Positions 1 to 64,000 of a stretch of DNA of 64,000 bases are shown here, one piece after another. The notes beneath the pieces are model-generated. The model did no database searches. It was given only the letters and a program-made list of their open reading frames with translations, and was not told the origin of the DNA. Position 1 is the stretch's first letter, and each line of letters opens with the position of its first letter. Position numbers and translations under genes: made by a program. This stretch comes from Nitrospira sp. (GTDB lineage Bacteria; Nitrospirota; Nitrospiria; Nitrospirales; Nitrospiraceae), in the NCBI GenBank assembly GCA_030123565.1, contig CP126122.1:2866800-2930799 (forward strand). Direction: 5' to 3'.

Positions 1-1952
1 CCCTCCCCCTGTAGGCGGTCGTCCCCGTCATCGCCGTAGAGTTGGTCGTGTCCGTCGGCATCAATCGAGGCAAAGATCGCCTCATTGCCGCCCAAACCGT
101 GGACGTCGTTGTTATAGGGCCCACTGAGAAAGATGCTGTTGCTGAGGTCGTTAAAGGCGCCTGGGTAATCGGCATTGGTGTGGGTTTCCAGATTGTTGGC
201 ATAGGACGGCGCATCCTGGAGAACGATGCCGAATTGGCCGCTCTGAAAGTTCTCGTTCAATGTCAAGATGACTGGTCCGCTCCCTTTGCTCACCAACAGA
301 TCGCCGCCCGACATGGTAAACGTAAATTGGCCATCCGGACTTTCCCACGTATTCCCTGTGCCGTTTGATCTAATTCCTCCTTGCAGCAACTGTCCATCTA
401 TGAAAATAGTGTTTCTACCATCGATATCCTCAATCTGATCGTGCCCATCACCGGTGTTCCAAAAATAAAAGTCATTGCCGCCGCCGCCTGCAAGGAGATC
501 ATCCCCGGCTCTGCCGGCCAGGAAGTTGACTCCACTGTTACCGATAAGTTCATTGTCCAGATCATTCCCCGACGCCCCAAACGCGAGGGATCCGGCAAGA
601 AGTAGCTTCTCCACATTGGCAGGAAGTTGATAATCAGGTCGAAAGGACTGAACCGTATCGATCCCCTCTCCCGGTACCTCACTCACCACATCACCAAGAT
701 CGGCAACAATGTATTCATCGTTCCCCAGCCCACCTGCCATACGATCTGCACCGAGGCCTCCGTCGAGAATATTTGCGGCACTATTCCCAATCAACACATT
801 GTCTAAGGAGTTGCCGGTTCCATTGAGGGGTTCCGCCCCCAACAAGATAAGCTGTTCTACATTATTGGGGAGGGAATAGCTCACAGTGCTGACGATGGTG
901 TCCGTTCCTCCGAGCGCCGCCTCAATGACCCGATCCCCAGTCTCGGTCACATAGTAGGTATCATTCCCATCTTCTCCCAGCATGATGTCCGCTCCGCCGT
1001 CTCCCCAGATCGAGTCATTTCGCGGACCGGCGTAGATCACATCGTTGCCGTCGCCTCCATGAATGCGGTCGTCTGGGCGTCCGCCAAAAATCAAATCGTT
1101 CACCGGCGACCCAGTGAGTTGGTTGGCCACATTAATCCGGTTGTTGCCCCCTACGATCACTCGGCCGTCTATCGTGACCGGGAAGCCGGGATCGTCGACA
1201 AAATTCTTGATGAGGACTTCGCGCGCCTCCTGTAGCAATGGATGGCGATCATCGGCGATGAAATTCTTTTCGATGTTGGCAATGGAATGACTGTCTAACG
1301 CCAACAAGAGAACCCCTGGCACACCCGCTGGATAGAGATAGGAAAAGGGGAGGCTGCTGAGCGGGGCAACGATACCGACATGATTCGCCAAGTTGCCGAC
1401 CACGTCGCTGGGGACGACCCAATTGGTAATGGGGTAGTCTGCGCTGGGCAGGCCAAGGTCATTGAGCAACCCCTTGCCCCCCAGAGCATTGAAGGTCTGG
1501 CCGAAAACCCCAAATCCACCAAATTGCTCAGCGGAATGTTTGGCAATGAGCAATTGGGTCAGTGAGCCACCAAGAGAATGGCCAGTGATGGACAGGGTGG
1601 CGTCAAATAACGGATTGTCAGAATCCGCACGAAGAATGCGATTTCGAATATCGCGGTAAAAGTCATCTGCCGGGTCAAATTGAGTGGGAACAATATCGAG
1701 CAACATCTGGGCATCGCTCGCGAGGTCACGGACATCCGTCGGTTCCGTTCCACGATTGACCAAAATCACTTCTTTCGTCCGGCTGTTAAAATAGGCCGCG
1801 CCAAAGTAGCCCGTCGCGTCGTCTGAACGCGAGTTGAGCAATGTCCAGATTTCATTCACTCCTTGAACAGCCGTCGGCACCAAGATCTGTTGAGGAGGCG
1901 ATGATTGGTATACTAGATTGCTGAGTGCCGCATAATCTTCGAATCTCGGCAT
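1..1952 (-). CDS. RTX-type class 3 lipase, C-terminus beyond the window edge
   Basis: The frame is open from the ATG at 1952 to the left edge with no stop, so the gene is incomplete. The first 250 or so residues look like an alpha/beta-hydrolase of the class 3 lipase type, with the nucleophile elbow GHSLGG near residue 105. From about residue 310 the protein becomes glycine/aspartate-rich RTX nonapeptide repeats (GGDGNDVIY, GGLGADRMAGG, GDDGDDRLQGEG) that bind calcium in exported proteins. There is no N-terminal signal peptide, as expected for a type I substrate. AAGGAGG precedes the ATG. The type I exporter genes upstream on the same strand (4405-9316) are the likely export route (inference). 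The upstream gene stops 14 bp before this start, so the two are probably cotranscribed. Confidence 0.85.
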   Translation of the reverse strand, partial: MPRFEDYAALSNLVYQSSPPQQILVPTAVQGVNEIWTLLNSRSDDATGYFGAAYFNSRTKEVILVNRGTEPTDVRDLASDAQMLLDIVPTQFDPADDFYRDIRNRILRADSDNPLFDATLSITGHSLGGSLTQLLIAKHSAEQFGGFGVFGQTFNALGGKGLLNDLGLPSADYPITNWVVPSDVVGNLANHVGIVAPLSSLPFSYLYPAGVPGVLLLALDSHSIANIEKNFIADDRHPLLQEAREVLIKNFVDDPGFPVTIDGRVIVGGNNRINVANQLTGSPVNDLIFGGRPDDRIHGGDGNDVIYAGPRNDSIWGDGGADIMLGEDGNDTYYVTETGDRVIEAALGGTDTIVSTVSYSLPNNVEQLILLGAEPLNGTGNSLDNVLIGNSAANILDGGLGADRMAGGLGNDEYIVADLGDVVSEVPGEGIDTVQSFRPDYQLPANVEKLLLAGSLAFGASGNDLDNELIGNSGVNFLAGRAGDDLLAGGGGNDFYFWNTGDGHDQIEDIDGRNTIFIDGQLLQGGIRSNGTGNTWESPDGQFTFTMSGGDLLVSKGSGPVILTLNENFQSGQFGIVLQDAPSYANNLETHTNADYPGAFNDLSNSIFLSGPYNNDVHGLGGNEAIFASIDADGHDQLYGDDGDDRLQGE

Positions 1953-1966
1953 GATCGCCTCCTTAA

Positions 1967-3358
1967 TCAGTTACCTGGTATGTTCGGATACATCTTCGGG
2001 AATTGCCGTTTGAACGGAAGCACGACGCGCTCTTGGAGTTGCCGCTGAGCCCGCTGCATGAATGGCACAGTGAATGAGATGTCATACAAACTCCCATCTT
2101 CTCTAAGAATCGCTACTCCAGCCGGACCCTTTTCCGGCACCGGTAATGAACACCCTAAATCTAATGACAGATAAGAGACCCCCGGAAACACATGTTTTCG
2201 ATATTGATAAATGTGAAGCGGGGTGCTCAACGAGACTCGAAACAGGTTTCCCTCAAGAAGGCGCTTCATTGGAAAAGTCCGCTGTTCACGCTCAGTTCTT
2301 AGTTCTCTAATAGCGAACAGTTCGGACCTCGCGGATCCCATCTGCAGCGTGTAGGACGGCCCTGGTCGTTTCACCGGTTTCGATTGTTCAACCTCGGTTT
2401 TCCCCCGTGAATAGAGAAAATGTGGTCGAACGGCAATGGATCCCGCTTCTCCCTCAGGGAGTAAGATCGGAACTGAATCATCAAGATAGAGATCTAACAG
2501 ACAAGTACGTTCATCGCCTTCATACCGTTCTACGCGAAACGCGATGGCGTCAGCGCCGGCGAGCGGCGGCTCATTCAGCGGCCGGAGTCCGAACCGCTTG
2601 GCAAACCCGGCGCTGTAGGACCATACATTGTGATCGGTTAATCCTTCTTCGCTCGTTTTGGCCTCAGACCGGCGCCATTTCTTCAGATTCCACTGCATCC
2701 AAGCCAGAAAATGATCCGGTAACCGCACCTCATGCATCGTGCCGGTGGTCGTGCGGATGTGGAGCGTGAGCGGATTGCGGAGTTGTTCGACGCGATCACA
2801 GGGAATCGTCAGTGTCACAACCGCCGTGCGCTGAAAATGCATCTTCCTCGCCTGATACAGCGTGAGCGGCTCTTTCCCACCACCATGGGTCAGTGTGGCG
2901 CGTGGCTCGCGATACTTTGTGAGATAGGCTGATTCGACGGCCTGTTGGTCTGCGGGAGAGAACTTGAGAAACGCCCAGGAGGCCGGGTAGGTGAACGGCA
3001 GCACTCCGATTGATCCTTCCGGATAGTCGATCGGAAGTTGATTATCGAGAAACACATTGAACACGCAGCGATCCAGCTCTTCGACCTGCCACACCTGAAA
3101 ATTCACCGCATAGGCACCCGTCGGTCCCGGTTCTTTCATCTTCACCCGATTAAACCAATCGCTAAATTCCGGAATGTATGTCCAGACGCCGATATCGCCG
3201 GTGTTCATCGGATCTTCCAGCGGCGCAACCGCAGGGGTCGTTACTAGCTCGGCGGCTGCCGTTGAATGTGCTGAGTTCGTTGCCTCTAATCCTATGGCCA
3301 GCCTGGATGCCAGTATGAGAACTGTTAAAGCCAACCCTATCTTCAATTTGCTTCTCAT
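1967..3358 (-). CDS. Secreted protein of two similar halves, unknown function
   Basis: 463 residues from the ATG at 3358, which has GAGAGGATC upstream and begins a clear signal peptide (MRSKLKIGLALTVLILA). A longer reading from 3505 lacks these features. I do not recognise the family. The protein contains two diverged copies of one module: residues about 50-215 start GVWTYIPEFSDWFNR and the second, about 240-450, starts NVWSYSAGFAKRFG. Both copies then carry a D/E-R-C-x-F/L-x-V/L-x-L-D strand and a YPEGS / LPEGE turn. The product should be periplasmic or outside the cell. It sits directly upstream of the RTX lipase (14 bp gap), which suggests a helper, inhibitor or chaperone for that lipase, but nothing in the sequence proves this. 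Confidence 0.75.
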   Translation of the reverse strand: MRSKLKIGLALTVLILASRLAIGLEATNSAHSTAAAELVTTPAVAPLEDPMNTGDIGVWTYIPEFSDWFNRVKMKEPGPTGAYAVNFQVWQVEELDRCVFNVFLDNQLPIDYPEGSIGVLPFTYPASWAFLKFSPADQQAVESAYLTKYREPRATLTHGGGKEPLTLYQARKMHFQRTAVVTLTIPCDRVEQLRNPLTLHIRTTTGTMHEVRLPDHFLAWMQWNLKKWRRSEAKTSEEGLTDHNVWSYSAGFAKRFGLRPLNEPPLAGADAIAFRVERYEGDERTCLLDLYLDDSVPILLPEGEAGSIAVRPHFLYSRGKTEVEQSKPVKRPGPSYTLQMGSARSELFAIRELRTEREQRTFPMKRLLEGNLFRVSLSTPLHIYQYRKHVFPGVSYLSLDLGCSLPVPEKGPAGVAILREDGSLYDISFTVPFMQRAQRQLQERVVLPFKRQFPKMYPNIPGN

Positions 3359-3620
3359 CTCAGATCCTCTCGTTTCTGATGCATTACGCTTGGGCGGACA
3401 TGCTTCATATTCATGGGTGGAGCAGGCTATAATGACATTCCCTCCGCCAGCCAATCTTGATCTCCAGCCTGTGCCTTCTGCATTGCCCAACTCTGTTGGG
3501 GACAAGGGCCGAGGTACATAACAAGCAGCTGCACATCCTATTACCTAGAAGTGCGCTCTTGTCCTGGTGAGACTGGCTCGAGATGTCTATTATGTTGTCA
3601 GCTCGCCGTGTGCCGTCATT

Positions 3621-4283
3621 CTAGGCCGCGATTGGCTCCTCGCAATCCGTTCCGCCGGCGCCGCCGGTCAGTGTATCGTTGTCGCTCTCCCCCTCCCATC
3701 TTGTCATTGCCGGTTCCACCATCCATGAGGTCGCCGGCCCCCCGAGCTGGATCGAACGGGAGAGAGTCGGCAACATCAGCGCCGAAGTCCCCCATCATCA
3801 AATCGTTGCCATCGCCACCCCGTAACACATCCACCCCAGAGCCCCCTTGGAGCAAATCATCTCCCGTGTCTCCATCGAGTTGGTCGTCGCCGGATTGGCC
3901 TAACAAGAGGTCACTCCCGGCCCCGCCGAAGAGCCGATCATTTCCGCCCTCCCCCTGCAAGCGATCGTCCCCATCATCGCCAAAGAGTTGGTCGTTTCCG
4001 TCGGCATCAATCAGGCAATGATGGTATCGTTCCACCCAACCCATGGACGTTGTTGTAGGGCCCGCTCAGAAAGACGTCGTTGCTGAGATCATTGAAGGCG
4101 CCCGAGTAATCGGTATTGGTGCGGGTTTCCAAGTTGTTGGCGTGGTAAGGGCATCATACAGCGTGATGCCGAACTGGCCGTTCTGGAAATTCTCGTTCAA
4201 CGTGAGCAGGACGTCCGGGTTCCCGTTCGACTGACGAGCACATCGCCACCCGATTTGGCTGAACAGCCTATCTGTTCGACCAT
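3621..4283 (-). pseudogene. Frameshifted RTX protein, paralogue of the lipase C-terminal region
   Basis: Reads from an ATG at 4283 (AGGAG upstream) to a TAG at 3621. The DNA from about 3960 to 4257 closely matches 10-310, inside the RTX lipase gene, and the rest encodes RTX repeats (GNDQLFGDDGDDRLQGEGG, LLQGGSGVDVLRGG, GGDGNDLMMG). The frame is broken at least three times: near 4230, where the stop TGA is met after about 28 codons; near 4010-4040; and near 3695, where the last repeat and a TDCEEPIAA tail lie in another frame. It looks like a partial duplication of the lipase gene's 3' half that has decayed. Confidence 0.75.
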
Positions 4284-4404
4284 GATTCGTATTCTCCTAG
4301 ACTTCCCTGCACCGACCAGATCCTTGAGTCACTTATTCGCCAGGAAATTTTGATCTGACCTCACCTGATCGCTTGCCGCCGTTCTACAACGGCAGAAACA
4401 CATT

Positions 4405-5766
4405 CTAACTCAATGCGTCCAATGTGCCAGTCGCACGCGCATAGTTCACCCGAGCGGCGTTCAGCTCAAACAAGGCGCCGACGAGATTCTCGCGCGCTCT
4501 TGCCATTGAGGTAATTGCCGTAATCACATCGAACTGGCTCGCTGCTGTCAGGACTGCGTAGCGTTCTTTGGCCAAAGCTGTTTCCTTCGTCGCCGCTTGT
4601 AATCCGGCTTGAGCCAACGCTGCCTTGTCTCTGGCCGCCGCCAATGCGATGCGGGCTTCGTTGACCTCCGTGCGCACTTGATTCAGCACCACCTGCATCC
4701 GGAATCCTTCTTGCCGCATTTGGCTGCGGGCGGTACTGATCCGACCTTCCCGTTGCCCGCCGTCGAATAATGGAATCTGGAGCAGGAGAGCCATGTTGTA
4801 AGTGTCGAGGCTGTTGTTCCAGCGGTTGCCGATCAGGCCGGTGTCGCCCTGCGCGACCAAGGACGGCAGGCGCTCTCCGGTCACGGAGGAGTAGCTCAAC
4901 TCTGCCGACTTGATCCGTTTCACCTGTGCCCGGACTTCGGCCCGATTGGTCACGGCTTGCTCCCAAGCAGCCTGAGCCGCCGCTGCTTCCGGGACCTGCG
5001 GTTTCAATTGATCCGTCAATGTCATCCGCACCTCGAACGTGAGGCCTAACAGATTACTCAGGGTGTTCTTGGCACGCTCCAGCTCAGCCTGTGCTGCGAC
5101 CACCTGCTGTTGCTCGTTGGCCAGTTGCCCTTCCAGGCGAGCAACCTCCAATCCGGTGGCGGCCCCTTCCTTTTGCCGAACCTTGGCGGTGGCCAAGAGC
5201 TCTCGAATCAGTTGTAGATTCGCTTGCCGCATCGTCACAGCGGTGGCCGCTTTCACCCCTTCGAGATAGGCCAGACCGGTACTGGCCATGGTATCGAACC
5301 GGCTGCTCTCGGCGTCGAACTCGACACCTTGGAGTGCTTCCCGCGAGGCGCGCCAACGTTGGATGAGGCTGAGGCTGAAGAGATTCTGGGAGGCGCTCAC
5401 GCGGGCATCGAAAATACTGAACGGCGCGGTACGAACCGGGGTGAGGCCGAAAGTGCCGAGGAACTGGGTTTGTTTGGTTTCTCGAACATTGGCCGAGAGA
5501 TTCGGCCGCAGAGCGCCCAATTGGGTCGTGACCTCCCCTTTTGCCGCCTCAATCCGCTCCTTCGACAGCAGCACCGACGGATTCTGTTGCGCGGCGGCTT
5601 CCATCGCCGCTCGGAGGCTCAGGTGCAGTTCCTGGACAGGGAGCGTGGTCGCCTGTTCCGTTTCCGTTGCGCTCACGAGATGAACAGGAATCAGGGCCAG
5701 CGTGACCGTCAGTGCCGGCAAGAGTCGCTCGGCGATTCGCCGTCGTGTGGTTCGTCGGAGGGACAT
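4405..5766 (-). CDS. TolC-family outer membrane channel of a type I secretion system
   Basis: 453 residues with an N-terminal signal peptide (arginine-rich start, then LLPALTVTLALIPVHLVSA). The body is long alpha-helical coiled-coil typical of outer membrane efflux proteins, in two repeats: LRAAMEAAAQQNPSVLLSKERI near the N-terminus and the AALAQAGLQAATKETALAKERY region near the C-terminus. It forms the outer membrane exit duct of the exporter. The HlyD gene ends 5 bp upstream, so it is the third gene of the exporter operon. Length and domain plan are normal for the family. Confidence 0.92.
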   Translation of the reverse strand: MSLRRTTRRRIAERLLPALTVTLALIPVHLVSATETEQATTLPVQELHLSLRAAMEAAAQQNPSVLLSKERIEAAKGEVTTQLGALRPNLSANVRETKQTQFLGTFGLTPVRTAPFSIFDARVSASQNLFSLSLIQRWRASREALQGVEFDAESSRFDTMASTGLAYLEGVKAATAVTMRQANLQLIRELLATAKVRQKEGAATGLEVARLEGQLANEQQQVVAAQAELERAKNTLSNLLGLTFEVRMTLTDQLKPQVPEAAAAQAAWEQAVTNRAEVRAQVKRIKSAELSYSSVTGERLPSLVAQGDTGLIGNRWNNSLDTYNMALLLQIPLFDGGQREGRISTARSQMRQEGFRMQVVLNQVRTEVNEARIALAAARDKAALAQAGLQAATKETALAKERYAVLTAASQFDVITAITSMARARENLVGALFELNAARVNYARATGTLDALS

Positions 5767-5771
5767 CCGCC

Positions 5772-7172
5772 TTACCGCTCTCTCAGGCTCTCTTGCAACG
5801 ACTTGAGCACGGGGCTCAGCAAGTACTCGATCACCCGCCGCCGGCCGGTTTTGATTTCGACTGTCACGGCCATGCCGGGGGACAGATGCACCTGCTTGCC
5901 CTCGACCTGGATGGTCCCGTGCGCCAAACTCACGCGTGTCGCAAAGACCAACCTGTCAGCCGACTTCTCTTTGTCGATCGGCATCGCGTCATCTGAAACC
6001 GTGAGCACCGTGCCAGGGATGGTGCCGTAGAGGGTGAAGGGAAAGGTCTCGACTTTAATTTCGGCCGATTGGCCTTCTTTGACAAAGCCGACATCTTTGT
6101 TCTCCAACTGCGCCTCGACTTCCACTGGATGGTCCTGCGGCACGACGACGAGCAATGGCTGCGCCGGGGTGACGACGCCGCCGACCGTATGGACCGACAG
6201 CTGCTGCACGACACCGTCGATCGGACTGATGAGCCGCTGCAGTTCTGCCTTCTGCCCGGCCTTGGTCACTTCCTGTGAGAGGGAGGCCGCTTTGGTCTCG
6301 ATGGCCGAGAGGTCAGCTTGTTTCGTCTGCTGGAATTCCGAGACCAGCGCCCGCCGATTCTTCTCCGCTTCGGCCAGGGCCGCTTGGTCTTGCCGGAGTT
6401 TTTGTCTCTGTCCGGCCAACTCCTGTAACTTATCGATCCGCTGTTCTTCCGCCTGGAGATAATCCAACTTAGTGACGGCATCCCGTTCCATCAGCCGTTT
6501 GAAGGCGCCGGCCCGCTCCGTCTCCATCGGGACGGTTGCTTCGAGCCGCCGGATGTTTTCCAGGGTCGCATCGACCGCCGCCTTGCGCTGCGCGATGACA
6601 TGCTGCGCCGCCTCCACTCGTGCCTGGTACTCGGCCAACTGATCACGGAGCAATTGTTGTTGCAGCAAGACGTATTGGGGATCGCTATCCGGCGGTGCCC
6701 CAAACGTGGGCGCTCCTGCGATGAGGGCCTGGAGGCGCGCGGCCTCGACCTTAGCCGCGCGATACTCATTGGAGGCGCGGTCACGGTCTGCACGATTTTG
6801 GGTCGGATCGAGTTCAATCAACACATCCCCTTGTTTCACCACCTGGCCGTCCTGCACCTGGATGGAGGCGATCACACCAGTCTCATAGGGTTGAATCACT
6901 TTTGAATAGCCGCTGGGGATGATCTTCCCCTGCGCCGTGGCCACGATGTCGATCCGCCCGACCGAAGCCCACACCACCGAGACCGTGAAGAGTGCCATGA
7001 TCGTCCACAGGATGGCCCGGCCGATCGGCGAGGGAGGCGCGTCTTGAATCTCCAGTGCCGCCGGCAGGAACTCGACCGATCTCCGCGAGGGGGTGGCCAC
7101 AACCGGCTGTCGTCTCTCCGCCTCCCAGGCTGCAGACCAGACCTGCCACCATCTCATCATGCTCGTCCTCAT
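5772..7172 (-). CDS. HlyD-family type I secretion adaptor
   Basis: 466 residues. A single transmembrane helix near residues 50-72 (ILWTIMALFTVSVVWASVG) follows a cytoplasmic N-terminus. A lipoyl/biotinyl-like half motif follows (GVIASIQVQDGQVVKQGDVL), then a long coiled-coil from about 130 to 300, and a beta-barrel with the second lipoyl half (LQRLISPIDGVVQQLSVHTVGGVV). This is the classic membrane fusion protein of type I exporters, bridging the ABC transporter and TolC. Its ATG overlaps the stop of the ABC gene in an ATGA, so translation is probably coupled. Confidence 0.93.
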   Translation of the reverse strand: MRTSMMRWWQVWSAAWEAERRQPVVATPSRRSVEFLPAALEIQDAPPSPIGRAILWTIMALFTVSVVWASVGRIDIVATAQGKIIPSGYSKVIQPYETGVIASIQVQDGQVVKQGDVLIELDPTQNRADRDRASNEYRAAKVEAARLQALIAGAPTFGAPPDSDPQYVLLQQQLLRDQLAEYQARVEAAQHVIAQRKAAVDATLENIRRLEATVPMETERAGAFKRLMERDAVTKLDYLQAEEQRIDKLQELAGQRQKLRQDQAALAEAEKNRRALVSEFQQTKQADLSAIETKAASLSQEVTKAGQKAELQRLISPIDGVVQQLSVHTVGGVVTPAQPLLVVVPQDHPVEVEAQLENKDVGFVKEGQSAEIKVETFPFTLYGTIPGTVLTVSDDAMPIDKEKSADRLVFATRVSLAHGTIQVEGKQVHLSPGMAVTVEIKTGRRRVIEYLLSPVLKSLQESLRER

Positions 7173-9316
7173 GCGACCTTCCCTTCCTGGTGGGCGTGCA
7201 GTCGATGATACATGCCTTGACGTTTCAGCAACTCCTCGTGCGTGCCCTGTTCCACCAGCTGTCCTTGATCGATGACATAGATCCGATGCGCGGGACGCAC
7301 CGTGCTCAGCCGATGGGCAATGATAATGACCGTGCGACCCTTGCAGATCTGCGCCATGTTCTGCTGAATGATTGCTTCGGATTCGTAGTCCAAAGCACTG
7401 GTGGCTTCGTCGAAGATGAGGATGCGCGGGTTTGCCACAAGGGCACGGGCGATGGCAATCCGTTGCCGTTGGCCGCCGGAGAGGGAACAGCCGTGCTCCC
7501 CGACGATCGTGTCGTACCCCTCCGGAAGTTCAAGGATAAACTCGTGAGCACCCGCCAGTTTGGCCGCCTGAATCACACGATCCATGGAGAGGCCCGGATC
7601 GGTCAGTGCAATGTTGTCCCGCACGGAACGATTGAAGAGAAAGTTCTCCTGCAGCACCACACCCACTTGCCTTCGCAACCAGGCCGGATCGACCTGCGCA
7701 AGATCGACGCCATCGACCAAGACGCGACCTCGTTCCGGGACATACAGACGTTGAATCAGTTTGGTGATGGTGCTCTTACCTGAACCAGAACGGCCGACGA
7801 TGCCGATGACCTGGCCCGGGTGGATCATGAGGGAGACCTTGCGCAGGACTTCGCGGCTGTCTGGACGGTAACGAAAGGTGACCTCATCCAGCGTGATCTG
7901 GCCCGCCACCTGCGGCAGAGTCGTCCGGTTCGGATTGTAGGAAGGCTCCGGCCTGCTGTTCAGCACATCCCCCAACCGCTGCATCGAAATGCCGACCTGC
8001 TGGAACTCTTGCCACAGATTCACCAACCGCAGTAATGGCCCCGTCACCTGACCGGCCAGCATGTTGAAGGCGATGAGCTGCCCAATGCTCAGGTCCCCGC
8101 CGATGACCAGATAGGCGCCGGTCCACAAAATGGCAATGGTCGTGACCTTTTGGATGAACGAGGCGATCTGGCCGGCGATCGTGATGAGGCTCGTCGCCTT
8201 GAAGCTGGCGCCGACGTAGCCGGCCAATTGTTCGTCCCAGCGGCGCTGGAGGGGAGGCTCGACGGCGAGAGCCTTCACGGTTTGGATGCCGCTGATGGTC
8301 TCGACGAGGAAGGATTGATTCTCGGCTCCGCGATTGAATTTCTCATTGAGGCGGGTTCGGATCAGCGGGGTGATCCCCACCGACAGGATCGCGTAGAGGG
8401 GCAGCGAGGCGAGGACGACCAGGGTCAGCGTCGAGCTGTAGCACCACATGACAGCAAGGAAGACCGCCGTGAACAGGACATCGAGCACGACAGTCACAGA
8501 ATTGCTCGTCAAGAACTGGCGGATTTGTTCAAGCTCGCGCACTCGTGCGACCGTATCGCCCACCCGGCGCGCTTCAAAATAGGCCAGCGGCAGCGCGAGG
8601 ACATGCCGAAAGAGCTGGGCGCCGAGGCCCACGTCGATCCGGTTGCTGGTGTGCGCAAAGAGGTACGTCCGCAGGCCGCTCAACAACACATCGAACAGCG
8701 CCAGCGCGACCATGCCGACCGCCATGACATGAAGCGTCGTGAAACCCTTGTGCACAAGCACTTTGTCGATGACGACTTGCGTGAAGAGCGGGGTGACGAG
8801 CGCAAAGAGCTGCACGAAAAAGGAGGCGAGCAGCACTTCGCCGAACAACCGCCGGTGTTTGACGATCGCCGGGATGAACCAGCTGAAGCCGAAGGCGACA
8901 TCTTCGGGACGCAGACCAGCTCGTTTGGTGACCAGAAGGAGATCCCCGGTCCATCGCGCCTCGAAACACGCTTTGGTCAGGATCGTAGGCTGCGGCTGGA
9001 GCGGGTCATGAAGGAGTACCCGCTCTGCCTCCACTTTCGCCAGCAGCGCACAACGCCCGTCGGTGCAGACCGCGATGGCGGGGAGCGGCTTGTCGGTCAA
9101 GTTGGCCCACGTGGCCGTGACCCGCCCGGCCTTCAACCCCACGTGTTTGGCGGCGCGTAGCAGCTCACGTTGCGTGAGCGGCCGTCCCGTTTCACCGAAT
9201 TGATGCTGAAGTTGCGCACCATCGGCCGCCAGGCCGTGAAACCGCGCCAGTAACAACAGACAATGGAGTCCCGTATCCGGAGCGGGCGGACTGGACTCGT
9301 GGGCGGGTACGTCCAT
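7169..9316 (-). CDS. HlyB-like type I secretion ABC transporter with inactive C39-like domain
   Basis: 715 residues in the order C39-like domain (about 1-135), six-helix ABC exporter membrane domain (about 150-440) and nucleotide-binding domain (about 475-710). The NBD has Walker A GRSGSGKST, signature LSGGQRQRIA, Walker B ILIFDEATSALD and H-loop IIAHRLST. The peptidase-like domain carries DTGLHCLLLLA where an active C39 peptidase has a DCGP-type cysteine, so it should bind substrate without cleaving it, as in HlyB. RTX proteins are the usual substrates of such exporters, and the RTX lipase encoded downstream is the obvious candidate. Confidence 0.94.
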   Translation of the reverse strand: MDVPAHESSPPAPDTGLHCLLLLARFHGLAADGAQLQHQFGETGRPLTQRELLRAAKHVGLKAGRVTATWANLTDKPLPAIAVCTDGRCALLAKVEAERVLLHDPLQPQPTILTKACFEARWTGDLLLVTKRAGLRPEDVAFGFSWFIPAIVKHRRLFGEVLLASFFVQLFALVTPLFTQVVIDKVLVHKGFTTLHVMAVGMVALALFDVLLSGLRTYLFAHTSNRIDVGLGAQLFRHVLALPLAYFEARRVGDTVARVRELEQIRQFLTSNSVTVVLDVLFTAVFLAVMWCYSSTLTLVVLASLPLYAILSVGITPLIRTRLNEKFNRGAENQSFLVETISGIQTVKALAVEPPLQRRWDEQLAGYVGASFKATSLITIAGQIASFIQKVTTIAILWTGAYLVIGGDLSIGQLIAFNMLAGQVTGPLLRLVNLWQEFQQVGISMQRLGDVLNSRPEPSYNPNRTTLPQVAGQITLDEVTFRYRPDSREVLRKVSLMIHPGQVIGIVGRSGSGKSTITKLIQRLYVPERGRVLVDGVDLAQVDPAWLRRQVGVVLQENFLFNRSVRDNIALTDPGLSMDRVIQAAKLAGAHEFILELPEGYDTIVGEHGCSLSGGQRQRIAIARALVANPRILIFDEATSALDYESEAIIQQNMAQICKGRTVIIIAHRLSTVRPAHRIYVIDQGQLVEQGTHEELLKRQGMYHRLHAHQEGKVA

Positions 9317-9343
9317 GGAGATCGTGTTTCGTCCGAGGGTGGA

Positions 9344-9679
9344 TTATGACTGAACGGTGGGCGTGCGTTGGAGGCCCTTCACCACCTGGGTGAGTTGCTG
9401 GTGCAAGCGCACAAGTGCGTCGAGTGGGAGCGCCACGCGCGTGGCAACCCGGCCGTCGAGTTGCCTCGGCAACGTGGCACCCTGCTGCGCCCGCTGGAGG
9501 ACCGTACCCATCAGAGCCGGTTCCAGGAAACCAAAATCCAGATAGGCCAGCCCTTGGGCGACGCTCACGTGGGCGTAGTTGGCCAAGACAGGTTGACTGG
9601 TTTCATAGTCTGCCTTCAACTGTACCGGCATGGCGACTGTTCGGTCATTGGGCTGCTTCGTTGAGGATTGCTCTGCCAT
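9344..9679 (-). CDS. DUF3467-like small protein heading the exporter operon
   Basis: 111 residues, preceded by an AGGAGGACAG-type ribosome site. The segment PVLANYAHVSVAQGLAYLDFG resembles the start of DUF3467 proteins (xVYANxVxVxxSxxxxxLDFG). The end, TRVALPLDALVRLHQQL, fits the helix that closes that fold. It lies 27 bp upstream of the ABC transporter on the same strand and is presumably cotranscribed. DUF3467 proteins are small cytoplasmic proteins of unknown role. A part in substrate handling or regulation of the exporter is a guess from position only. Confidence 0.65.
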   Translation of the reverse strand: MAEQSSTKQPNDRTVAMPVQLKADYETSQPVLANYAHVSVAQGLAYLDFGFLEPALMGTVLQRAQQGATLPRQLDGRVATRVALPLDALVRLHQQLTQVVKGLQRTPTVQS

Positions 9680-10034
9680 TCTGTCCTCCTTCAGCCTGTG
9701 AGTGGTGGATACGCCGGACTGCGGCGGATGCCTATGAGGTCTGCTCTCAGCATCACCTCACCAGGCACAGCTGGGCACTGTATCGTTGAACTGCCCAAGA
9801 TCCCATTCCCTGAAAGAATGAAGTTTTCTTCTCAAAAGCTCTCCATACAGTTACGTACGTTGTCGCGCCAGGCCAGGTCATCAGCAAGGGCTACCATTGC
9901 CCACGACTCAGCCGCAAATCCCTGATCGAATGCAAGCTATCCCTAATTGAAGCCCATGAAAGCAATTTGGTAGCTGCGATAGGCAGAGAGGAGAACATGG
10001 ACCCACTGCTCGCCAGACTTAGGGGAGAGGAAAA
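9680..10034. other. Intergenic region upstream of the secretion operon
   Basis: No convincing gene. It must contain the promoter of the minus-strand exporter operon, and possibly of the small plus-strand reading frame at 10035, but I could not pick clear -35/-10 boxes. A run AGGGGAGAGG just before 10035 is a strong ribosome site. Confidence 0.5.
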
Positions 10035-10215
10035 ATGAAAAAAGCAATTGATTGAAGAACTAGATCAGTTAACGAGGGCTGCAGGGATTGTGGAGATTGA
10101 TGCAGTCCGAATGAAACGGGACCTCGAAGGTCGAGTCAAGGATACAAAGAATCTTCTTAGCCGCCATCGAGCACAAGCTCGTCAAATGCTAAGAAGACTT
10201 CTCGAAGAATCCTGA
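10035..10215 (+). pseudogene. Small charged protein gene broken by one extra A
   Basis: An ATG at 10035 with a strong ribosome site stops after six codons. If the six-A run at 10038-10043 is shortened by one, the frame continues as MKKQLIEELDQLTRAAG and ends at 10215 after about 59 codons. The product would be a charged helical protein with IDAVRMKRDLEGRVKDT and RAQARQMLRRLLEES. Either the gene is dead or one base in the homopolymer is wrong. I do not recognise the protein. A TTG start inside the run is a weaker alternative. Confidence 0.45.
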
Positions 10216-10314
10216 TGTGTGAGGCTTTTGAAGAAAACGGACGAAAAGGCTACAAGGTCTCCGGCAAAGGTTCTTACCTTCGACTTTTACCGGCTCAGCT
10301 TGCCACCCTTTGTG

Positions 10315-10332
10315 TGGTGTCCCCAACGGGAT
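10315..10332. repeat. Left attachment-site repeat of the integrative element
   Basis: Identical over 18 bases to 16929-16946, in the same orientation. It has no tRNA body next to it, as expected when integration has regenerated the complete tRNA on the other side. The bases immediately outside differ (G/T before, C/T after), so the identity is exactly bounded. Confidence 0.8.
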
Positions 10333-10389
10333 CCATCAAACCACGGAGCGTCCCCTCAGCTTTACGATTGACCTCCTGGTGGTGGCCGC

Positions 10390-10833
10390 ATGACCCACCG
10401 ACTTGCCCTCCCCACCCGCCGCAACCACATCACCCAGAAAGTTACAGTCCCCGGCCGAACCCTCTACATCTCTGTGGATTACGATGTCGCTCCCGTGGAA
10501 GTGTTCCTTCGCGTCAAAGGATCAGGCTGCACGGTTGAGACCATCGCCCTGTACGACGTAATGGCCCGCCTAGCCTCGATCGCCCTGCAGTACGGCGCTC
10601 CGCTCGAGAAGATCTGCGATCTCCTCGTAAGCGCCAAATTTGAACCATGTGGCCCCGTCGCCGGGCACGATCGCCTCAAGCACTGCACAAGTTTGCCCGA
10701 TCTCATCGGTCGGCACCTGTTGGTTGAATACTGTGGTCGTGACGAACTGGCCCATGTGCCTCTGCCGGGGGATACGGACAGCGGCAGCCTCCCGAAGACC
10801 GAGGGACGGTTCACGCAGCATGAAGGGAGATGA
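10390..10833 (+). CDS. Stand-alone TSCPD-domain protein (NrdJ C-terminal domain type)
   Basis: 147 residues. The pattern ALPTRRNHITQKVTVPGRTL followed by SIALQYGAPLEKICDLL and AKFEPCGPVAG matches the TSCPD domain found at the C-terminus of B12-dependent ribonucleotide reductases (consensus LQYGVPLExLVxKFSHTRFEPxG). The catalytic reductase is absent, so this is the domain alone, a form seen in phage and island genomes. The last 20 residues are low-complexity. It is first in a plus-strand run, with the phage tail-type gene starting 3 bp after its stop. Function unknown; nucleic-acid or cofactor binding is inferred. Confidence 0.7.
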   Translation: MTHRLALPTRRNHITQKVTVPGRTLYISVDYDVAPVEVFLRVKGSGCTVETIALYDVMARLASIALQYGAPLEKICDLLVSAKFEPCGPVAGHDRLKHCTSLPDLIGRHLLVEYCGRDELAHVPLPGDTDSGSLPKTEGRFTQHEGR

Positions 10834-10836
10834 CGC

Positions 10837-11316
10837 ATGATCGAAATCAAAGTGACCGGTATTCCCGAGGTCCTCCTCGAACTGGAGCAGCTCACGCCGG
10901 CCATTCGCAAAGGCCTGCAGCAAGGCATGGGGCGTGCCCTGCTGCGCCTGACCCGCTACGTCAAACAATCCAAGCTCACCGGGCAAGCCCTGCACGTCCG
11001 CACCGGCCGCCTGCGGCGCTCGATCCATTCGGAGATGCAGACGACGCCCATCATGATCGAAGGCACGGGCGGCACCAACGTGAAATATGCCAGAGCCCAT
11101 GAATTCGGATTCGACGGCCAGGTCGGTGTGAAGGCGCATCTTCGAACCATCAAGCAGGCCTTTCGTCGCGCCATTGCTCCTATCCAAATCCAGGTCAGCG
11201 CGCACAGCCGCCATATGCATCTACCCGAGCGGTCGTTTCTGCGTTCAGCGCTCAAGGAGCTGGAACAGGATATCCGGAATGATCTGAGGGGAGGCATCGA
11301 TGATGCCTTGCGTTGA
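10837..11316 (+). CDS. HK97 gp10-like phage morphogenesis protein
   Basis: 159 residues starting behind AGGGAGATGACGC. The N-terminus IEIKVTGIPEVLLELEQL, the helix AIRKGLQQGMGRALLRLTRYV, the RTGRLRRSIHSEMQ block and KYARAHEFG are the hallmarks of the HK97 gp10 / tail-completion family, which joins tail to head in siphophages. The C-terminal half (ERSFLRSALKELEQDI) is also typical. Other tail genes are lacking nearby, so this is a relic or is used by a satellite particle (inference). Confidence 0.75.
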   Translation: MIEIKVTGIPEVLLELEQLTPAIRKGLQQGMGRALLRLTRYVKQSKLTGQALHVRTGRLRRSIHSEMQTTPIMIEGTGGTNVKYARAHEFGFDGQVGVKAHLRTIKQAFRRAIAPIQIQVSAHSRHMHLPERSFLRSALKELEQDIRNDLRGGIDDALR

Positions 11317-11395
11317 GCGGAAATCGGTCACAAGGCCTCACAGACGTGGAACACAGGGCCCTTCAGACTGAACACCTCGTATGGATTGGACGAGT

Positions 11396-11887
11396 ATGAA
11401 CACGAAAACCCAACAATTCGAAGCAGAGTTCTCAAAGTTCCCCCTTAAAAAGAGGCGGTTTCTGGAACGCTTCGCCGAAACCGGATCCATTTCGTCGGCA
11501 TCGTCACACGCCGGGGTCAGCCGGCGGACACACCTGAAGTGGAAGGCCAAAGACAAGTCGTTCTCTGTCGCCTGCGAGGAGGCTCTCGGCATCGCAATTG
11601 ATTCAGTCGAAGGAGAGGCGCGGCGGCGTGCGGTTGAGGGCACACTGGAGCCGGTCTACCACGGCGGCAAAGCGGTCGGTGCGGTGCGCCGCTATTCCGA
11701 CGTGCTCCTGATCTTCCTGTTGAAGGCCCTCAAGCCCGAGAAGTATCGCGACAGCTATGACGGAGGATTCAGCAAAACCCCGCATGCCGACCGCGAAGAG
11801 ACCCTCACCGAGGTTCACCGCAAGCTGTCTCGCCTCGCAGCCCAGCCCACTGCGGGACACCCTGCTCCGCCGCCTCACGCCGGATGA
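11396..11887 (+). CDS. Terminase small subunit-like DNA-binding protein
   Basis: 163 residues from the ATG at 11396; an in-frame ATG at 11381 is an alternative. The N-terminal 50 residues form a helix-turn-helix of the kind in phage small terminases: KKRRFLERFAETGSISSASSHAG, then SRRTHLKWKAKDKSF. The middle, EGTLEPVYHGGKAVGAVRRYSDVLLIFLLKALKPEKYRD, is also usual for these proteins. They bind phage DNA for packaging. No large terminase subunit follows, so the packaging module is incomplete. Its stop overlaps the next start (ATGA). Confidence 0.7.
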   Translation: MNTKTQQFEAEFSKFPLKKRRFLERFAETGSISSASSHAGVSRRTHLKWKAKDKSFSVACEEALGIAIDSVEGEARRRAVEGTLEPVYHGGKAVGAVRRYSDVLLIFLLKALKPEKYRDSYDGGFSKTPHADREETLTEVHRKLSRLAAQPTAGHPAPPPHAG

Positions 11888-12111
11888 CCTGCCCTCGCTG
11901 CTCAGGGTTGATGCGATGGGATCTTCTCCAGGATGAGGGGGAGATTGTACCCTGCTGGCATTGCATGATCTGCGGGGACTGGCAGGACCCAGTGATTCTG
12001 TTCCATCGATCCCTCAGCACCCCGCCGGCTCCCAGCCGCGTTCAGACGACCGTCTATGATCCCGAGCATTGGGTGATTCGGTGGCGAGTGCGGCACGCAG
12101 ACGAGTATTGA
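11884..12111 (+). CDS. Small zinc-ribbon protein
   Basis: 75 residues with CPRC at the start and CWHCMICG about 20 residues on, giving two cysteine pairs suited to one zinc. The C-terminal tail VYDPEHWVIRWRVRHADEY is repeated in diverged form just downstream. A protein of the same build is encoded at 22558-22803. Proteins of this type probably bind nucleic acid or protein; the function is unknown. It overlaps the upstream gene by 4 bases and is followed at once by a perfect 24-bp palindrome. Confidence 0.65.
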   Translation: MTCPRCSGLMRWDLLQDEGEIVPCWHCMICGDWQDPVILFHRSLSTPPAPSRVQTTVYDPEHWVIRWRVRHADEY

Positions 12112-12117
12112 GGAATC

Positions 12118-12141
12118 CACCGTGCAGACGTCTGCACGGTG
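12118..12141. repeat. Perfect 24-bp palindrome, first of three GCAGACGTCTGC sites
   Basis: CACCGTGCAGACGTCTGCACGGTG is its own reverse complement over all 24 bases. It starts 6 bp after the zinc-ribbon stop. The 12-base core recurs at 13520-13533 (14 bp palindrome) and 13822-13833 (12 bp). It could be a hairpin terminator without a U-tract, a protein-binding site, or a mobile small repeat. Confidence 0.8.
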
Positions 12142-12158
12142 TCGCGTCGGCCGTTCCC

Positions 12159-12224
12159 GTCGTGTATGATCCGCATGAGTCAGACCGTCGGATTCTGCGA
12201 TGGAAAGCCCGGCAAGATCTCTAG
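12159..12224 (+). pseudogene. Diverged second copy of the zinc-ribbon protein's tail
   Basis: The frame reads VVYDPHESDRRILRWKARQDL then stop, clearly related to the end of the gene just upstream (TVYDPEHWVIRWRVRHADEY then stop). No start or zinc ribbon precedes it. The palindrome at 12118-12141 lies between the two tails, so a tandem duplication followed by deletion or insertion at the palindrome is likely. Confidence 0.55.
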
Positions 12225-12335
12225 GCGTGTATCAGGGGAAATGCTAACGTGATTCGGCGCGCAAGTGCTACCACTCTCCATTTCCCCGCGTATGGGGCAG
12301 AATCAACGGCCCGGTAGTGGGTAGAGGGTCGGTGA

Positions 12336-13487
12336 TCACGTCGATGGCGGGTTCTTGAGCCAATTACGCACGGCGATGCGCGTTAACCCCCAGAGCTCAT
12401 TGATGAGGTCCCTTTCCTTTTGTTCAGGCGGAGCCCAGCCGAAGTGAGTGTCCTGATCCATCTCCATTAAGCCGCTTCCATGAAGGATGTCTGATCTCAG
12501 CGCGTACATTTCTTTGCGACGCGTCGCTAGACTGGCACCAGGGGCATATCGTTCAATGAAGGTGATGAATCTCTCCGTTGGTCCGAGAGTGCGCTCGCCC
12601 AGCGCCTCGATGGCGATGGCCAGAGAAGCGAATGAGGCGGAGAGGGACACTGTCCATTGCCGCGCGGCCATGTCCATCCAGAAGCCGGCGATGCCGAATT
12701 TGTCCCGGTTTGCCTTCGAAAGCTGCATATAGCAACAAATCGAATCATCAAGATCGGCCGGGACTCGCAAGCCTCGGCCATCATGCCCAACCGTTGTGTA
12801 ATAGGTGTCAGGGCTAATCTCCTCAAGGATGTCGGCGGCCGGCGGTGACAATTCATCTTGTACAGGTTGGCCGATCTGGGCGAAGTAGAACTCCTGTACC
12901 CATTTGGGTTCTTGACCGATCTCATTCACGATTGCCCATAAATGCCGAGGGCGGTTCGGTTGGATAGTGGTGCTCCCCACAAGAAGAACGTTGAGGAGGA
13001 ATGACAACTGCCGGTGCTCTCGCCTCCGCCGGAAGTTCGTGACTGGCCACCACTCGCTCATTTTCACCGGGAACTCAAGGATGAACGGATGCTCGGCCAT
13101 TTCGACCGGAGCTTGCGGCGCGTCCGCTGGCGGCGGCAGGATCTGCACGCCGGAACGCTTCCCTCGCCAGGAACCGGCCACGCGGAAGCTGCTGAAGCTA
13201 CAGTCGCGCCCAACCTTATATGGTCCGGTTCTCTCGATCTCCTCGACAGCCTGCGCCCAATGGGAGGTATCGAACGCTGGACCAGGCTCAATGGCGACGA
13301 TCTGCTTGCTGTCGGAGAAGGTTAGCTTGATCCGACAGGACGAGCCCGCCAACGGAAGATAGAACGTATTCGGATTGCTCTCGCGGTCGGCATACTGGCC
13401 GGGTTTTCCGATGAGCTCGAGCATAATGAACCGTAATTCAGCGGAATCAAAATCGGCCCAGCTCGCTCGAAAGAGATCTGTAGTCAT
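12336..13487 (-). CDS. HEPN-domain protein, possible defence factor carried by the element
   Basis: 383 residues. The C-terminal third has the features of an ApeA/AbiJ-type HEPN domain: SFASLAIAIEALGE, a helical stretch, then MYALRSDILHGSG, which holds an R-x4-H motif with the characteristic LHG turn, and a closing helix ELWGLTRIAVRNWL. HEPN domains with this motif are often RNases in abortive-infection and toxin-antitoxin systems. The N-terminal 250 residues are unfamiliar, with beta-rich segments. It is the only sizeable non-phage gene in the element and is transcribed against the phage-type genes, which suits a cargo gene. Defence is inferred from domain and location, not shown. Confidence 0.6.
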   Translation of the reverse strand: MTTDLFRASWADFDSAELRFIMLELIGKPGQYADRESNPNTFYLPLAGSSCRIKLTFSDSKQIVAIEPGPAFDTSHWAQAVEEIERTGPYKVGRDCSFSSFRVAGSWRGKRSGVQILPPPADAPQAPVEMAEHPFILEFPVKMSEWWPVTNFRRRREHRQLSFLLNVLLVGSTTIQPNRPRHLWAIVNEIGQEPKWVQEFYFAQIGQPVQDELSPPAADILEEISPDTYYTTVGHDGRGLRVPADLDDSICCYMQLSKANRDKFGIAGFWMDMAARQWTVSLSASFASLAIAIEALGERTLGPTERFITFIERYAPGASLATRRKEMYALRSDILHGSGLMEMDQDTHFGWAPPEQKERDLINELWGLTRIAVRNWLKNPPST

Positions 13488-13519
13488 GGCACGATCTTAC
13501 CTGATCGCCTCCTCCCTTC

Positions 13520-13533
13520 TGCAGACGTCTGCA
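13520..13533. repeat. Second copy of the GCAGACGTCTGC palindrome
   Basis: TGCAGACGTCTGCA, a perfect 14-bp palindrome in the upstream region of the HEPN gene, where it could act as an operator. Confidence 0.7.
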
Positions 13534-13821
13534 CCGATGGTTGGTTCCCGGTGGAGACCTGACCGTGCCGGCATGCCCGCCGGTGACGACCGATGGCGGG
13601 GAGCTGCTGCGCCAGATCAAGCCGGACAAAGGCGGCCGGCGCCTGGATATGACGGCCACGGGGCAGGCGCACGGGCTGGGGAGCGGGAGGCCCAGGGGGC
13701 TTCCCGCTTTCTCACCGCAGTCCTGCTACGTTGATTGGTATTAAACCGGAAAGTTTGTGGAACGGATCCGAGTGTTAAGGCGAAGAAAGGCTTAGGTAGT
13801 GGGTCAGTTGAATAACAGAGG

Positions 13822-13833
13822 GCAGACGTCTGC
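13822..13833. repeat. Third copy of the GCAGACGTCTGC palindrome
   Basis: GCAGACGTCTGC, 12 bp, between the 3' end of the lipoprotein gene (13849) and the HEPN upstream region. Confidence 0.65.
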
Positions 13834-13848
13834 ACTTTTGAGTCGACC

Positions 13849-14295
13849 CTATCGTGCAGCGGTGTTGAGGCCCAGTCGGGCGTCGAGGGCGTCGAAGAAA
13901 TCGACGTAGAGGATCGGCCGGTGCTCGATGGGGATCGCCACGAGATTCGGCCTGAAGGCTTCTGACGAGACATTCATGGCCCATGCCGGCGTGACGCGCG
14001 CAGAGGACTCGGTGACTGGCTCGACCTGCACCGTGAGCTGATAGCCGACGGTGCCGCCGGCAAGCGCGGCGCTATGGCCGACGCCGCTCGGCTGACTTTT
14101 GAGGAGGCCCTTGGCCGGATCGACCGTCGCGAGCGCCATCGTATAGTCGATCATCTGAGCCTTGACGGCGTCAAAGACGACGGGCTGACTCAGATTGTAG
14201 ACCCGCGAGCGGTAGTGCGCTTCTTCTTGTGGCGAGAGGATCGTGCAGCCGGTGAGGAGCAGCGCCATCAAGCCAGCGAGTAGTGAGTGCATCAT
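13849..14295 (-). CDS. Predicted lipoprotein, unknown function
   Basis: 148 residues from the first of two adjacent ATGs, with GGAGGA upstream. It opens with a lipoprotein signal (MMHSLLAGLMALLLTGC). The mature part (FDAVKAQMIDYTMALATVDP, then YQLTVQVEP and ARVTPAWAMNVSSEAFRPN) looks like a small mixed alpha/beta domain resembling other outer-membrane lipoproteins of unknown role. It lies inside the integrative element, so it may be cargo that alters the cell surface (inference). Confidence 0.65.
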   Translation of the reverse strand: MMHSLLAGLMALLLTGCTILSPQEEAHYRSRVYNLSQPVVFDAVKAQMIDYTMALATVDPAKGLLKSQPSGVGHSAALAGGTVGYQLTVQVEPVTESSARVTPAWAMNVSSEAFRPNLVAIPIEHRPILYVDFFDALDARLGLNTAAR

Positions 14296-14411
14296 GATCT
14301 CGTTCGTCCTCCATAAGGAAACCCGTGTACCTCTGTTTTCATTTCTAAACTGAGACACTACCAAGGCTTATGAGTTGTTGCTTTCTTTTTTTGGGCGATT
14401 GGATATGGTCC

Positions 14412-14648
14412 TCATTTCCTCTTGAGGAAGGTGCTGTCAATAAGTTCACGCCCCCAGTTAATGCCTGCGGTATGGGCGTCATCAAGAGTTGAGTACAACT
14501 CCTCGCGGAGGTGTTCTCGAATTGTGCCTCCATCTCCTCCCATTGTGAAAGGAATGTGGATGCGTATTTTCCACCCGTTTGTGACTTCACGTGGGCTCGA
14601 TCGGAAATTGTACCCCTTATACTTTTCGTGCCGTACATGCTCCCACAT
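14412..14648 (-). CDS. Small protein, resembles DUF6566/HlyU-like
   Basis: 78 residues. The build, YKGYNFRSSPREVTNGWKIR, then HIPF and a C-terminal helix DDAHTAGINWGRELID, recalls the DUF6566/HlyU-like small proteins, in which a beta-sheet is followed by a helix ending GxxxID. Its ATG overlaps the TGA of the upstream ribbon-helix-helix gene (TGATG), so the two are translated together. Family assignment is from memory and weak. Confidence 0.5.
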   Translation of the reverse strand: MWEHVRHEKYKGYNFRSSPREVTNGWKIRIHIPFTMGGDGGTIREHLREELYSTLDDAHTAGINWGRELIDSTFLKRK

Positions 14649-14845
14649 CAGAGCCCTCCCTTTCCCTTCGGCAACAATCCCTTTCGCTCCAGTTCCTGAA
14701 TCCGCTCTTCTACTAGGGCCAGCAGGAAGCCTTTCACGCTGCGGTGTTCGGCTGCGGCCGCCATCTTCAGCTTGAAGATGAGGTCCTTGGGAATCCCGCG
14801 AATGTTCAGGGTGCCTTGGTGGTCTTTCGGATCCCGGCGTGCCAT
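14648..14845 (-). CDS. Ribbon-helix-helix regulator or antitoxin-like protein
   Basis: 65 residues. GTLNIRGIPKDLIFKLKMAAAAEHRSV followed by GFLLALVEERIQEL is an Arc/MetJ-type ribbon-helix-helix: one beta-strand (TLNIRGIP) and two helices. Such proteins bind DNA as dimers. It is divergent from another RHH gene at 14950, with an inverted-repeat operator between them. A GTG at 14854 would add three residues. Confidence 0.6.
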   Translation of the reverse strand: MARRDPKDHQGTLNIRGIPKDLIFKLKMAAAAEHRSVKGFLLALVEERIQELERKGLLPKGKGGL

Positions 14846-14903
14846 GACCGCCACTGTAGCAAAGTACCCGAGTAGGGTAAATAGGGCTTTATATACATAG
14901 TTA

Positions 14904-14931
14904 TTAATTGATACAATACAGTATCAATTAA
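14904..14931. promoter_or_regulatory. Inverted repeat, probable operator between divergent RHH genes
   Basis: TTAATTGATAC and its exact reverse complement GTATCAATTAA (11-base arms) are separated by six bases. The site lies in an AT-rich stretch, unlike its GC-rich surroundings, between the genes starting at 14845 (minus) and 14950 (plus), where both promoters must lie. A ribosome site (GAAAGGGGG) for the plus gene follows within 10 bases. Self-regulation by one of the RHH proteins, also controlling the recombinase downstream, is a fair inference. Confidence 0.65.
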
Positions 14932-14949
14932 CGAAAGGGGGTGTTGCCC

Positions 14950-15099
14950 GTGAAGCAGCTATTGATTCATCTGCCCGAGGTGCTCAAGGCGAAGCTCGAC
15001 GCCAAGAAGAGCGAGGGGTACACGGCGAGCGGGTACATTCGGGCATTGCTGGAACGGGAACTCAATCAACCGGCCCCGAAGGGGCAGAAAGGACGGTAA
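14950..15099 (+). CDS. Small ribbon-helix-helix protein upstream of the recombinase
   Basis: 49 residues from a GTG at 14950 with GAAAGGGGG 9 bases upstream. It begins VKQLLIHLPEVLKAKLDAKK (one strand, then a helix), followed by TASGYIRALLERELN, the usual RHH second helix. The next gene starts 3 bp after its stop and the recombinase follows, so it probably regulates, or aids excision by, the recombinase. Confidence 0.6.
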   Translation: MKQLLIHLPEVLKAKLDAKKSEGYTASGYIRALLERELNQPAPKGQKGR

Positions 15100-15102
15100 G
15101 TC

Positions 15103-15270
15103 ATGACGAAAAGACAACCTCAGAGGGTGCGGCGGCAACCGCGGACGGCCATGCCAAAAGAGTTCATTGCGTTTCTCATGACCATGACGCCTGCAGACAT
15201 GGAGAACATCGCTGCCCTGGCGATCGCGAACAGGCGGGCTCAGGATGGCCATGATGGCCAGGAGGGCTGA
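15103..15270 (+). CDS. Short protein between RHH gene and recombinase
   Basis: 55 residues: a basic N-terminus (TKRQPQRVRRQPR), then PKEFIAFLMTMTPADMENIAALAIANRR, probably two helices. No family recognised. Gaps of 3 bp on either side tie it to the RHH gene and the recombinase in one operon. A recombination directionality factor would be small and basic like this, but this is speculation. Confidence 0.55.
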   Translation: MTKRQPQRVRRQPRTAMPKEFIAFLMTMTPADMENIAALAIANRRAQDGHDGQEG

Positions 15271-15273
15271 CCC

Positions 15274-16950
15274 ATGATCGCCGCCATTTACACACGCAAA
15301 TCCACGGAGCAACACGGCGTGAGCGACGAGCAAAAGTCCGTCGCGAGGCAAATCGAACATGCGAAAGCCTACGCCACCAAGAAGGGCTGGGCGGTGGACG
15401 AGCGGTTCATCTTCAGCGACGACGCCGTCAGTGGGGCGGAGTTCGGCAAGCGGAGACCGGGACTTCTCCGGCTCATGAACGCGCTGAAGCCCAAGCCGGA
15501 GTTTCAGGTACTGATCATGAGCGAGGAGAGCCGGCTGGGCAGAGACCGAATCAAGACCGAATATCACACACAGATCCTCGCTGAGGCCGGCGTCAGGATC
15601 TTTTATTACATCGAAGACCGCGAAGCTTTGATGAGCGATGCGACAAGTTCCTTCATGCAATCGATCCGGCTCTACGCCAGCCAAATGGAACGGGAGAAAG
15701 CGCAGCAGCGCACCTATGACGCACTTCTTCGCAAGGCCAAAGCCGGGCATGTCACCGGCGGCACCTGCTTTGGGTACACCAACGTGGTGATCACCGATGC
15801 CAGCGGGAAGCGGAGCCATGTCGAATACCGGATCCACCCGGCCGAGGCGGCCGTGGTCAAGCGGATCTTCGAATTGTACGTCACCGGCCACGGCTTCCAG
15901 ACGATCGCCAAGCTGCTGAACGCCGAACAGGCGCACTGCCCTCGCGCGCGCCCGTTGAGCAAGCCGGCCGGCTGGGCCGCCAGCTCCATCAGAGAGGTCC
16001 TGCTGCGCCCCCTCTATCACGGCCAGCAGACCTGGGGCCGCACGAAGAAGAGACTCGCGAGCGGCATCAAGCGGCCGCACAAGCGAGCGGAGCAGGACTG
16101 GCTCACGATCGACGTGCCGCACCTGCAGATCATCGATGACGCGACATGGCAGGAGGCCCTGGACCGCTGGAACAGTGTGCGGGCGGTCTATCTGCGGGGC
16201 ACGAACGGCCGCCTGCACGGCAGGCCGACCAACGGCCGTGAAAGCCCCTACCTGCTGACCGGCTTCACGGCCTGTGCCCATTGCGGCGGGAGCGTGTACG
16301 TTCGCAGCCGCAGCCACGGCCGCCAGCGAGCGTTCCACTACTGCTGCGTGGTGCATTATCAAAGAGGCCCAGAGGCCTGCCCCGAACGCCTGCTGCTGCC
16401 TGTGCCGGACGTCGACCGCGCGATCCTGACGGCCCTCGAGCAAGACGTCATGCAACCGGCCATCATCACGAAGGCCCTGGAGAAAGCGCTCCACCAGCTG
16501 CAGCAGGACCGAGAGGATCCAGATCAGCGGCGCGAGGTCCTCACGAATGAGCTGCGCCACCTGGAGACCGAGCTGGCCCGGTTCACCCAGGCCATCGCGG
16601 CCGGGGGCTCGTTACCGACGATCATGTCGGCCATGCAGGAGCGGGAAGCACGGTTCCAGAAGGTGCGGGGCGAGTTGGCCATGCTGGACGGTCGCCCGGC
16701 CGACCAGTTCGACGTTGGCCAGGTCGAGCAGGAGCTGAGGGGGTATCTGAAAGACTGGTCTTCGCTGACGTCGCGGCATCCGGCACAAACCCGGCAGATC
16801 CTGCGGAAGCTGCTCCCCTCGCGCATCCGGCTGTCCCATGACGCCGATGGAACATATCGCTTCACTGGGGAAGCTGCCGTGGGCCGGATGTTGAGTGGGA
16901 TGCTCGGGAATCAGCAGGGTAAAAGGGTTGGTGTCCCCAACGGGATTTGA
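15274..16950 (+). CDS. Large serine recombinase (integrase of the element)
   Basis: 558 residues. The resolvase-type catalytic domain comes first, with IYTRKST giving the nucleophile Ser10 and the SRLGRDR segment near residue 90. The recombinase domain follows at about 160-270 (GTCFGYTNV, FELYVTGHGFQTIAKLLN). A zinc ribbon follows at about 330-375 (CAHCGG and a CC/C pair), then a coiled-coil at about 390-470. This is the standard plan of large serine integrases. The last codons (GVPNGI stop) are read from the tRNA-Glu 3' end, so the stop at 16948-16950 lies in the tRNA gene just beyond the attachment repeat, and the protein's C-terminus depends on the integration site. Confidence 0.92.
   Translation: MIAAIYTRKSTEQHGVSDEQKSVARQIEHAKAYATKKGWAVDERFIFSDDAVSGAEFGKRRPGLLRLMNALKPKPEFQVLIMSEESRLGRDRIKTEYHTQILAEAGVRIFYYIEDREALMSDATSSFMQSIRLYASQMEREKAQQRTYDALLRKAKAGHVTGGTCFGYTNVVITDASGKRSHVEYRIHPAEAAVVKRIFELYVTGHGFQTIAKLLNAEQAHCPRARPLSKPAGWAASSIREVLLRPLYHGQQTWGRTKKRLASGIKRPHKRAEQDWLTIDVPHLQIIDDATWQEALDRWNSVRAVYLRGTNGRLHGRPTNGRESPYLLTGFTACAHCGGSVYVRSRSHGRQRAFHYCCVVHYQRGPEACPERLLLPVPDVDRAILTALEQDVMQPAIITKALEKALHQLQQDREDPDQRREVLTNELRHLETELARFTQAIAAGGSLPTIMSAMQEREARFQKVRGELAMLDGRPADQFDVGQVEQELRGYLKDWSSLTSRHPAQTRQILRKLLPSRIRLSHDADGTYRFTGEAAVGRMLSGMLGNQQGKRVGVPNGI
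16929..16946. repeat. Right attachment-site repeat, within tRNA-Glu
   Basis: Identical to 10315-10332. It covers the encoded CCA, the discriminator base, the 3' acceptor strand and the start of the T-arm of tRNA-Glu, read on the plus strand. Confidence 0.8.
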
Positions 16951-17006
16951 ACCCGTGTTACTGCCTTGAAAGGGCAATGTCCTAGGCCAGGCTAGACGAT
17001 GGGGAC
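16929..17006 (-). tRNA. tRNA-Glu (anticodon UUC)
   Basis: Read on the minus strand, GTCCCCA (acceptor) pairs with TGGGGAC. The anticodon loop is CTTTCAA, giving UUC. The T-arm is ACGGG-TTCAAAT-CCCGT and CCA is encoded, 78 bases in all. The 5' acceptor, TCTAG D-arm start and anticodon match bacterial glutamate tRNAs. Its 3' end is the integration site of the element to its left and also encodes the recombinase C-terminus on the other strand. Confidence 0.95.
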
Positions 17007-17133
17007 GACGCGAGACTCGTACAAGCGGGTTGATTCATACCATACTTGCTTGAGAAGTGTCACTAGCCTGAATCATCGGCACTGATGTGCCCACATCCCA
17101 AAGGGACCCCGGCAAGAGAACGCTGCCGGCGGA

Positions 17134-19140
17134 TTGACGCCCTGCCCCCAAGCACAGTACTCTGCACCTGTGGACCCGCTTCTGAATCACAGCCCAGGCG
17201 AGCACCTCGACTCGGCATCGCAGCAAGGCAGACTCACGCCGCCGAGCCACAGTCTGCTCACGGCGGACGACCTGCACCTCTTCAATGAAGGTTCCCACTT
17301 TCATCTCTATGACAAACTCGGAGCGCACCCCACGACCGTACAAGGCATCGAGGGCACCTACTTTGCGGTGTGGGCCCCGGAGGCCGAACAGGTCTCGGTC
17401 TTCGGCACCTTCAACCATTGGGATGCCTCTCGTCACCCCCTGCGACCCCGTCAATCCTCGGGCATTTGGGAAGGATTCGTCCCAGGGGTGGGAATCGGCA
17501 CGCTCTACAAATTTCATATCCGCTCGCGACATCACGGCGCAGAACTGATCAAGACCGATCCCTTTGCCCGCCTGAACGAGGTTCCGCCGAAATCCGCTTC
17601 GGTCGTCTGGACCCTCGATTACACATGGCAGGACCAGGCCTGGATGCAGAGCCGCGCCCGGCACAATGCGCTCGATGCCCCGATCAGCATCTACGAAGTG
17701 CATTTCGGTTCCTGGATGCGGGTTCCCGGCGAAGACAACCGCTCGCTCAGTTATCGGGAAGCGGCGCCGAAACTCATCGACTATGTCCGGCGGATGGGCT
17801 TTACCCATGTGGAGTTCCTCCCCCTCATGGACCACCCCTTTTTCGGTTCCTGGGGCTATCAAACGACCGGCTACTTCGCCCCCTCCGCCAACTATGGGAC
17901 GCCGCAGGACTTGATGCACCTCATTGACCAGCTGCACCAGCACGAGATCGGCGTCATCTTGGACTGGGTGCCGTCGCATTTCCCGACCGACGGGCACGGC
18001 CTGAGCCGATTCGACGGCAGCTATCTCTTCGAGCATGCGGATCCTCGACAGGGCTTCCATCCCGATTGGAACACCGCCGTGTTCAACTACAGCCGCAATG
18101 AAGTGCGCAGCTTTCTCATCAGCAGCGCCCTCTTCTGGCTGGAGCAGTACCATGCCGATGGATTGCGTGTGGACGCCGTCGCTTCCATGTTGTATCTGGA
18201 CTACTCGCGGAAGGAAGGCGAATGGATTCCCAACCGGCACGGCGGGCGGGAAAACCTGGAGGCGATCGCCTTCCTGCGGCAGCTCAACGAAGAGATCTAT
18301 CGACGCCACCCGGATGTGCAGACCTATGCGGAAGAATCCACCTCCTGGCCTTCTGTGTCACGCCCGACCTATACGGGTGGATTGGGATTCGGAATGAAAT
18401 GGGACATGGGCTGGATGCACGACACGCTGGAGTACATGGCGCTCGATCCGGTCTATCGCAAACACCACCATCGCAACCTCACCTTCCGCATGCTTTACGC
18501 GTTTCATGAAAACTTCCTGCTTCCGCTGTCCCACGACGAAGTCGTCCACGGGAAGGGCTCGCTCCTGGGGAAAATGCCCGGCGACGATTGGCAGAAATTC
18601 GCCAACCTGCGCGCATTGTTCGGCTACATGTATGCGCAGGCCGCCAAAAAACTGATCTTCATGGGCGGCGAGATCGGCCAGTGGCGGGAATGGGCGCACG
18701 ACGACAGCGTCGATTGGAACCTGTTGCAGTACCGACCACACCAGGGCCTTCAACAATGGGTGGCCGACCTCAATCATCTGTACCGCACCGAACCGGCCCT
18801 CCATGAATACGACTTCAATCCTCGGGGGTTCGAGTGGATCGACTGCGATGATGTCGATGCCGGCGTCATCAGCCTCTTGCGGCACGGCCGGTCACCCCAA
18901 CAGAGCATCGCAGTCGTCTGTAATTTTACGCCGGTCCCGCGGCTGCAGTATCGGGTCGGGGTCTCGCAAGGCGGCTACTGGAAAGAACTATTGAACAGCG
19001 ACGCCTCGATCTACGGCGGCAGCGGCCTCGGGAATTTAGGCGGCATCCAGGCTGAGGCCGTGCCGACCCATAACCGTACACACTCCCTCTCGTTGACCCT
19101 GCCTCCCCTGGCGGTTCTCTTCTTCAAACCTGCCTCGTAG
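17134..19140 (+). CDS. glgB: 1,4-alpha-glucan branching enzyme
   Basis: 668 residues from a TTG at 17134; a GTG at 17170 is possible, and neither has a strong ribosome site. The N-terminal CBM48 domain ([21 protein letters not shown]) is followed by a GH13 barrel with the catalytic aspartate in [11 protein letters not shown], the glutamate in YAEESTSWP and the HD pair in [19 protein letters not shown]. The C-terminal all-beta domain ends the protein. It makes alpha-1,6 branches in glycogen. No other glycogen genes are adjacent. The length is slightly below the roughly 730 of E. coli GlgB because the N1 domain is missing, a common short form. Confidence 0.95.
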
Positions 19141-19238
19141 CACCGCCCCAGACTCGCCTTTTCAGCCCGGCCTGGGGTAGGATTACTGCCGGCAGGCAAG
19201 GGCGCGGTAAGGATGTTCGGTCCATTGAGGAGGCGACG

Positions 19239-19730
19239 ATGACGACCCGCTTACGAACGGCTTCCCTGTGGCAGAGACTGCTGTTGCTCTCTGTCTGCAT
19301 CATGCTCACGCACTGCTCCCACGACATCCACGAGAAGCGCGCCGACACGGTCAAGGACCATGTTGAAGCCTTCTATGACCATTTGAAACATGACCGGGTG
19401 GCGGCGGCCGTCCGGGAAAACGAAGCCATCGAACACCTCTCCTCTCAGTTGGGTGACATCATCACTCGACGCGTCAATCAACCGGGCACCAACCAAGTCG
19501 ATCGTGAATGGACCGACCTGCGCACCGCCAATGAAACTGCCGCACAAAACTGGCTGGCTTTGGGACAATACCTCTCGATCAAGAAACAATATCCGCAGGC
19601 CCGTGCGACCTACCAGCGGGTCATCGATACCTACACCGGCCCGACGGAACGCACCTATCGGGATCAAGCGGCGCGGGCCATTCGTGATCTGGAGATCCTC
19701 AGTCCCTCCCCCGTCTCGCCGTCGCGGTAA
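19239..19730 (+). CDS. Small lipoprotein with TPR-like C-terminus
   Basis: 163 residues, with GAGGAGGCGACG ahead of the ATG. The lipoprotein signal is LLLLSVCIMLTHCSHD, cysteine at about 26. A helical coiled region (DTVKDHVEAFYDHLKHDRVAAAVRENEAIEHL) follows, then WLALGQYLSIKKQYPQARATYQRVI, a TPR-like motif. It is probably anchored in the outer membrane. The next lipoprotein starts 5 bp after its stop, so the two form an operon. Function unknown. Confidence 0.7.
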   Translation: MTTRLRTASLWQRLLLLSVCIMLTHCSHDIHEKRADTVKDHVEAFYDHLKHDRVAAAVRENEAIEHLSSQLGDIITRRVNQPGTNQVDREWTDLRTANETAAQNWLALGQYLSIKKQYPQARATYQRVIDTYTGPTERTYRDQAARAIRDLEILSPSPVSPSR

Positions 19731-19735
19731 GCCGC

Positions 19736-20299
19736 ATGCCGTTTCGAGCGATGATGCAGAGGAGGCGGCTGTTGATCATGGTGCTCGGCGCAAGCCTCCT
19801 TGGACCCGGGTGTGTTCATAGGATTCACGTGGCCCCTCCGACAGGAGAAACAGCGGAGGCGCCCCTCCCCATCAGCGTACAACTCGACGTGCCCTTCCTT
19901 GCCATCGAAGGGGCCGACCACATGCCCGGCATTCCCCTCCTGGAATGGCCGGCGAAAGACCTTCGGCACACGTTGATCGAGTACTTCGCGCAACGTCGAA
20001 CCTTTACGGCTATCGGAACGGAGCCCGCCGACATGCAGCTCGTGGTGAAGGCTTGGCTCACCCTTCGAGCACCTGACCGCTACCAGTACCGAGTTCATCT
20101 GGAATCCGACCTGTCACCTTCAGGGCGAGCCTCCCTCAAGACCTATGCGGCCGATGGAGAAGCCATGGGGTCATCCATCCGCTGGGTGACCGCCTCCGAT
20201 CAAGAACCGATCGCGAAAGCCACGGCCCAGGCACTTGAGCGATTGGCCTCTCAGATCGAACAAGACCACGATCTCATTCTCAAAGGCCGCAACCACTAG
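19736..20299 (+). CDS. Predicted lipoprotein, unknown function
   Basis: 187 residues, or 182 from the second ATG. The signal RRRLLIMVLGASLLGPGC ends at a lipidation cysteine. The mature part has beta strands (PISVQLDVPFLAIE, MQLVVKAWLTLRAPDRYQYRVHLESDL) and a C-terminal helix. It begins 5 bp after the upstream lipoprotein gene, so they probably act together at the envelope. No family recognised. Confidence 0.65.
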   Translation: MPFRAMMQRRRLLIMVLGASLLGPGCVHRIHVAPPTGETAEAPLPISVQLDVPFLAIEGADHMPGIPLLEWPAKDLRHTLIEYFAQRRTFTAIGTEPADMQLVVKAWLTLRAPDRYQYRVHLESDLSPSGRASLKTYAADGEAMGSSIRWVTASDQEPIAKATAQALERLASQIEQDHDLILKGRNH

Positions 20300-20667
20300 A
20301 ATATCTGGTTGCGCCGCTCGATGCCTTTGTCGAATAGCCGACGGGTTCCCCGTTCTCGCACTTCAATGGATCAACTGCCGCCACCAACTCACTGAGTCGG
20401 TAGCTACGTATTCATTTAGATACGACTGCGTATCACTTCCGATACAGGCCACTCGCCCTGCTAGAGCGTTCTCGCACAACAGCACGCCGGTAAACCGTGC
20501 CGTCCATCCATTCGGCCTCTACCTATCTTCCGTAACGACAGCCCCGTCATCACATGCGGCAAAAGAATACTGGCATTAACATTGCTATCTCCTACGCTCG
20601 AACGATGCGGTCACGTCTCTACCCCGAGCTGATCCTTCACAGATCAAGACAAGGGGACCACGCAGAC
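20300..20667. other. Intergenic region, nothing clear
   Basis: No coding frame, RNA or repeat that I can support. Frames in this stretch that run into the next gene lack a ribosome site. Confidence 0.5.
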
Positions 20668-21903
20668 ATGCCCGATCGGGAACCGGTCTCTCTCGGGAAA
20701 GGAACTTCTGTGCCCAAACGACTGATTCTGTGCTTCGACGGAATGTGGGACAAGCCTCCCGACCCCGGAGCACCTCCCCAACCATCGCACGATTTCGATC
20801 GCTGCCCAACCCCGCTCTCACGACCTGATTCGCTCCCGGCGACGAATGTGTTGAAGTTATACCATTCGATCCTACCCCAGACGCACAATGGACATCTGCA
20901 GCAAAAATGGTATGACTCTGGACGCGAGACCCCCTGGTTTCGCCGATTTCGCGACGGCGCATTCGGATACGGCCTGGACCAGACGATTCTCCAAGGATAT
21001 GCTTACCTCATTGCGGCCTATGAACCGGGCGATGACCTGTTTATCTATGGATTCAGTCGAGGCGCCTATGTCGCCCGATCCCTCGTAGGGCTGCTCTCGA
21101 CCGCTGGGATTCTCTCCACGACGCTGCTCAATCCGGACAGCATCAGGAGGGTGCGGAAGACCGCCATGCCCGGCAACAGCGTCGCACCGTCTCACGATCT
21201 TGCACAGGATCTGACCGACATGGTTCTCGATCCCTCCAATCACTCGATCGACGAGGCCTATCGCCTGTACCGTAATTTTCACAACGATGCCCATACCTCT
21301 GCATCCGCCGCCTTTCGACGACGAGCGACGCAGCACGTCACCGTCACCGTTTTGGGAATCTGGGACACCGTCGGTCCCCTTGGAATTCCGACGAATGCCC
21401 TCAGGTGGCTGAACGAACATCGGTATAATTTCCACGATACCGAGTTGAGCCCCATCGTCAAACAGGCCTACCAAGCCCTCGCCATCGATGAGCACCGTGC
21501 GGACCACAACGCCACGTTATGGACGTCTCCTCCTCGATCGGGACAGAAGATCGAACAGCGTTGGTTCACGGGTGCACACGGCGATGTGGGAGGGACCTAT
21601 CAAGATCGGGACTTGGCGGACTGTGTCTTGGCCTGGATGCAGCAGCGATCGATCCTGGAAGGGCTGGCCGTCGAAACGAGCAGGTTCCTCCTCAAGCCTA
21701 ACGCGCTCGGCCCGATTCACGATTCTTTCAGTGAATGCTTCGGGGGATTCCGGAAATGGTTTCACTCACGATTCTATCGTCCGGTCATGCAAACAGGAAC
21801 GGGCACGGAAGTGCTGGACGACTCAGTCCATACCCGCCTGCTGCACAATCTCCGCTACCGACCGCATAACGAAGGACTGAAAAGCGTGCTGCGGTTCGGA
21901 TGA
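20668..21903 (+). CDS. DUF2235 alpha/beta-hydrolase (Tle1-like phospholipase fold)
   Basis: 411 residues from the ATG at 20668, with AAGGGGA 11 bases upstream; a reading from 20554 lacks this. It opens with KRLILCFDGMWD, the DUF2235 signature, and has the nucleophile elbow YGFSRGAYVARSL near residue 130. WFTGAHGDVGGTYQDRDLAD near residue 300 supplies the acidic and other active-site residues typical of DUF2235. The family includes type VI lipase effectors (Tle1) and many stand-alone proteins. No type VI genes are near, so a housekeeping or stress hydrolase is equally likely. Confidence 0.8.
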   Translation: MPDREPVSLGKGTSVPKRLILCFDGMWDKPPDPGAPPQPSHDFDRCPTPLSRPDSLPATNVLKLYHSILPQTHNGHLQQKWYDSGRETPWFRRFRDGAFGYGLDQTILQGYAYLIAAYEPGDDLFIYGFSRGAYVARSLVGLLSTAGILSTTLLNPDSIRRVRKTAMPGNSVAPSHDLAQDLTDMVLDPSNHSIDEAYRLYRNFHNDAHTSASAAFRRRATQHVTVTVLGIWDTVGPLGIPTNALRWLNEHRYNFHDTELSPIVKQAYQALAIDEHRADHNATLWTSPPRSGQKIEQRWFTGAHGDVGGTYQDRDLADCVLAWMQQRSILEGLAVETSRFLLKPNALGPIHDSFSECFGGFRKWFHSRFYRPVMQTGTGTEVLDDSVHTRLLHNLRYRPHNEGLKSVLRFG

Positions 21904-22064
21904 ACATTTCTCCGGTTCCCGCTCTCCTCTCTCGTGGCAACACAAGCCGGTGAGCCCCTCCTTGGAAGTACTCTCTTCGCAGACTATCTGATCAGAGATT
22001 GAGGAGGTACGCTCCTCAACAGCATGGGCGATGGACTCGCTCGCCGGCGCACAGGGAGGTCACG

Positions 22065-22427
22065 ATGCCGCGTCCGTCCTTTCCTAAGTTCGTCGTTCAC
22101 TGCGTCCTATCCCGCGAGACTGTGGGGTGCGCAGAGGAAGCTCGCATCTTCGGCACCTGCGTCACCGGAATCTTGCCTACAACCCTGCAGAGCCTCGTCA
22201 CCGGAGAGTACCTGACGCTCAAGTTGGGCGTTCCTGAAAACCGTCGGTCGGTATCGGTGAGGTTGGCGAGGGTAATCTGGGTCCGAGGAGGGCGGTTCGG
22301 AGTGGAAATCCTGATGATGGATGCCGACGAGCACATTCGCCTGACACAGTTCGTCGATCAATACCTACCTCTGGAATTGGAATGTCACGACTCACGATCA
22401 ACATTGATCATCACGGCGGCGGAATAG
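22065..22427 (+). CDS. PilZ-like domain protein
   Basis: 120 residues with AGGGAGGTCACG before the ATG. The beta-rich pattern TCVTGILPTTLQSLVTGEYLTLKLGVPE, then VRLARVIWVRGGRFGVEIL, is that of a PilZ barrel (xVxWVxxxxFGVEF). The usual RxxxR cyclic-di-GMP motif is not obvious, so it may not bind the nucleotide. It stands alone between a hydrolase and a zinc-ribbon gene. Confidence 0.6.
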   Translation: MPRPSFPKFVVHCVLSRETVGCAEEARIFGTCVTGILPTTLQSLVTGEYLTLKLGVPENRRSVSVRLARVIWVRGGRFGVEILMMDADEHIRLTQFVDQYLPLELECHDSRSTLIITAAE

Positions 22428-22557
22428 GTTCGGTATGTTTGCTTTATCGAACCTCCTCACAAAGCTACCGCCAAGGAGGTACTGCGTTCAGGTCTACCGA
22501 AAAAACCCTTCAGACTCTAGGCTTACCCATAGGCACTGAACAATGAAGGAGGCCACT

Positions 22558-22803
22558 ATGAGTTGTTCTCGCTGTAACGGATGTATGATCGAAGATTACA
22601 TGCTCGACATGGAGGATTCTTCCGGTCCCATGTGGCAACGAGCATGGCGATGCATGAACTGCGGGAATGTATTCGACAGCGTACTGCGCCACAATCGTCA
22701 AACACAGGGAGCCAAACCGCCTTCCATTGCCCATGAGGGCTCCGTCGGCGGTGGCGAGAAGGTTCCCTTGGGGGCAGAGGCGATGACTCGCCTGGCCGCA
22801 TGA
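22558..22803 (+). CDS. Small zinc-ribbon protein
   Basis: 81 residues from the ATG at 22558, six bases after AAGGAGG. CSRCNGCM at the start and CMNCGNVFD near residue 40 make a two-pair zinc site with a WQRAWRCMNCG pattern. The same build occurs at 11884-12111. The C-terminal half is low-complexity. Function unknown; small zinc ribbons like this often bind nucleic acid or ribosomes. Confidence 0.65.
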   Translation: MSCSRCNGCMIEDYMLDMEDSSGPMWQRAWRCMNCGNVFDSVLRHNRQTQGAKPPSIAHEGSVGGGEKVPLGAEAMTRLAA

Positions 22804-22953
22804 TGGGAGGAATCCGACAAGGGCAATGACCAGGACGGACGAACAGCCCCTGCGAAACGATTCTTGGTCCTTGCCGTCGCCCGATTCAATAAGTCTGCGA
22901 ATGATGCGTAGATGTCTTCACGACTCACACGTCCGACTTGAGAAGGCAACAGC

Positions 22954-23139
22954 ATGTCCATCGACCTAGAGATGGCCCTCGTCTTGGGGCTATTCATAAT
23001 CGGCGCTGTAGTCCTCGCCGTCGATAACCTGGTGGATGCATTGTATAGACGCGCGAGTCGATGGTTGCGCAGCCGGAAATCAGCCCGCAACATTTCCCGG
23101 CCTGACAGTCCGGCGCAGAAGAAAAAGCTGGAGCTGTAG
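22954..23139 (+). CDS. Small single-pass membrane protein
   Basis: 61 residues. A hydrophobic segment ALVLGLFIIGAVVLAVDNLV near the N-terminus is followed by a basic tail (RRASRWLRSRKSAR, ending KKKLEL), giving an N-out, C-in anchor. GAGAAGG lies upstream. No family recognised. Confidence 0.5.
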   Translation: MSIDLEMALVLGLFIIGAVVLAVDNLVDALYRRASRWLRSRKSARNISRPDSPAQKKKLEL

Positions 23140-23180
23140 GAGGTTATCAACCGTGCTGTGATGGACCGCCCTGGTCACCG

Positions 23181-24617
23181 TTATCCTTTCCCAGTATCGG
23201 AGATGACCGGCAACGGTTGAACCGGCGAATGTCCCTCCGGATTCCATCCACCGCCTAACGCCTTGTACAGCTGCACGATGGAAACCAGGTGCAGGCGATG
23301 AGTCCCCATCAGGGCCAGCTCCGCCTCGAACAGGTTGCGCTGCGCAATCAACACGTCGAGATAGTTCGCCAGCCCACCCTTATAGCGAAGATTGGCCAGG
23401 TTGAGCGCAGACCGCAAGGCCTCGACCTGCTGCAATTGCGCCGTGCGCTGCTCTCGAACCGTCCGAACCGCCACCAATGAATCCTCGACTTCCTTGAATG
23501 CAACCAACACGGATTGTTCGTACTGCGCCAAGGCCTGTCGCGCTTGTGCCTCGGCAGCCCGTTGCTGGAATCCCAAAATTTGCGCATTCAACAGAGGACC
23601 GGTCAGGCCTGGCCCGACCACGCCGAATGAGGTTTCATTGGCCACAAGTTGCGTTAAATGCGGACTCGCCACGCCCAAGATGCCGGTGATGCTGAGCTTC
23701 GGAAACCGATCGGCCTTCGCCATCCCGATGCGGGCCGTCGCTGCGGCAAGGTTCTGTTCCGCCTGCAGGATGTCCGGCCGCCGCTGGAGCAATTCGGAAG
23801 GAAGGCCGGGGGGAACATCGGGAGGCATGACCTGTTCCGTCAGGGAACGGCCCCGGGCAATCTGGCCGGGGTTTCGCCCCAGCAACACACTCAATTGATT
23901 TTCCTTCTGTACTTTTTGCCGTTCGAATTCCGCCGCCCTGGCCGCAGCATTGGCTCGCTCCGCCTCAAACTGATCGGCATCAAGCTTCGAGATCATCCCC
24001 TGTCGCAATCGCGCCTGTGCGATCCTGACGGATTCTTCCCACGACTTGAGTGTGCGATGCGAGATATCGAGCTGCATATCGAACTGGAGCAGATCAAAGT
24101 AGGCCTCCGCCACGCCGCTCACGAGCTGCAGCACGATCGCGCGGCGGTTTTCTTCTCGCGACAGGAGATCACCGCGCGCCGCCTCGTTGGAACGCCGGAT
24201 GCGGCCCCAAATATCGAGTTCCCACGAAAGATTACCCTGCAAGTAATAATTGAACGGGTTCGGGAATCCCGGAAACAAGAATACGGCCTTCCGACCAAAC
24301 GCCGGGAAATTTCCCGTGACGCTCATCTGCGGGGCGAAGTCCGTCCTCGCAATGAACAACCGGGCCTGAAATTCTTCCACCGCCGCCACGGCACGCTGGA
24401 GGTCCTTGTTCTCCTCCAACGCTGTACGGATCAATTTCTGAAGTTCTTGGTCCTTCAGCAGTTCCCACCAGGGCGTGTTGGCGATCGACGTGGCATCACC
24501 ACCAGGCTCGGCCATGCGAAAGCCGTACGGGGTGGTGGCATCAGGCTTGGTAAAGTCCGGTCCGACGGCACAGGCCGCCAAGAGGGTCGACGAGAGCACG
24601 AGAGCCAGTTTACGCAT
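23181..24617 (-). CDS. RND efflux outer membrane factor (NodT/OprM-like lipoprotein)
   Basis: 478 residues from the ATG at 24617 with AAGGAG upstream. The lipoprotein signal LALVLSSTLLAAC is followed by VGPDFTKP, the typical start of NodT-family factors, and two outer-membrane-efflux repeats (LSWELDIWGRIRRSNEAARGD, LPSELLQRRPDILQAEQNL, NLRYKGGLANYLDVL). It forms the exit duct for the pump encoded just upstream. Its start overlaps the pump's stop by 8 bases, so the three genes form one operon. Confidence 0.93.
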   Translation of the reverse strand: MRKLALVLSSTLLAACAVGPDFTKPDATTPYGFRMAEPGGDATSIANTPWWELLKDQELQKLIRTALEENKDLQRAVAAVEEFQARLFIARTDFAPQMSVTGNFPAFGRKAVFLFPGFPNPFNYYLQGNLSWELDIWGRIRRSNEAARGDLLSREENRRAIVLQLVSGVAEAYFDLLQFDMQLDISHRTLKSWEESVRIAQARLRQGMISKLDADQFEAERANAAARAAEFERQKVQKENQLSVLLGRNPGQIARGRSLTEQVMPPDVPPGLPSELLQRRPDILQAEQNLAAATARIGMAKADRFPKLSITGILGVASPHLTQLVANETSFGVVGPGLTGPLLNAQILGFQQRAAEAQARQALAQYEQSVLVAFKEVEDSLVAVRTVREQRTAQLQQVEALRSALNLANLRYKGGLANYLDVLIAQRNLFEAELALMGTHRLHLVSIVQLYKALGGGWNPEGHSPVQPLPVISDTGKG

Positions 24618-27600
24618 GTTGATAGTCTCGCTCCTTCTGTGGTTCAACCGGTGCATCGGAGGCAGAATGGGGAGTCTGCCTCTTCACACGGGCACTCAAC
24701 GAGCGAATCAAAACGAAAAACAACGGCACAAAAAAGATGGCCAGAAATGTGGCGGCCAACATCCCCCCGAACACCCCGGTGCCGATGGAATTGCGGCTGG
24801 CGGCGCCTGCGCCGGTAGCGATCACCAGTGGAACGACGCCGAGGATGAAGGCCATCGAGGTCATCACGATCGGCCGAAATCGAAGTGTCGCCGCCTCGAC
24901 CGCCGACTCCAGCACCGAATGTCCCTCCTCATAGCGCTTATTCGCAAACTCCACGATCAAGATGGCATTTTTCGCCGACAGTCCGATCAACGTGACCAGC
25001 CCGATTTGAAAATAGATGTCGTTGCTCATGCCTTTGAGCCACACGGCGCTCAAGGCTCCGAACAGTCCGATCGGCACGGCCAAAATCACGGCAAACGGAA
25101 CCACCCAGCTCTCGTACTGAGCGGCTAGGACCAAGAACACCATCAACAATCCGAAGGCGAAGGCATAGAGCGACTGACTCCCGACCATCCGTTCCTGGTA
25201 CGAGATCCCGCTCCAATCGATTCCATACCCCTGCGGCACGAGCACCTCTTTCGCCACCCGCTCCAACGCATCCAGCACTTGTCCCGAACTGAACCCCGGC
25301 CCCGCCGCGCCGAGGACCAGCGCGGTATTGTACCCATTGAAATGCGTGACCGGATCGGGACCGCTGGTGAACTCCGTACTCACCACGGTATCCAATGGAA
25401 TCATCGTGGTACCTTGCGGACCGATGGCCCGCACATAAATTTTTGAAATATCTTCGGGCGTCGATCGATATTGCGCTTCGGCCTCCGTCTGCACACGGAA
25501 CACGCGGCCGTATTTCACGAAATCATTGATGTACAGATTGCCGAAATAGGCCTGCAGGGTGTCGAACACTTCCGAAATCGGAACTCCCAGCGCTTTGGCG
25601 CGCTCCCGATTCACCTTGGCAAAAATCCTCGGCGCGCTGACGCGGAAACTCGTCCCGATGGCTCCGATCGCCGGATTCTGCCGCGCCTTGGCGACGAACT
25701 CCTGGGCGACGGCTGAGAACTTATTGAAATCCCCGCTGCTCGGGTCCTGGAGCTGCACGGAAAACCCGCCCGTGGCGCCGAGCCCTCGAATAGACGGCGC
25801 GTTGAAGGCAAGGATGAGCGCCTCCGGAATTTTGGCGAATTCGCCGTAGGCCGCACCGATGATGGATTTCACATGGTGTTGCGGCGCCGTGCGTTCGTCC
25901 CAATGTCTCAACGGCAGGAACATCGTAGCGGCATTCGCCCCCCGCGTATTGAAGACGAAATTCTGACCGGACAGCGCATCGGTCGAATGGATCACCGGGC
26001 TCGCCAGGAAGTAACTCTCGATCTTGCTCAGCACCGCATCCGTTCGTTGCTTCGAGGCGCCGTCCGGCAGTTGGACGATCGTAATGAAATAGCCTTGATC
26101 CTCCTCCGGTAAGAAACTGCCGGGAATCACCTTGAAGAGCATGAACACCCCGACCAGCAGCACCCCGAACACCGCCATCGACAGCACGCGACGCTTCATC
26201 GCCGTGCCGACAGTCGACGTATACCGGTGCTGCATCCAGGAGAAGGTCCGATTGAAGAGGCCGAAGAACCCGTGGTGACGCTCCTCGCCCGGCTTCAGCA
26301 CCAGCGCGCAGAGCGCGGGACTCAAGGTCAAGGCGACAAACCCGGAAATAATGACGGCGATCGAAATCGTAATGGCGAACTGCTTGTACAACTCGCCGGT
26401 AATGCCGCCCAGAAACCCGACCGGCACGAACACCGCGCACAACACCAGCACGATCGCGATGACCGGTCCCGTCACTTCTTCCATCGCCCGCTTGGCTGCC
26501 TGCTTGGGAGAGAGCTTCCCCTGCGTCATATGGCGCTCGCAGTTCTCCACGACGACGATGGCGTCGTCCACCACGATGCCGATCGCCAGCACCATGCCGA
26601 ACAGCGTCAAGGTGTTGATCGAGAATCCCAGCGCCTGCATGCCGGCAAAGGTCCCGACCAGGGAGACCGGCACCGCCACGCCGGGAATCAACGTCGCCCG
26701 CCAACTCTGGAGGAAGAGATACACGACGAGAATGACCAGGACCATGGCCTCCGCCAGCGTCTTGATGACTTCTTTGATGGAGACTTCGATGAAGCGCGTG
26801 GTGTCGTAGGGAATGTCGTAGGACACTCCGGGGGGGAAACTCTTGGAAACCTGCGCCAATTCAGCGCGGACCCGTTTGACGGTGTCCAACGCATTGGCTC
26901 CCGGCGAGAGGAAGGTCAGCAGAAAGACATTCGGCTTGCCGTTCCAGCGTCCCTCGAGCGTATAGGATTGGGCGCCCAGCTCGACCCTGGCCACGTCCTT
27001 CAACCGGATCATGGATCCATTGGGCATGGCACGGACGATCATCTCCTCGAAATCCTTCACCTCCGTCAGGCGGCCCTGCGTGATGACGGGGATCGTCAGT
27101 TCGGTGCCTTTCAACGCCGGCTCACGGCCGATCGTCCCGGCCGGGAAATCCCGGTTCTGTTCGCGGACGACGTTCGCGATATCCGTCGGCGTCAGGCTGA
27201 GTTGGGCCATTCTGATCGGATCCAGAATCAACCGCATCGAATAGTTCTGCGAGCCGAACACCATCGCATTGCCCACACCGTGCAACCGTTTCACATTGTC
27301 GACGACGCGGAGAATCGCATAGTTGGACAGATACACCGTGTCGTGCGTGGGGTCTGTGGAACTCAAGGCCACCACCGCGAGGAGGTCCGGCGAAACTTTA
27401 TTGATGCTGATGCCTTGGCGCACGACTTCAGGCGGCAGCTGCGGTTCCGCCAGTTTCACACGATTTTGCGTCTGCACCTGCGCGATGTCGACGTCGGTTC
27501 CGATCTCGAAGGTCAACTTGATCGACATGTGCCCGTCGTTGGTGCTGGTGGAATCGTAATAGAGCAGATTGTCGATCCCGGGCAACTGGACCTCGATGGG

Positions 27601-27792
27601 TCGCGCCACCGAATCGGCCACGGTCTCCGCATTGGCTCCGGGATAGTCGGCCTCGACCTGGACCACCGGCGGAGTGATTTCAGGGAATTGGGCGACCGGC
27701 AACGCCCGCAGGGCGACCAGACCGATCACGATAATGATGATCGAGAGGACCGATGCGAAAATCGGCCGATCGATAAAAAAGTGTGAGATCAC
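24610..27792 (-). CDS. RND multidrug efflux pump (HAE1, AcrB-like)
   Basis: 1060 residues, a normal length for an HAE1 pump. The N-terminus (FFIDRPIFASVLSIIIIVIG) is the first transmembrane helix. GIVVDDAIVVVEN in helix 4 holds the paired proton-relay aspartates, and GLSAKNAILIVEF the matching lysine in helix 10. Two large periplasmic loops lie between. It exports hydrophobic drugs by proton antiport. It sits between the adaptor (ATGA overlap) and the outer membrane factor. No local regulator gene is visible. Substrates cannot be told from sequence. Confidence 0.95.
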   Translation of the reverse strand: MISHFFIDRPIFASVLSIIIIVIGLVALRALPVAQFPEITPPVVQVEADYPGANAETVADSVARPIEVQLPGIDNLLYYDSTSTNDGHMSIKLTFEIGTDVDIAQVQTQNRVKLAEPQLPPEVVRQGISINKVSPDLLAVVALSSTDPTHDTVYLSNYAILRVVDNVKRLHGVGNAMVFGSQNYSMRLILDPIRMAQLSLTPTDIANVVREQNRDFPAGTIGREPALKGTELTIPVITQGRLTEVKDFEEMIVRAMPNGSMIRLKDVARVELGAQSYTLEGRWNGKPNVFLLTFLSPGANALDTVKRVRAELAQVSKSFPPGVSYDIPYDTTRFIEVSIKEVIKTLAEAMVLVILVVYLFLQSWRATLIPGVAVPVSLVGTFAGMQALGFSINTLTLFGMVLAIGIVVDDAIVVVENCERHMTQGKLSPKQAAKRAMEEVTGPVIAIVLVLCAVFVPVGFLGGITGELYKQFAITISIAVIISGFVALTLSPALCALVLKPGEERHHGFFGLFNRTFSWMQHRYTSTVGTAMKRRVLSMAVFGVLLVGVFMLFKVIPGSFLPEEDQGYFITIVQLPDGASKQRTDAVLSKIESYFLASPVIHSTDALSGQNFVFNTRGANAATMFLPLRHWDERTAPQHHVKSIIGAAYGEFAKIPEALILAFNAPSIRGLGATGGFSVQLQDPSSGDFNKFSAVAQEFVAKARQNPAIGAIGTSFRVSAPRIFAKVNRERAKALGVPISEVFDTLQAYFGNLYINDFVKYGRVFRVQTEAEAQYRSTPEDISKIYVRAIGPQGTTMIPLDTVVSTEFTSGPDPVTHFNGYNTALVLGAAGPGFSSGQVLDALERVAKEVLVPQGYGIDWSGISYQERMVGSQSLYAFAFGLLMVFLVLAAQYESWVVPFAVILAVPIGLFGALSAVWLKGMSNDIYFQIGLVTLIGLSAKNAILIVEFANKRYEEGHSVLESAVEAATLRFRPIVMTSMAFILGVVPLVIATGAGAASRNSIGTGVFGGMLAATFLAIFFVPLFFVLIRSLSARVKRQTPHSASDAPVEPQKERDYQHA

Positions 27793-28985
27793 GAGGCACG
27801 CTCCGGTTGCGGTTGGGCGGGATCCGAGGCGGGCGACGCGCCCGGTTCACGGACTGGAACCGGCTTCACCTGTGCTCCCGGCGCGATCTTATGCAGGCCC
27901 TCCACGATGACACGGTCGCCGACCTGCAGTCCCTCTTCGACGATCCATTGGGTGCCTTGCCAGCTCGTCGCCTGGATCTCCCGCATCTCAACCTTGTCCT
28001 CGTTCCCGACGACGAACACGATGGAGCCTTTAGCGCCTTGCTGGACGGCACGTTGCGGCACCAGGATCGCCCCCGTCTTGAGCGTGCCCTTGAATCGCAC
28101 CCGCACAAACTGGCCCGGCAACAGCACCCGATCCGGATTGGGGAACACCACCCTGGCCTGCCGCGATCCTGTGTCGGTCTTCAGTCCGACATCGAGCAGG
28201 TCCAACACCCCTTCCTGCCCGTACGTGGTCCCATCCACAAAGGTGAGGACGCCGCGCAAGTGATAGACGCCGGGGTGTTGAATCCGCTTGGCATCGCTGT
28301 CCCGCCGCCGCTTCAGCAGGAAACTTTCCGGCGCACTGACGATCACATACATCGGATCGACCTGATGGATCAACGTCAGCAGATCGGTTTGCGCCGAAAC
28401 CAACCGTCCTTCATAGATACGAGTCCGCTCGATCATGCCGTCGATCGGAGCCACGATGAGGGTATTGTCCAGATCGAATTTGGCCTTGACGAGTTCAGCC
28501 TTGGCACCTTCCAGGGCGGCCTTCGCCGCCAGTTCTTCGGCGACGGCATCATCCACGTCCTTGGTGCTCACGGCCTGCTCGGCCAGCAGCGGCTTGACCC
28601 GAGCCAGGTTCTGTTTGGCCTGCACGAGGCGCGCTTCCGATTGGGCCACCTTCGCCTTGGCGCTCAACATCGCGGCGTGGAACGGAACGGGGTCGATTTG
28701 ATACAGGCGGTCGCCTTTTTTGACGTCGCGTCCTTCCTTGAAAAACCATTGTTTCAAAATGCCCGTCACCTGCGAACGGATTTCCACCGGCCGGGACGAT
28801 TCGGCCTGCCCGATGAATTCCGGTTCATCCGGCACATCCTGCGCCCCGGCCACGATGATGCCGACTTCGGAGATCGGGGGAGCCGGGGAAGAACCGGCTT
28901 CCTGCTTGCAACCAGCCGACAGGGCCAGCGCGAGCGATCCCCACAGAATCGAGGCTAGAGTCGATGATCCTGTTCGCCTGGCCAT
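27789..28985 (-). CDS. RND efflux periplasmic adaptor (AcrA/MexA-like)
   Basis: 398 residues from the ATG at 28985 (GGGAG upstream). It opens with a lipoprotein signal ending LALALSAGC. It then shows EFIGQAESSRPVEIRSQVTG (first lipoyl half), a helical hairpin (AMLSAKAKVAQSEARLVQAKQ), FDLDNTLIVAPIDGMIE (second lipoyl half) and a beta-barrel with a C-terminal membrane-proximal domain. It links pump and outer membrane factor. First gene of the efflux operon; its stop overlaps the pump start. Confidence 0.93.
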   Translation of the reverse strand: MARRTGSSTLASILWGSLALALSAGCKQEAGSSPAPPISEVGIIVAGAQDVPDEPEFIGQAESSRPVEIRSQVTGILKQWFFKEGRDVKKGDRLYQIDPVPFHAAMLSAKAKVAQSEARLVQAKQNLARVKPLLAEQAVSTKDVDDAVAEELAAKAALEGAKAELVKAKFDLDNTLIVAPIDGMIERTRIYEGRLVSAQTDLLTLIHQVDPMYVIVSAPESFLLKRRRDSDAKRIQHPGVYHLRGVLTFVDGTTYGQEGVLDLLDVGLKTDTGSRQARVVFPNPDRVLLPGQFVRVRFKGTLKTGAILVPQRAVQQGAKGSIVFVVGNEDKVEMREIQATSWQGTQWIVEEGLQVGDRVIVEGLHKIAPGAQVKPVPVREPGASPASDPAQPQPERAS

Positions 28986-29088
28986 GCTTGCTCCCTGATG
29001 AAAGTCTGAATACGCAATTCTGGTTATGCCGATGACGGCGCCTATCTTACTGGGCGAACCACCTGTTGGCAACGGAGGGGCGGCGCCT

Positions 29089-29370
29089 TCAATGATTCGC
29101 CTCACGACCGGTGATCTCCTCGACGATCGATCGCATCAGGCAGTCGCAGGCATGGAGGGTTGCGCCCTGCCGCCACAAGTTCCTCAGCAACACCTTCCCG
29201 TCGTCTCCGACATAGGTGACGCCGGCCAAGTCCACGACCGCCTCTCGACGCTGCTCGGAAGAAAGGTCCGTCCAGCAGCGTTCCAATTCTTGAACCCAGG
29301 GACCGGCAAGGCGACCTTCCAACCGGAGCCGCACTGGTTCACTCGAACAATCCGACGTGATCCTCAACAT
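29089..29370 (-). CDS. Single STAS-domain protein
   Basis: 93 residues from the ATG at 29370. LRLEGRLAGPWVQELERCW, then AVVDLAGVTYVGDDGKVLLRNLW, follows the STAS pattern of anti-sigma-factor antagonists, but the usual phosphorylatable serine is replaced (VTYVGDDGKVLL, where SpoIIAA-like proteins have a D-S-S/T-G). Regulation by phosphorylation as in SpoIIAA is therefore doubtful. No kinase or sigma gene is nearby. Confidence 0.6.
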   Translation of the reverse strand: MLRITSDCSSEPVRLRLEGRLAGPWVQELERCWTDLSSEQRREAVVDLAGVTYVGDDGKVLLRNLWRQGATLHACDCLMRSIVEEITGREANH

Positions 29371-29660
29371 AGTCGCATCCCAGCCTTCAACCTTCCGTCC
29401 GTCCATCGCAGTCGAACAGGCATATCGAGCACCCAACCTCACTCTCTCGCCGACCACACAGACAACATAGCAATGACCGTTCCCTGTTTCACTACGATGC
29501 TCAGCATGGTTTTCGAATTGTAAATACAGGGCATTTCCCTTGGTGGTCCTAGCGAGGGGGAGCATATGTCGAATGGTGCCGACCGATCGAAGCCGATCAT
29601 TCGGCATGTGCCGATTAGTCGGCAGCAGCCCCTCCGCCATACCGACTTGGCACCACCTAT

Positions 29661-30359
29661 TCACCCTCGCCGCGAGTCGCTCGGCAAATACGGCATGAAC
29701 AGGTCTCCCGGTTCTAAGCGATGTACTCCGACCACATACTCCATGATATCCGGCACGGCATCGGCGACGGTCAATTCGACCGGCGGATCGCTTTTTCTGT
29801 CCCTGAGCAGACCCAATCCTTCCATCTCGCTCTTCCACCCGGACTCCACCCACTGCCGATAGGGCACGAAGGTCGATCGCCCGCGTTTCGCCGGCAGACG
29901 CCGCGCATTGCCTGTGTTGATCCGTGAGAGCGCGATGCGTTCGCTATAATGCGTCACCAGCCTGACCCTATCGATCTCCAACACCACCTGGGAGCGCGGC
30001 TCGCAGGCCCTTCGCTGCCGATTGAGCCGGCCAATATCCAACCAGAAAAAGACCTTGGAATTGATCAGCGCATACCATTCAGAAGGGGCCATGCCGACCA
30101 AACATTGCTCCAGCGCCTGTTCCGGAAGCGGCTTCTGGTCACGTACGGAGATGCCGTTCGGCAATAACAGCTGTTCAAGCCGACGACGACGTTCGATCCG
30201 CTCCCGCACCTTCCCGCGAAGACCGGCTCGATCGAGCAGTCTCTTTGTACTTAAAAGGCCGTTGCGGCGGATCGAGGGCCAATTCGCCGCCTCCGCAAGG
30301 TGATAGATGCGCGCCGGTAGGTTGAAGCACTCCCTATGCTGCCCATGCGGAATCGTCAC
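29661..30359 (-). CDS. DUF7002-like protein
   Basis: 232 residues. IYHLAEAANWPSIRRNGLLST at the start, RDQKPLPEQALEQCL, then WYALINSKVFFWL, with RIALSRINTGNA further on, match the DUF7002 family as I remember it. The opening H-x(3)-xxxW-xSI-xxxGLL pattern resembles proteins with the ADP-ribosyltransferase-like fold (DarT/Tpt1-like), which may be distant relatives. That would make it a candidate nucleic-acid ADP-ribosyltransferase, but this is inference. No antitoxin partner is visible. Confidence 0.6.
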   Translation of the reverse strand: MTIPHGQHRECFNLPARIYHLAEAANWPSIRRNGLLSTKRLLDRAGLRGKVRERIERRRRLEQLLLPNGISVRDQKPLPEQALEQCLVGMAPSEWYALINSKVFFWLDIGRLNRQRRACEPRSQVVLEIDRVRLVTHYSERIALSRINTGNARRLPAKRGRSTFVPYRQWVESGWKSEMEGLGLLRDRKSDPPVELTVADAVPDIMEYVVGVHRLEPGDLFMPYLPSDSRRG

Positions 30360-30598
30360 GTTGAATCTCCACGATCAGGAGGGATGCCTGACATTGCAAC
30401 GCCTCGCGCCGATCTTGACAGGGAACCAGCCGTCTTTTCTACCGTTGAACGTGCGACCGAGTCCCAAACCGCGTGGTGGGAAAGTGCTGGCGCCCCTCTT
30501 GATTGAGCCGGAATCGGTCTGTAAGCTGTGACGCCTTTTCTGTCGGTACGCCGGTGGGCTGGTGCGCCGCGTTGCCCCTCTCATGCAGGAGGTCCTCC

Positions 30599-33500
30599 AT
30601 GGCCTCGGTCAGATCCATCACCTCCGCCTTGATGTTGATCGCGGCCTGTGTGCCGAATCCCCTCCTCGCCGATGCCGCCATCTCCACTCAAGCCCTCACC
30701 CCCTATGCGGAAGGGTTGGACGCCTTGAACGAGGGGCGCTGGCCGGACGCAGTGGCGGCCTTCTCACGGGCGCTGGAGGGCGATGGCGACAACCCCGAGA
30801 TCGTGCTGGCCCGCGGAGTGGCCGGTACTCTCGCGGGAGATTTCTCTCGCGCCCTGAAAGACCTCGATCGCGTCAAGCGCCTGGGGTACCGTGGACGCGA
30901 GCCGGAACTCTGGACCTATGTCGCCGAAGCGATGAGCGGGGTCATCGTGGTGCCCTATCACGGCTTCAGCGGCGCGCGCGGACAGGGAACCGAGCGTCCT
31001 GCGGTGGTCAGCATTCCAGGCCATGTCGCGCAAGGCGGTGATGACTACCCAACCGAGTACGGCTCCTTCATCGTCTACCAGCTCGGCATGGCCTATCAGA
31101 AGCATCGCCTGCCGGCGGATTTCGGTGGATCCGGCGACCCCCAGGGCATGAAGAGCCCGCAGATGCGGCAAGCGATGCTGAAAGCGGGACAACTCTTTGC
31201 GGAACGGAACTATCGGCGGCCTGAACTGGCTTCGATCAACGTGTCGCGCGCCAAGCAGGCCGGGACCGGCAAGGCGGCCGGGGGAAACATGGCCGACGTC
31301 GAGCGTGCCCTCGAGGCCAATCCCGCCGATCCGGACGCGCACTATCAAGCGGCCAAAGCCTGGTTGGAAATGGGGCGTGCCGCCACCGCCCGAAGGGAAT
31401 TCACGATCGCGCTCACGCTGAAGACCGACCTGACCGATGCCTATCTGGGACGCGCGACGGCGGCCGCTCAATTGGGGGATGAGAAACGGATGGCCGCCGA
31501 TCTGGACGTCTACAAGAAAGGCGGATGGCTCTCGACGCGCTCCGCCCGCTCGGCGGTCGAGAATGAGTTGGCCGAACGCAAAGTCAAAGGATCGAGCGAA
31601 GACCTACTTCGCGAGTTGGACGGCGCTGCTCGGGCCGGAAAACCCATGGAATCGCTGATCGACATCGCCTCCAAACTCCATCGCGTCGCAGGAGAGCAAC
31701 GTCTCCGGTACGGCGAAATCTACCAGGACCGTCTGCGTCTATTGGAAGAGGCCGTGAGAGAGAATCCCAAGAATCCCGACCACCTCGTCGATCTGGCAAC
31801 CTACCTCATTGAAGAGGCGGACAACCGTGGAGAGAAAGTCGAACCACGCCGCGAGCTACAGCTCTACCGTTTCCAGATCTCTCGTGAAAGAGAGCTTCAA
31901 CAAGCCATTCAACTGTCGGATCGCGCGCTCGCCCTGAAGGCCAAACACGTACGGGCGATCATGCAGAAAGCGGTGGCCTTGACCGGGTTGAAACAATATA
32001 ACCAGGCCGACAAGCTTGCCGATCAAGCGTTGGCCTTATCCGGCGAGAATCCGGACGCTCTGCGCCTCTACGCCAAATTCCGCGCCATGCGCGCCAACCA
32101 ACTGTCCAATGAAGCGGGCAGTTTGCGGCAAGAGCGCTGTTCGAGTTCCTCGCACGACGAGCACCGCAGCGACGGCGTCTACCGGGTCACCACGACGACC
32201 TGTTATCCCCCGTCGCAATCCGACCTGCAACAGGCAGCGCAGCTGGAAGCGATGGCTGCTGAGCTCCGCCGCAAGGCGCGGGCCGCCATGGAAAAGGCGG
32301 CGAAAGTCACCAAGGGAACGGTCGACGGCTACCTGATCCTGGCGGACCTTGCCCTGTGGGACGGCAAGACGACGGAAGCCCAGGGTTTTTTGGAACAGGC
32401 CGTGAAACTCGGTCTCAAGTCGCTGGAAGCCCAGGATCGTCTGGTGCAGCATTATGCGCAGACGGGACAGCAAGAAAAAGCCGAAGAACAACGGTTGCTC
32501 GCAGTCAACTTGATCCAGACGAGCGTCGCACCGTTGCTGCGGCTCGCATGGAATCGGACGGAGAAAACGGCCTGGCAGGGGGCGAAAGGTTATCTCGACC
32601 GGGCCCGTGCGATCGATCCCGAAGATGCCCGCATCGCCGCCTATCGCGGGGTGGTGCTCGAAGGCGAGGACAAGCCCGAGGAGGCCGCAATCGCCTATCG
32701 GATCGCACTGGCATTGGAAGAGGCGCGGCTTGCGCTCGACGAGCCGCGGGTCCCGAAAGGCACTCCCCCGGGACGCGATGCCCTGGATTTCGGACTCGCG
32801 ATTCAAGCGCGATTTCATCTTGCCAGGCTCGCGGAGCAGGCCGGAAAACAAGCGGAGGCGCTGGCCCATTACCAGGCGGTCCTCGGATACGAGCAACGGA
32901 TGAGCCGGGGATTTGAATCGCGACAAATGTTCACGGCCATGTGGCCGGATCAACAGCCGGAGAAGGGAGCGGTCGTGATGGCGCCCAAGAACGCCGCCAC
33001 GCTCGTGGCCGATGCGCACTTGCGGACCGGTAAGTTGCTGGCCTCCATGGGCCGCCACGACGACTCGATCACGCATCTCCGGGCAGCCGCCATGTACGGC
33101 CCGCTCAAAATGGCCGGCATCCCGCAGATCGGCAACGCCAAGGGCGATAGCAATTTCAGCGGTGTGGCAGGCGCCCCGGCCGCCGAGGCCCAATTCTATC
33201 TGGCCAAGGAACTCATGACGAAGGGTGACCTTCAGGGTGCGCAACAGGTCCTGTACGAGGCCGGCCGGAATTTGCCGGACCATTTGCAAGGACAGCTCAA
33301 CGAGCTCAACATGGCAATGGCGCGCTTGCACTCGCGTCAGCCGCGAGATCCGTATGCGGGGATGAGCGACGAAAAGCGGCCGTACATCGACCAGCAGATG
33401 CAGCAGGATCAGGAACGGGCGCGCATGGCGATACGGCAGATGGCGCCGAGGGCGCGCGTCGTTCCCGAGGTGGTCGGGCACTGGGAGATGCAACCGAACA

Positions 33501-33772
33501 ATCAGTTTCTGCCGAAGAAGACGCTCACGATCGAGTCCGACGCGAGCTACCGATTGGTGTCGGCCGACGGGTCCACGTCGGCCGGCAAGATGGACGTGCA
33601 GATCGGCCGCGACCCGGTCCGGGGCCGGCCGGAACCATCCCGCGGCCAGATGATGCTGTACGACGAGGTCTCTGGCCAGATCGGCACCATGTGGTACGAG
33701 TTCACCGGCAACGGGGTGATGGAGATCACCGAACTGGACAGCACGAAGTACGCGGCGCGGCGTACAAGGTAA
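30599..33772 (+). CDS. Large secreted TPR-repeat protein
   Basis: 1057 residues from the ATG at 30599, behind CAGGAGGTCCTCC. It has a signal peptide (SITSALMLIAACVPNPLLADA). Many tetratricopeptide units follow, e.g. YAEGLDALNEGRWPDAVAAF near residue 35, DPDAHYQAAKAWLEMGRAATA and AHYQAVLGYEQRM near residue 760. A cysteine pair with a DEHRSDGVYRVTTTTCY insert lies near residue 515. The last 100 residues (VVGHWEMQPNNQ, LTIESDASYRL, GTMWYEFTGNGVMEI) form a separate beta domain. It should be periplasmic and act as a scaffold. No partner can be named. Confidence 0.75.
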   Translation: MASVRSITSALMLIAACVPNPLLADAAISTQALTPYAEGLDALNEGRWPDAVAAFSRALEGDGDNPEIVLARGVAGTLAGDFSRALKDLDRVKRLGYRGREPELWTYVAEAMSGVIVVPYHGFSGARGQGTERPAVVSIPGHVAQGGDDYPTEYGSFIVYQLGMAYQKHRLPADFGGSGDPQGMKSPQMRQAMLKAGQLFAERNYRRPELASINVSRAKQAGTGKAAGGNMADVERALEANPADPDAHYQAAKAWLEMGRAATARREFTIALTLKTDLTDAYLGRATAAAQLGDEKRMAADLDVYKKGGWLSTRSARSAVENELAERKVKGSSEDLLRELDGAARAGKPMESLIDIASKLHRVAGEQRLRYGEIYQDRLRLLEEAVRENPKNPDHLVDLATYLIEEADNRGEKVEPRRELQLYRFQISRERELQQAIQLSDRALALKAKHVRAIMQKAVALTGLKQYNQADKLADQALALSGENPDALRLYAKFRAMRANQLSNEAGSLRQERCSSSSHDEHRSDGVYRVTTTTCYPPSQSDLQQAAQLEAMAAELRRKARAAMEKAAKVTKGTVDGYLILADLALWDGKTTEAQGFLEQAVKLGLKSLEAQDRLVQHYAQTGQQEKAEEQRLLAVNLIQTSVAPLLRLAWNRTEKTAWQGAKGYLDRARAIDPEDARIAAYRGVVLEGEDKPEEAAIAYRIALALEEARLALDEPRVPKGTPPGRDALDFGLAIQARFHLARLAEQAGKQAEALAHYQAVLGYEQRMSRGFESRQMFTAMWPDQQPEKGAVVMAPKNAATLVADAHLRTGKLLASMGRHDDSITHLRAAAMYGPLKMAGIPQIGNAKGDSNFSGVAGAPAAEAQFYLAKELMTKGDLQGAQQVLYEAGRNLPDHLQGQLNELNMAMARLHSRQPRDPYAGMSDEKRPYIDQQMQQDQERARMAIRQMAPRARVVPEVVGHWEMQPNNQFLPKKTLTIESDASYRLVSADGSTSAGKMDVQIGRDPVRGRPEPSRGQMMLYDEVSGQIGTMWYEFTGNGVMEITELDSTKYAARRTR

Positions 33773-33820
33773 GGCGTGCGGCAACTTTTCCCATTTCCTA
33801 TTCGCTCACCAACGACCGTC

Positions 33821-34282
33821 TCATTCACCACCCCTGCTCTGCTGGGCGGGAAGATGCTGTTTGATCGTGTCATAGATCTTTCTCGACCGGACCTCGTCAC
33901 CGGTCAGACCGACGCGAATCATCAAGCGGCACCTGGAATCCGAGACCGATTCCAGATCGATCCAGACATGCGGGCCATCCGCGAACGCTGACTCCATGTG
34001 GGCGGACATCTTATCGACTTTGTCTTCCGAGAGCTTCAATCCCAGATCATTCATGGCGGCGGCCGTGGCATCATGAACCATGGGCACCGAGTGGTTGAGC
34101 TCGTCTTTCAACTTGCCCATGACATAGACTGCGCCGGCTACCCCGCCTGCTGCCCCGACCGCAAGGGCGAGGCAACCGGAACAGAAGAGGCCGAACCACA
34201 CACAGAGCATCAACTGAGCAACCCGAATGATCCCCGCAGATTGGCAGGGTTCCACTGAACTTATTCGCAGGCGATCGGTCAT
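33821..34282 (-). CDS. Small lipoprotein, DUF3568-like
   Basis: 153 residues with AGGAGACCACCTCAC before the ATG. The signal LMLCVWFGLFCSGC ends at a lipidation cysteine, followed by a glycine/alanine hydrophobic stretch (LALAVGAAGGVAGAVYVMGKL). The mature domain (VHDATAAAMNDLGL, IDLESVSDSRCRLMIRVG, then DEVRSRKIYDTIKQHL) fits the DUF3568 envelope lipoproteins. Its role is unknown. Confidence 0.7.
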   Translation of the reverse strand: MTDRLRISSVEPCQSAGIIRVAQLMLCVWFGLFCSGCLALAVGAAGGVAGAVYVMGKLKDELNHSVPMVHDATAAAMNDLGLKLSEDKVDKMSAHMESAFADGPHVWIDLESVSDSRCRLMIRVGLTGDEVRSRKIYDTIKQHLPAQQSRGGE

Positions 34283-34704
34283 GTGAGGTGGTCTCCTGTG
34301 ATCTTTCAGGCATTGTGGTCTCGGTTCAGAGTTTTATTCAACCCAACTTGGTCACAGGACAGGCGGGCGGCCCAGGCGTGAGGCTCGTTGCTGGGTGACG
34401 GTCAAGCGATGATCCCGGAAGCGGAGTATCTGGACTTGCTCCAGTCCCTCGATCCGAGAAGTCATTGAAGAAGGAGTGAGCCCATTGTGCATGCAACATG
34501 AGCCTCGGTTTGCGATGTGTGATTGCCAGACCTGACGCTCAACCCAGGACTCTTTCGGCCGCATAAGCCATATGCTATTTGCTCTTCGCAGTCGGCCCGC
34601 GGTGGGCGGTTGGCGGGATCGATCATTCTCGAATCTCAGGTTGACGCTTCTCGACGCACCAGAGAGGATTTGGATTCCTCCCATGACTAGGCTATGCTTC
34701 CTGC
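34283..34704. other. Intergenic region, nothing clear
   Basis: No supported gene. A minus-strand frame ending at 34352 has a coding-like tail (LEQVQILRFRDHRLTVTQQ) but no credible start or family, and may be a gene fragment. Confidence 0.45.
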
Positions 34705-34902
34705 GTGAAGGTTGGCGAGGTATTGGACAAATTGCGAGAAGATGGCTGGTTCCTCGTCGCAACGAAAGGCAGCCACAGGCAGTTCAAACACGCCACCAAA
34801 CCTGGACGCGTGACCGTTGCAGGCAAACCCAGCGACGACTTGCCTCCTGGCACATTGAATAGTATCTTTAAGCAAGCCGGTTGGAAAAAAGGTGCGAATT
34901 AA
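34705..34902 (+). CDS. hicA: HicA-type toxin
   Basis: 65 residues from a GTG at 34705. VGEVLDKLREDGWFLVATKGSHRQFKH is the HicA double-stranded RNA-binding-like fold with the catalytic histidine in GSHRQF. PGTLNSIFKQAGW closes it. HicA cleaves mRNA and is blocked by HicB, encoded one base downstream. Length and motif are complete, so it should be active. Confidence 0.88.
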   Translation: MKVGEVLDKLREDGWFLVATKGSHRQFKHATKPGRVTVAGKPSDDLPPGTLNSIFKQAGWKKGAN

Positions 34903-34903
34903 C

Positions 34904-35116
34904 ATGCGGTATGCCATCGTGATCGAGAAGGCCCCGTCAAACTATGCGGCATACGCTCCGGATTTGCCCGGTTGTATTGCCACCGGTGCTACCGTGGCAG
35001 AAACCGAGTCCCTCATCCGCGAAGCCATCGAGTTTCATCTCGAAGGGCTCAAAGCAGATGGTCTTCCGGTCCCCCCTCCCAGCAGCCAAGTCGAATACGT
35101 CGACGTCTCGGCATAA
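34904..35116 (+). CDS. hicB: HicB-type antitoxin
   Basis: 70 residues from the ATG at 34904. MRYAIVIEKAPSNYAAYAPDLPGC is the HicB RNase H-like fold start, with the DLPGC turn and EAIEFHLEGLKADGLPVP helix. No C-terminal DNA-binding domain is present, which is common in short HicB forms. It follows HicA at once and should neutralise it. Confidence 0.88.
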   Translation: MRYAIVIEKAPSNYAAYAPDLPGCIATGATVAETESLIREAIEFHLEGLKADGLPVPPPSSQVEYVDVSA

Positions 35117-35140
35117 AAAACGCAATCCCCTGTCCGTTAC

Positions 35141-35170
35141 GCTTCCCGACAGATCTCGGGGAAGCCTCAT
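35141..35170 (-). pseudogene. Truncated HicA-like toxin start
   Basis: The ATG at 35170 overlaps the stop of the antitoxin gene above it (ATGA), the usual coupling. It reads MRLPRDLSGS, the conserved start of HicA-like toxins paired with this antitoxin type (MRLPRDLSGxELxK). After about ten codons the sequence no longer resembles a toxin and runs into the 3' side of the plus-strand hicAB pair. The toxin is thus deleted. Confidence 0.6.
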
Positions 35171-35373
35171 ACGGCGATGACTTCCTCGCGCAAGTGGTGC
35201 AGAGGGACGACCTTAGGAGCCTTCCCTTTCTCGAAGTGACAACGGACCGCATCGCGGACCTTCTCCGGCAATTCGGCAAGCGTATCCGCCTCGGTAAAAA
35301 TTGACTGCCCGAGCGCACGCGCAGTGAACCCACCCTCAGGCGCCTCTTCGACGACAAAAATCAATTCACTCAT
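35167..35373 (-). CDS. Orphan HicB-like antitoxin
   Basis: 68 residues from the ATG at 35373 (GAAGGATGACG upstream). MSELIFVVEEAPEGGFTARA, then FTEADTLAELPEKVRDAVRCHF and LREEVIAV, is a common short HicB-like family often mislabelled as a dehydrogenase fragment. Its toxin partner is cut short (35141-35170), so it is left without a target at this locus. It converges on the hicAB pair. Confidence 0.75.
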   Translation of the reverse strand: MSELIFVVEEAPEGGFTARALGQSIFTEADTLAELPEKVRDAVRCHFEKGKAPKVVPLHHLREEVIAV

Positions 35374-36260
35374 CGTCATCCTTCAACAACGAAGAAGAAT
35401 TCTCTTTCGCACATGGTAGTCTCGTCATGAGCCAATGTCCAACCCATAGGAGTGCAGGCTGTTGGCTCATAGCTGATAGCGGATGGCACGAACAAGAACA
35501 CCCCAAATCGGTACCGTCTGCGCCATCGCCGTCGCTGCGGTTCTGACCGCCACGATTCCACGCCTCTACCCGTGGGTTCCGCCGAAGCAAAACAAGATGA
35601 GCTGGACGGCCGCCGGGCGGACGAGGCAAAAATGATTCCTGACACCTTTCTCTTCCATATCAAATAAGGCCGCTCAATGAAACGATGAGCTGATGCGGTA
35701 GAGTTCCTGGAGGATTGTCGAAGGAAGAAAAGCGAAGAAAAGGGGGTCGGATGCGCAGGAGATAAATAGAGACGGGGCAGCTATTGAACCCGCCGTGCAC
35801 GGACGAGGCGGCTAGATAAGGAGAAGACCCCGGTTTTCTTTTCGCGTCGCTCCAAGGTGGAGAGGGAACCGGGATGGGGAGAGAATGGCGGCAGGCTATT
35901 GGCTCAGCGTGGCCCCGTCAAGGAACGTTCCCGAAACGTAAAGTCAGGTTTTGCAATCAGTTCCAAGAATTCTTTTCACTACCTGCAGACATCCAAATTA
36001 CGAGAGAACGCCTGTGGTCCGCTTGTCTAACGGACCACAGGCAAGCCCATCGTCGAATCGGATCGCCATCGGCATTCCGCGACATGTCGGATCTTGCCTT
36101 TGCGGCTGATTAGGAATACCTTTTTTCAATCAAGCGGATCCATTGGTTGATACAAAGAGTCTCCGAGGGCTCCATGCCTTGCGACCCCTGTACTCGTACG
36201 TCACGTTCAAAGATGAGGATATCCACCAAAGACGCGGCTCCAGATTGGGAATAAACCGCC
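35374..36260. other. Long intergenic stretch
   Basis: I see no credible gene in nearly 900 bases. It includes a run of imperfect AGCTGATAGC-type text near 35460-35490, similar to 40280-40420, and the strong inverted repeat at 36010-36042. Confidence 0.5.
36010..36042. repeat. 12-bp inverted repeat with 9-base loop
   Basis: GCCTGTGGTCCG and its exact reverse complement CGGACCACAGGC are separated by nine bases. No U-tract follows, so it is not a standard terminator. It lies 220 bp upstream of the membrane propeller gene. Confidence 0.6.
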
Positions 36261-38039
36261 ATGGGCCTACATAGAGGGACTATCGGTCCTTCCACCGGCG
36301 ACACTGGTTTTTCAGACCTAGTGGCAGGGTTTGTGCTCGTGATCGGTGGCGGCTTCATTGCCTATGGGATACTCTTCCAGCTCATCTTACCTACGCTGAC
36401 CTATTGTGGAGTCCTGTTTATGGGGGTGGCCAGCGCCCCATGGCTATTTACAGGCCCACTGTGGCTCAACCTGATCTGGGATGTTCTATTTGGAGCAGCC
36501 GCAGGATTCCTATTCAGTTTCATGCGATACCGGTATGCTCTCAAAAGTCGTGTCGTTGAGGAACTAATTGACGCGGCAATGGAACGGGATACGATCTCCG
36601 CTACTCATCTCGGTTTTGCCTACGTCGTCGTTCACATCGTTTTTGGTGCACTGTGCGGCCTTGCGGTTGGTGCCATTGGGCTCTTTGAGCCTCCGCAGCT
36701 GATCTCCGGTGCATGGCATGACATCAGAGATGGAACTGCCTATGGTTTGCTCATCCAGGCGGGTTACTTTGGGGGAAGCGGTGGGGGAGGACTCCCTCCA
36801 TTAGATGAATTTCTAACCCTCCTACTGGCAATTATCATTGCAGCCGTTTGTATCACGTCGATTCTTTCTCTACTGGCGACCCTCGCCATGTCTGAGGTTG
36901 GTTCCGGGTTAGCTTCAGGCGCGTTGAAAGGCTTTGGCAAATCGCTCGGCATCTCCCTTCTTCTCGTTCTCAGACGATTCCGGTACTTCAGGCCCATAGA
37001 GTTGATTCCCGATCCTTCTGCCGAGTGGGCCAGCAACCAGCATTGGTTTGGTCAGTCATTGCGCACGGGCATGGCGGTTGGTGCCGTCGGAGGACTCGTG
37101 ACTACGCTGGCCGCGCTAGGATGCGCAAGGCTTGCAGAGTTCGCCATCACGGATGACGTTCGTTCGACTGTGGATTTTGAAGAGATCCATACGATACCAG
37201 CCGTACCGAACAGCAAGGAAGTGACTTCTCTCGTATTCACTTCGGATGGTCAATATCTGTTCGCGAACATGCGTGATGCCGAATGGTCTCGGATGATAGA
37301 TATGGAACGTGGGGACGAACTCAAAAACGAAGTCAAGGTTTGTGGGGCTACGACCAACAACAGGGTGGCCTTTATTCGGAACTACCGCGTCTACCTTATC
37401 TATCTTAATCATAATAATACCGCACGCGAGCTCGAAGAGATCCATTCGCGTGACGCACAGTGTGCATTTAGTACCGATGGAAGCTGGATCGGATTAAACG
37501 ACTATAAAACAATTCGAATCCTGGACGTGGCGAGCAGTCGGGAGGTTTTTGGCATCTCAACGTCCGACGACTATATCAATCTCGCTTTCCGCTCGGATGG
37601 CGCTCTCGTGACAACCGGCCTTGACAATAAAGTACAAGTTTGGGATGTCGACGAGGGGGAAGCGAGATGGTCTTCACCTTTGACCACTTGGGGTTCTGTC
37701 GCGCTTAGTCCAAATGGCACGGTTCTGGCCTATCATGCGTATCAAGGCCAAGTGAAATTTCTTCACCTAGAAAATGAAACCGAATTTGAGCGCGCCGGAG
37801 TCAGCTTTACTGGAAAAGGCATGGCGTTCAATCGAGACGGTCAAGTGCTGGCTTTAGGTAGAGACCATAGGGTTAGTCTCTGGTACGTTGGAGGAGCCAG
37901 AGAACTAATGACACTTTCTCTACCTGATAGCAGCGATGAGGTGTCTGCGGTTGGTTTCTCCTCAGATGGACGTTTCCTTGCGGTTGGAACTTATGGCGGT
38001 GACATCCGCATCTGGCGGACACGCACGCCGACATCGTAA
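36261..38039 (+). CDS. Multi-pass membrane protein with C-terminal WD40-like propeller
   Basis: 592 residues. The first 300 or so contain about six hydrophobic segments (LVAGFVLVIGGGFIAYGILF, LWLNLIWDVLFGAAAGFLF, FAYVVVHIVFGALCGLAVGA, LTLLLAIIIAAVCITSILSLL, GMAVGAVGGLVTTLAALGCA). From about residue 320, WD40-like repeats follow: VTSLVFTSDGQYLFANM, INLAFRSDGALVTTGLDNKVQVWDV, SVALSPNGTVLAYHA and VSAVGFSSDGRFLAVGTYGGD. I do not recognise the combination as a named family. Codon and base use look more AT-rich than neighbouring genes, a hint of transfer. Confidence 0.7.
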   Translation: MGLHRGTIGPSTGDTGFSDLVAGFVLVIGGGFIAYGILFQLILPTLTYCGVLFMGVASAPWLFTGPLWLNLIWDVLFGAAAGFLFSFMRYRYALKSRVVEELIDAAMERDTISATHLGFAYVVVHIVFGALCGLAVGAIGLFEPPQLISGAWHDIRDGTAYGLLIQAGYFGGSGGGGLPPLDEFLTLLLAIIIAAVCITSILSLLATLAMSEVGSGLASGALKGFGKSLGISLLLVLRRFRYFRPIELIPDPSAEWASNQHWFGQSLRTGMAVGAVGGLVTTLAALGCARLAEFAITDDVRSTVDFEEIHTIPAVPNSKEVTSLVFTSDGQYLFANMRDAEWSRMIDMERGDELKNEVKVCGATTNNRVAFIRNYRVYLIYLNHNNTARELEEIHSRDAQCAFSTDGSWIGLNDYKTIRILDVASSREVFGISTSDDYINLAFRSDGALVTTGLDNKVQVWDVDEGEARWSSPLTTWGSVALSPNGTVLAYHAYQGQVKFLHLENETEFERAGVSFTGKGMAFNRDGQVLALGRDHRVSLWYVGGARELMTLSLPDSSDEVSAVGFSSDGRFLAVGTYGGDIRIWRTRTPTS

Positions 38040-38300
38040 TCGTCTTGCGTGGTGTGAATTGATGGCCTGGAGTTGGGGATAAATTACCACAGTTCGATGG
38101 CTTCGCCATGCACAGGGAGGGCACAAACTACTGGTTCGCGCCCTTCTTTTCCTTCCGCTTCTTCTCTTTCCTCTCTGCCTTCCGCCTGTCCCTCCACATC
38201 TCATAGAGGTTATCCGGCTGTGGCTCGGGGTGGATATGAAGCACGTTTGAGAAGAAGAAAAGGGGCGGTCTGAGCTGGCCCGGGTTTCGTGGACACCGGG

Positions 38301-39157
38301 TTAAGACTCAGTGACCCGCCGTTCGAACTGCATCGGACTAAGATATCCCAGACTCTGATGGAGCCGCTGGCGATTGTAGAAGCCTTCAATAAACGCAAAG
38401 ATCTCCCGACTCGCTTGATCCCGCGTGTGGTAAGTCTGGTGATGGACGAGTTCATTTTTCAAGGTACTGAAGAAGCTCTCCGCCACCGCGTTGTTATAGC
38501 AATTGCCCTTTCGACTCATACTCGGCGTCAGGCCGAGCGTAGTGAGCTGCCGTTGATAGGCCAGACCGCTATATTGTGCGCCCTGATCGGAATGATGGAC
38601 GAGGCCCGGTCGAATGCGTCGTTGACGGACGGCCATCGCCAGCGCGTCCAACGTCAGGTGTTGGTCCGGCTGGCTCCTCATGGCCCAGAGCCGCTCACCC
38701 GCCGCGAATACAGATCCAAGAGCACGGCGACATAGAGCCACCCCGCCCGTGTGGCGACCATCGTGACATCGCCGACCCAGACGCGATTCAGCCCGGTCGC
38801 CTCAAAACGCTGCTGGAGGACATTGGGTGCCGGCGGCGGCAACTGATGGTGTTCGACGATGACGCGGAAGCGTCGTCCCCGTCGGGCCTCTAGCCCACCC
38901 TGCTTGCGGAGCCGCGCTACCCGATGCCGACCGCACCGAATACCTCGGCGTGTGGCCTCCCGCCAGAGTTTGATCGCGCCATACTCCTCACGCATCTCGT
39001 GATGGAGCTGGCGCAGGACCAGCTGATCCTCCGTGGCGCGCGCACCCGTCGGGCGATCCCGCCAGGCATAGTAGCCGCTGCGACTCACGGCCAGGGCCGC
39101 ACAGAGGCGCGTCACGCGATGGTGCGGTTCCTGAGTCCGGATAAACGCATGCCTCAC
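38301..39157 (-). pseudogene. IS3 transposase OrfB (DDE), frameshifted
   Basis: It starts at a GTG (39157) with the HTH_21 part (EYGAIKLWREATRRGIRCGRHRV), then the integrase core. The first catalytic aspartate is in WVGDVTMVA, the second in HHSDQGAQYSG, and the glutamate in NAVAESFFSTLKNEL. Near 38695 the frame shifts: SRRV-x-GWAMRSQPD is split by a two-base insertion, so no full-length transposase is made. HQSLGYLSPMQFE at the end is standard for the IS3 family. Confidence 0.85.
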
Positions 39158-39443
39158 GTGGACTCCCTCGCAAAGTACGCGGCGGCTTTTTTATAATGTC
39201 CCGCTCTTCGGTGACCCGCGCGAGTTCGCGTCTCAACCGCGCCAGTTCCGCCGCTGGCTCCGCCTGACGCCCCGACCCCGGGAAGGCACCGCCGTGCGCG
39301 GCGACTTCTTTTTGCCATTTGTAGAGACGATTGCGTGGGATGCCCAATTCACGAGCAATCTCGGCCGCCGGCCGTTGCCCCGCGTTCAAGAGTTGCACGG
39401 CTTGTCGTTTGAATTCCGGTGTGAACCTTCGTCGCTGGCCCAT
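39158..39443 (-). pseudogene. IS3 OrfA helix-turn-helix protein, frame lost near its end
   Basis: From the ATG at 39443, with AGGAGG upstream. RRFTPEFKRQAVQLLNAGQ, then IARELGIPRNRLYKWQKEV, is the HTH, and a leucine-zipper-like helix with ELARVTEERDIIKK follows. The expected ending AAAYFAREST appears only in the -1 frame, after an AAAAAAG run at about 39185-39195. Either one A is missing, or the run is the programmed slippery site of IS3 elements. Confidence 0.7.
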
Positions 39444-39516
39444 GGCGCACCTCCTGCGGGGGCTCATCCTGCCCCCTTTTGAGGTGTCCGTCAAACCCGG
39501 GGTAGCTCAGGAGTCT

Positions 39517-39759
39517 TTATCTCCTGTGCTCACGCGGCTCTAGTGGCCGTTTTTCCAACAGCTCGTGGATGAGCGTCTGATACGGCTTGTGTTGCTTGGC
39601 TGCCATTTTCCGCAACTGATTCAAGAGGCGTGGCGAGAGGCGAATGGCAATGAGCTGCTTCGCCATCCCGCTGGACGACCTGCCAACCCGCCGCATGCGC
39701 TTCAGTTGTGCGTCGGTGGCTTCCGGAATATCGGAAAAATCAATCTGCGAGTCGGGCAT
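39517..39759 (-). CDS. CopG/ribbon-helix-helix antitoxin-like protein
   Basis: 80 residues from the ATG at 39759. IDFSDIPEATDAQLKRMRRVG, then KQLIAIRLSPRLLNQLRKMA and KPYQTLIHELLEKRP, matches the CopG-like antitoxins of BrnTA-type systems: a leader, an RHH strand (IAIRLSP) and helices. It lies 34 bp after a nucleotidyltransferase-type gene rather than after a BrnT toxin. The IS3 element lies 6 bp beyond its stop. Confidence 0.7.
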   Translation of the reverse strand: MPDSQIDFSDIPEATDAQLKRMRRVGRSSSGMAKQLIAIRLSPRLLNQLRKMAAKQHKPYQTLIHELLEKRPLEPREHRR

Positions 39760-39793
39760 ATGCTTCGCGCTCCCGTCGGCTCGTGTTTCCGCG

Positions 39794-40117
39794 TCACAGA
39801 CCCACAACCTTGCTGAGAATCTGACGGCCGATCAGAGGCTTGAGCGTGTCCCTCATCACGAGATCTACTTTGACGCCCAAGAGGGAGGATAAATGGTTTT
39901 CCAGTTCGATGAACTCGAAGAGGCTCGGCTCTTCGGCAAAGTCTACGAGCACGTCGAGATCGCTGCTCCTCCGTGGAGTCCCCCGGACATATGAACCAAA
40001 CAGGCCAAGATACCGGACATGAAACCTGGCCTGCAGTGTCGGCAACTCCCAGCGCAGGGCATCCATGTATCGCTGAAGCTTCCGCTGTGTGTCCGAGCGA
40101 GAGACTCTTGCCATCAC
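39794..40117 (-). CDS. MNT-type minimal nucleotidyltransferase
   Basis: 107 residues. GLFGSYVRGTPRRSSDLDVLVDF holds the GSxxRG...SDxD active site of minimal nucleotidyltransferases, and VKVDLVMRDTLKPLI is the usual closing strand. MNT proteins are antitoxins of HEPN toxins, which they inactivate by AMPylation. No HEPN partner gene follows; a CopG-like gene does instead, which is unusual. Confidence 0.75.
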   Translation of the reverse strand: MMARVSRSDTQRKLQRYMDALRWELPTLQARFHVRYLGLFGSYVRGTPRRSSDLDVLVDFAEEPSLFEFIELENHLSSLLGVKVDLVMRDTLKPLIGRQILSKVVGL

Positions 40118-40454
40118 TCACAGTCCTCGCACAACTTGCTGAACCTTCCCATGGAAGCACAGCCTACGTTCCAGCCCTGATTCTGTCAACATTTCGCAAG
40201 CGCCAGAAACACATCGAGCGATCCCTGGAGGAGAAAGAGTCGCTGTAACGTGCTGAGGTTCCAAGACAAGAGCTGCTAACTTATGGGTAATAGCTGATGG
40301 CTGAAATGTGACTACTGGTAGCTTTCGATCTCGAGATTCGAACGACCAACGAGGGCCCGATGCGCTTCACGAACGACGAGATACGAGGGAGGAGTGAAAG
40401 AGCTGATAGCGAATGGCTTATGGCACGCACGGGAGAGAGCGGGGCGGCGAAAAA
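40118..40454. other. Intergenic region, nothing clear
   Basis: No supported gene. It contains GCTAACTTATGGGTAATAGC and GAGCTGATAGCGAATGGC, which resemble text near 35460-35490 and suggest a degenerate dispersed repeat. Confidence 0.4.
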
Positions 40455-41123
40455 CTAGGAAGAGGGAAAGGCCAAACGAAGGAACACTTCTGCATAGGTG
40501 CCGGCCGGGGTCTCGGCCATGGGATCGGCGTACACGGCGCGCCAGCGATTCAATCCCCGCATCCCGTCCCCATACGGGATCGTCGCCACCTGACTGCGAT
40601 GCTCCGCGATGGCCAGTCTCTTCTTTTCCACATAGGCGTCGATGTACTCGATGCAATCCCATCTCGCGAACGGGCCCCAGACTTCATAAGCCCAGACCCC
40701 TCCGCCTGGTGTAAGACCCGATTCGACGACACTTTCTCGCACCAACCGGCCCGCCTGACGGTGGCCCGGATGGCGATCGAGGTCTTCGTGAAGCGTATAG
40801 ACCTCGGTGGGCTTGAGGCGAGTCAGGACTTCGACGAGGTTTCGCCTGACTGCCTTCACATCGACCTCGTCCGCCGCGTCAGGCTGGTCACAGAAAATGA
40901 CGTCCTTCTCGCCCAAGATCTCTGCGGCCCGCAGGGCTTCAGTCCGCCGCACTTCGGCCATTCGTTGCTCCGTCCAGCCAAAGGGGTTTGCCGCCCGGCC
41001 GCCGTCTGTCACGATGAGAGAGGTAATCTCGGCCCGCCTCTCAACCAGTTTCGCGACGGTTCCTCCCATGCCGATTTCCATGTCATCGGGATGCGCGCTG
41101 ACGATGAGAATCTGTCGGTTCAT
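40455..41123 (-). CDS. PIG-L/LmbE-family deacetylase
   Basis: 222 residues. ILIVSAHPDDMEIGMGG carries the HPDD zinc and catalytic motif, and DLDRHPGHRQAGR the second zinc-binding histidine pair (HxxH-type). The family removes N-acetyl groups from sugars such as GlcNAc conjugates. The substrate here is unknown, and no bacillithiol or mycothiol genes are near. Length is normal. Confidence 0.88.
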   Translation of the reverse strand: MNRQILIVSAHPDDMEIGMGGTVAKLVERRAEITSLIVTDGGRAANPFGWTEQRMAEVRRTEALRAAEILGEKDVIFCDQPDAADEVDVKAVRRNLVEVLTRLKPTEVYTLHEDLDRHPGHRQAGRLVRESVVESGLTPGGGVWAYEVWGPFARWDCIEYIDAYVEKKRLAIAEHRSQVATIPYGDGMRGLNRWRAVYADPMAETPAGTYAEVFLRLAFPSS

Positions 41124-41250
41124 CGGGTGGAGGAATGACGTATGGGGGCATTCTACTTTTCCAATGGAAGCTCGTCCATTGGCCGCGTCAGATGGAAGAT
41201 GATGGGCAGGCTTACTATCTTCATGGTCGCAAGGTAAACGGTAAGACGTG

Positions 41251-41730
41251 ATGATTCACATCAGACCGGCAACAGAAGCCGATTTCGAAGTTCTGCTCCA
41301 GGTTCAGCAAGTTGCTTTCGGCGAATACGCCAATCTGTACGAAGTGAGCGCATGGACCACGGAAACGCTCGACAGCCTCAAGCAGGACGCCAAGGAAAAA
41401 CGGATCCTCGTGGCGGAATCGGAGGGAGCGGTCATCGGATCGGTGCGCTTTTGGACGGTGGCCGGAGTGTGCGTGATCAGATTGTTGTCCGTGAGTCCTT
41501 CCCACCAACGCCATGGGGTGGGGAAAGCGCTGCTCCAGCAGATCGAACGGGTGACGTCCGATGTCCATAAGTTCTATGCTTGCACGATGCTGCGCACGGC
41601 CAGGAACATTCAATTCTTCCTGAATCTCGGCTATAAGGCGGAAACCGTGCTACCCAACCACTACCACCACTTGGATCTCATCTGTTTCGCCAAGTATCGT
41701 GAGCCGACGAATTCAGCCAAGCCTTCATGA
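41251..41730 (+). CDS. GNAT-family N-acetyltransferase
   Basis: 159 residues from the ATG at 41251; a GTG just before it is possible. IRPATEADFEVLLQVQQVAFG opens the fold, and IRLLSVSPSHQRHGVGKALL contains the acetyl-CoA-binding Q/RxxGxG/A loop (RHGVGKA). NIQFFLNLGYKAE closes it. The acceptor substrate is unknown. Confidence 0.88.
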   Translation: MIHIRPATEADFEVLLQVQQVAFGEYANLYEVSAWTTETLDSLKQDAKEKRILVAESEGAVIGSVRFWTVAGVCVIRLLSVSPSHQRHGVGKALLQQIERVTSDVHKFYACTMLRTARNIQFFLNLGYKAETVLPNHYHHLDLICFAKYREPTNSAKPS

Positions 41731-42053
41731 GGCTAACCGACCACCTCAACGTTTTCTTTCTCGTTTCCCCTCTTGGCGGGCGGAGCCGACCAGGGCGGTC
41801 ATCTCACCCGCCCACCCTGACTGAATGTTTCTCACCCACCCTCCCTCTGATTGCTTCGCAATCGATCACCCGGAACGCGGTCTTTCTCAAGGCCTGCAAC
41901 GGAAGGGCCCACTATAAATGGTCCTTCCGAGCTTGCTCGTTCTCTCTTCAAGGATGGGGACTGATTGATCTCCCACTGCGCGCGTCCAACGAGGGCCTTC
42001 TGAGGCCGCGCGTTGCGCGAGCACAGGAGATGAACGGTCTCCATCCCCTCTCT
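41731..42053. other. Intergenic region, nothing clear
   Basis: I find no gene, RNA or clear repeat here. The genes on both sides converge towards it, so it should hold their terminators. Confidence 0.45.
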
Positions 42054-42689
42054 CTAATCGGAGATCACCCTCGGCGACCGGAGGCGGCTGAGACAGTCCT
42101 GCCAGAATGTGGCCGGGTCGTTGTCAAAGATGTCGAACGAACCTGGCGGCAGGGTCGCCCAGGCCCCCTGGCGCATTTCATATCCCAGTTGCCCCGGCGC
42201 CCACCCGGCAGATCCCGCAAAGGCCCGGAAGGTTTCGGTCGGTTTGGCCTGCGTCATGATGCGTTCCAGGAGCGCTGGTGTGCCTCCCACATAGACCCCA
42301 TCGAAGACCGATCGTGCCTCTGCCGGAGGTTCCTCGACTCGGAACAGCAGGAGTAGGCGGGTTGCCTCTACCGGCCCACCAGCAAACAACCGGTACCTGG
42401 TCCCCTTGAGTGCGGTGACGTCCGGCAACGCCTCGGACAGGAGGACGTTCGTCGAACGGTTCAGAATGAGGCCGAGTGTTCCCTCAGGCCCGTGTTCGAC
42501 GACGAGCACGACGGTTTGGCGGAAATTCGGATCATTCAGCGTGGGGCTGGCCACCAAGAGCACACCCTTCCCCACCGACGACGGCGAGAATTCCATCCCC
42601 GCCGGAGCCGGTGTCGTAAGCAGGGCGGTGGAGAGTATCCAGAGCAGGAAACACGCGATACTTCTCCGTACGCCAGTGAGACCCGGCAT
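42054..42689 (-). CDS. YqgE/AlgH-family protein
   Basis: 211 residues from the ATG at 42689; an upstream ATG at 42728 has no ribosome site. It starts with an apparent signal or anchor (SIACFLLWILSTALLTTPAPA), unusual for YqgE proteins, which are mostly cytoplasmic. The YqgE domain follows: GKGVLLVASPTLNDPNFRQTV, GTLGLILNRSTN, LFAGGPVE and RAFAGSAGWAPGQLGYEM. Function of the family is unclear. Confidence 0.82.
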   Translation of the reverse strand: MPGLTGVRRSIACFLLWILSTALLTTPAPAGMEFSPSSVGKGVLLVASPTLNDPNFRQTVVLVVEHGPEGTLGLILNRSTNVLLSEALPDVTALKGTRYRLFAGGPVEATRLLLLFRVEEPPAEARSVFDGVYVGGTPALLERIMTQAKPTETFRAFAGSAGWAPGQLGYEMRQGAWATLPPGSFDIFDNDPATFWQDCLSRLRSPRVISD

Positions 42690-42778
42690 GATTGAACACT
42701 CAGACGGAGGCAGCATGGAGACATGCATATGAACGACGGGCGACGAATGACGTCTGGGGATACCTAGCCCATTGTGGC

Positions 42779-43993
42779 CTAGCGACCGTCCTCCAGCGTC
42801 TGCGGAGGATGGACGCGCTGTTGCTGTTCTCGGGTGAGGAGCTGTCGCGCTTTGAGATAGCCGAGGGCTTTCGTCTCGGTGATCCTGCTCCGAATCTCTT
42901 CCAGGCCTTGAACGGCGGCCGCGATCTTGGCTTCGGACGGCGCCTCCGAGTCCTGATAGCGAAGAAGATTCAGGAGCCTCAGTTCGGCCCCTTTGAGCTT
43001 TGCCTCCTCGATCAAGACCGCTTTTCTGGTCTCGTTCTTGGCGGCCACCAAGCCGGCGAGCTGCTCCGACGTGAGACCGAGCAGCTCGACCTGATCGAGA
43101 AAATAGTCGAAGCCGAGGCGGTTTGGACGTGGGCCATGACCGGCGCCTGCATGGCCGGCTCGCTCCTTCTCCCCCGGCTGGCCCGGACGGTTCTGTTTGA
43201 GCTCGGCCAGCTTCTTCCGCTGTTCTTCCGTCAACTGTGCCTCGATGTGATCCGAAACCTCAAACAGCTTATTGAACAACACCCCTTCGGTCTCGCCGGT
43301 CTTCTGCATTTTGGCGCGGATCACTTGAGAATCCACGTCCGGCCGCATCACCAGCTCATCGGCCTCCACGCGGCTGAGATCGATTTCGGTCCCTAACCGA
43401 AGCACCTCCCGTCGTGCGACTTCCAGCAGCGAGTGAATGGATTGCGCCTGGGCGTCGGTCAGACGCAAGTCGGAGCGATACCCGTTGTAGACCCGCCCGA
43501 TGCCCTCCAACGACATCAAGCCGATTTTGGTATTGAATCCCTGCGACAACCGAAACGTCAGGGCCGGATGCGAAGACGCGCGGACCTTGGCCTGCTGCTC
43601 GGTCGTGAGCAGGCCCCGCAAGCCGGCGAGCGTGTCGATGAACAGATTGAGCTCATCGGTCTCAATCCCGCCGGTCAACGTGTTGGCGATGCGGTACTCG
43701 TTGCCCTGCAACAGGCCATGCCGACGCTTCTCCTCCAGCTCCTGAAACATGCCGACCAGCACTGCTTCCTTCATCCACATGTCGGTCTTCATCTTCTGCA
43801 CGAGACCGGCCATGGCTTCCTTCTGCTGCGCCGTCAGCCCGAGGGTGTGTCCGAGGTGCGCATAATAGCCGGCGATCTCCTCAATGGCTCGGATCATCCG
43901 CGGGCCCGGCGTGAATTCCATCTCCTGCGATTGGGCCGACACCTGGCTCGACATCGCACCGACCATCACTACCGCCAGAGCCAGCTTCTTCAT
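42779..43993 (-). CDS. Periplasmic protein with three Spy/CpxP-like domains
   Basis: 404 residues with a signal peptide (KKLALAVVMVGAMSSQVSAQ). Three similar helical modules are visible, each bounded by LTxxQ-type motifs as in Spy/CpxP. Module 1 runs from GLTAQQKEAM (about 52) to LLTTEQQAKV (about 135). Module 2 runs from RLTDAQAQSI (about 180) to QLTEEQRKKL (about 265). Module 3 runs from GLTSEQLAGL (about 310) to LLTREQQQRV (about 390). Single-module relatives are periplasmic chaperones or stress sensors. A three-module fusion should be a larger chaperone or a metal-stress factor (inference). Confidence 0.75.
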   Translation of the reverse strand: MKKLALAVVMVGAMSSQVSAQSQEMEFTPGPRMIRAIEEIAGYYAHLGHTLGLTAQQKEAMAGLVQKMKTDMWMKEAVLVGMFQELEEKRRHGLLQGNEYRIANTLTGGIETDELNLFIDTLAGLRGLLTTEQQAKVRASSHPALTFRLSQGFNTKIGLMSLEGIGRVYNGYRSDLRLTDAQAQSIHSLLEVARREVLRLGTEIDLSRVEADELVMRPDVDSQVIRAKMQKTGETEGVLFNKLFEVSDHIEAQLTEEQRKKLAELKQNRPGQPGEKERAGHAGAGHGPRPNRLGFDYFLDQVELLGLTSEQLAGLVAAKNETRKAVLIEEAKLKGAELRLLNLLRYQDSEAPSEAKIAAAVQGLEEIRSRITETKALGYLKARQLLTREQQQRVHPPQTLEDGR

Positions 43994-44264
43994 GATTTAC
44001 TCCCTGATGAATTCAAAATCTTGTGCCGGGTCCAGATCGAAGTCAGGCGCTCGGTTGGATCTGTTTTCGGAAACAGCACAGCATAGGGCGGCGCACTTGG
44101 TCAAGTCAGATGTGGCGCACAACGGGGAGGCTCACTATATGTCGTGATATCTCGTGCGAGGCGGAATCGCCCCGCACGAGTGTCACCTGAATCGATCGTT
44201 TCCTACCGAAACCGACCCTACGACTTGCCGGTACTGGGAATCTCCGTGACCCCCCCGCCGGCGA

Positions 44265-44810
44265 TCATCTCGGCGGCGAGACTTGGGCGACGTCAAGAAC
44301 CTTGACATCAAAGTGAAGCGTTTTTCCGGCAAGTGGGTGGTTGAAATCGAGCACGATGGTGTCGTTCTTCAGTTCGGACACACGCGGATAGACCGTCCGG
44401 CCGTCGGACGTTTTCGCTTGCAACTGTGTCCCGACCGCCCGCGAATCGGGCGGAATCAAATTCTTGTCCACCTCCTGAAACGCTTTGGGATCGACGACTC
44501 CATATCCGTCCGGCGGCGCCACTGTGACCTGTTTTTTCTCTCCGACCGCCATACCTTCTAACGCTTTCTCAAGCCCAGGAATCAATTGATGACTGCCTTG
44601 GGTCACCTTCAAGGGCTCTCCGCCCACATTCGAATCCGCGACAGAATGATCGTCCAGCTTAAGCGTGTATTCCAATGTCACCTGTGTACCGTTGGAGACA
44701 GTCATTTGCGATGATCCTTTCTTAAGGTCTCCGGCGTGCACAGCAATAGCCGGGACGAATAGAACCGCGCACCAACAACAAGCTAGGTGAAATGTGTGGG
44801 AGCGTCTCAT
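44265..44810 (-). CDS. Exported FKBP-type peptidyl-prolyl isomerase (SlyD-like)
   Basis: 181 residues from the ATG at 44810, with GAGGAGG upstream, and a signal peptide ending FVPAIAVHA. VTLEYTLKLDDHSVADSN, then LIPGLEKALEGMAVGEKKQ, is the SlyD-type FKBP core, followed by the IF domain (PDGYGVVDPKAFQEVDKN) and closing strand (VLDFNHPLAGKTLHFDVKV). It should assist folding of periplasmic proteins. The histidine-rich metal tail of SlyD is absent. Confidence 0.9.
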   Translation of the reverse strand: MRRSHTFHLACCWCAVLFVPAIAVHAGDLKKGSSQMTVSNGTQVTLEYTLKLDDHSVADSNVGGEPLKVTQGSHQLIPGLEKALEGMAVGEKKQVTVAPPDGYGVVDPKAFQEVDKNLIPPDSRAVGTQLQAKTSDGRTVYPRVSELKNDTIVLDFNHPLAGKTLHFDVKVLDVAQVSPPR

Positions 44811-45256
44811 AGGCTCATCCTCCTCTGAGAAATGGTACGTGTTGGAGACTGGAAAGGGCCGCAGAACGGATGTAAGAAGGCGGGCGATCGGTTCCAGACT
44901 ATGTTGCTGGACTATTTTCACGCTACCACATCAAGGCGCGCGGAGCCACCCGCAATTTACGAACTGTCCAAATCTGAAACACGACGGGCTGCGCGGCTGA
45001 ACATGGCGATGGCTTCTTCAGGCGCGCAAAAAATATGCTTCTCCCTTCTAACGTAAAATGTTCGCCGGATTTCCACAGATTCCTGAACAGGGTCAGCCGG
45101 TTTTGGGGCGAGAGAGCGATGGACGTGACATACAACTATTCGACGCAATCGTGCGTTCCAATTCATTCGGTCACGACGACGCGGGTTGGTATATCGGCTC
45201 TTCATCATCGGCATGAGCGCAGGGTTCATGCAAGGTCAGTCAGGGAAAAACCACGA
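44811..45256. other. Intergenic region, nothing clear
   Basis: It carries the upstream region of the FKBP gene. I see no further gene or recognisable remnant. Confidence 0.45.
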
Positions 45257-45490
45257 TCATTGGGCATCGACGATCACGTTGAACCCGCCATAGACCATGT
45301 GCTTGCAATCGAAGGGTATCGACTTCACATCCATCGAATCGGTAAGACGCGGATCCTTCATGACCTTGGCATTGACACGGTCGTGATGCGCACGTGACTT
45401 GAACAGAATGTACGCAAACACCACCGTCTCACTAAGCTTGAGCCTGATCCGGCGCGTGAACGGCACCCCGAATGTCACATCGAGGTCTTC
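45257..45490 (-). pseudogene. DUF1428 fragment lacking its N-terminus
   Basis: The frame (GEDLDVTFGVPF, LSETVVFAYILFKSRAHHDR, NAKVMKDPR, KHMVYGGFNVIVDA) matches the last two thirds of the complete DUF1428 protein at 55550-55912 (KPGETVVFSWIVYRSRAHRD, RMSYGGFKIIVDA). The first 45 or so residues are missing and are replaced by an SRPBCC remnant read in another frame, so a deletion has joined two genes. Confidence 0.75.
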
Positions 45491-45579
45491 ACCAAGGTGT
45501 TCAGGTTGGAAAGAACCGTCTGCATCACCTTTGCCATGAACGGATTGGAACCGTACATGGCCCACGTGACGTTTGTGGA
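45475..45579 (-). pseudogene. SRPBCC gene fragment fused to the DUF1428 remnant
   Basis: One frame reads STNVTWAMYGSNPFMAKVMQ and stops soon after. This matches the C-terminal part of the SRPBCC protein at 55927-56454 (STTTVTWAMYGPQPYMAKLM). Nothing of the N-terminal two thirds remains. Gene order (YCII, SRPBCC, DUF1428) is the same as at 55.5-56.9 kb, so this is a collapsed second copy of that module. Confidence 0.75.
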
Positions 45580-45584
45580 ACGCT

Positions 45585-45956
45585 TCACGAGCCTTCTCCC
45601 GGCAACCCAGTGATTTCCCTCACCGGTCGAACCTCGACGGTGCCGATGCGCGCTCCCGGAATCCGGCCCGCGATGTCGATCGCTTCTGCGAGATCCTTGG
45701 CGGTGACCAGAAAATAGCCGGCGATCTGTTCGCGCGTCTCGATGAACGGGCCGTCGGTCACCAGCCGTTTGCCGTCGCGCACACTCACGACGGCCGCCGT
45801 CGATGAGGGAAGCAGCGGCGAGGCGTGCAGGTACTGTCGGTCGGCGTGGAGCTGATGGGTGAGTCGCACGGACTCCGCCAGCATCTCCTGCCGCTTGGCC
45901 TCGCTGAACGTGCCGAAGGTCTCTTCATTGTGGCGAACCAGCAGCAGATATTTCAT
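45585..45956 (-). CDS. YCII-related (DGPF-domain) protein
   Basis: 123 residues. KYLLLVRHNEETFGTFSEAK is the usual start, and SVRDGKRLVTDGPFIETREQIAGYFLV carries the DGPF motif that names the family. VEVRPVREI ends the fold. DGPF proteins are ferredoxin-like-fold proteins of unknown activity, typically encoded beside ECF42 sigma factors. A motif of that sigma type lies about 190 bp upstream (46147-46175). Head of the collapsed module. Confidence 0.88.
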   Translation of the reverse strand: MKYLLLVRHNEETFGTFSEAKRQEMLAESVRLTHQLHADRQYLHASPLLPSSTAAVVSVRDGKRLVTDGPFIETREQIAGYFLVTAKDLAEAIDIAGRIPGARIGTVEVRPVREITGLPGEGS

Positions 45957-46146
45957 GAAGCCTCCTCCATTCGCATCCGATAATCATGTGGTAGACCGAA
46001 CATCCCGCGTGTCACGGAAGTCGTCGCGTGATGAGTCTGCCGATCTGGCAGCACCGGCTTCATATCGACGATGGGCGTCCCGTCGATGGCCTCCAATGGC
46101 GCATCCTTTTACTCTGAGTCCCGCGACTAACTGATGCCAGCATCAA

Positions 46147-46175
46147 ATAGTCGTTTGGGAAACAGAAAATCGACA
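46147..46175 (-). promoter_or_regulatory. ECF42-type promoter motif
   Basis: Minus strand: TGTCGA, 16 bases, CGACTAT. It is one of six matching sites in the window and points to the YCII gene starting at 45956. Confidence 0.65.
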
Positions 46176-46350
46176 CGGGGTAGACTCCTCAGGTTTCTTT
46201 TGCATGATCAGGTCCTTATCAACCTGACCTTCAGCTATTGGACAGTAGAAAAGGTGTACGCAGCGGCATAGAATGGAAGACGATTACGCCGGCAAGTTGC
46301 CCAGAGCATCACGGCTACGCACATTTGGCCGTTCCGTGATGGAGCCGCAC

Positions 46351-47922
46351 ATGTCCCTGCCTCATCCTTTTGCACTCGCCCTATCAGGGGGAGGTTTTCG
46401 TGCAACCGCCTTTCATCTTGGCGTGTTAAAACGCCTTAATGAACTCGGACTATTACGACAAGTCGATATTATTTCAAGTGTTTCAGGGGGCTCTATAGCG
46501 GCAGCCTGTTGGGTCCACTGGCAGGCAACCAAGGGCGACACCCTTACCGATCCAGGACAATGGAATGAGTTCGAGCAATCAATGATTACGTTGATGCGGA
46601 ACGGCCTGCGAGAGCGGCTCATCCGGCGAGGACTTGGTATCCCCTGGATCCTCCTGTTCGCAACCGTCAACTTGATATTACATTTTTTCTCTGGGGTTTC
46701 CTCTGTTTGGTCCTTGGCAGGTGTCCTCTTCGCGACATTCGTGACAGCCTACGTCTATTGGCATTACATAAGCAGCATCCTGTTGGAGAAAGCCTACGAT
46801 AGTTATATTTTCAAGGGGCACAAGCTTGCCGACCTTACTTATCTGAACAAAACTCCTGACAGTTCTAGATATTGGCCGCGGATACTGATCAATGCCACTT
46901 TGCTCAATACCGGTGCGAACCTTGTCTTTACCGCCCCACACACTGCTAAGGGACCGGAGTGGGAACGGCTATGGGAGGGTATTGATCAAAAGCCAATGAA
47001 TGTGAACATTCCCATCTTCCTCCAGGAGGCACTTAAAGACAGACAGCCGCTCCCTATGCCGACCGACATTTCTCTTGCACGCGCCGTCGCAGCCTCTTCG
47101 GCTATTCCAGGCGTATTTACTCCCATAACAATGCGATCCCCCTTCTTTCGTCATAGCTTGCTTTTCCCAACGCTCGCAGTCTTTAGACATCGTTTCTTTC
47201 GTATAGCGGATGGGGGGATAAGAGATAATCAGGGGACGGGCGTTCTCCTCGATTTAAGATGCCGTGCCGTTATAGCAAGTGACGCCGCGAGAACCATACA
47301 GCCAAGGTCTCTCCCTTCAAGTTGGCAATTGATACCAGTCGGTCGAGGCGTCATTTTTCGCAGCCAAGAAATCACATACGAACGTGCCCGTCAGCTTGGT
47401 TATGACCTTCTCAAGGCTCGTCATGGTCTCTACAGACTTCTCAGCTATAGCAAAGAACCGCCGAGTTCAAAAAATGCGAAAGGCCCAATCACAGCAGAAT
47501 CTGCAGAGGATCAAGCCTACGAGAATCAGGCTCTTGAGGCCAATATCTTCATTGAGCTCAACCCACGGCCTCGCTTTTGGATTCCTGATGCCCAGAGACT
47601 ACCTGACGAACTAATTCCGTATGTCGCAGCAATAAGAACAGATCTTAATCGGTTTTCGGCCATCGAAGTCTCTGCCCTCATGTTTCACGGGTACACCGTA
47701 ATTGATCATTCCATTCGTACGCATCAACCTGATTGGATCCCGCAACATGCACCAGACCTCAACTTCCACTCCGTCGTCAAAGAAGTCGATATTCATGGGA
47801 ACCAACTAACTGCCGAGGAACATATTCTTCGATACCACCTCCATCTTGCTGCGTCTGATTCACGGAGCTCATTAGCGCGCCTACTGCGACGAATACTTTA
47901 CCGTTGGAGAAGGTCTGGATAA
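46351..47922 (+). CDS. Patatin-like phospholipase with membrane segments
   Basis: 523 residues from the ATG at 46351 (GGAG 7 bases upstream); an ATG at 46273 would add 26. ALSGGGFRATAFHLGVL is the patatin oxyanion loop, SSVSGGSIAAA the GxSxG nucleophile, and DGGIRDNQG the catalytic aspartate. Two hydrophobic helices (IPWILLFATVNLILHFFSGV and VWSLAGVLFATFVTAYVY) are inserted between them, which would fix the enzyme to a membrane. Base use is more AT-rich than in neighbours. Lipid hydrolysis is expected; the role is unknown, and some patatin-like enzymes act in phage defence. Confidence 0.85.
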   Translation: MSLPHPFALALSGGGFRATAFHLGVLKRLNELGLLRQVDIISSVSGGSIAAACWVHWQATKGDTLTDPGQWNEFEQSMITLMRNGLRERLIRRGLGIPWILLFATVNLILHFFSGVSSVWSLAGVLFATFVTAYVYWHYISSILLEKAYDSYIFKGHKLADLTYLNKTPDSSRYWPRILINATLLNTGANLVFTAPHTAKGPEWERLWEGIDQKPMNVNIPIFLQEALKDRQPLPMPTDISLARAVAASSAIPGVFTPITMRSPFFRHSLLFPTLAVFRHRFFRIADGGIRDNQGTGVLLDLRCRAVIASDAARTIQPRSLPSSWQLIPVGRGVIFRSQEITYERARQLGYDLLKARHGLYRLLSYSKEPPSSKNAKGPITAESAEDQAYENQALEANIFIELNPRPRFWIPDAQRLPDELIPYVAAIRTDLNRFSAIEVSALMFHGYTVIDHSIRTHQPDWIPQHAPDLNFHSVVKEVDIHGNQLTAEEHILRYHLHLAASDSRSSLARLLRRILYRWRRSG

Positions 47923-48056
47923 TACGGACGTTGGAGTCACTATGTTTGGGCATCCATTCTTCCTCCCACGGCCTCATGAGGACACTCGGAAACCATGAGG
48001 AAAACCCTTGCCTGTCGAGTGGGTTCAGCATAGAATCTGCGCAAGAGAGGAAATTC

Positions 48057-48281
48057 ATGGAGAATCACTTCACGGCTGTGTTCGAGCAGGATGGCCCCTG
48101 GTGGATTGGATACGTGGAGGAACTACCGGGCGCCAATACCCAGGGTGCAACTCTGGACGAGGCTCGTGAAAACTTGAAAGAAGCGGTGGCGTTGATACTC
48201 GAAGCCAACCGTGAACTCGCTGAGCAAGAGATCGCAGGTCGCGCAGTTATCAAGGAAGACCTGGTCATCCAGGCTTCATGA
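48057..48281 (+). CDS. hicB: HicB-type antitoxin
   Basis: 74 residues from the ATG at 48057 (GAGAGGAAATTC upstream). FTAVFEQDGPWWIGYVEELPGAN, then TLDEARENLKEAVALILEANR, is the short HicB fold. Its stop overlaps the start of a HicA gene (ATGA) that has lost its frame, so the antitoxin survives without an intact toxin. Confidence 0.88.
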   Translation: MENHFTAVFEQDGPWWIGYVEELPGANTQGATLDEARENLKEAVALILEANRELAEQEIAGRAVIKEDLVIQAS

Positions 48282-48462
48282 AACGTCATGCTGTCTTGGC
48301 GCACTTGCATGCTCACGGTGTCGGTTGCTTCGAGAGGGAGCAAGACATTCCATCTACTTCAATCCGTCCAAGAAGCAAACCACGTCAATTCCACGCCATA
48401 CAGAAATCTCTGATCGTCTGGCAGTGAAAATCTGCAAGGATCTCGGGATTCCAAAAATCTGA
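48278..48462 (+). pseudogene. HicA-type toxin with one-base deletion
   Basis: It starts MKRHAVLAHLHAHG in frame, then the HicA sequence continues only in another frame: CRLLREGARHSIYFNPSKKQ, TTSIPRHTEISDRLAVKIC, KDLGIPKI. Restoring one T near 48319 (CACGGT-TGTCGG) reconnects them into a normal HicA of about 61 residues. As read, the toxin is truncated. A sequencing error is the alternative. Confidence 0.75.
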
Positions 48463-48605
48463 AGCAACACCGGAGGCGCGAGCTTCAGTGGCTTCCGGGG
48501 TGCCTTCGCGTCCCTGGCAGGGCGCCGCCTCGCGGTTGCCCAGCGGGGAGAGTATGACTCCGATTGGCTCGATCTTATGACTCGTTTCGTTGTTTTGGAG
48601 AACGT

Positions 48606-49034
48606 CTACCTTGCGCGATCGTTCACTTCCCAGAGGGCGAACTCGTTGCCTTCCGTGTCCCGGCAGATGGCGAAGTAGCCCATCTGCGGCACCGCGGTCT
48701 TGGATTTACAGATGGTGCCGCCGAGTTTCTCGACCTTTGCCATGGCTTTGGTCACAGAGGCGACGCTGACATAATTGGTGATGGGCTGTTGCGGGTGCTT
48801 GCGCGTCATCAGCCCGCCGTCGGGCGTCTCGTCTGCGCCGCCCGTGTCGATGTGCCAATAATCCGCCATTCCAGGGAACAATTTGATGTTCCAACCGAAC
48901 AACGAGCCGTAAAACTTCTTCGCACGCTCGGGATCGTCTGCCGGAATTTCAAACCAGCAGATGCGCGAGGCGGGGCGACTCGGCTTCGCGACTTTACGTT
49001 TGGCCGACGATTTGGTTTTCGTTTGTGTGCCCAT
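48606..49034 (-). CDS. VOC-superfamily protein
   Basis: 142 residues from the ATG at 49034, five bases after AAGGAGG. A basic leader (TKTKSSAKRKVAKPSR) precedes a glyoxalase-like domain: ICWFEIPADDPERAKKFYGSLFGW, then PITNYVSVASVTKAMAKVEKLGG and DTEGNEFALWE. VOC proteins bind metal or small ligands; the substrate is unknown. It belongs with the cluster of VOC/YCII/SRPBCC genes in this part of the window. Confidence 0.85.
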   Translation of the reverse strand: MGTQTKTKSSAKRKVAKPSRPASRICWFEIPADDPERAKKFYGSLFGWNIKLFPGMADYWHIDTGGADETPDGGLMTRKHPQQPITNYVSVASVTKAMAKVEKLGGTICKSKTAVPQMGYFAICRDTEGNEFALWEVNDRAR

Positions 49035-49128
49035 CGGTTCCTCCTTGTTGGCCATCTCTTCCTCTTCCGGAATCTTCTGAGCTGATGATTTTCCGGACAC
49101 TCAACGGATCATCACCACCTCAGAGACG

Positions 49129-49425
49129 TTATCCACCCGCCATGGCGCCCACGATCAGAAACGGCTCGGCACCGGTTGCGACGGCGTCCGGCAGCGGAAC
49201 ATCCGGCGATTCGTGAGACAGGTCCTGCTCGCAGGCGAAGAACCTCACGAACGGCCGACGCCGCTGCGTCACGTGGTCGCGAATCGCCCCCCGCAACATC
49301 GGATAACGGGTTTCGAGGGCATCGAGGATCGCTCGCTGTGTGACCGGCCCCTCGAGCTCGACCGTCACTTCGCCGGTGACGCGCGCCAAGGTCCGCAAAT
49401 GTGCCGGAAGCACGACTCGAATCAT
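49129..49425 (-). CDS. MoaD/ThiS-like sulfur-carrier protein
   Basis: 98 residues from the ATG at 49425. [20 protein letters not shown] and [20 protein letters not shown] are the beta-grasp fold of MoaD-type carriers, and the protein ends GAMAGG with the terminal double glycine on which the thiocarboxylate forms. No MoaE, ThiG or cysteine-synthase partner is adjacent. Upstream lies the 24-copy heptamer repeat. Confidence 0.8.
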
Positions 49426-49483
49426 CGTTCGTTCCTCGTATCTCGTCGTTCGTCTCTCGTGAAAGCGTCGCGAGGATTCTTTC

Positions 49484-49651
49484 TTCACGCTTCACGCTTC
49501 ACGCTTCACGCTTCACGCTTCACGCTTCACGCTTCACGCTTCACGCTTCACGCTTCACGCTTCACGCTTCACGCTTCACGCTTCACGCTTCACGCTTCAC
49601 GCTTCACGCTTCACGCTTCACGCTTCACGCTTCACGCTTCACGCTTCACGC
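49484..49651. repeat. Tandem repeat, 24 perfect copies of TTCACGC
   Basis: A 7-base unit, TTCACGC, is repeated 24 times without error over 168 bases. It lies between the MoaD-like gene and the BNR gene, and its right end reaches into the BNR gene: the stop TGA at 49639-49641 is supplied by the repeat (GCGTGAA on the minus strand). Such perfect arrays change length easily by slippage. Confidence 0.97.
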
Positions 49652-50829
49652 AATGTCTGGACCTCAACCGAGAGGACCGCCGGCAAATCCCGGACGATCG
49701 GATTCCAACTGTTCCCTCCATCGGCCGATGCATAGACCTGTCCGCCGGTGGTCCCGAAATACAGGCCACAGGGGTCGAGCGAATCGACGGCCATCGCGTC
49801 ACGCAGGATATTGACATAGCAGTCCTGTTGCGGCAGCCCCTTCGTGAGCGCTTCCCACTCATTCCCGCCCGTCCGGCTGCGATACACGCGCAACTTTCCA
49901 TCCGGTGGATAATGTTCGGAATCGCTCTTGATCGGCACCACGTAGACGGTGTTCGGTTCATGCGCATGCACGGCGATCGGAAACCCGAAATCGCTCGGCA
50001 AATCGCCGCTGATTTCCTGCCACGACTCGCCGGCATCGTCGCTGCGCATGACGTCCCAATGCTTCTGCATGAACAACACATTCGGCCGCGTCGGATGCAT
50101 CGCAATGCGGTGGACGCAATGGCCGACTTCCGCATCCGGATCGGGGAGCTCGTACTGGGACTTCAAGCCTTTGTTCGCCGGCCGCCATGTCTTGCCGGCG
50201 TCGTCGGTCCGGAACACGCCGGCCGCCGAAATCGCGATGAAGATCCGTTGCGGGTTCTTCTGATCCAACATGATCGTATGCAGGCACATCCCGCCGGCAC
50301 CCGGCTGCCAGAGGTGCCCCTTTGCGCTGCGCAGCCCGGCCAATTCCTTCCAAGTCCGCCCCCCGTCGGTCGAACGAAACAGGGCGGCGTCTTCCACGCC
50401 GGCATAGACCATATCCGGATCGGTCAACGATGGTTCGAGGTGCCAGACCCGCTTGAACTCCCAGGGACGCTGCGTGCCGTCGTAATGCTGGTGCGTCGTG
50501 AGAGGCTTCCCGGTCTCCTGGGAACTGTCGTAGACAAACATGTTGCTTTCACCCTTCGGCATCCCATCCTGTCCCATGAGATCTTCGGGCTTGGTTCCAG
50601 GTGGATGCCATGTTTTGCCGCCGTCGTCGGAACGCTGGATGACCTGCCCGAACCAACTGCTGGTTTGCGAGGCATAGAGCCGATTCGGGTCTGCCGGCGA
50701 TCCCTTAAGGTGATACGGTTCCCATCCTCCGAACAGTGGATGGCTCACATCCCATTTCTTCCGCTTCCCGTCCGACGTCAAAATGAACGCCCCCTTCTTG
50801 GTGCCGACCAACAACCGTATGCCGCTCAT
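49639..50829 (-). CDS. BNR/Asp-box beta-propeller protein
   Basis: 396 residues. Asp-box repeats recur through the protein: [45 protein letters not shown] and [11 protein letters not shown], giving a sialidase-like propeller. It has no signal peptide ([20 protein letters not shown]). Proteins of this sort are often called exo-alpha-sialidases without proof, and the arginine triad cannot be assigned here. An ECF42-type motif lies about 95 bp upstream of the start. The last codons run into the heptamer repeat. Confidence 0.8.
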
Positions 50830-50923
50830 GGATGACTCCTTTCTCCGTTATTCGTCACTCGCCGCTCGTTTCATGAAAAGAGCCGGCTGCATGTGGCGTA
50901 TCAGGCTCTTCTCTCCTCGCCAA

Positions 50924-50952
50924 GTAGTCGTCGGGGCCCGTCCAAATCGACA
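50924..50952 (-). promoter_or_regulatory. ECF42-type promoter motif
   Basis: Minus strand: TGTCGA, 16 bases, CGACTAC. It lies about 95 bp upstream of the BNR gene start and points to it. Confidence 0.65.
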
Positions 50953-51090
50953 GCCATTCCACTAGCCTGTGCTCTTGTCCCGACAATCCGCGATCCCTTC
51001 TGCGATCGCCCGCACCTCATTACGCAACATGTGCACGAACCGTTCGGGCTCCTCGAGGACGCAGCCAACCCCTGTCGGCACTGCCTGAAA

Positions 51091-51390
51091 TCAGGTTTGT
51101 GTCGGCTCATCTTCACGCGTGATCCAACGTTCCCGGGGACGGGCGAGCAACGGCGTAAGCCGGCGGATCGTCTCCGAATCCTTGTACCGTTCTCGGACCT
51201 GGTCTGCGTCCTGTCGTCTTCGCCACTTCGCGAAGGCCATGATATGGCCCGGCGCGTCCTCGTCGATGAGAATCTGATGGGAGAGAAAGCCCTCAAAGCT
51301 CTTCATGTCCGACCAGATCCGGCGCGTGAGCTGAAGACCTTCCGCTTCGTTCCCAGGCTTCAACCATGTATCCCACACCACGGTAATCAT
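51091..51390 (-). CDS. Antibiotic-biosynthesis-monooxygenase-like small protein
   Basis: 99 residues from the ATG at 51390 (GGAGAGCATGG upstream). ITVVWDTWLKPGNEAEGLQL, then SFEGFLSHQILIDEDAPGHIMAFAKWR, has the ferredoxin-like dimeric fold of the ABM family. Small oxygenases or ligand-binding proteins of this fold often sit in stress gene clusters. Substrate unknown. Confidence 0.65.
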   Translation of the reverse strand: MITVVWDTWLKPGNEAEGLQLTRRIWSDMKSFEGFLSHQILIDEDAPGHIMAFAKWRRRQDADQVRERYKDSETIRRLTPLLARPRERWITREDEPTQT

Positions 51391-51495
51391 CCATGCTCTC
51401 CTTTCGCGCGGCATCGGAGCGGCCCTCAGCCGAAGGTTCTTCTCCTTCACGAACATGAGCGAGTTCATTCGTGTCTTTCGCGCCGGCCGTTCGAC

Positions 51496-52095
51496 CTACT
51501 GCTTCCGCGTATAGGTGATCTCCATCATCTTCATCTCCTTGCCCTGCCCATGGGTCCCATACATCTCGAAGGTCTGGGTATTCGCATCCACCAATTTCCA
51601 CACGGCGCGATGCGTCATCTTCCCTCCGCCCGGCTCAGGGTGCGATCCCTTCAGCGTGATGGTCTTACCGTCCGCGCTGGCCGTCCCCTCCATGATGAAA
51701 ATCCCGGTACCCATCGTATCCATCCAGGCCGTCACGTACTTCTTGGTCATGTTGTCGTAGGCGTCGATGCCGATCCCGGAGAAGGGCTGCCCCATCATCT
51801 GTGCGTTGTATTCCTGGTAGAGAAAGCGCCCATCGAGCAACATCTTCATGTCTGCGGTACCGGTGGATTCCGTGGGAGGCTTGCCCGGTTCCATCCATTC
51901 TTTGGTCTGGGTCGTCCAGCTCCCGGCCAAACCGGCAAACAACTTGTGCGGCTCGCCGGGCGTGGCCAATTTCTTCCACAATTCCATCATCGCCTGCTGG
52001 TCCATCTGCTTCTCAGCCTTCTTCTCCTTCGCCGCGACCGCCGAGACGGTCAGCATCACGCACAACGTTGCGATTCCAAGCTGTATCAAACGCAT
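51496..52095 (-). CDS. Exported DUF1579 protein
   Basis: 199 residues from the ATG at 52095, behind AGAAGGAGGCCACC. Signal peptide LIQLGIATLCVMLTVSAVAA. FAGLAGSWTTQTKEWMEPGK and LDGRFLYQEYNAQMMGQPF, then DNMTKKYVTAWMDTMGTGIF, are DUF1579 hallmarks, a lipocalin-like barrel. It is probably periplasmic. It sits in the minus-strand cluster between the SDR and ABM genes. Confidence 0.85.
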   Translation of the reverse strand: MRLIQLGIATLCVMLTVSAVAAKEKKAEKQMDQQAMMELWKKLATPGEPHKLFAGLAGSWTTQTKEWMEPGKPPTESTGTADMKMLLDGRFLYQEYNAQMMGQPFSGIGIDAYDNMTKKYVTAWMDTMGTGIFIMEGTASADGKTITLKGSHPEPGGGKMTHRAVWKLVDANTQTFEMYGTHGQGKEMKMMEITYTRKQ

Positions 52096-52156
52096 GGTGG
52101 CCTCCTTCTGTGTGAGTGGTAACTGTATGTGAACACATGGTGTCATCGTCTGCTCC

Positions 52157-53074
52157 TTACCGATACCCGGTCGCATCGGCCGGCTTCCCGGCATCATGCA
52201 CCTCGCGAAAGTAGCGCCAACAATCGGGCTGAGAACCATCCAGATCGGTGAAGCCGTACTCCTTGGCGAGCTGGCCGCTCGACAGCGACTGACCGTTCCA
52301 GCGCGCCACCTGCGGATCACCGGCCAGATGCGCAACGGCCCGCCCGACATAGCGCGGCGATTCGCTGATGACGAAGTGTGGTTGCTTGGCGGTGGCGTCA
52401 CGCCAGTTGGATTCGCCGACCCCGTAGATGTCCAGCATCTGCTCGGAACGCAGCCAGCCTGGAGTCAGTGCGACGGCGATGCAGCGATGGGGCCGCAGCT
52501 CTTCCGCGAGCGCCCATGCCATGCGGATGACGGCGGTCTTGGCCAGATCATAAAAGAGAGAGTTCCGGTAGTGCGTAGCGTTGTATTCAGTCGTGCCGTC
52601 CGTCATCTCGACCACCAGTCCGCCCGGCCGCCTGATCAGGAGCGGCAGTACGAAGTGGCTGGTGATGATATGCGTGTCGACCGCGAGCCGCAGCATACGC
52701 AACCCCTTGTCCAGCGAATGCTCCCACACCGGTATGTTCCACTCGATTAGGAGATCCGCGCCCCAGATATCGTTGATCAGCACATCCAGGCGGTCGTGCT
52801 CGCGCTCGATACGCGCCACCAGCGCCTGCACCTGCCCCGGATCTAAGTGATCCACCTGTACGGCGATCCCCTCGCCGCCGGCTTGCCGGACCAGGTCAGC
52901 CGTCTCCTCGATCGTTTCAGGACGATTCATCTCGGACGTCTGGGTACGGGTGGTTCGGCCGGTGCAATAGACCGTCGCACCAGCCGCACCCAGTTCGACG
53001 GCGATCCCTCGGCCCGCGGCGCGAGTCGCCCCTGCGACCAGCGCCACTCGTCCCTGCAGTGCTTGACTCCGCAT
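52157..53074 (-). CDS. Short-chain dehydrogenase/reductase
   Basis: 305 residues from the ATG at 53074. LQGRVALVAGATRAAGRGIA has the TGxxxGxG-like nucleotide loop in a variant form (GATRAAGRG). The active-site tyrosine and lysine are probably those of NSLFYDLAKTAVIRMAW (YxxxK). The fold continues VALTPGWLRSEQML. The long tail (LAKEYGFTDLDGSQPDCW, ending ADATGYR) is typical of one SDR subgroup. A decayed copy of this tail lies at 54048-54131. Substrate unknown. Confidence 0.85.
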   Translation of the reverse strand: MRSQALQGRVALVAGATRAAGRGIAVELGAAGATVYCTGRTTRTQTSEMNRPETIEETADLVRQAGGEGIAVQVDHLDPGQVQALVARIEREHDRLDVLINDIWGADLLIEWNIPVWEHSLDKGLRMLRLAVDTHIITSHFVLPLLIRRPGGLVVEMTDGTTEYNATHYRNSLFYDLAKTAVIRMAWALAEELRPHRCIAVALTPGWLRSEQMLDIYGVGESNWRDATAKQPHFVISESPRYVGRAVAHLAGDPQVARWNGQSLSSGQLAKEYGFTDLDGSQPDCWRYFREVHDAGKPADATGYR

Positions 53075-53129
53075 CCCGTTCTCTCTCACTTCTTTTCGTG
53101 TAGCGATAGCCGGGCAGGCGACGCGATGC

Positions 53130-53537
53130 CTACCCCTTCTGTACCTGCGCCTGGTCCATCCAGAATACTTCCCAAATATGGCCGTCCGGGTCCTCGAAGC
53201 TCCGCGCGAACATGAAACCATAGTCCTTGGGGGAGTATGGCTCCTTTCCGCCGGCCTGGATCGCCTTGTCCGCCACTTCGTTCACCTTCGCCTTGCTCTC
53301 GACGGCCAGGGCGGTGAGCACTTCGGTCGTCTTGTGCGCATCGGCGATCTGCTTTCCGGTGAACTGCTTGGCCTTGTCGTGTGTCAACAGCATGGCGTAG
53401 ATGTCGTCGCTCATGACCATGCAGGCCGCCGTCTTGTCCGTAAACTGCGGGTTGAACGAAAAGCCGATCGCCTTGAAGAACGCCATCGACTTGTCGAGAT
53501 CCTTGACGGGAAGATTGACGAAGATTTTGCTGATCAT
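53130..53537 (-). CDS. VOC-superfamily protein (lactoylglutathione lyase-like)
   Basis: 135 residues from the ATG at 53537, behind AGAAGGAGTCGGAC. KIFVNLPVKDLDKSMAFFKAIGF, then CMVMSDDIYAMLLTHDKAKQF and MFARSFEDPDGHIWEVFWMD, are the paired VOC modules. This subgroup often accompanies ECF-linked YCII clusters. Ligand unknown. Confidence 0.88.
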   Translation of the reverse strand: MISKIFVNLPVKDLDKSMAFFKAIGFSFNPQFTDKTAACMVMSDDIYAMLLTHDKAKQFTGKQIADAHKTTEVLTALAVESKAKVNEVADKAIQAGGKEPYSPKDYGFMFARSFEDPDGHIWEVFWMDQAQVQKG

Positions 53538-53589
53538 GTCCGACTCCTTCTGCTGGGTGATTGACTCGTGCATCCAACGATCCCTATCA

Positions 53590-54009
53590 CTATCCTGTCG
53601 GCTCCCATGCGGGATTCCAGGTGATCTCCCACAGGTGCCGATCGGGATCCTGGAAATAGCCCGCATAGCCGCCCCAGCAGGTGTCTTGTGCGGGTTTGAC
53701 AATAACTGCTCCAGCCTTGCGCGCCCGGTCCATGACGGCGTTCACTTCGTCCTTCGACGGCACGTTGTGACCAAGTGAGAACTCGGTAGCGCTTGGCGGC
53801 CCAAGCGGAAGACCGGAGTCGTGGGCAAGGCTCATGCGCGGCCAGAGCGCAAGCTTCAGCCCGGCCTCCAAATCAAAGAAGGCGACTGAGCCGTGCTCGA
53901 ATTCCGTGCCGATGATGCCCTCAGTCTTCAATCCCCAATCCGTCTCGATAGAACCGCACCGATCGAGATCATCGACGCCCAACGTGATGAGTGTGATTCT
54001 GGGCTTCAT
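53590..54009 (-). CDS. VOC-superfamily protein
   Basis: 139 residues. ITLITLGVDDLDRCGSI (normally VxDLxRSxxFY), then VAFFDLEAGLKLALWPR and GYFQDPDRHLWEITWNP, fit the glyoxalase/bleomycin fold, with a rather changed first helix. It lies 52 bp upstream of another VOC gene on the same strand. Ligand unknown. Confidence 0.85.
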   Translation of the reverse strand: MKPRITLITLGVDDLDRCGSIETDWGLKTEGIIGTEFEHGSVAFFDLEAGLKLALWPRMSLAHDSGLPLGPPSATEFSLGHNVPSKDEVNAVMDRARKAGAVIVKPAQDTCWGGYAGYFQDPDRHLWEITWNPAWEPTG

Positions 54010-54047
54010 GAGCTGTTCTCTTCGTGTTGTCCTCGAACCCGGTCACG

Positions 54048-54131
54048 GCGGTATCCGGTCGCATCGGCCGGCATCATGCACTGCATGACAATAGCGTGCC
54101 TGCCATCGAGATCTGTGCAGCCGTTCGACTT
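54048..54131 (-). pseudogene. Remnant of an SDR gene 3' end
   Basis: The frame reads CTDLDGRHAIVMQCM and then ADATGYR, matching the tail of the SDR at 52157-53074 (FTDLDGSQPDCWRYF, ending ADATGYR). The DNA GGTCGCATCGGCCGGC is common to both. Nothing of the catalytic part is left. Confidence 0.65.
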
Positions 54132-54146
54132 AATGCAAGACGATGT

Positions 54147-54605
54147 CTAATTCCAGTTGTCAATCTTGATGTCATTGGGAGATGGCTTCCCTTTCCCTGT
54201 CTCTACAAGATCTTTGAGACTCAACAGGAACGTTGCCCACTTCGTACTGCAGTGGGCGGTAAACTCGATCGCCTCACGCCAGTTCTTGTGACCGAAGAGC
54301 ACGATGGTGTAATTCCCCTCCTGGGATAGATTGAAGATCACGTCAGTTCCCACCCATTCCTCCGGTCCGGATGTAAAACGCCACTGCACCTTCTTGTCGG
54401 GATCCAGCGCGAGGACTTCCATGTCCATACTACCGATTTCTTTTCCCTCCATAGAAAGGAAACGAACCCTGATCGTTTCCCCGACTTTCGAGGAGCCGGA
54501 AGTCTCCTTTGTCCACCAACCGGCGATACCCTCGACCGTCGATAACGCTGCGTAGACCTTTGAAATGGGTGCCTTAATGCCGACTCTATGAATGATGTCT
54601 ACCAT
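54147..54605 (-). CDS. SRPBCC (AHSA1-like) protein
   Basis: 152 residues from the ATG at 54605 behind GGAGGAGAA. IIHRVGIKAPISKVYAALST and VEGIAGWWTKETSG open an AHSA1-type helix-grip fold, VQWRFTSGPEEWVGTDVIF is the central sheet, and FLLSLKDLVETGKGKP closes it. Binds hydrophobic ligands; the specific ligand is unknown. Part of the minus-strand cluster. Confidence 0.88.
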   Translation of the reverse strand: MVDIIHRVGIKAPISKVYAALSTVEGIAGWWTKETSGSSKVGETIRVRFLSMEGKEIGSMDMEVLALDPDKKVQWRFTSGPEEWVGTDVIFNLSQEGNYTIVLFGHKNWREAIEFTAHCSTKWATFLLSLKDLVETGKGKPSPNDIKIDNWN

Positions 54606-54755
54606 TTCTCCTCCGTTCAGTTGTGATGAATGTTCGCCTCTTATGGCCACTTCTCCAGAGGTTTGAGGCCCAGGCCACTTCGGCCTTAGACACATATTCG
54701 TATGTCAACACAACTTCGGTGACACTTTTGTTATCAATTCGCACGGTCCTCTTGC

Positions 54756-55481
54756 TCATGAATTGACGCGCTCGACTTCTGCGAACGCCGCAAGCTGGCG
54801 TTCGAGCGCCTTCGCCGCACTGCTGCGCCAGCTCTCAGCCATGGACTGTGACCAGGGATCGGGGAAGATGTCCTCCTCTTCGTTCTCCACTCCGTCGTAT
54901 ATGGCTCGCGCGACGGACTCGGGAGCGGCCTTCGGTATGTCGAAGCCTCGCGCCATATCGGTGTCCACCGGGCCGGTCAGGACAGCATGGACCCTCACCC
55001 CCCGCCCGGCTAAAAGGGCTCGCAGCGATTGCGTCAGAGAGAACGCGGCCGCTTTCGAGATCGAGTAGGCCGGAATGAGCGGCAAGGGGGCGAAGGCGTT
55101 CAGCGACAGATGGTTGACGATGGCTCCCTGAGAACGAGTCAGCAATGGCAGGAAGGCCTGGGTCACGTCGTATGTGCCAAAGAAGTTGACCGCGAGGTGC
55201 CGTTCGAGCATGGAACGATCGCTCAAGTCATTGTACAGCGCCATGCCGGCGTTGTTGATGAGGATATCGAGAGACTCGATTTTCTCGACAGCCTCCTGAA
55301 TGTGGGTCGCGTTCGTCAGTTCCAAGGTCAGGGACGTAACACGCTCATCGACGTGTGCCAAGGGGGTACGCGTACCGGCATACACCCGCGTTGCACCTCT
55401 CCTCAAGGCTTCCTCCACCAGTGCCCGCCCGATACCGCGGTTGGTTCCAGTTATCAAGATTGTTTTGTCGTTGATTTTCAT
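54756..55481 (-). CDS. Short-chain dehydrogenase/reductase
   Basis: 241 residues from the ATG at 55481 behind AAGGAGGAGCAG. ILITGTNRGIGRALVEEALRR is the NAD(P) loop (TGxxxGIG), LDILINNAGMALY the NAG motif, and AYSISKAAAFSLTQSL holds the active YxxxK. VHAVLTGPVDTDMARG follows. Complete and normal length; substrate unknown. Confidence 0.92.
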   Translation of the reverse strand: MKINDKTILITGTNRGIGRALVEEALRRGATRVYAGTRTPLAHVDERVTSLTLELTNATHIQEAVEKIESLDILINNAGMALYNDLSDRSMLERHLAVNFFGTYDVTQAFLPLLTRSQGAIVNHLSLNAFAPLPLIPAYSISKAAAFSLTQSLRALLAGRGVRVHAVLTGPVDTDMARGFDIPKAAPESVARAIYDGVENEEEDIFPDPWSQSMAESWRSSAAKALERQLAAFAEVERVNS

Positions 55482-55549
55482 CTGCTCCTCCTTGGGGTTC
55501 ATCGCATTGCCGAGCGCACCTATGAGGCCCCTCGTCATTCTCTTCTCGG

Positions 55550-55912
55550 CTACCGGGCGTCCACGATGATCTTGAATCCGCCATAGCTCATGCGCTTGAC
55601 ATCGAAGGGCATGGACGAGAAATCGCCCATTGCCTTGATACGTGGGTCTTTCATCACCTTGGCGTTCACACGATCGCGATGCGCGCGGGACCTGTAGACA
55701 ATCCATGAGAACACCACCGTCTCTCCGGGCTTGAGCTTCGTCAATCGGAGAAACGGCAAGCCGACTTTTACTTTGAGATCGTCCCCGACGCACTCGCGAT
55801 ACTCGAGCGCCCCATGCTCGCGCCAGATCTTGCAGGCTTTTTTTGCCATACGAATGTAGGCCTGCAAATTCTTTTTAGGCACCGGAATGACAAACCCATC
55901 GACGTATCGCAT
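55550..55912 (-). CDS. DUF1428 family protein
   Basis: 120 residues from the ATG at 55912. YVDGFVIPVPKKNLQAYIRMA, then KACKIWREHGALEYRECVGDD, KPGETVVFSWIVYRSRAHRD and RMSYGGFKIIVDA, is the full DUF1428 fold. Family function is unknown. It lies 14 bp after the SRPBCC gene. A truncated paralogue is at 45257-45490. Confidence 0.88.
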   Translation of the reverse strand: MRYVDGFVIPVPKKNLQAYIRMAKKACKIWREHGALEYRECVGDDLKVKVGLPFLRLTKLKPGETVVFSWIVYRSRAHRDRVNAKVMKDPRIKAMGDFSSMPFDVKRMSYGGFKIIVDAR

Positions 55913-55926
55913 GGACACCGTCCTTC

Positions 55927-56454
55927 TTATCGTTCCGTAACGTGCTTCAAATTGGCTAGGCCGGTCTCGAATTGCGGCCCCACCATGCGCTCCATCATGC
56001 CGAAGACGTTCATGAGTTTTGCCATATAGGGCTGCGGACCGTACATGGCCCATGTCACGGTCGTGGTACTGTCCGCGCCGTCCAGCGAGAACTCCGCGGT
56101 ATTGTGCGCCTCGAACGGCTTGATGAAGTCCAGCTTGATCACCACCTTCGACGACGGGATCGACTTCAAAATCTCCATGCGCCCTTGCCCGACTTGGTTG
56201 TTTCCGTCCCACTCGTAGACCGCACCGTGACCCTGTGTCGCTTCGCCATACGTCCGCTTCAGATTCGGATCGATCCTCTCGTAGGGAGACCAGGCCAGCC
56301 AATTCTTGAAATCGTTGATGAATGGAAAGATCTTTTCCGATGGCGCGTTGATCGTTATCGAACGCTGCAGACGAAACGTATCCGGCCTCGTGGCGGCATA
56401 GATGAGCAGCGCAGCGATCAGGACAACAACGATCAGACCAATAATCTTCAGCAT
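55927..56454 (-). CDS. Membrane-anchored SRPBCC (polyketide-cyclase-like) protein
   Basis: 175 residues. An N-terminal helix (IIGLIVVVLIAALLIYAATR) anchors a domain that begins TFRLQRSITINAPSEKIFPF, followed by NDFKNWLAWSPYE and VTWAMYGPQPYMAKLM. The family binds hydrophobic ligands. It starts 9 bp after the YCII gene. A small fragment of a second copy is at 45475-45579. Confidence 0.9.
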   Translation of the reverse strand: MLKIIGLIVVVLIAALLIYAATRPDTFRLQRSITINAPSEKIFPFINDFKNWLAWSPYERIDPNLKRTYGEATQGHGAVYEWDGNNQVGQGRMEILKSIPSSKVVIKLDFIKPFEAHNTAEFSLDGADSTTTVTWAMYGPQPYMAKLMNVFGMMERMVGPQFETGLANLKHVTER

Positions 56455-56463
56455 AGACTCCTC

Positions 56464-56892
56464 CTATTGCTTCTTGCCGATCTGCGCCCGCATCCGCTCT
56501 TCCTGCTCCCTCAGCTCGGGCGTGAACTCGGCCCCGAAGTCTTCCGCCTCGAACAGCGGACGGATCTCGATTTCGGACTCTTCGCCCGGCATCGGGTTGG
56601 GACAACGCTTGACCCATTCGATCGCTTCTTCCTTCGACTTGCATTGCCACAGCCAGTAGCCGGCGACAAGTTCCTTGGTTTCTGCGAACGGGCCGTCGGT
56701 CACCATCCGCTTATTACCGGAGAACCTCACCCGGCAGCCTTTTGAACTGGGCTGAAGTCCCTCGCCGGCAAGCATCACGCCGGCATCCACCAGTTCCTGA
56801 TTGTATGCCGTCATAGCTGCCAGCAGTTCCTGGCTCGGCAGCACTCCCGCTTCGGAATTCTTCGTGGCCTTGACGAGGATCATGAATCGCAT
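56464..56892 (-). CDS. YCII-related (DGPF-domain) protein
   Basis: 142 residues. RFMILVKATKNSEAGVLPSQ, then RMVTDGPFAETKELVAGYWLW with the DGPF motif and a C-terminal EIRPLFEAEDFG tail. This longer subgroup extends about 20 residues past the usual end. It precedes the SRPBCC gene by 9 bp, so they are cotranscribed. Confidence 0.9.
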   Translation of the reverse strand: MRFMILVKATKNSEAGVLPSQELLAAMTAYNQELVDAGVMLAGEGLQPSSKGCRVRFSGNKRMVTDGPFAETKELVAGYWLWQCKSKEEAIEWVKRCPNPMPGEESEIEIRPLFEAEDFGAEFTPELREQEERMRAQIGKKQ

Positions 56893-56946
56893 CGTGGTTG
56901 CTCCTTTTTGATTTCTGGTCCGCAGCCGAATCGTTTCGCAGCGGCC

Positions 56947-57432
56947 TCAACGTTGCTCATAGGCTTGCTTCAGACGGGCTAAATCGATCTTGCCCATCGT
57001 CAGCACAGCCGCCATGACTCGCTCCGATTTGTTGGCATCCTTGTCGTTCAGCATCTCATCGATTCCAGGGGTCACGATCTGCCACGACAGGCCATACTTG
57101 TCTTTCAACCAGCCGCACGGTCCCTTCTCTCCCCCTTGGGAGAGCTTCTCCCACATGTCGTCTATTTCTTTCTGTGTCTCGCACTTCACCATCAACGAGA
57201 TCGCCTCGGTAAACTTGAACAGCAGTCCGCCGTTCAACGCGACGAACTCCTGCCCCTCGATTTCGAACGTCACGGTCATGACCGAGCCCTTCGGTCTTCG
57301 GGAAGCCTGGGCGCCCGCCTCTCCATAACGGGTGATGGATTTCACTTTGGAATTCTTGAAAATCGATGCATAAAACTTTGCCGCCTCTTCGGCTTGGTCG
57401 TCGAACCACAAGCATGGGGTGATCTTTTGCAT
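56947..57432 (-). CDS. PhnB-like VOC protein
   Basis: 161 residues from the ATG at 57432. ITPCLWFDDQAEEAAKFYASIF is the start of the PhnB-type (3-demethylubiquinone methyltransferase-like) VOC family, and GWLKDKYGLSWQIVTPGIDEM the second half. KSERVMAAVLTMGKIDLARL is the usual C-terminal helix. It is preceded by an ECF42-type motif about 60 bp upstream and probably heads the gene string down to 53 kb. Confidence 0.92.
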   Translation of the reverse strand: MQKITPCLWFDDQAEEAAKFYASIFKNSKVKSITRYGEAGAQASRRPKGSVMTVTFEIEGQEFVALNGGLLFKFTEAISLMVKCETQKEIDDMWEKLSQGGEKGPCGWLKDKYGLSWQIVTPGIDEMLNDKDANKSERVMAAVLTMGKIDLARLKQAYEQR

Positions 57433-57492
57433 CTCCTCGTGCTCCTTTTGTCTGAAGTCGCTTATGAGTGCCAGTGAGCCAGTCCCTATCTC

Positions 57493-57522
57493 ATTGTCGA
57501 ACGGGCAGGCTCGAAATCGACA
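57493..57522 (-). promoter_or_regulatory. ECF42-type promoter motif
   Basis: Minus strand: TGTCGA, 17 bases, CGACAAT. It lies about 60 bp upstream of the PhnB-like gene. The spacer is one base longer than in the other five sites and the last part of the -10 is CAAT, not CTAT. Confidence 0.65.
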
Positions 57523-57582
57523 GGTCGATATCTGCAATATGTTGTGTTATCAGCTACCAACCCTCAGCCATATGCTCGATGC

Positions 57583-57939
57583 TCAGCCCGGCAGTCCTGG
57601 GATCTCGATCACCGGCCGCACTTCAACGGTGCCCTTGCTCGCCATGGGAATCCGTGCAGCGACGGCGATCGCGTCGTCGAGATTCTTCCCCTCTATGAGA
57701 AAGTAGCCGCCCAGTTGTTCTCGCGTCTCCGCGAACGGGCCGTCGGTCACGAGCCGTTTGCCGTCACGTACCCGGACGCTGGTCGCCATGGTGGTTGGAT
57801 GCAAGGGATTAGCCGCGATAAACCGTCCGTGCGAGTGAAGCTCCTGCGCAAGTTGCGTGGACTCCTTGTAACAGTCCTGCCGCTCGGCTTCGCTCAACCC
57901 TGCCTGCTCGTCGAAATAAATCAGCAACATGTATTTCAT
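57583..57939 (-). CDS. YCII-related (DGPF-domain) protein
   Basis: 118 residues. KYMLLIYFDEQAGLSEAERQ, then SVRVRDGKRLVTDGPFAETR and EQLGGYFLIEGKNLDDAIAV, the standard DGPF fold. It resembles the protein at 45585-45956 more than the one at 56464. It lies in tandem with another YCII gene. Confidence 0.92.
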   Translation of the reverse strand: MKYMLLIYFDEQAGLSEAERQDCYKESTQLAQELHSHGRFIAANPLHPTTMATSVRVRDGKRLVTDGPFAETREQLGGYFLIEGKNLDDAIAVAARIPMASKGTVEVRPVIEIPGLPG

Positions 57940-58041
57940 GTGGTGGCCTCCATCTGTAAATCGAACAACGCATGCCTACATCGGCAGTCAGCCGGAACCG
58001 CTCCATCCATGGTGCATACCTCCGATAGCCTATGCAACGGG

Positions 58042-58407
58042 TCACGATCGCTGCAGCCCGTTCAACTCCCTGACCGGCCGCACCTCCATACTCCCGAGGC
58101 GCACCGAGGGAAACCGGGACGCCACCTGGATGGCCTCGTTGAGATCCCTGGCATTGATGAGGAAGAACCCGCCGATCTGCTCCTTGGTCTCGGCAAAGGG
58201 GCCGTCGGTCGTAGACAAGGTACCGTTGCGCACCCGCACGGTCGCGGCCATCTGAACCGGCTCAAGAGGCTCCGACAGGATGAGACGGCCATTTTTTCGG
58301 AGCGCTTCGCAGTAGGCCGAGGTTTCGTCCATGAGCGCCTCGACCTCGCTTTTGGAGAGGGCCTCCAGCTTCCTTTCCTCCATGCAACACAGGAGCACAA
58401 ATTTCAT
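58042..58407 (-). CDS. YCII-related (DGPF-domain) protein
   Basis: 121 residues. KFVLLCCMEERKLEALSKSE, then TTDGPFAETKEQIGGFFLIN and EVRPVRELNG. The DGPF motif is intact. It is preceded by three evenly spaced ECF42-type motifs (58452-58662), the nearest about 45 bp from its ATG. Confidence 0.92.
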   Translation of the reverse strand: MKFVLLCCMEERKLEALSKSEVEALMDETSAYCEALRKNGRLILSEPLEPVQMAATVRVRNGTLSTTDGPFAETKEQIGGFFLINARDLNEAIQVASRFPSVRLGSMEVRPVRELNGLQRS

Positions 58408-58451
58408 GGTTCCATCCCTCCGATGTCGTTGTCACAACCTGTTCACAGCAA

Positions 58452-58480
58452 ATAGTCGTTCGGCGAGGCTCAAATCGACA
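58452..58480 (-). promoter_or_regulatory. ECF42-type promoter motif, nearest to the YCII gene
   Basis: Minus strand: TGTCGA, 16 bases, CGACTAT. About 45 bp upstream of the ATG at 58407, a suitable place for the functional promoter. Confidence 0.7.
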
Positions 58481-58542
58481 GGGGCTTTTCCGTGCGACAG
58501 CAACCGACATTCTGTTCAAATCTGCAACAGCGTTTCTATGAG

Positions 58543-58571
58543 ATAGTCGTCGGGTCAGGTCAAAATCGACA
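58543..58571 (-). promoter_or_regulatory. ECF42-type promoter motif, second of three
   Basis: Minus strand: TGTCGA, 16 bases, CGACTAT. Exactly 91 bp from the first; the sequence between the motifs does not match. Confidence 0.6.
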
Positions 58572-58633
58572 GCGCCCTCCACGAAATCATGACCATCGGC
58601 CTCCAATTCAGGGTTGACTGCTGCTGACATCAG

Positions 58634-58662
58634 ATAGTCGTCGAGGAAGTCGGAAATCGACA
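58634..58662 (-). promoter_or_regulatory. ECF42-type promoter motif, third of three
   Basis: Minus strand: TGTCGA, 16 bases, CGACTAT. Exactly 91 bp from the second. I see no other gene between it and the YCII gene. Confidence 0.6.
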
Positions 58663-58863
58663 GGGAACTTCACGAGCAAAACGGGCCGAGAGAATTGATG
58701 CGTGGATTCATCCGGAAGGCGTGGGCAGCCAGACCCCCGTGACGCCAACAGCTCCTCCCTCGCATCTCCTTCGAGTATTTGCTTGCTGCGGCTGCTCATG
58801 GTTAACGTTATCTCTGAGGTCAGGAGCTTGATCTGTATGTATCAATAGGACATACTGATGCAT

Positions 58864-59064
58864 ATGAGGACGACGCTCAACATTGATGATTCCCTCCTAC
58901 GCCGCGCCGCCAAACTCACGGGAGTGAATGAAAAGACCTCACTGGTGCGCCTGGGTTTGGAGGCTCTCATCTCTAGAGCCAGTGCCCGCCGCTTAGCGGA
59001 GCTCGCAGGGACAGAAAAAGGGCTCCGACCTATCCGAAGACGGCGTGTCGGCCACCCGGCATGA
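58864..59064 (+). CDS. vapB: VapB-type antitoxin
   Basis: 66 residues from the ATG at 58864; the ATG at 58858 is possible. MRTTLNIDDSLLRRAAKLTG and KTSLVRLGLEALISRASARR are a ribbon-helix-helix of the VapB (type II TA) kind, with the toxin-binding tail GLRPIRRRR. Its stop overlaps the toxin start (ATGA). Confidence 0.88.
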   Translation: MRTTLNIDDSLLRRAAKLTGVNEKTSLVRLGLEALISRASARRLAELAGTEKGLRPIRRRRVGHPA

Positions 59065-59417
59065 TCTTGGTCGACACATCAGTCTGGATTCATCATTTCC
59101 GCACAGGGAGTGAGCAGCTGCGGTCTTTGCTCGATGAGGAACAGGTAGTCTGCCATCCGTTCATAGCAGGTGAGTTGGCTTGCGGGACATTACGGAACCG
59201 ACACGAGATACTCAGTCTGCTAAGGGCTTTGCCTCAAGTTCGGTTGCTGGAACATGAGGAGGTATTGAATTTCTTGGAAGGGCGACACCTATACGGTCGC
59301 GGTTTGGGGTGGGTCGATGCACACCTCCTCGCTTCGGCGCTTCTCACAGGGTACACGCTTTGGACCTTGGACAAGCCACTGCTAAAAGCAGCGGCGACAT
59401 TGAATATTTCGGAATGA
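59061..59417 (+). CDS. vapC: VapC-type PIN-domain toxin
   Basis: 118 residues. ILVDTSVWIHHF gives the first acidic residue, FIAGELACGTL the second, and GWVDAHLLASALL the third, with LWTLDKPL at the end. It is a complete PIN ribonuclease that would cleave RNA (often tRNA) when not held by VapB. Confidence 0.92.
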   Translation: MILVDTSVWIHHFRTGSEQLRSLLDEEQVVCHPFIAGELACGTLRNRHEILSLLRALPQVRLLEHEEVLNFLEGRHLYGRGLGWVDAHLLASALLTGYTLWTLDKPLLKAAATLNISE

Positions 59418-59613
59418 AGGCAAATACGGAGGCGCCTTGAGACAAGAAAACCGGAACAGCAGTACCTTTCCCCGGGATGTAATGCTTGACACGGTTTCGT
59501 AACCGAGTGATAGTCCGCCCAGAAGGAGTTTCGGCGGGTTTGGGAGCTGCCATGACTGGTCGTTCACCAATCCACCCACACGATATGACGATCGACTATT
59601 GGAGACACCGAGC

Positions 59614-60105
59614 ATGCATATGATATGGACCGTATCTATCATCCTCACCTCTCTGCTACTCTCAGGCTGCGGCGTGACGAAAAGCTCACTCTATCCAGGC
59701 ACAGCACAGACACCCGATCTCAATGAACAGGGCATTCAAATCTTAGGAGAAGTCACTGCCTGTCAAGGCGGACTCTGCCAGAAAGAAGATGGCGGTTATG
59801 AATGGCCGCTGAGCCTCCCTCAGCCACCCCCAGGCTACACCTATCAGCGAGCAATCCAGAAGAAGGCGGCGAAGCAGTTCGGCGTCCCTGAGAATGAACT
59901 CGTCGTCGGCGAGATCAGCGTAGGCTATCGCGCGGAGATTGTCGGCACCATCCGTGGCTGGGAAGCCTCTGCCCTGGTAGGGAGAAAAATTGATGGGACA
60001 GCACCAGTGATTGAGCCCATCAAGCGGCCAGCTCCAGTGGTCAACGCGCCTGCTGAATCTCCCACTCCAGCCAAATATGACCCAACGGCAATTGGCTCGC
60101 AGTAA
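59614..60105 (+). CDS. Predicted lipoprotein, unknown function
   Basis: 163 residues from the ATG at 59614 (GGAG nine bases upstream). Lipoprotein signal MHMIWTVSIILTSLLLSGC. The mature part has a VTACQGGLCQKEDGGYEWPL segment with a cysteine pair that may form a disulfide, a helical AIQKKAAKQFGVPENEL block, and a proline-rich tail. No family recognised. Confidence 0.65.
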   Translation: MHMIWTVSIILTSLLLSGCGVTKSSLYPGTAQTPDLNEQGIQILGEVTACQGGLCQKEDGGYEWPLSLPQPPPGYTYQRAIQKKAAKQFGVPENELVVGEISVGYRAEIVGTIRGWEASALVGRKIDGTAPVIEPIKRPAPVVNAPAESPTPAKYDPTAIGSQ

Positions 60106-60133
60106 GGACGGAAAGACAACAGGGGTCGGGAGT

Positions 60134-60400
60134 CTATTTTTGACCTTCGTCATCTAGAAACCGCCGCACCGGTTCCTGCTGCATCAGACTCAGTGCCCCT
60201 TCGTAAGAGACTCGCGCTTTCGCCGTCCGCCTTAGCCAGCAGCAGAAATCAGCCCAAACCGAATGAGCCCGGTGATAATTCGTGAGATCACCTCGTGCGA
60301 GAATGGCATCGACGAGCCCAGGTCTCACCAACAGTTCGTCGCCCATCGCCACGGCCACGGTCCGAGTCAGCTTGAACACCAAGCGATAAGGTTGCCGCTT
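60134..60400 (-). pseudogene. C-terminal fragment resembling an ECF42 sigma factor
   Basis: The frame LVFKLTRTVAVAMGDELL, then GLVDAILARGDLTNYHRAHS, WLRRTAKARVSYEGALSL and QQEPVRRFLDDE, matches the TPR-like C-terminal extension that ECF42 sigma factors carry (pattern RLNRAVAVAM..GLALVDAL...YHLxxAxRADLLRRLGRxxEARxAYxRALxLxxxxPERRFL). The sigma2 and sigma4 regions are absent, and several conserved residues are changed, so it is a relic. It lies 2 kb from the DGPF gene string, as expected for a former local sigma gene. Confidence 0.65.
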
Positions 60401-60448
60401 CGGCGCATTCAAAAGACAACGACCTGATCCCAAACTGTGACGGAACAA

Positions 60449-61117
60449 TCAACCACCGAAGCTAATATCGCGGCAATTACCACTTGGATTCCGGAATGAC
60501 AAAAACCTCGGTTCAGTCCCTGAACCTTGACAACCATGCCAAAGGATTTGATGGTCGGCGGCGGAAGAAACCCCTTGGCGTCGCAATCTCGTACATTCCA
60601 CATACAACGGAGGAACGGATCATTACAGTGGAAAAGGTGGCGAGAGAAGCTCAGCGCCAGAATGGAACCATCCTCACCGATCTTCGCACACGTGATCGTT
60701 CTTCCTGGCTGGCCTTCTTTCCGATCTTGTGGCTGAACGAATTCGAAGTATCAGCCAATACCTCACGTGAAGCCGGGTTACCCCCATCGGTAGGTCCATT
60801 GCGTGATGACTCTCATGACCGATGAAGATGTGTCGAGAGCATTCTCCGTAGGACCCATTGCACAACGAAGATTGGGCTTCAACAAGCAACCTTCTTCTTC
60901 AGTCCCATGGACGTAGCTCGGCCCTGTTGCCGATTCCCATGGCGCGAGGCTTAGCCCGTTCCGAAGACGTTCTCGCTTCCACTGTTCATCCCAGTCCTCG
61001 GCACAGACCCACCTCACGGGCTCCGGGCAATTCGGTGCGGAGCCCGCAAGATGATCACCGAGCGTCGTTGCTCCCGCGACAGGGACGCCGAGGCTGCGCC
61101 TTCACGGACCGGCGGAT
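60449..61117. other. Intergenic region, possible gene remnants
   Basis: Short frames on both strands lack ribosome sites and known families (for example a plus-strand frame from 60484 and a minus-strand frame with CAEDWDEQWKRERLRNG near 60970). I read it as decayed DNA around the sigma fragment. Confidence 0.4.
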
Positions 61118-61348
61118 TCAGCCGATCTTGGTCACCTCGCTCTCCGACACCTCGGCAGCCTTCGCTCCGCCCGACAACGGTGCTTTCATATTCATTGCAA
61201 CCCGACTGGCGAGATAGACATGCGTCTGGCCGCCCATATTGTCGACACGCACAATGGTGCCTTGCGACGCCGCCTCGCCGAGCGATCGCTGTGCATCGGT
61301 CGCGGACACCTCCCCCTGCAACGTATATCGGTAGTAGTAGGTCTTCAT
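61118..61348 (-). CDS. Small protein, unknown function
   Basis: 76 residues, with GAGGTGTACCG before the ATG. KTYYYRYTLQGEVSATDAQR and GTIVRVDNMGGQTHVYLASR suggest a small alpha/beta fold. The upstream gene ends 9 bp before it, so they form an operon. No family recognised. Confidence 0.6.
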   Translation of the reverse strand: MKTYYYRYTLQGEVSATDAQRSLGEAASQGTIVRVDNMGGQTHVYLASRVAMNMKAPLSGGAKAAEVSESEVTKIG

Positions 61349-61357
61349 CGGTACACC

Positions 61358-61705
61358 TCAAAAAGTAGTGGGACAACTGCGACTACGCCCGTCGATCTCA
61401 ATATATTCTGCCTGCGCCTGGACAATTGTTTCAGCCGTCACATTGTTCAGTTGGTAAAACAGTGCGGTGATGCCGGTTTCGAGAAACGCCGATGGATAGA
61501 CCCAAGAGATCGGATCTGGCGAAGGCCTCAGGTACAACGTCGTTGTGCCTCCGTGCCCAGTGTAACAGAGCAGAATCCGTCTGATCCGGACGATATTGCG
61601 GCCCTGATTCTGGACATACAGCAACGCGGTTGTGCCTGACTTTTGAATCGAAACGACGACCGTCTGGTACTGTTGAAACCCGGTTTCGCAACTGTTGCAT
61701 GCCAT
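61358..61705 (-). CDS. Small protein, unknown function
   Basis: 115 residues, with AAAGGAGGGACTCTCC before the ATG. It is rich in beta strands (TVVVSIQKSGTTALLYVQNQ, IRRILLCYTGHGGTTTLYL, TALFYQLNNVTAETIVQAQ) and starts with two close cysteines (ACNSC). No signal peptide and no family recognised. Followed at 9 bp by the gene at 61118. Confidence 0.6.
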   Translation of the reverse strand: MACNSCETGFQQYQTVVVSIQKSGTTALLYVQNQGRNIVRIRRILLCYTGHGGTTTLYLRPSPDPISWVYPSAFLETGITALFYQLNNVTAETIVQAQAEYIEIDGRSRSCPTTF

Positions 61706-62085
61706 GGAGAGTCCCTCCTTTCGTGCTGATCATGGGATCTTGCGTGCCACCGCAAGACTCGCTTCGAAACGCGATCTCATACCTTTTCAACGGAGCAAGA
61801 AACATTCCGACTCGGATAGTGCCGGATGTGATGGTGTCAAGTGAAGTTACGCAGACGACGTCTCGTTCAGGCCAATGCAGGTATATTGGATGAGATACAG
61901 CGTTGTGAACGAAGAGATACTGACACAGTCCCTTGCCGCCTCGTGCGCCGACCACTCCGTTGACATCGCCCCTCCCACAGTCTAGGTTGGTGCGACAGGT
62001 TGCCCTGGGCATTCGCCTTTCTGCAATCCTGTCATGTCGCTGGAGTCCGTCGTTATCCACCTCTGATCGCCGGCGCACGCTCATC
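61706..62085. other. Intergenic region between divergent genes
   Basis: It should hold the promoters of the minus-strand pair (61705) and the DedA gene (62086). I see no clear motif or gene. Confidence 0.45.
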
Positions 62086-62691
62086 ATGGAATCGGCGTTT
62101 ACCTGGATTTCGTCCTACGGGTACGCAGCCATCTTCGGATTGCTGATGTTGGGAATCGTGGGACTGCCTGTGCCGGATGAAGCGTTGCTGACGTTCGTCG
62201 GGTATCTGAATTTTCGCGGTGAACTCATACTGGCGCCCTCGATCGCATCCGCGTTCCTCGGGAGTGCCTGCGGAATCAGTCTCAGCTATACGTTGGGGCG
62301 CCTCGTGGGACCAGCCCTGCTCACGAAATTCAGCGGAAGGCTCCATATAAATCAGGAACACATCGCGAAGGCGCAGCAATGGGTGCAACGATGGGGAAAA
62401 TACACGCTGCTGATTGCGTACTTTGTGCCGGGAGTGAGACACCTCGCCGCGCTCATGACCGGGATGTCGAAACTCCCGCTGGGAACCTTCATGCGATTCG
62501 CCTACGCCGGCGCGCTGCTCTGGTCCGGCACCTTCATCATGATCGGGTACTGGCTCGGCGAGGAATGGAGTCGCCTCTCACCGGCGCTGCACCGCTCGCT
62601 CCTGCTCTTCGGGCTCGCGATTGGACTATTGCTCATCGCGGGGCTGGTCCTGTTGAGGAAACGGAGCCGGACAGGTGAACCGAGTCTGTGA
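62086..62691 (+). CDS. DedA/SNARE-associated-family membrane protein
   Basis: 201 residues from the ATG at 62086. Several hydrophobic helices (YGYAAIFGLLMLGIVGLPVP, GALLWSGTFIMIGYWLGEEW, LLLFGLAIGLLLIAGLVLL) flank the DedA core: GLPVPDEALLTFVGYL, the GSACGISLSYTLGRLVG glycine helix and YFVPGVRHLAALMTGMSKL, with the conserved F/R-x-x-PGxR. Family members include flippases for undecaprenyl phosphate and other lipids. Complete and of usual length. Confidence 0.9.
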   Translation: MESAFTWISSYGYAAIFGLLMLGIVGLPVPDEALLTFVGYLNFRGELILAPSIASAFLGSACGISLSYTLGRLVGPALLTKFSGRLHINQEHIAKAQQWVQRWGKYTLLIAYFVPGVRHLAALMTGMSKLPLGTFMRFAYAGALLWSGTFIMIGYWLGEEWSRLSPALHRSLLLFGLAIGLLLIAGLVLLRKRSRTGEPSL

Positions 62692-62957
62692 CGCCGCCCA
62701 CCGACTTCAGTTCCGCCGTAAATTTGCAGGAATATCGGCGGCTGTCGATGAAGAAATCGCTGAACCACGCTCTGTTGCGAGAAGCTGAGAGCTCTTTCAT
62801 ACGACGATCTGGTTTCCAATCTTCAGTAGAGATCCGCCAGCGCGGAATGTCCCAGCTGTTCTGCAAGGCCGCGTCAGATGCCGCACAGCTGGTCTGTCTC
62901 GATCGCACCTTTGAGCGGCACCGGCGTCAGAGCCCGGTGCGAACCACCATCCCTTCG
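62692..62957. other. Intergenic region, nothing clear
   Basis: Short frames here run on both strands without start signals or known families. The DedA gene and the COQ4-like gene converge on it. Confidence 0.4.
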
Positions 62958-63943
62958 TCACATCACATTCCCGACCGTTTCCCGATTCGCCGGTCTGAAC
63001 GCCTCCAATGGGAGGATGTTGTATCGCCTTCGCAGGTCCTCGACCTGCTCACCCATCACGGGCCAGTAGTCCCAGCCGCTGTTCAAATCCACATTCATCG
63101 CCGCGCCCCGTCGTAGCGCGACGAGTGCCTTCTCAGGGTCGAAGAATCCCGTTCTCGCTTCGGTAATGGGCGTCATGCGGATACCCACGTGGAATTGCAG
63201 CAGGACGAAAAACACGAAGATCCACGGTTCGCGCCGCTGAAAGCCTGCGCTGAAGCAGGCAACCTGGACTTCTTCTTCGGGGGCCGTTCCATAACCAGAC
63301 AGGACATGCGCGCAATCGTGAAACAGGATCTGTTCCGGTGCGCCACCCCTTTCCCCCGGCAGGGCAAACCCATTCTTGCGACAATATTCCCAATAGGCAC
63401 GGCCGAGTGAACCGGAGGATACTGTTCCAAAGCCTGGTAACGCGCCGCGAGCGCCGCGTTCTCATATTTTCCGGCCATCCCGAGTACAAACGTGAACAGC
63501 CCACGGATCCCCTCCTTCTCCCAAATCTCTTTGACCTTGGGCCGCAACCAGACTCGGCGGACCAAGTCGAGGCGAAGCTGAACGATCTCCCTGTTCAGCA
63601 CATGCCGCAGATTCTTCACCTCGGGAGCGCTGACCTCCAATGCCTGCGCGAAGTGCTCGACCAGGTCAGTCTCTTGCGGACTGGCTTTCCCATCGATCAG
63701 AGACATCACGATCAGGCCCTGCACCAGTTGCCGTCTGATCTGTGGATCTGGAAGCGCCAGGGCCAGTTCCACCGGCGTGACAGGCGCAAGCGGTTCCAGT
63801 TCGTGTGTGGTGCCGAAGATCCGCTGGATGGATTCCATCATGTGTTGTTCCGACGCATCGATCGCCCCGTCCACCATGGCCACGGTTTTCATCGCACGCA
63901 GTCCCCAATAGGCCTGTTCCGAACTCGGCATTTTCAGTTCCAT
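62958..63943 (-). pseudogene. TerB-COQ4-like fusion protein, frameshifted once
   Basis: From the ATG at 63943 (CAAGGAGAATACG upstream). The first 130 residues form a TerB-like helical domain (MKTVAMVDGAIDASEQHMME and IVMSLIDGKASPQETDLVEH). After ALEQYPP near 63419 the frame is lost. In the +1 frame it continues GSLGRAYWEYCRKNGFALPG, then ILFHDCAHVLSGYGTAPEEE, which contains HDxxH-x11-E, the zinc motif of COQ4, and QFHVGIRMTPITEARTGFF to the stop at 62958. Adding one G restores about 328 residues. COQ4 helps ubiquinone synthesis in eukaryotes; the bacterial role is unclear. Either a dead gene or a base-call error. Confidence 0.75.
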
Positions 63944-64000
63944 CGTATTCTCCTTGAATGTAATCGTGGGAAACTCCCGCCGCCGGTGACCAGCACCTGG

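Follow-up and report, generated by a model that had tools for sequence, protein, structure and literature searches.

Results

Genes and gene fragments at the locus

The DNA analysed here is a stretch of 64,000 nucleotides from a Nitrospira sp. genome (G000; assembly GCA_030123565.1, contig CP126122.1, positions 2,866,800 to 2,930,799), hereafter termed the window. It carries genes for YCII/DGPF proteins with associated ECF42-type promoters and, beyond a toxin-antitoxin pair and a lipoprotein-like gene, fragments matching the 3' end of ecf42 (Table 1). The intact ecf42 gene lies on the strand of these fragments, 9.2 kb past the window end and 12.8 kb upstream of the fragment termed relic d, and four tail-only fragments are interposed between it and the DGPF/YCII regulon. 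The first-pass annotation missed three of these, two within the window and one just past its end, which share the strand of relic d.

The motif TGTCGA-N16-CGACTA occurs in six copies in the genome (one with N18), five of them in the window on the minus strand, in agreement with promoters previously noted near the relic; all five point towards YCII/DGPF genes. Three tandem copies (58453-58662) precede one YCII gene at an exact spacing of 91 bp, and promoter pairs at 91-93 bp were also observed in G017, G023 and G025, with one at 73 bp in G016. Homologues of the lipoprotein-like gene reside on other contigs of G009 and G019. Elsewhere the window contains a 57-bp perfect direct repeat (49483-49539 and 49595-49651) inside a translated plus-strand open frame, and a perfect 24-bp palindrome (12118-12141). 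Past the window end, two paralogous GAF/sigma-54-type regulator genes (64314-66365 and 94922-97159 in joined coordinates) are 73% identical over 1 kb of DNA.

Table 1. Features of the ecf42 locus (window coordinates unless marked as genome coordinates)
Feature	Position	Strand	Evidence or remark
ECF42-type promoter	46148-46175	-	motif match
ECF42-type promoter	50925-50952	-	motif match
YCII/DGPF protein, regulon	56464-56892	-	Pfam YCII E 3e-20
YCII/DGPF protein, regulon	57583-57939	-	Pfam YCII E 8e-22
YCII/DGPF protein, first regulon gene	58042-58407	-	Pfam YCII E 1e-21
Third tandem ECF42-type promoter	58453-58480	-	91 bp on from second
Second tandem ECF42-type promoter	58544-58571	-	91 bp on from first
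First ECF42-type promoter after ecf42	58635-58662	-	TGTCGA-N16-CGACTA
VapB-like antitoxin	58858-59064	+	between relic d and regulon; Pfam VapB_antitoxin E 3e-16
PIN toxin	59061-59417	+	between relic d and regulon; Pfam PIN E 6e-11
Lipoprotein-like gene	59599-60105	+	ends 29 bp from open frame of relic d
Tail relic d (fragment of principal interest)	60153-60442	-	decayed 3' end of ECF42, 290 bp or more; nhmmer E 3.5e-47
Tail relic c	60931-61009	-	short and weak; nhmmer E 7e-5; weak protein match E 0.08
Tail relic b	62744-62860	-	nhmmer E 4.2e-10; protein E 7e-5, one internal stop
Fourth tail fragment, beyond window	genome 2939157-2939290	as ecf42	DNA tail profile
Intact ecf42, beyond window	genome (G000:C1) 2940017-2941321	as relic d	434 aa

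Relic d and the intact ecf42 gene

The sequence quoted in the first-pass annotation, which had recognized in it an ECF42 C-terminal tail devoid of sigma2 and sigma4 regions, corresponds to a minus-strand open frame at 60134-60448, and both parts of that description proved correct. Alignment with ECF42 C-termini, which the annotation had proposed, yielded significant matches: the protein matched the tail of the intact ECF42 of the same genome (E 4.1e-22, 63% identity; E 3.7e-20 with a full-length ECF42 query), and a DNA profile built from 28 intact ECF42 tails matched the interval given in Table 1 with 158 bits, so that the homology extends into the beginning of the frame, where the reading phase differs from that of ECF42. 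This tail interval is the sole homology at the relic; sigma2, sigma4 and DUF6596 were not found there. Pfam and NCBIfam searches with the fragment alone gave no match, the TPR models being too short and too generic. Relative to the intact tail, relic d has 14 differences at second codon positions, compared with 3-8 for most pairs of intact tails at similar third-position divergence, an excess as expected of a pseudogene. Relic d is a decayed gene end rather than a short working gene, and is not itself a sigma factor. It is old (63-70%), and the event that produced it therefore cannot be replayed. The segment containing it (58482-61958) is missing from the nearest relative, G021, possibly through loss there or through later arrival in G000.

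ECF42 sigma factors possess sigma2, sigma4 and a TPR-rich C-terminal extension (PMC8999054). The intact neighbour has all of these, with Pfam matches to Sigma70_r2 (E 7e-8), Sigma70_r4_2 (E 4e-11), DUF6596 (E 3e-37) and TPR_2 (E 7e-6, slightly short of Pfam's own cut-off), and it adjoins YCII/DGPF genes and promoters of the group's type; the relic, unlike members of the group, is without every sigma domain. A whole-genome search identified the intact gene as the only ECF42 of the genome, other matches outside the fragments being 26-30% identical and confined to the sigma region. By analogy with the known biology of the group (PMC8999054), the intact ECF42 probably drives the YCII/DGPF regulon.

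Distribution of tail fragments and inserts

In 29 genomes of the genus, partly metagenome assemblies (G000 and several others being single contigs), whole-genome searches revealed clear tail fragments also in G009, G010, G017, G021, G025 and G028, while G002 contains one on a contig without ecf42. All clear fragments that share a contig with ecf42 lie downstream of it and on its strand, and the fragments start between about -85 and -318 relative to the ecf42 stop. Of the 26 Nitrospira genomes that could be scored, 7 have fragments at the locus, as do two additional Nitrospira contigs. The same polarity pertained to 80 ecf42 loci from many phyla, with six fragments in 569 kb downstream and none in 559 kb upstream, all six being from Nitrospira or Nitrospiraceae (L105, L113, L114, L117, L131).

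The regulon follows directly after ecf42 in the nine insert-free genomes measured (G003-G008, G011, G014 and G024), in which the first ECF42-type promoter begins 69-75 bp after the ecf42 stop; the corresponding distance in G000 is 14,555 bp. When the interval was scored by eye from a coverage table, 13 genomes were uninterrupted and 13 bore an insert, and fragments were present in 7/13 with an insert versus 0/13 without (Fisher p 0.005). Six insert-bearing genomes showed no clear tail fragment, and a search for decayed tails beside their junctions retrieved only a noise-level match, in G022.

The cargo of the small inserts comprises HigB/HigA-like genes between the intact ecf42 and the nearest fragment in G000, a BrnT-like and CopG-like pair in G010 (below Pfam's cut-offs), an addiction-module antitoxin in G028 next to a RelE/ParE-like gene, which Pfam does not match and which also occurs in G025, a PIN protein in G009 and a glyoxalase-type gene in L117. 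Several of these genes are assigned to toxin-antitoxin systems by family or by eye only. Inserts are as small as about 0.5-0.9 kb. When other ecf42 loci were searched for donors of the HigBA unit of G000 and the cargo of G010, cargo homologues were found only on contigs without ecf42. Beyond the window (L005, G000:C1 about 2933460-2937140) lies a subtilisin-like peptidase gene followed by small genes with the common stretch FLVTKLSPYYDR; a similar gene set occurs behind ecf42 in G021. From their translations, these genes could be a peptide-modification cluster.

Displaced tails in two genomes

Two genomes, G010 and G028, show displacement directly, in that the host gene carries a foreign tail. 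The G028 fragment lies 2.1 kb downstream of ecf42; together with its 3' flank it can be aligned to G025 at the end of the intact ecf42 and the adjoining flank, in an unbroken tract of about 193 bp that spans the stop codon, while the intact ecf42 of G028 itself carries a tail different from its fragment. The ecf42 gene of G010 has mostly bases of its native clade up to -139, but from -103 onwards 10/11 bases belong to another clade (breakpoint p 3e-7; 0/1000 permutations), whereas its displaced fragment is of the native clade throughout. Fragment and gene have in common a block of 107/110 bp just upstream of the tail switch, and an alignment of the fragment and its flank to the ecf42 end of G001 runs through the stop codon (68% over 232 columns). 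A genus-wide test detected no drop in congruence between the final 120 bp of ecf42 and the remainder of the gene relative to other segments, so G010 and G028 are the only genomes for which tail exchange is demonstrated.

A 67-bp patch of fragment b in G028 (L084) is identical to the live ecf42 of that genome at 66/67 positions, but to the orthologous fragment in G025 at only 59/67. As judged from these sequences, gene conversion after the split of the G028 and G025 lineages may account for the patch.

Discussion

In several Nitrospira genomes new DNA, often comprising toxin-antitoxin genes, entered behind ecf42, and the new tail can be demonstrated twice. The tail array, its restriction to one strand and one side of the gene, the ancestral spacing, the comparisons of G028 with G025 and of G010 with G001, and the foreign tails of G010 and G028 are matters of observation, and mark the ecf42 3' end as a recurrent insertion point. 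We consider it highly probable that the relic is the displaced 3' end of the still-intact, single ecf42, generated as an incoming ecf42 3' piece with cargo recombines into the resident tail. DNA bearing such a piece would pair with the tail of the resident gene, which would remain whole and adopt the incoming tail, the cargo coming to rest after it; the former tail, in some cases together with a duplicated gene stretch, would be shunted downstream and then decay. Repeated events would create a string of tail fragments with the outermost closest to the regulon, and we infer that relic d was itself produced in this way. The route was presumably either integration of a circle by a single crossover, or recombination with homology on one side only and an illegitimate junction on the other. 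The G010 block fits the former if the donor gene was already mixed, and also fits the latter.

A precedent is provided by rhs loci, in which an intact gene is followed by dissociated 3' ends, intervening genes and gene pieces of variable length, and in which new tails acquired by homologous recombination displace old ones, a circular intermediate and single crossover having been proposed (Jackson et al. 2009, PMC2935791). As in rhs, an intact ecf42 is followed on its own strand by displaced 3' ends; in G010 and G028 the tail now attached postdates the displaced one and differs from it; and a displaced piece retains a near-identical gene core in G010 (the 110-bp block), whereas the old fragments of G000 show no such core. 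The ECF42 tail is, however, a conserved regulatory domain rather than a variable toxin tip, and in contrast to the non-homologous modules of rhs all ECF42 tails are homologous and alignable, those displaced appearing dead. In E. coli, single-crossover integration produced partial target duplications of 109-950 bp (PMC3240628). The single homologous junction, the gain of DNA and the 110-bp duplication in G010 resemble such homology-facilitated illegitimate recombination, although those were laboratory events on plasmid DNA and ours are repeated natural insertions at one gene end.

Other explanations account for parts of this evidence. The first-pass annotation had described a relic near its own regulon and proposed that the regulon lost its local sigma factor and is served by another ECF42 factor. 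An ECF42 tail relic does stand beside an ECF42-type regulon, and the window proper holds tail fragments only, but the intact ecf42 found just outside it, on the same strand and the sole ECF42 of the genome, leads us to reject sigma loss as scarcely credible. Ordinary tandem duplication of ecf42 with subsequent decay, the foreign genes arriving later, would place homologous fragments on the same strand adjoining the gene, as seen; yet only 3' parts are found, the fragments of G010 and G028 keep the native tail while the intact genes have foreign ones, and fragment flanks match the flanks of intact ecf42 in relatives, making this origin very improbable.

Genomic islands integrate into the 3' ends of tRNA or protein genes and restore the gene. 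Elements that recognise the 3' end of ecf42 as their att site would similarly leave ecf42 whole and carry the displaced 3' end to the distal edge of the insert, and could insert serially at a single place; several fragments do start between roughly -155 and -103 bp relative to the stop. The starts as a whole vary too widely for a fixed crossover at ecf42, however, some inserts are less than 1 kb, and in the G010 fragment native gene sequence extends for 110 bp upstream of the switch, as would not be expected of an attP arm. Searches for tyrosine integrase (PF00589) near ecf42 in seven genomes gave no match, the nearest on a shared contig being more than 100 kb away. An island driven by a tyrosine integrase was rejected on this ground, and site-specific integration generally seems to us improbable, though less so than duplication.

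Displacement of the ecf42 tail by incoming DNA hence remains our preferred reading. A bolder and rather doubtful extension is that the displaced tails form a working homology array, more than mere debris, through which cargo, often toxin-antitoxin modules, moves between Nitrospira genomes by homologous recombination without a recombinase of its own, while tails still exchange sequence with the live gene, as in the 67-bp patch of G028. A literature search for this locus in Nitrospira found no account of it among the papers searched. C-terminal displacement, described for rhs toxin genes, appears here at a single-copy regulatory gene with a conserved tail, and a lone C-terminal fragment beside a regulon is accordingly no proof of regulator loss. 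Because the old tails are markers of consecutive gains of genes, they allow the acquisitions at this locus to be placed in order.
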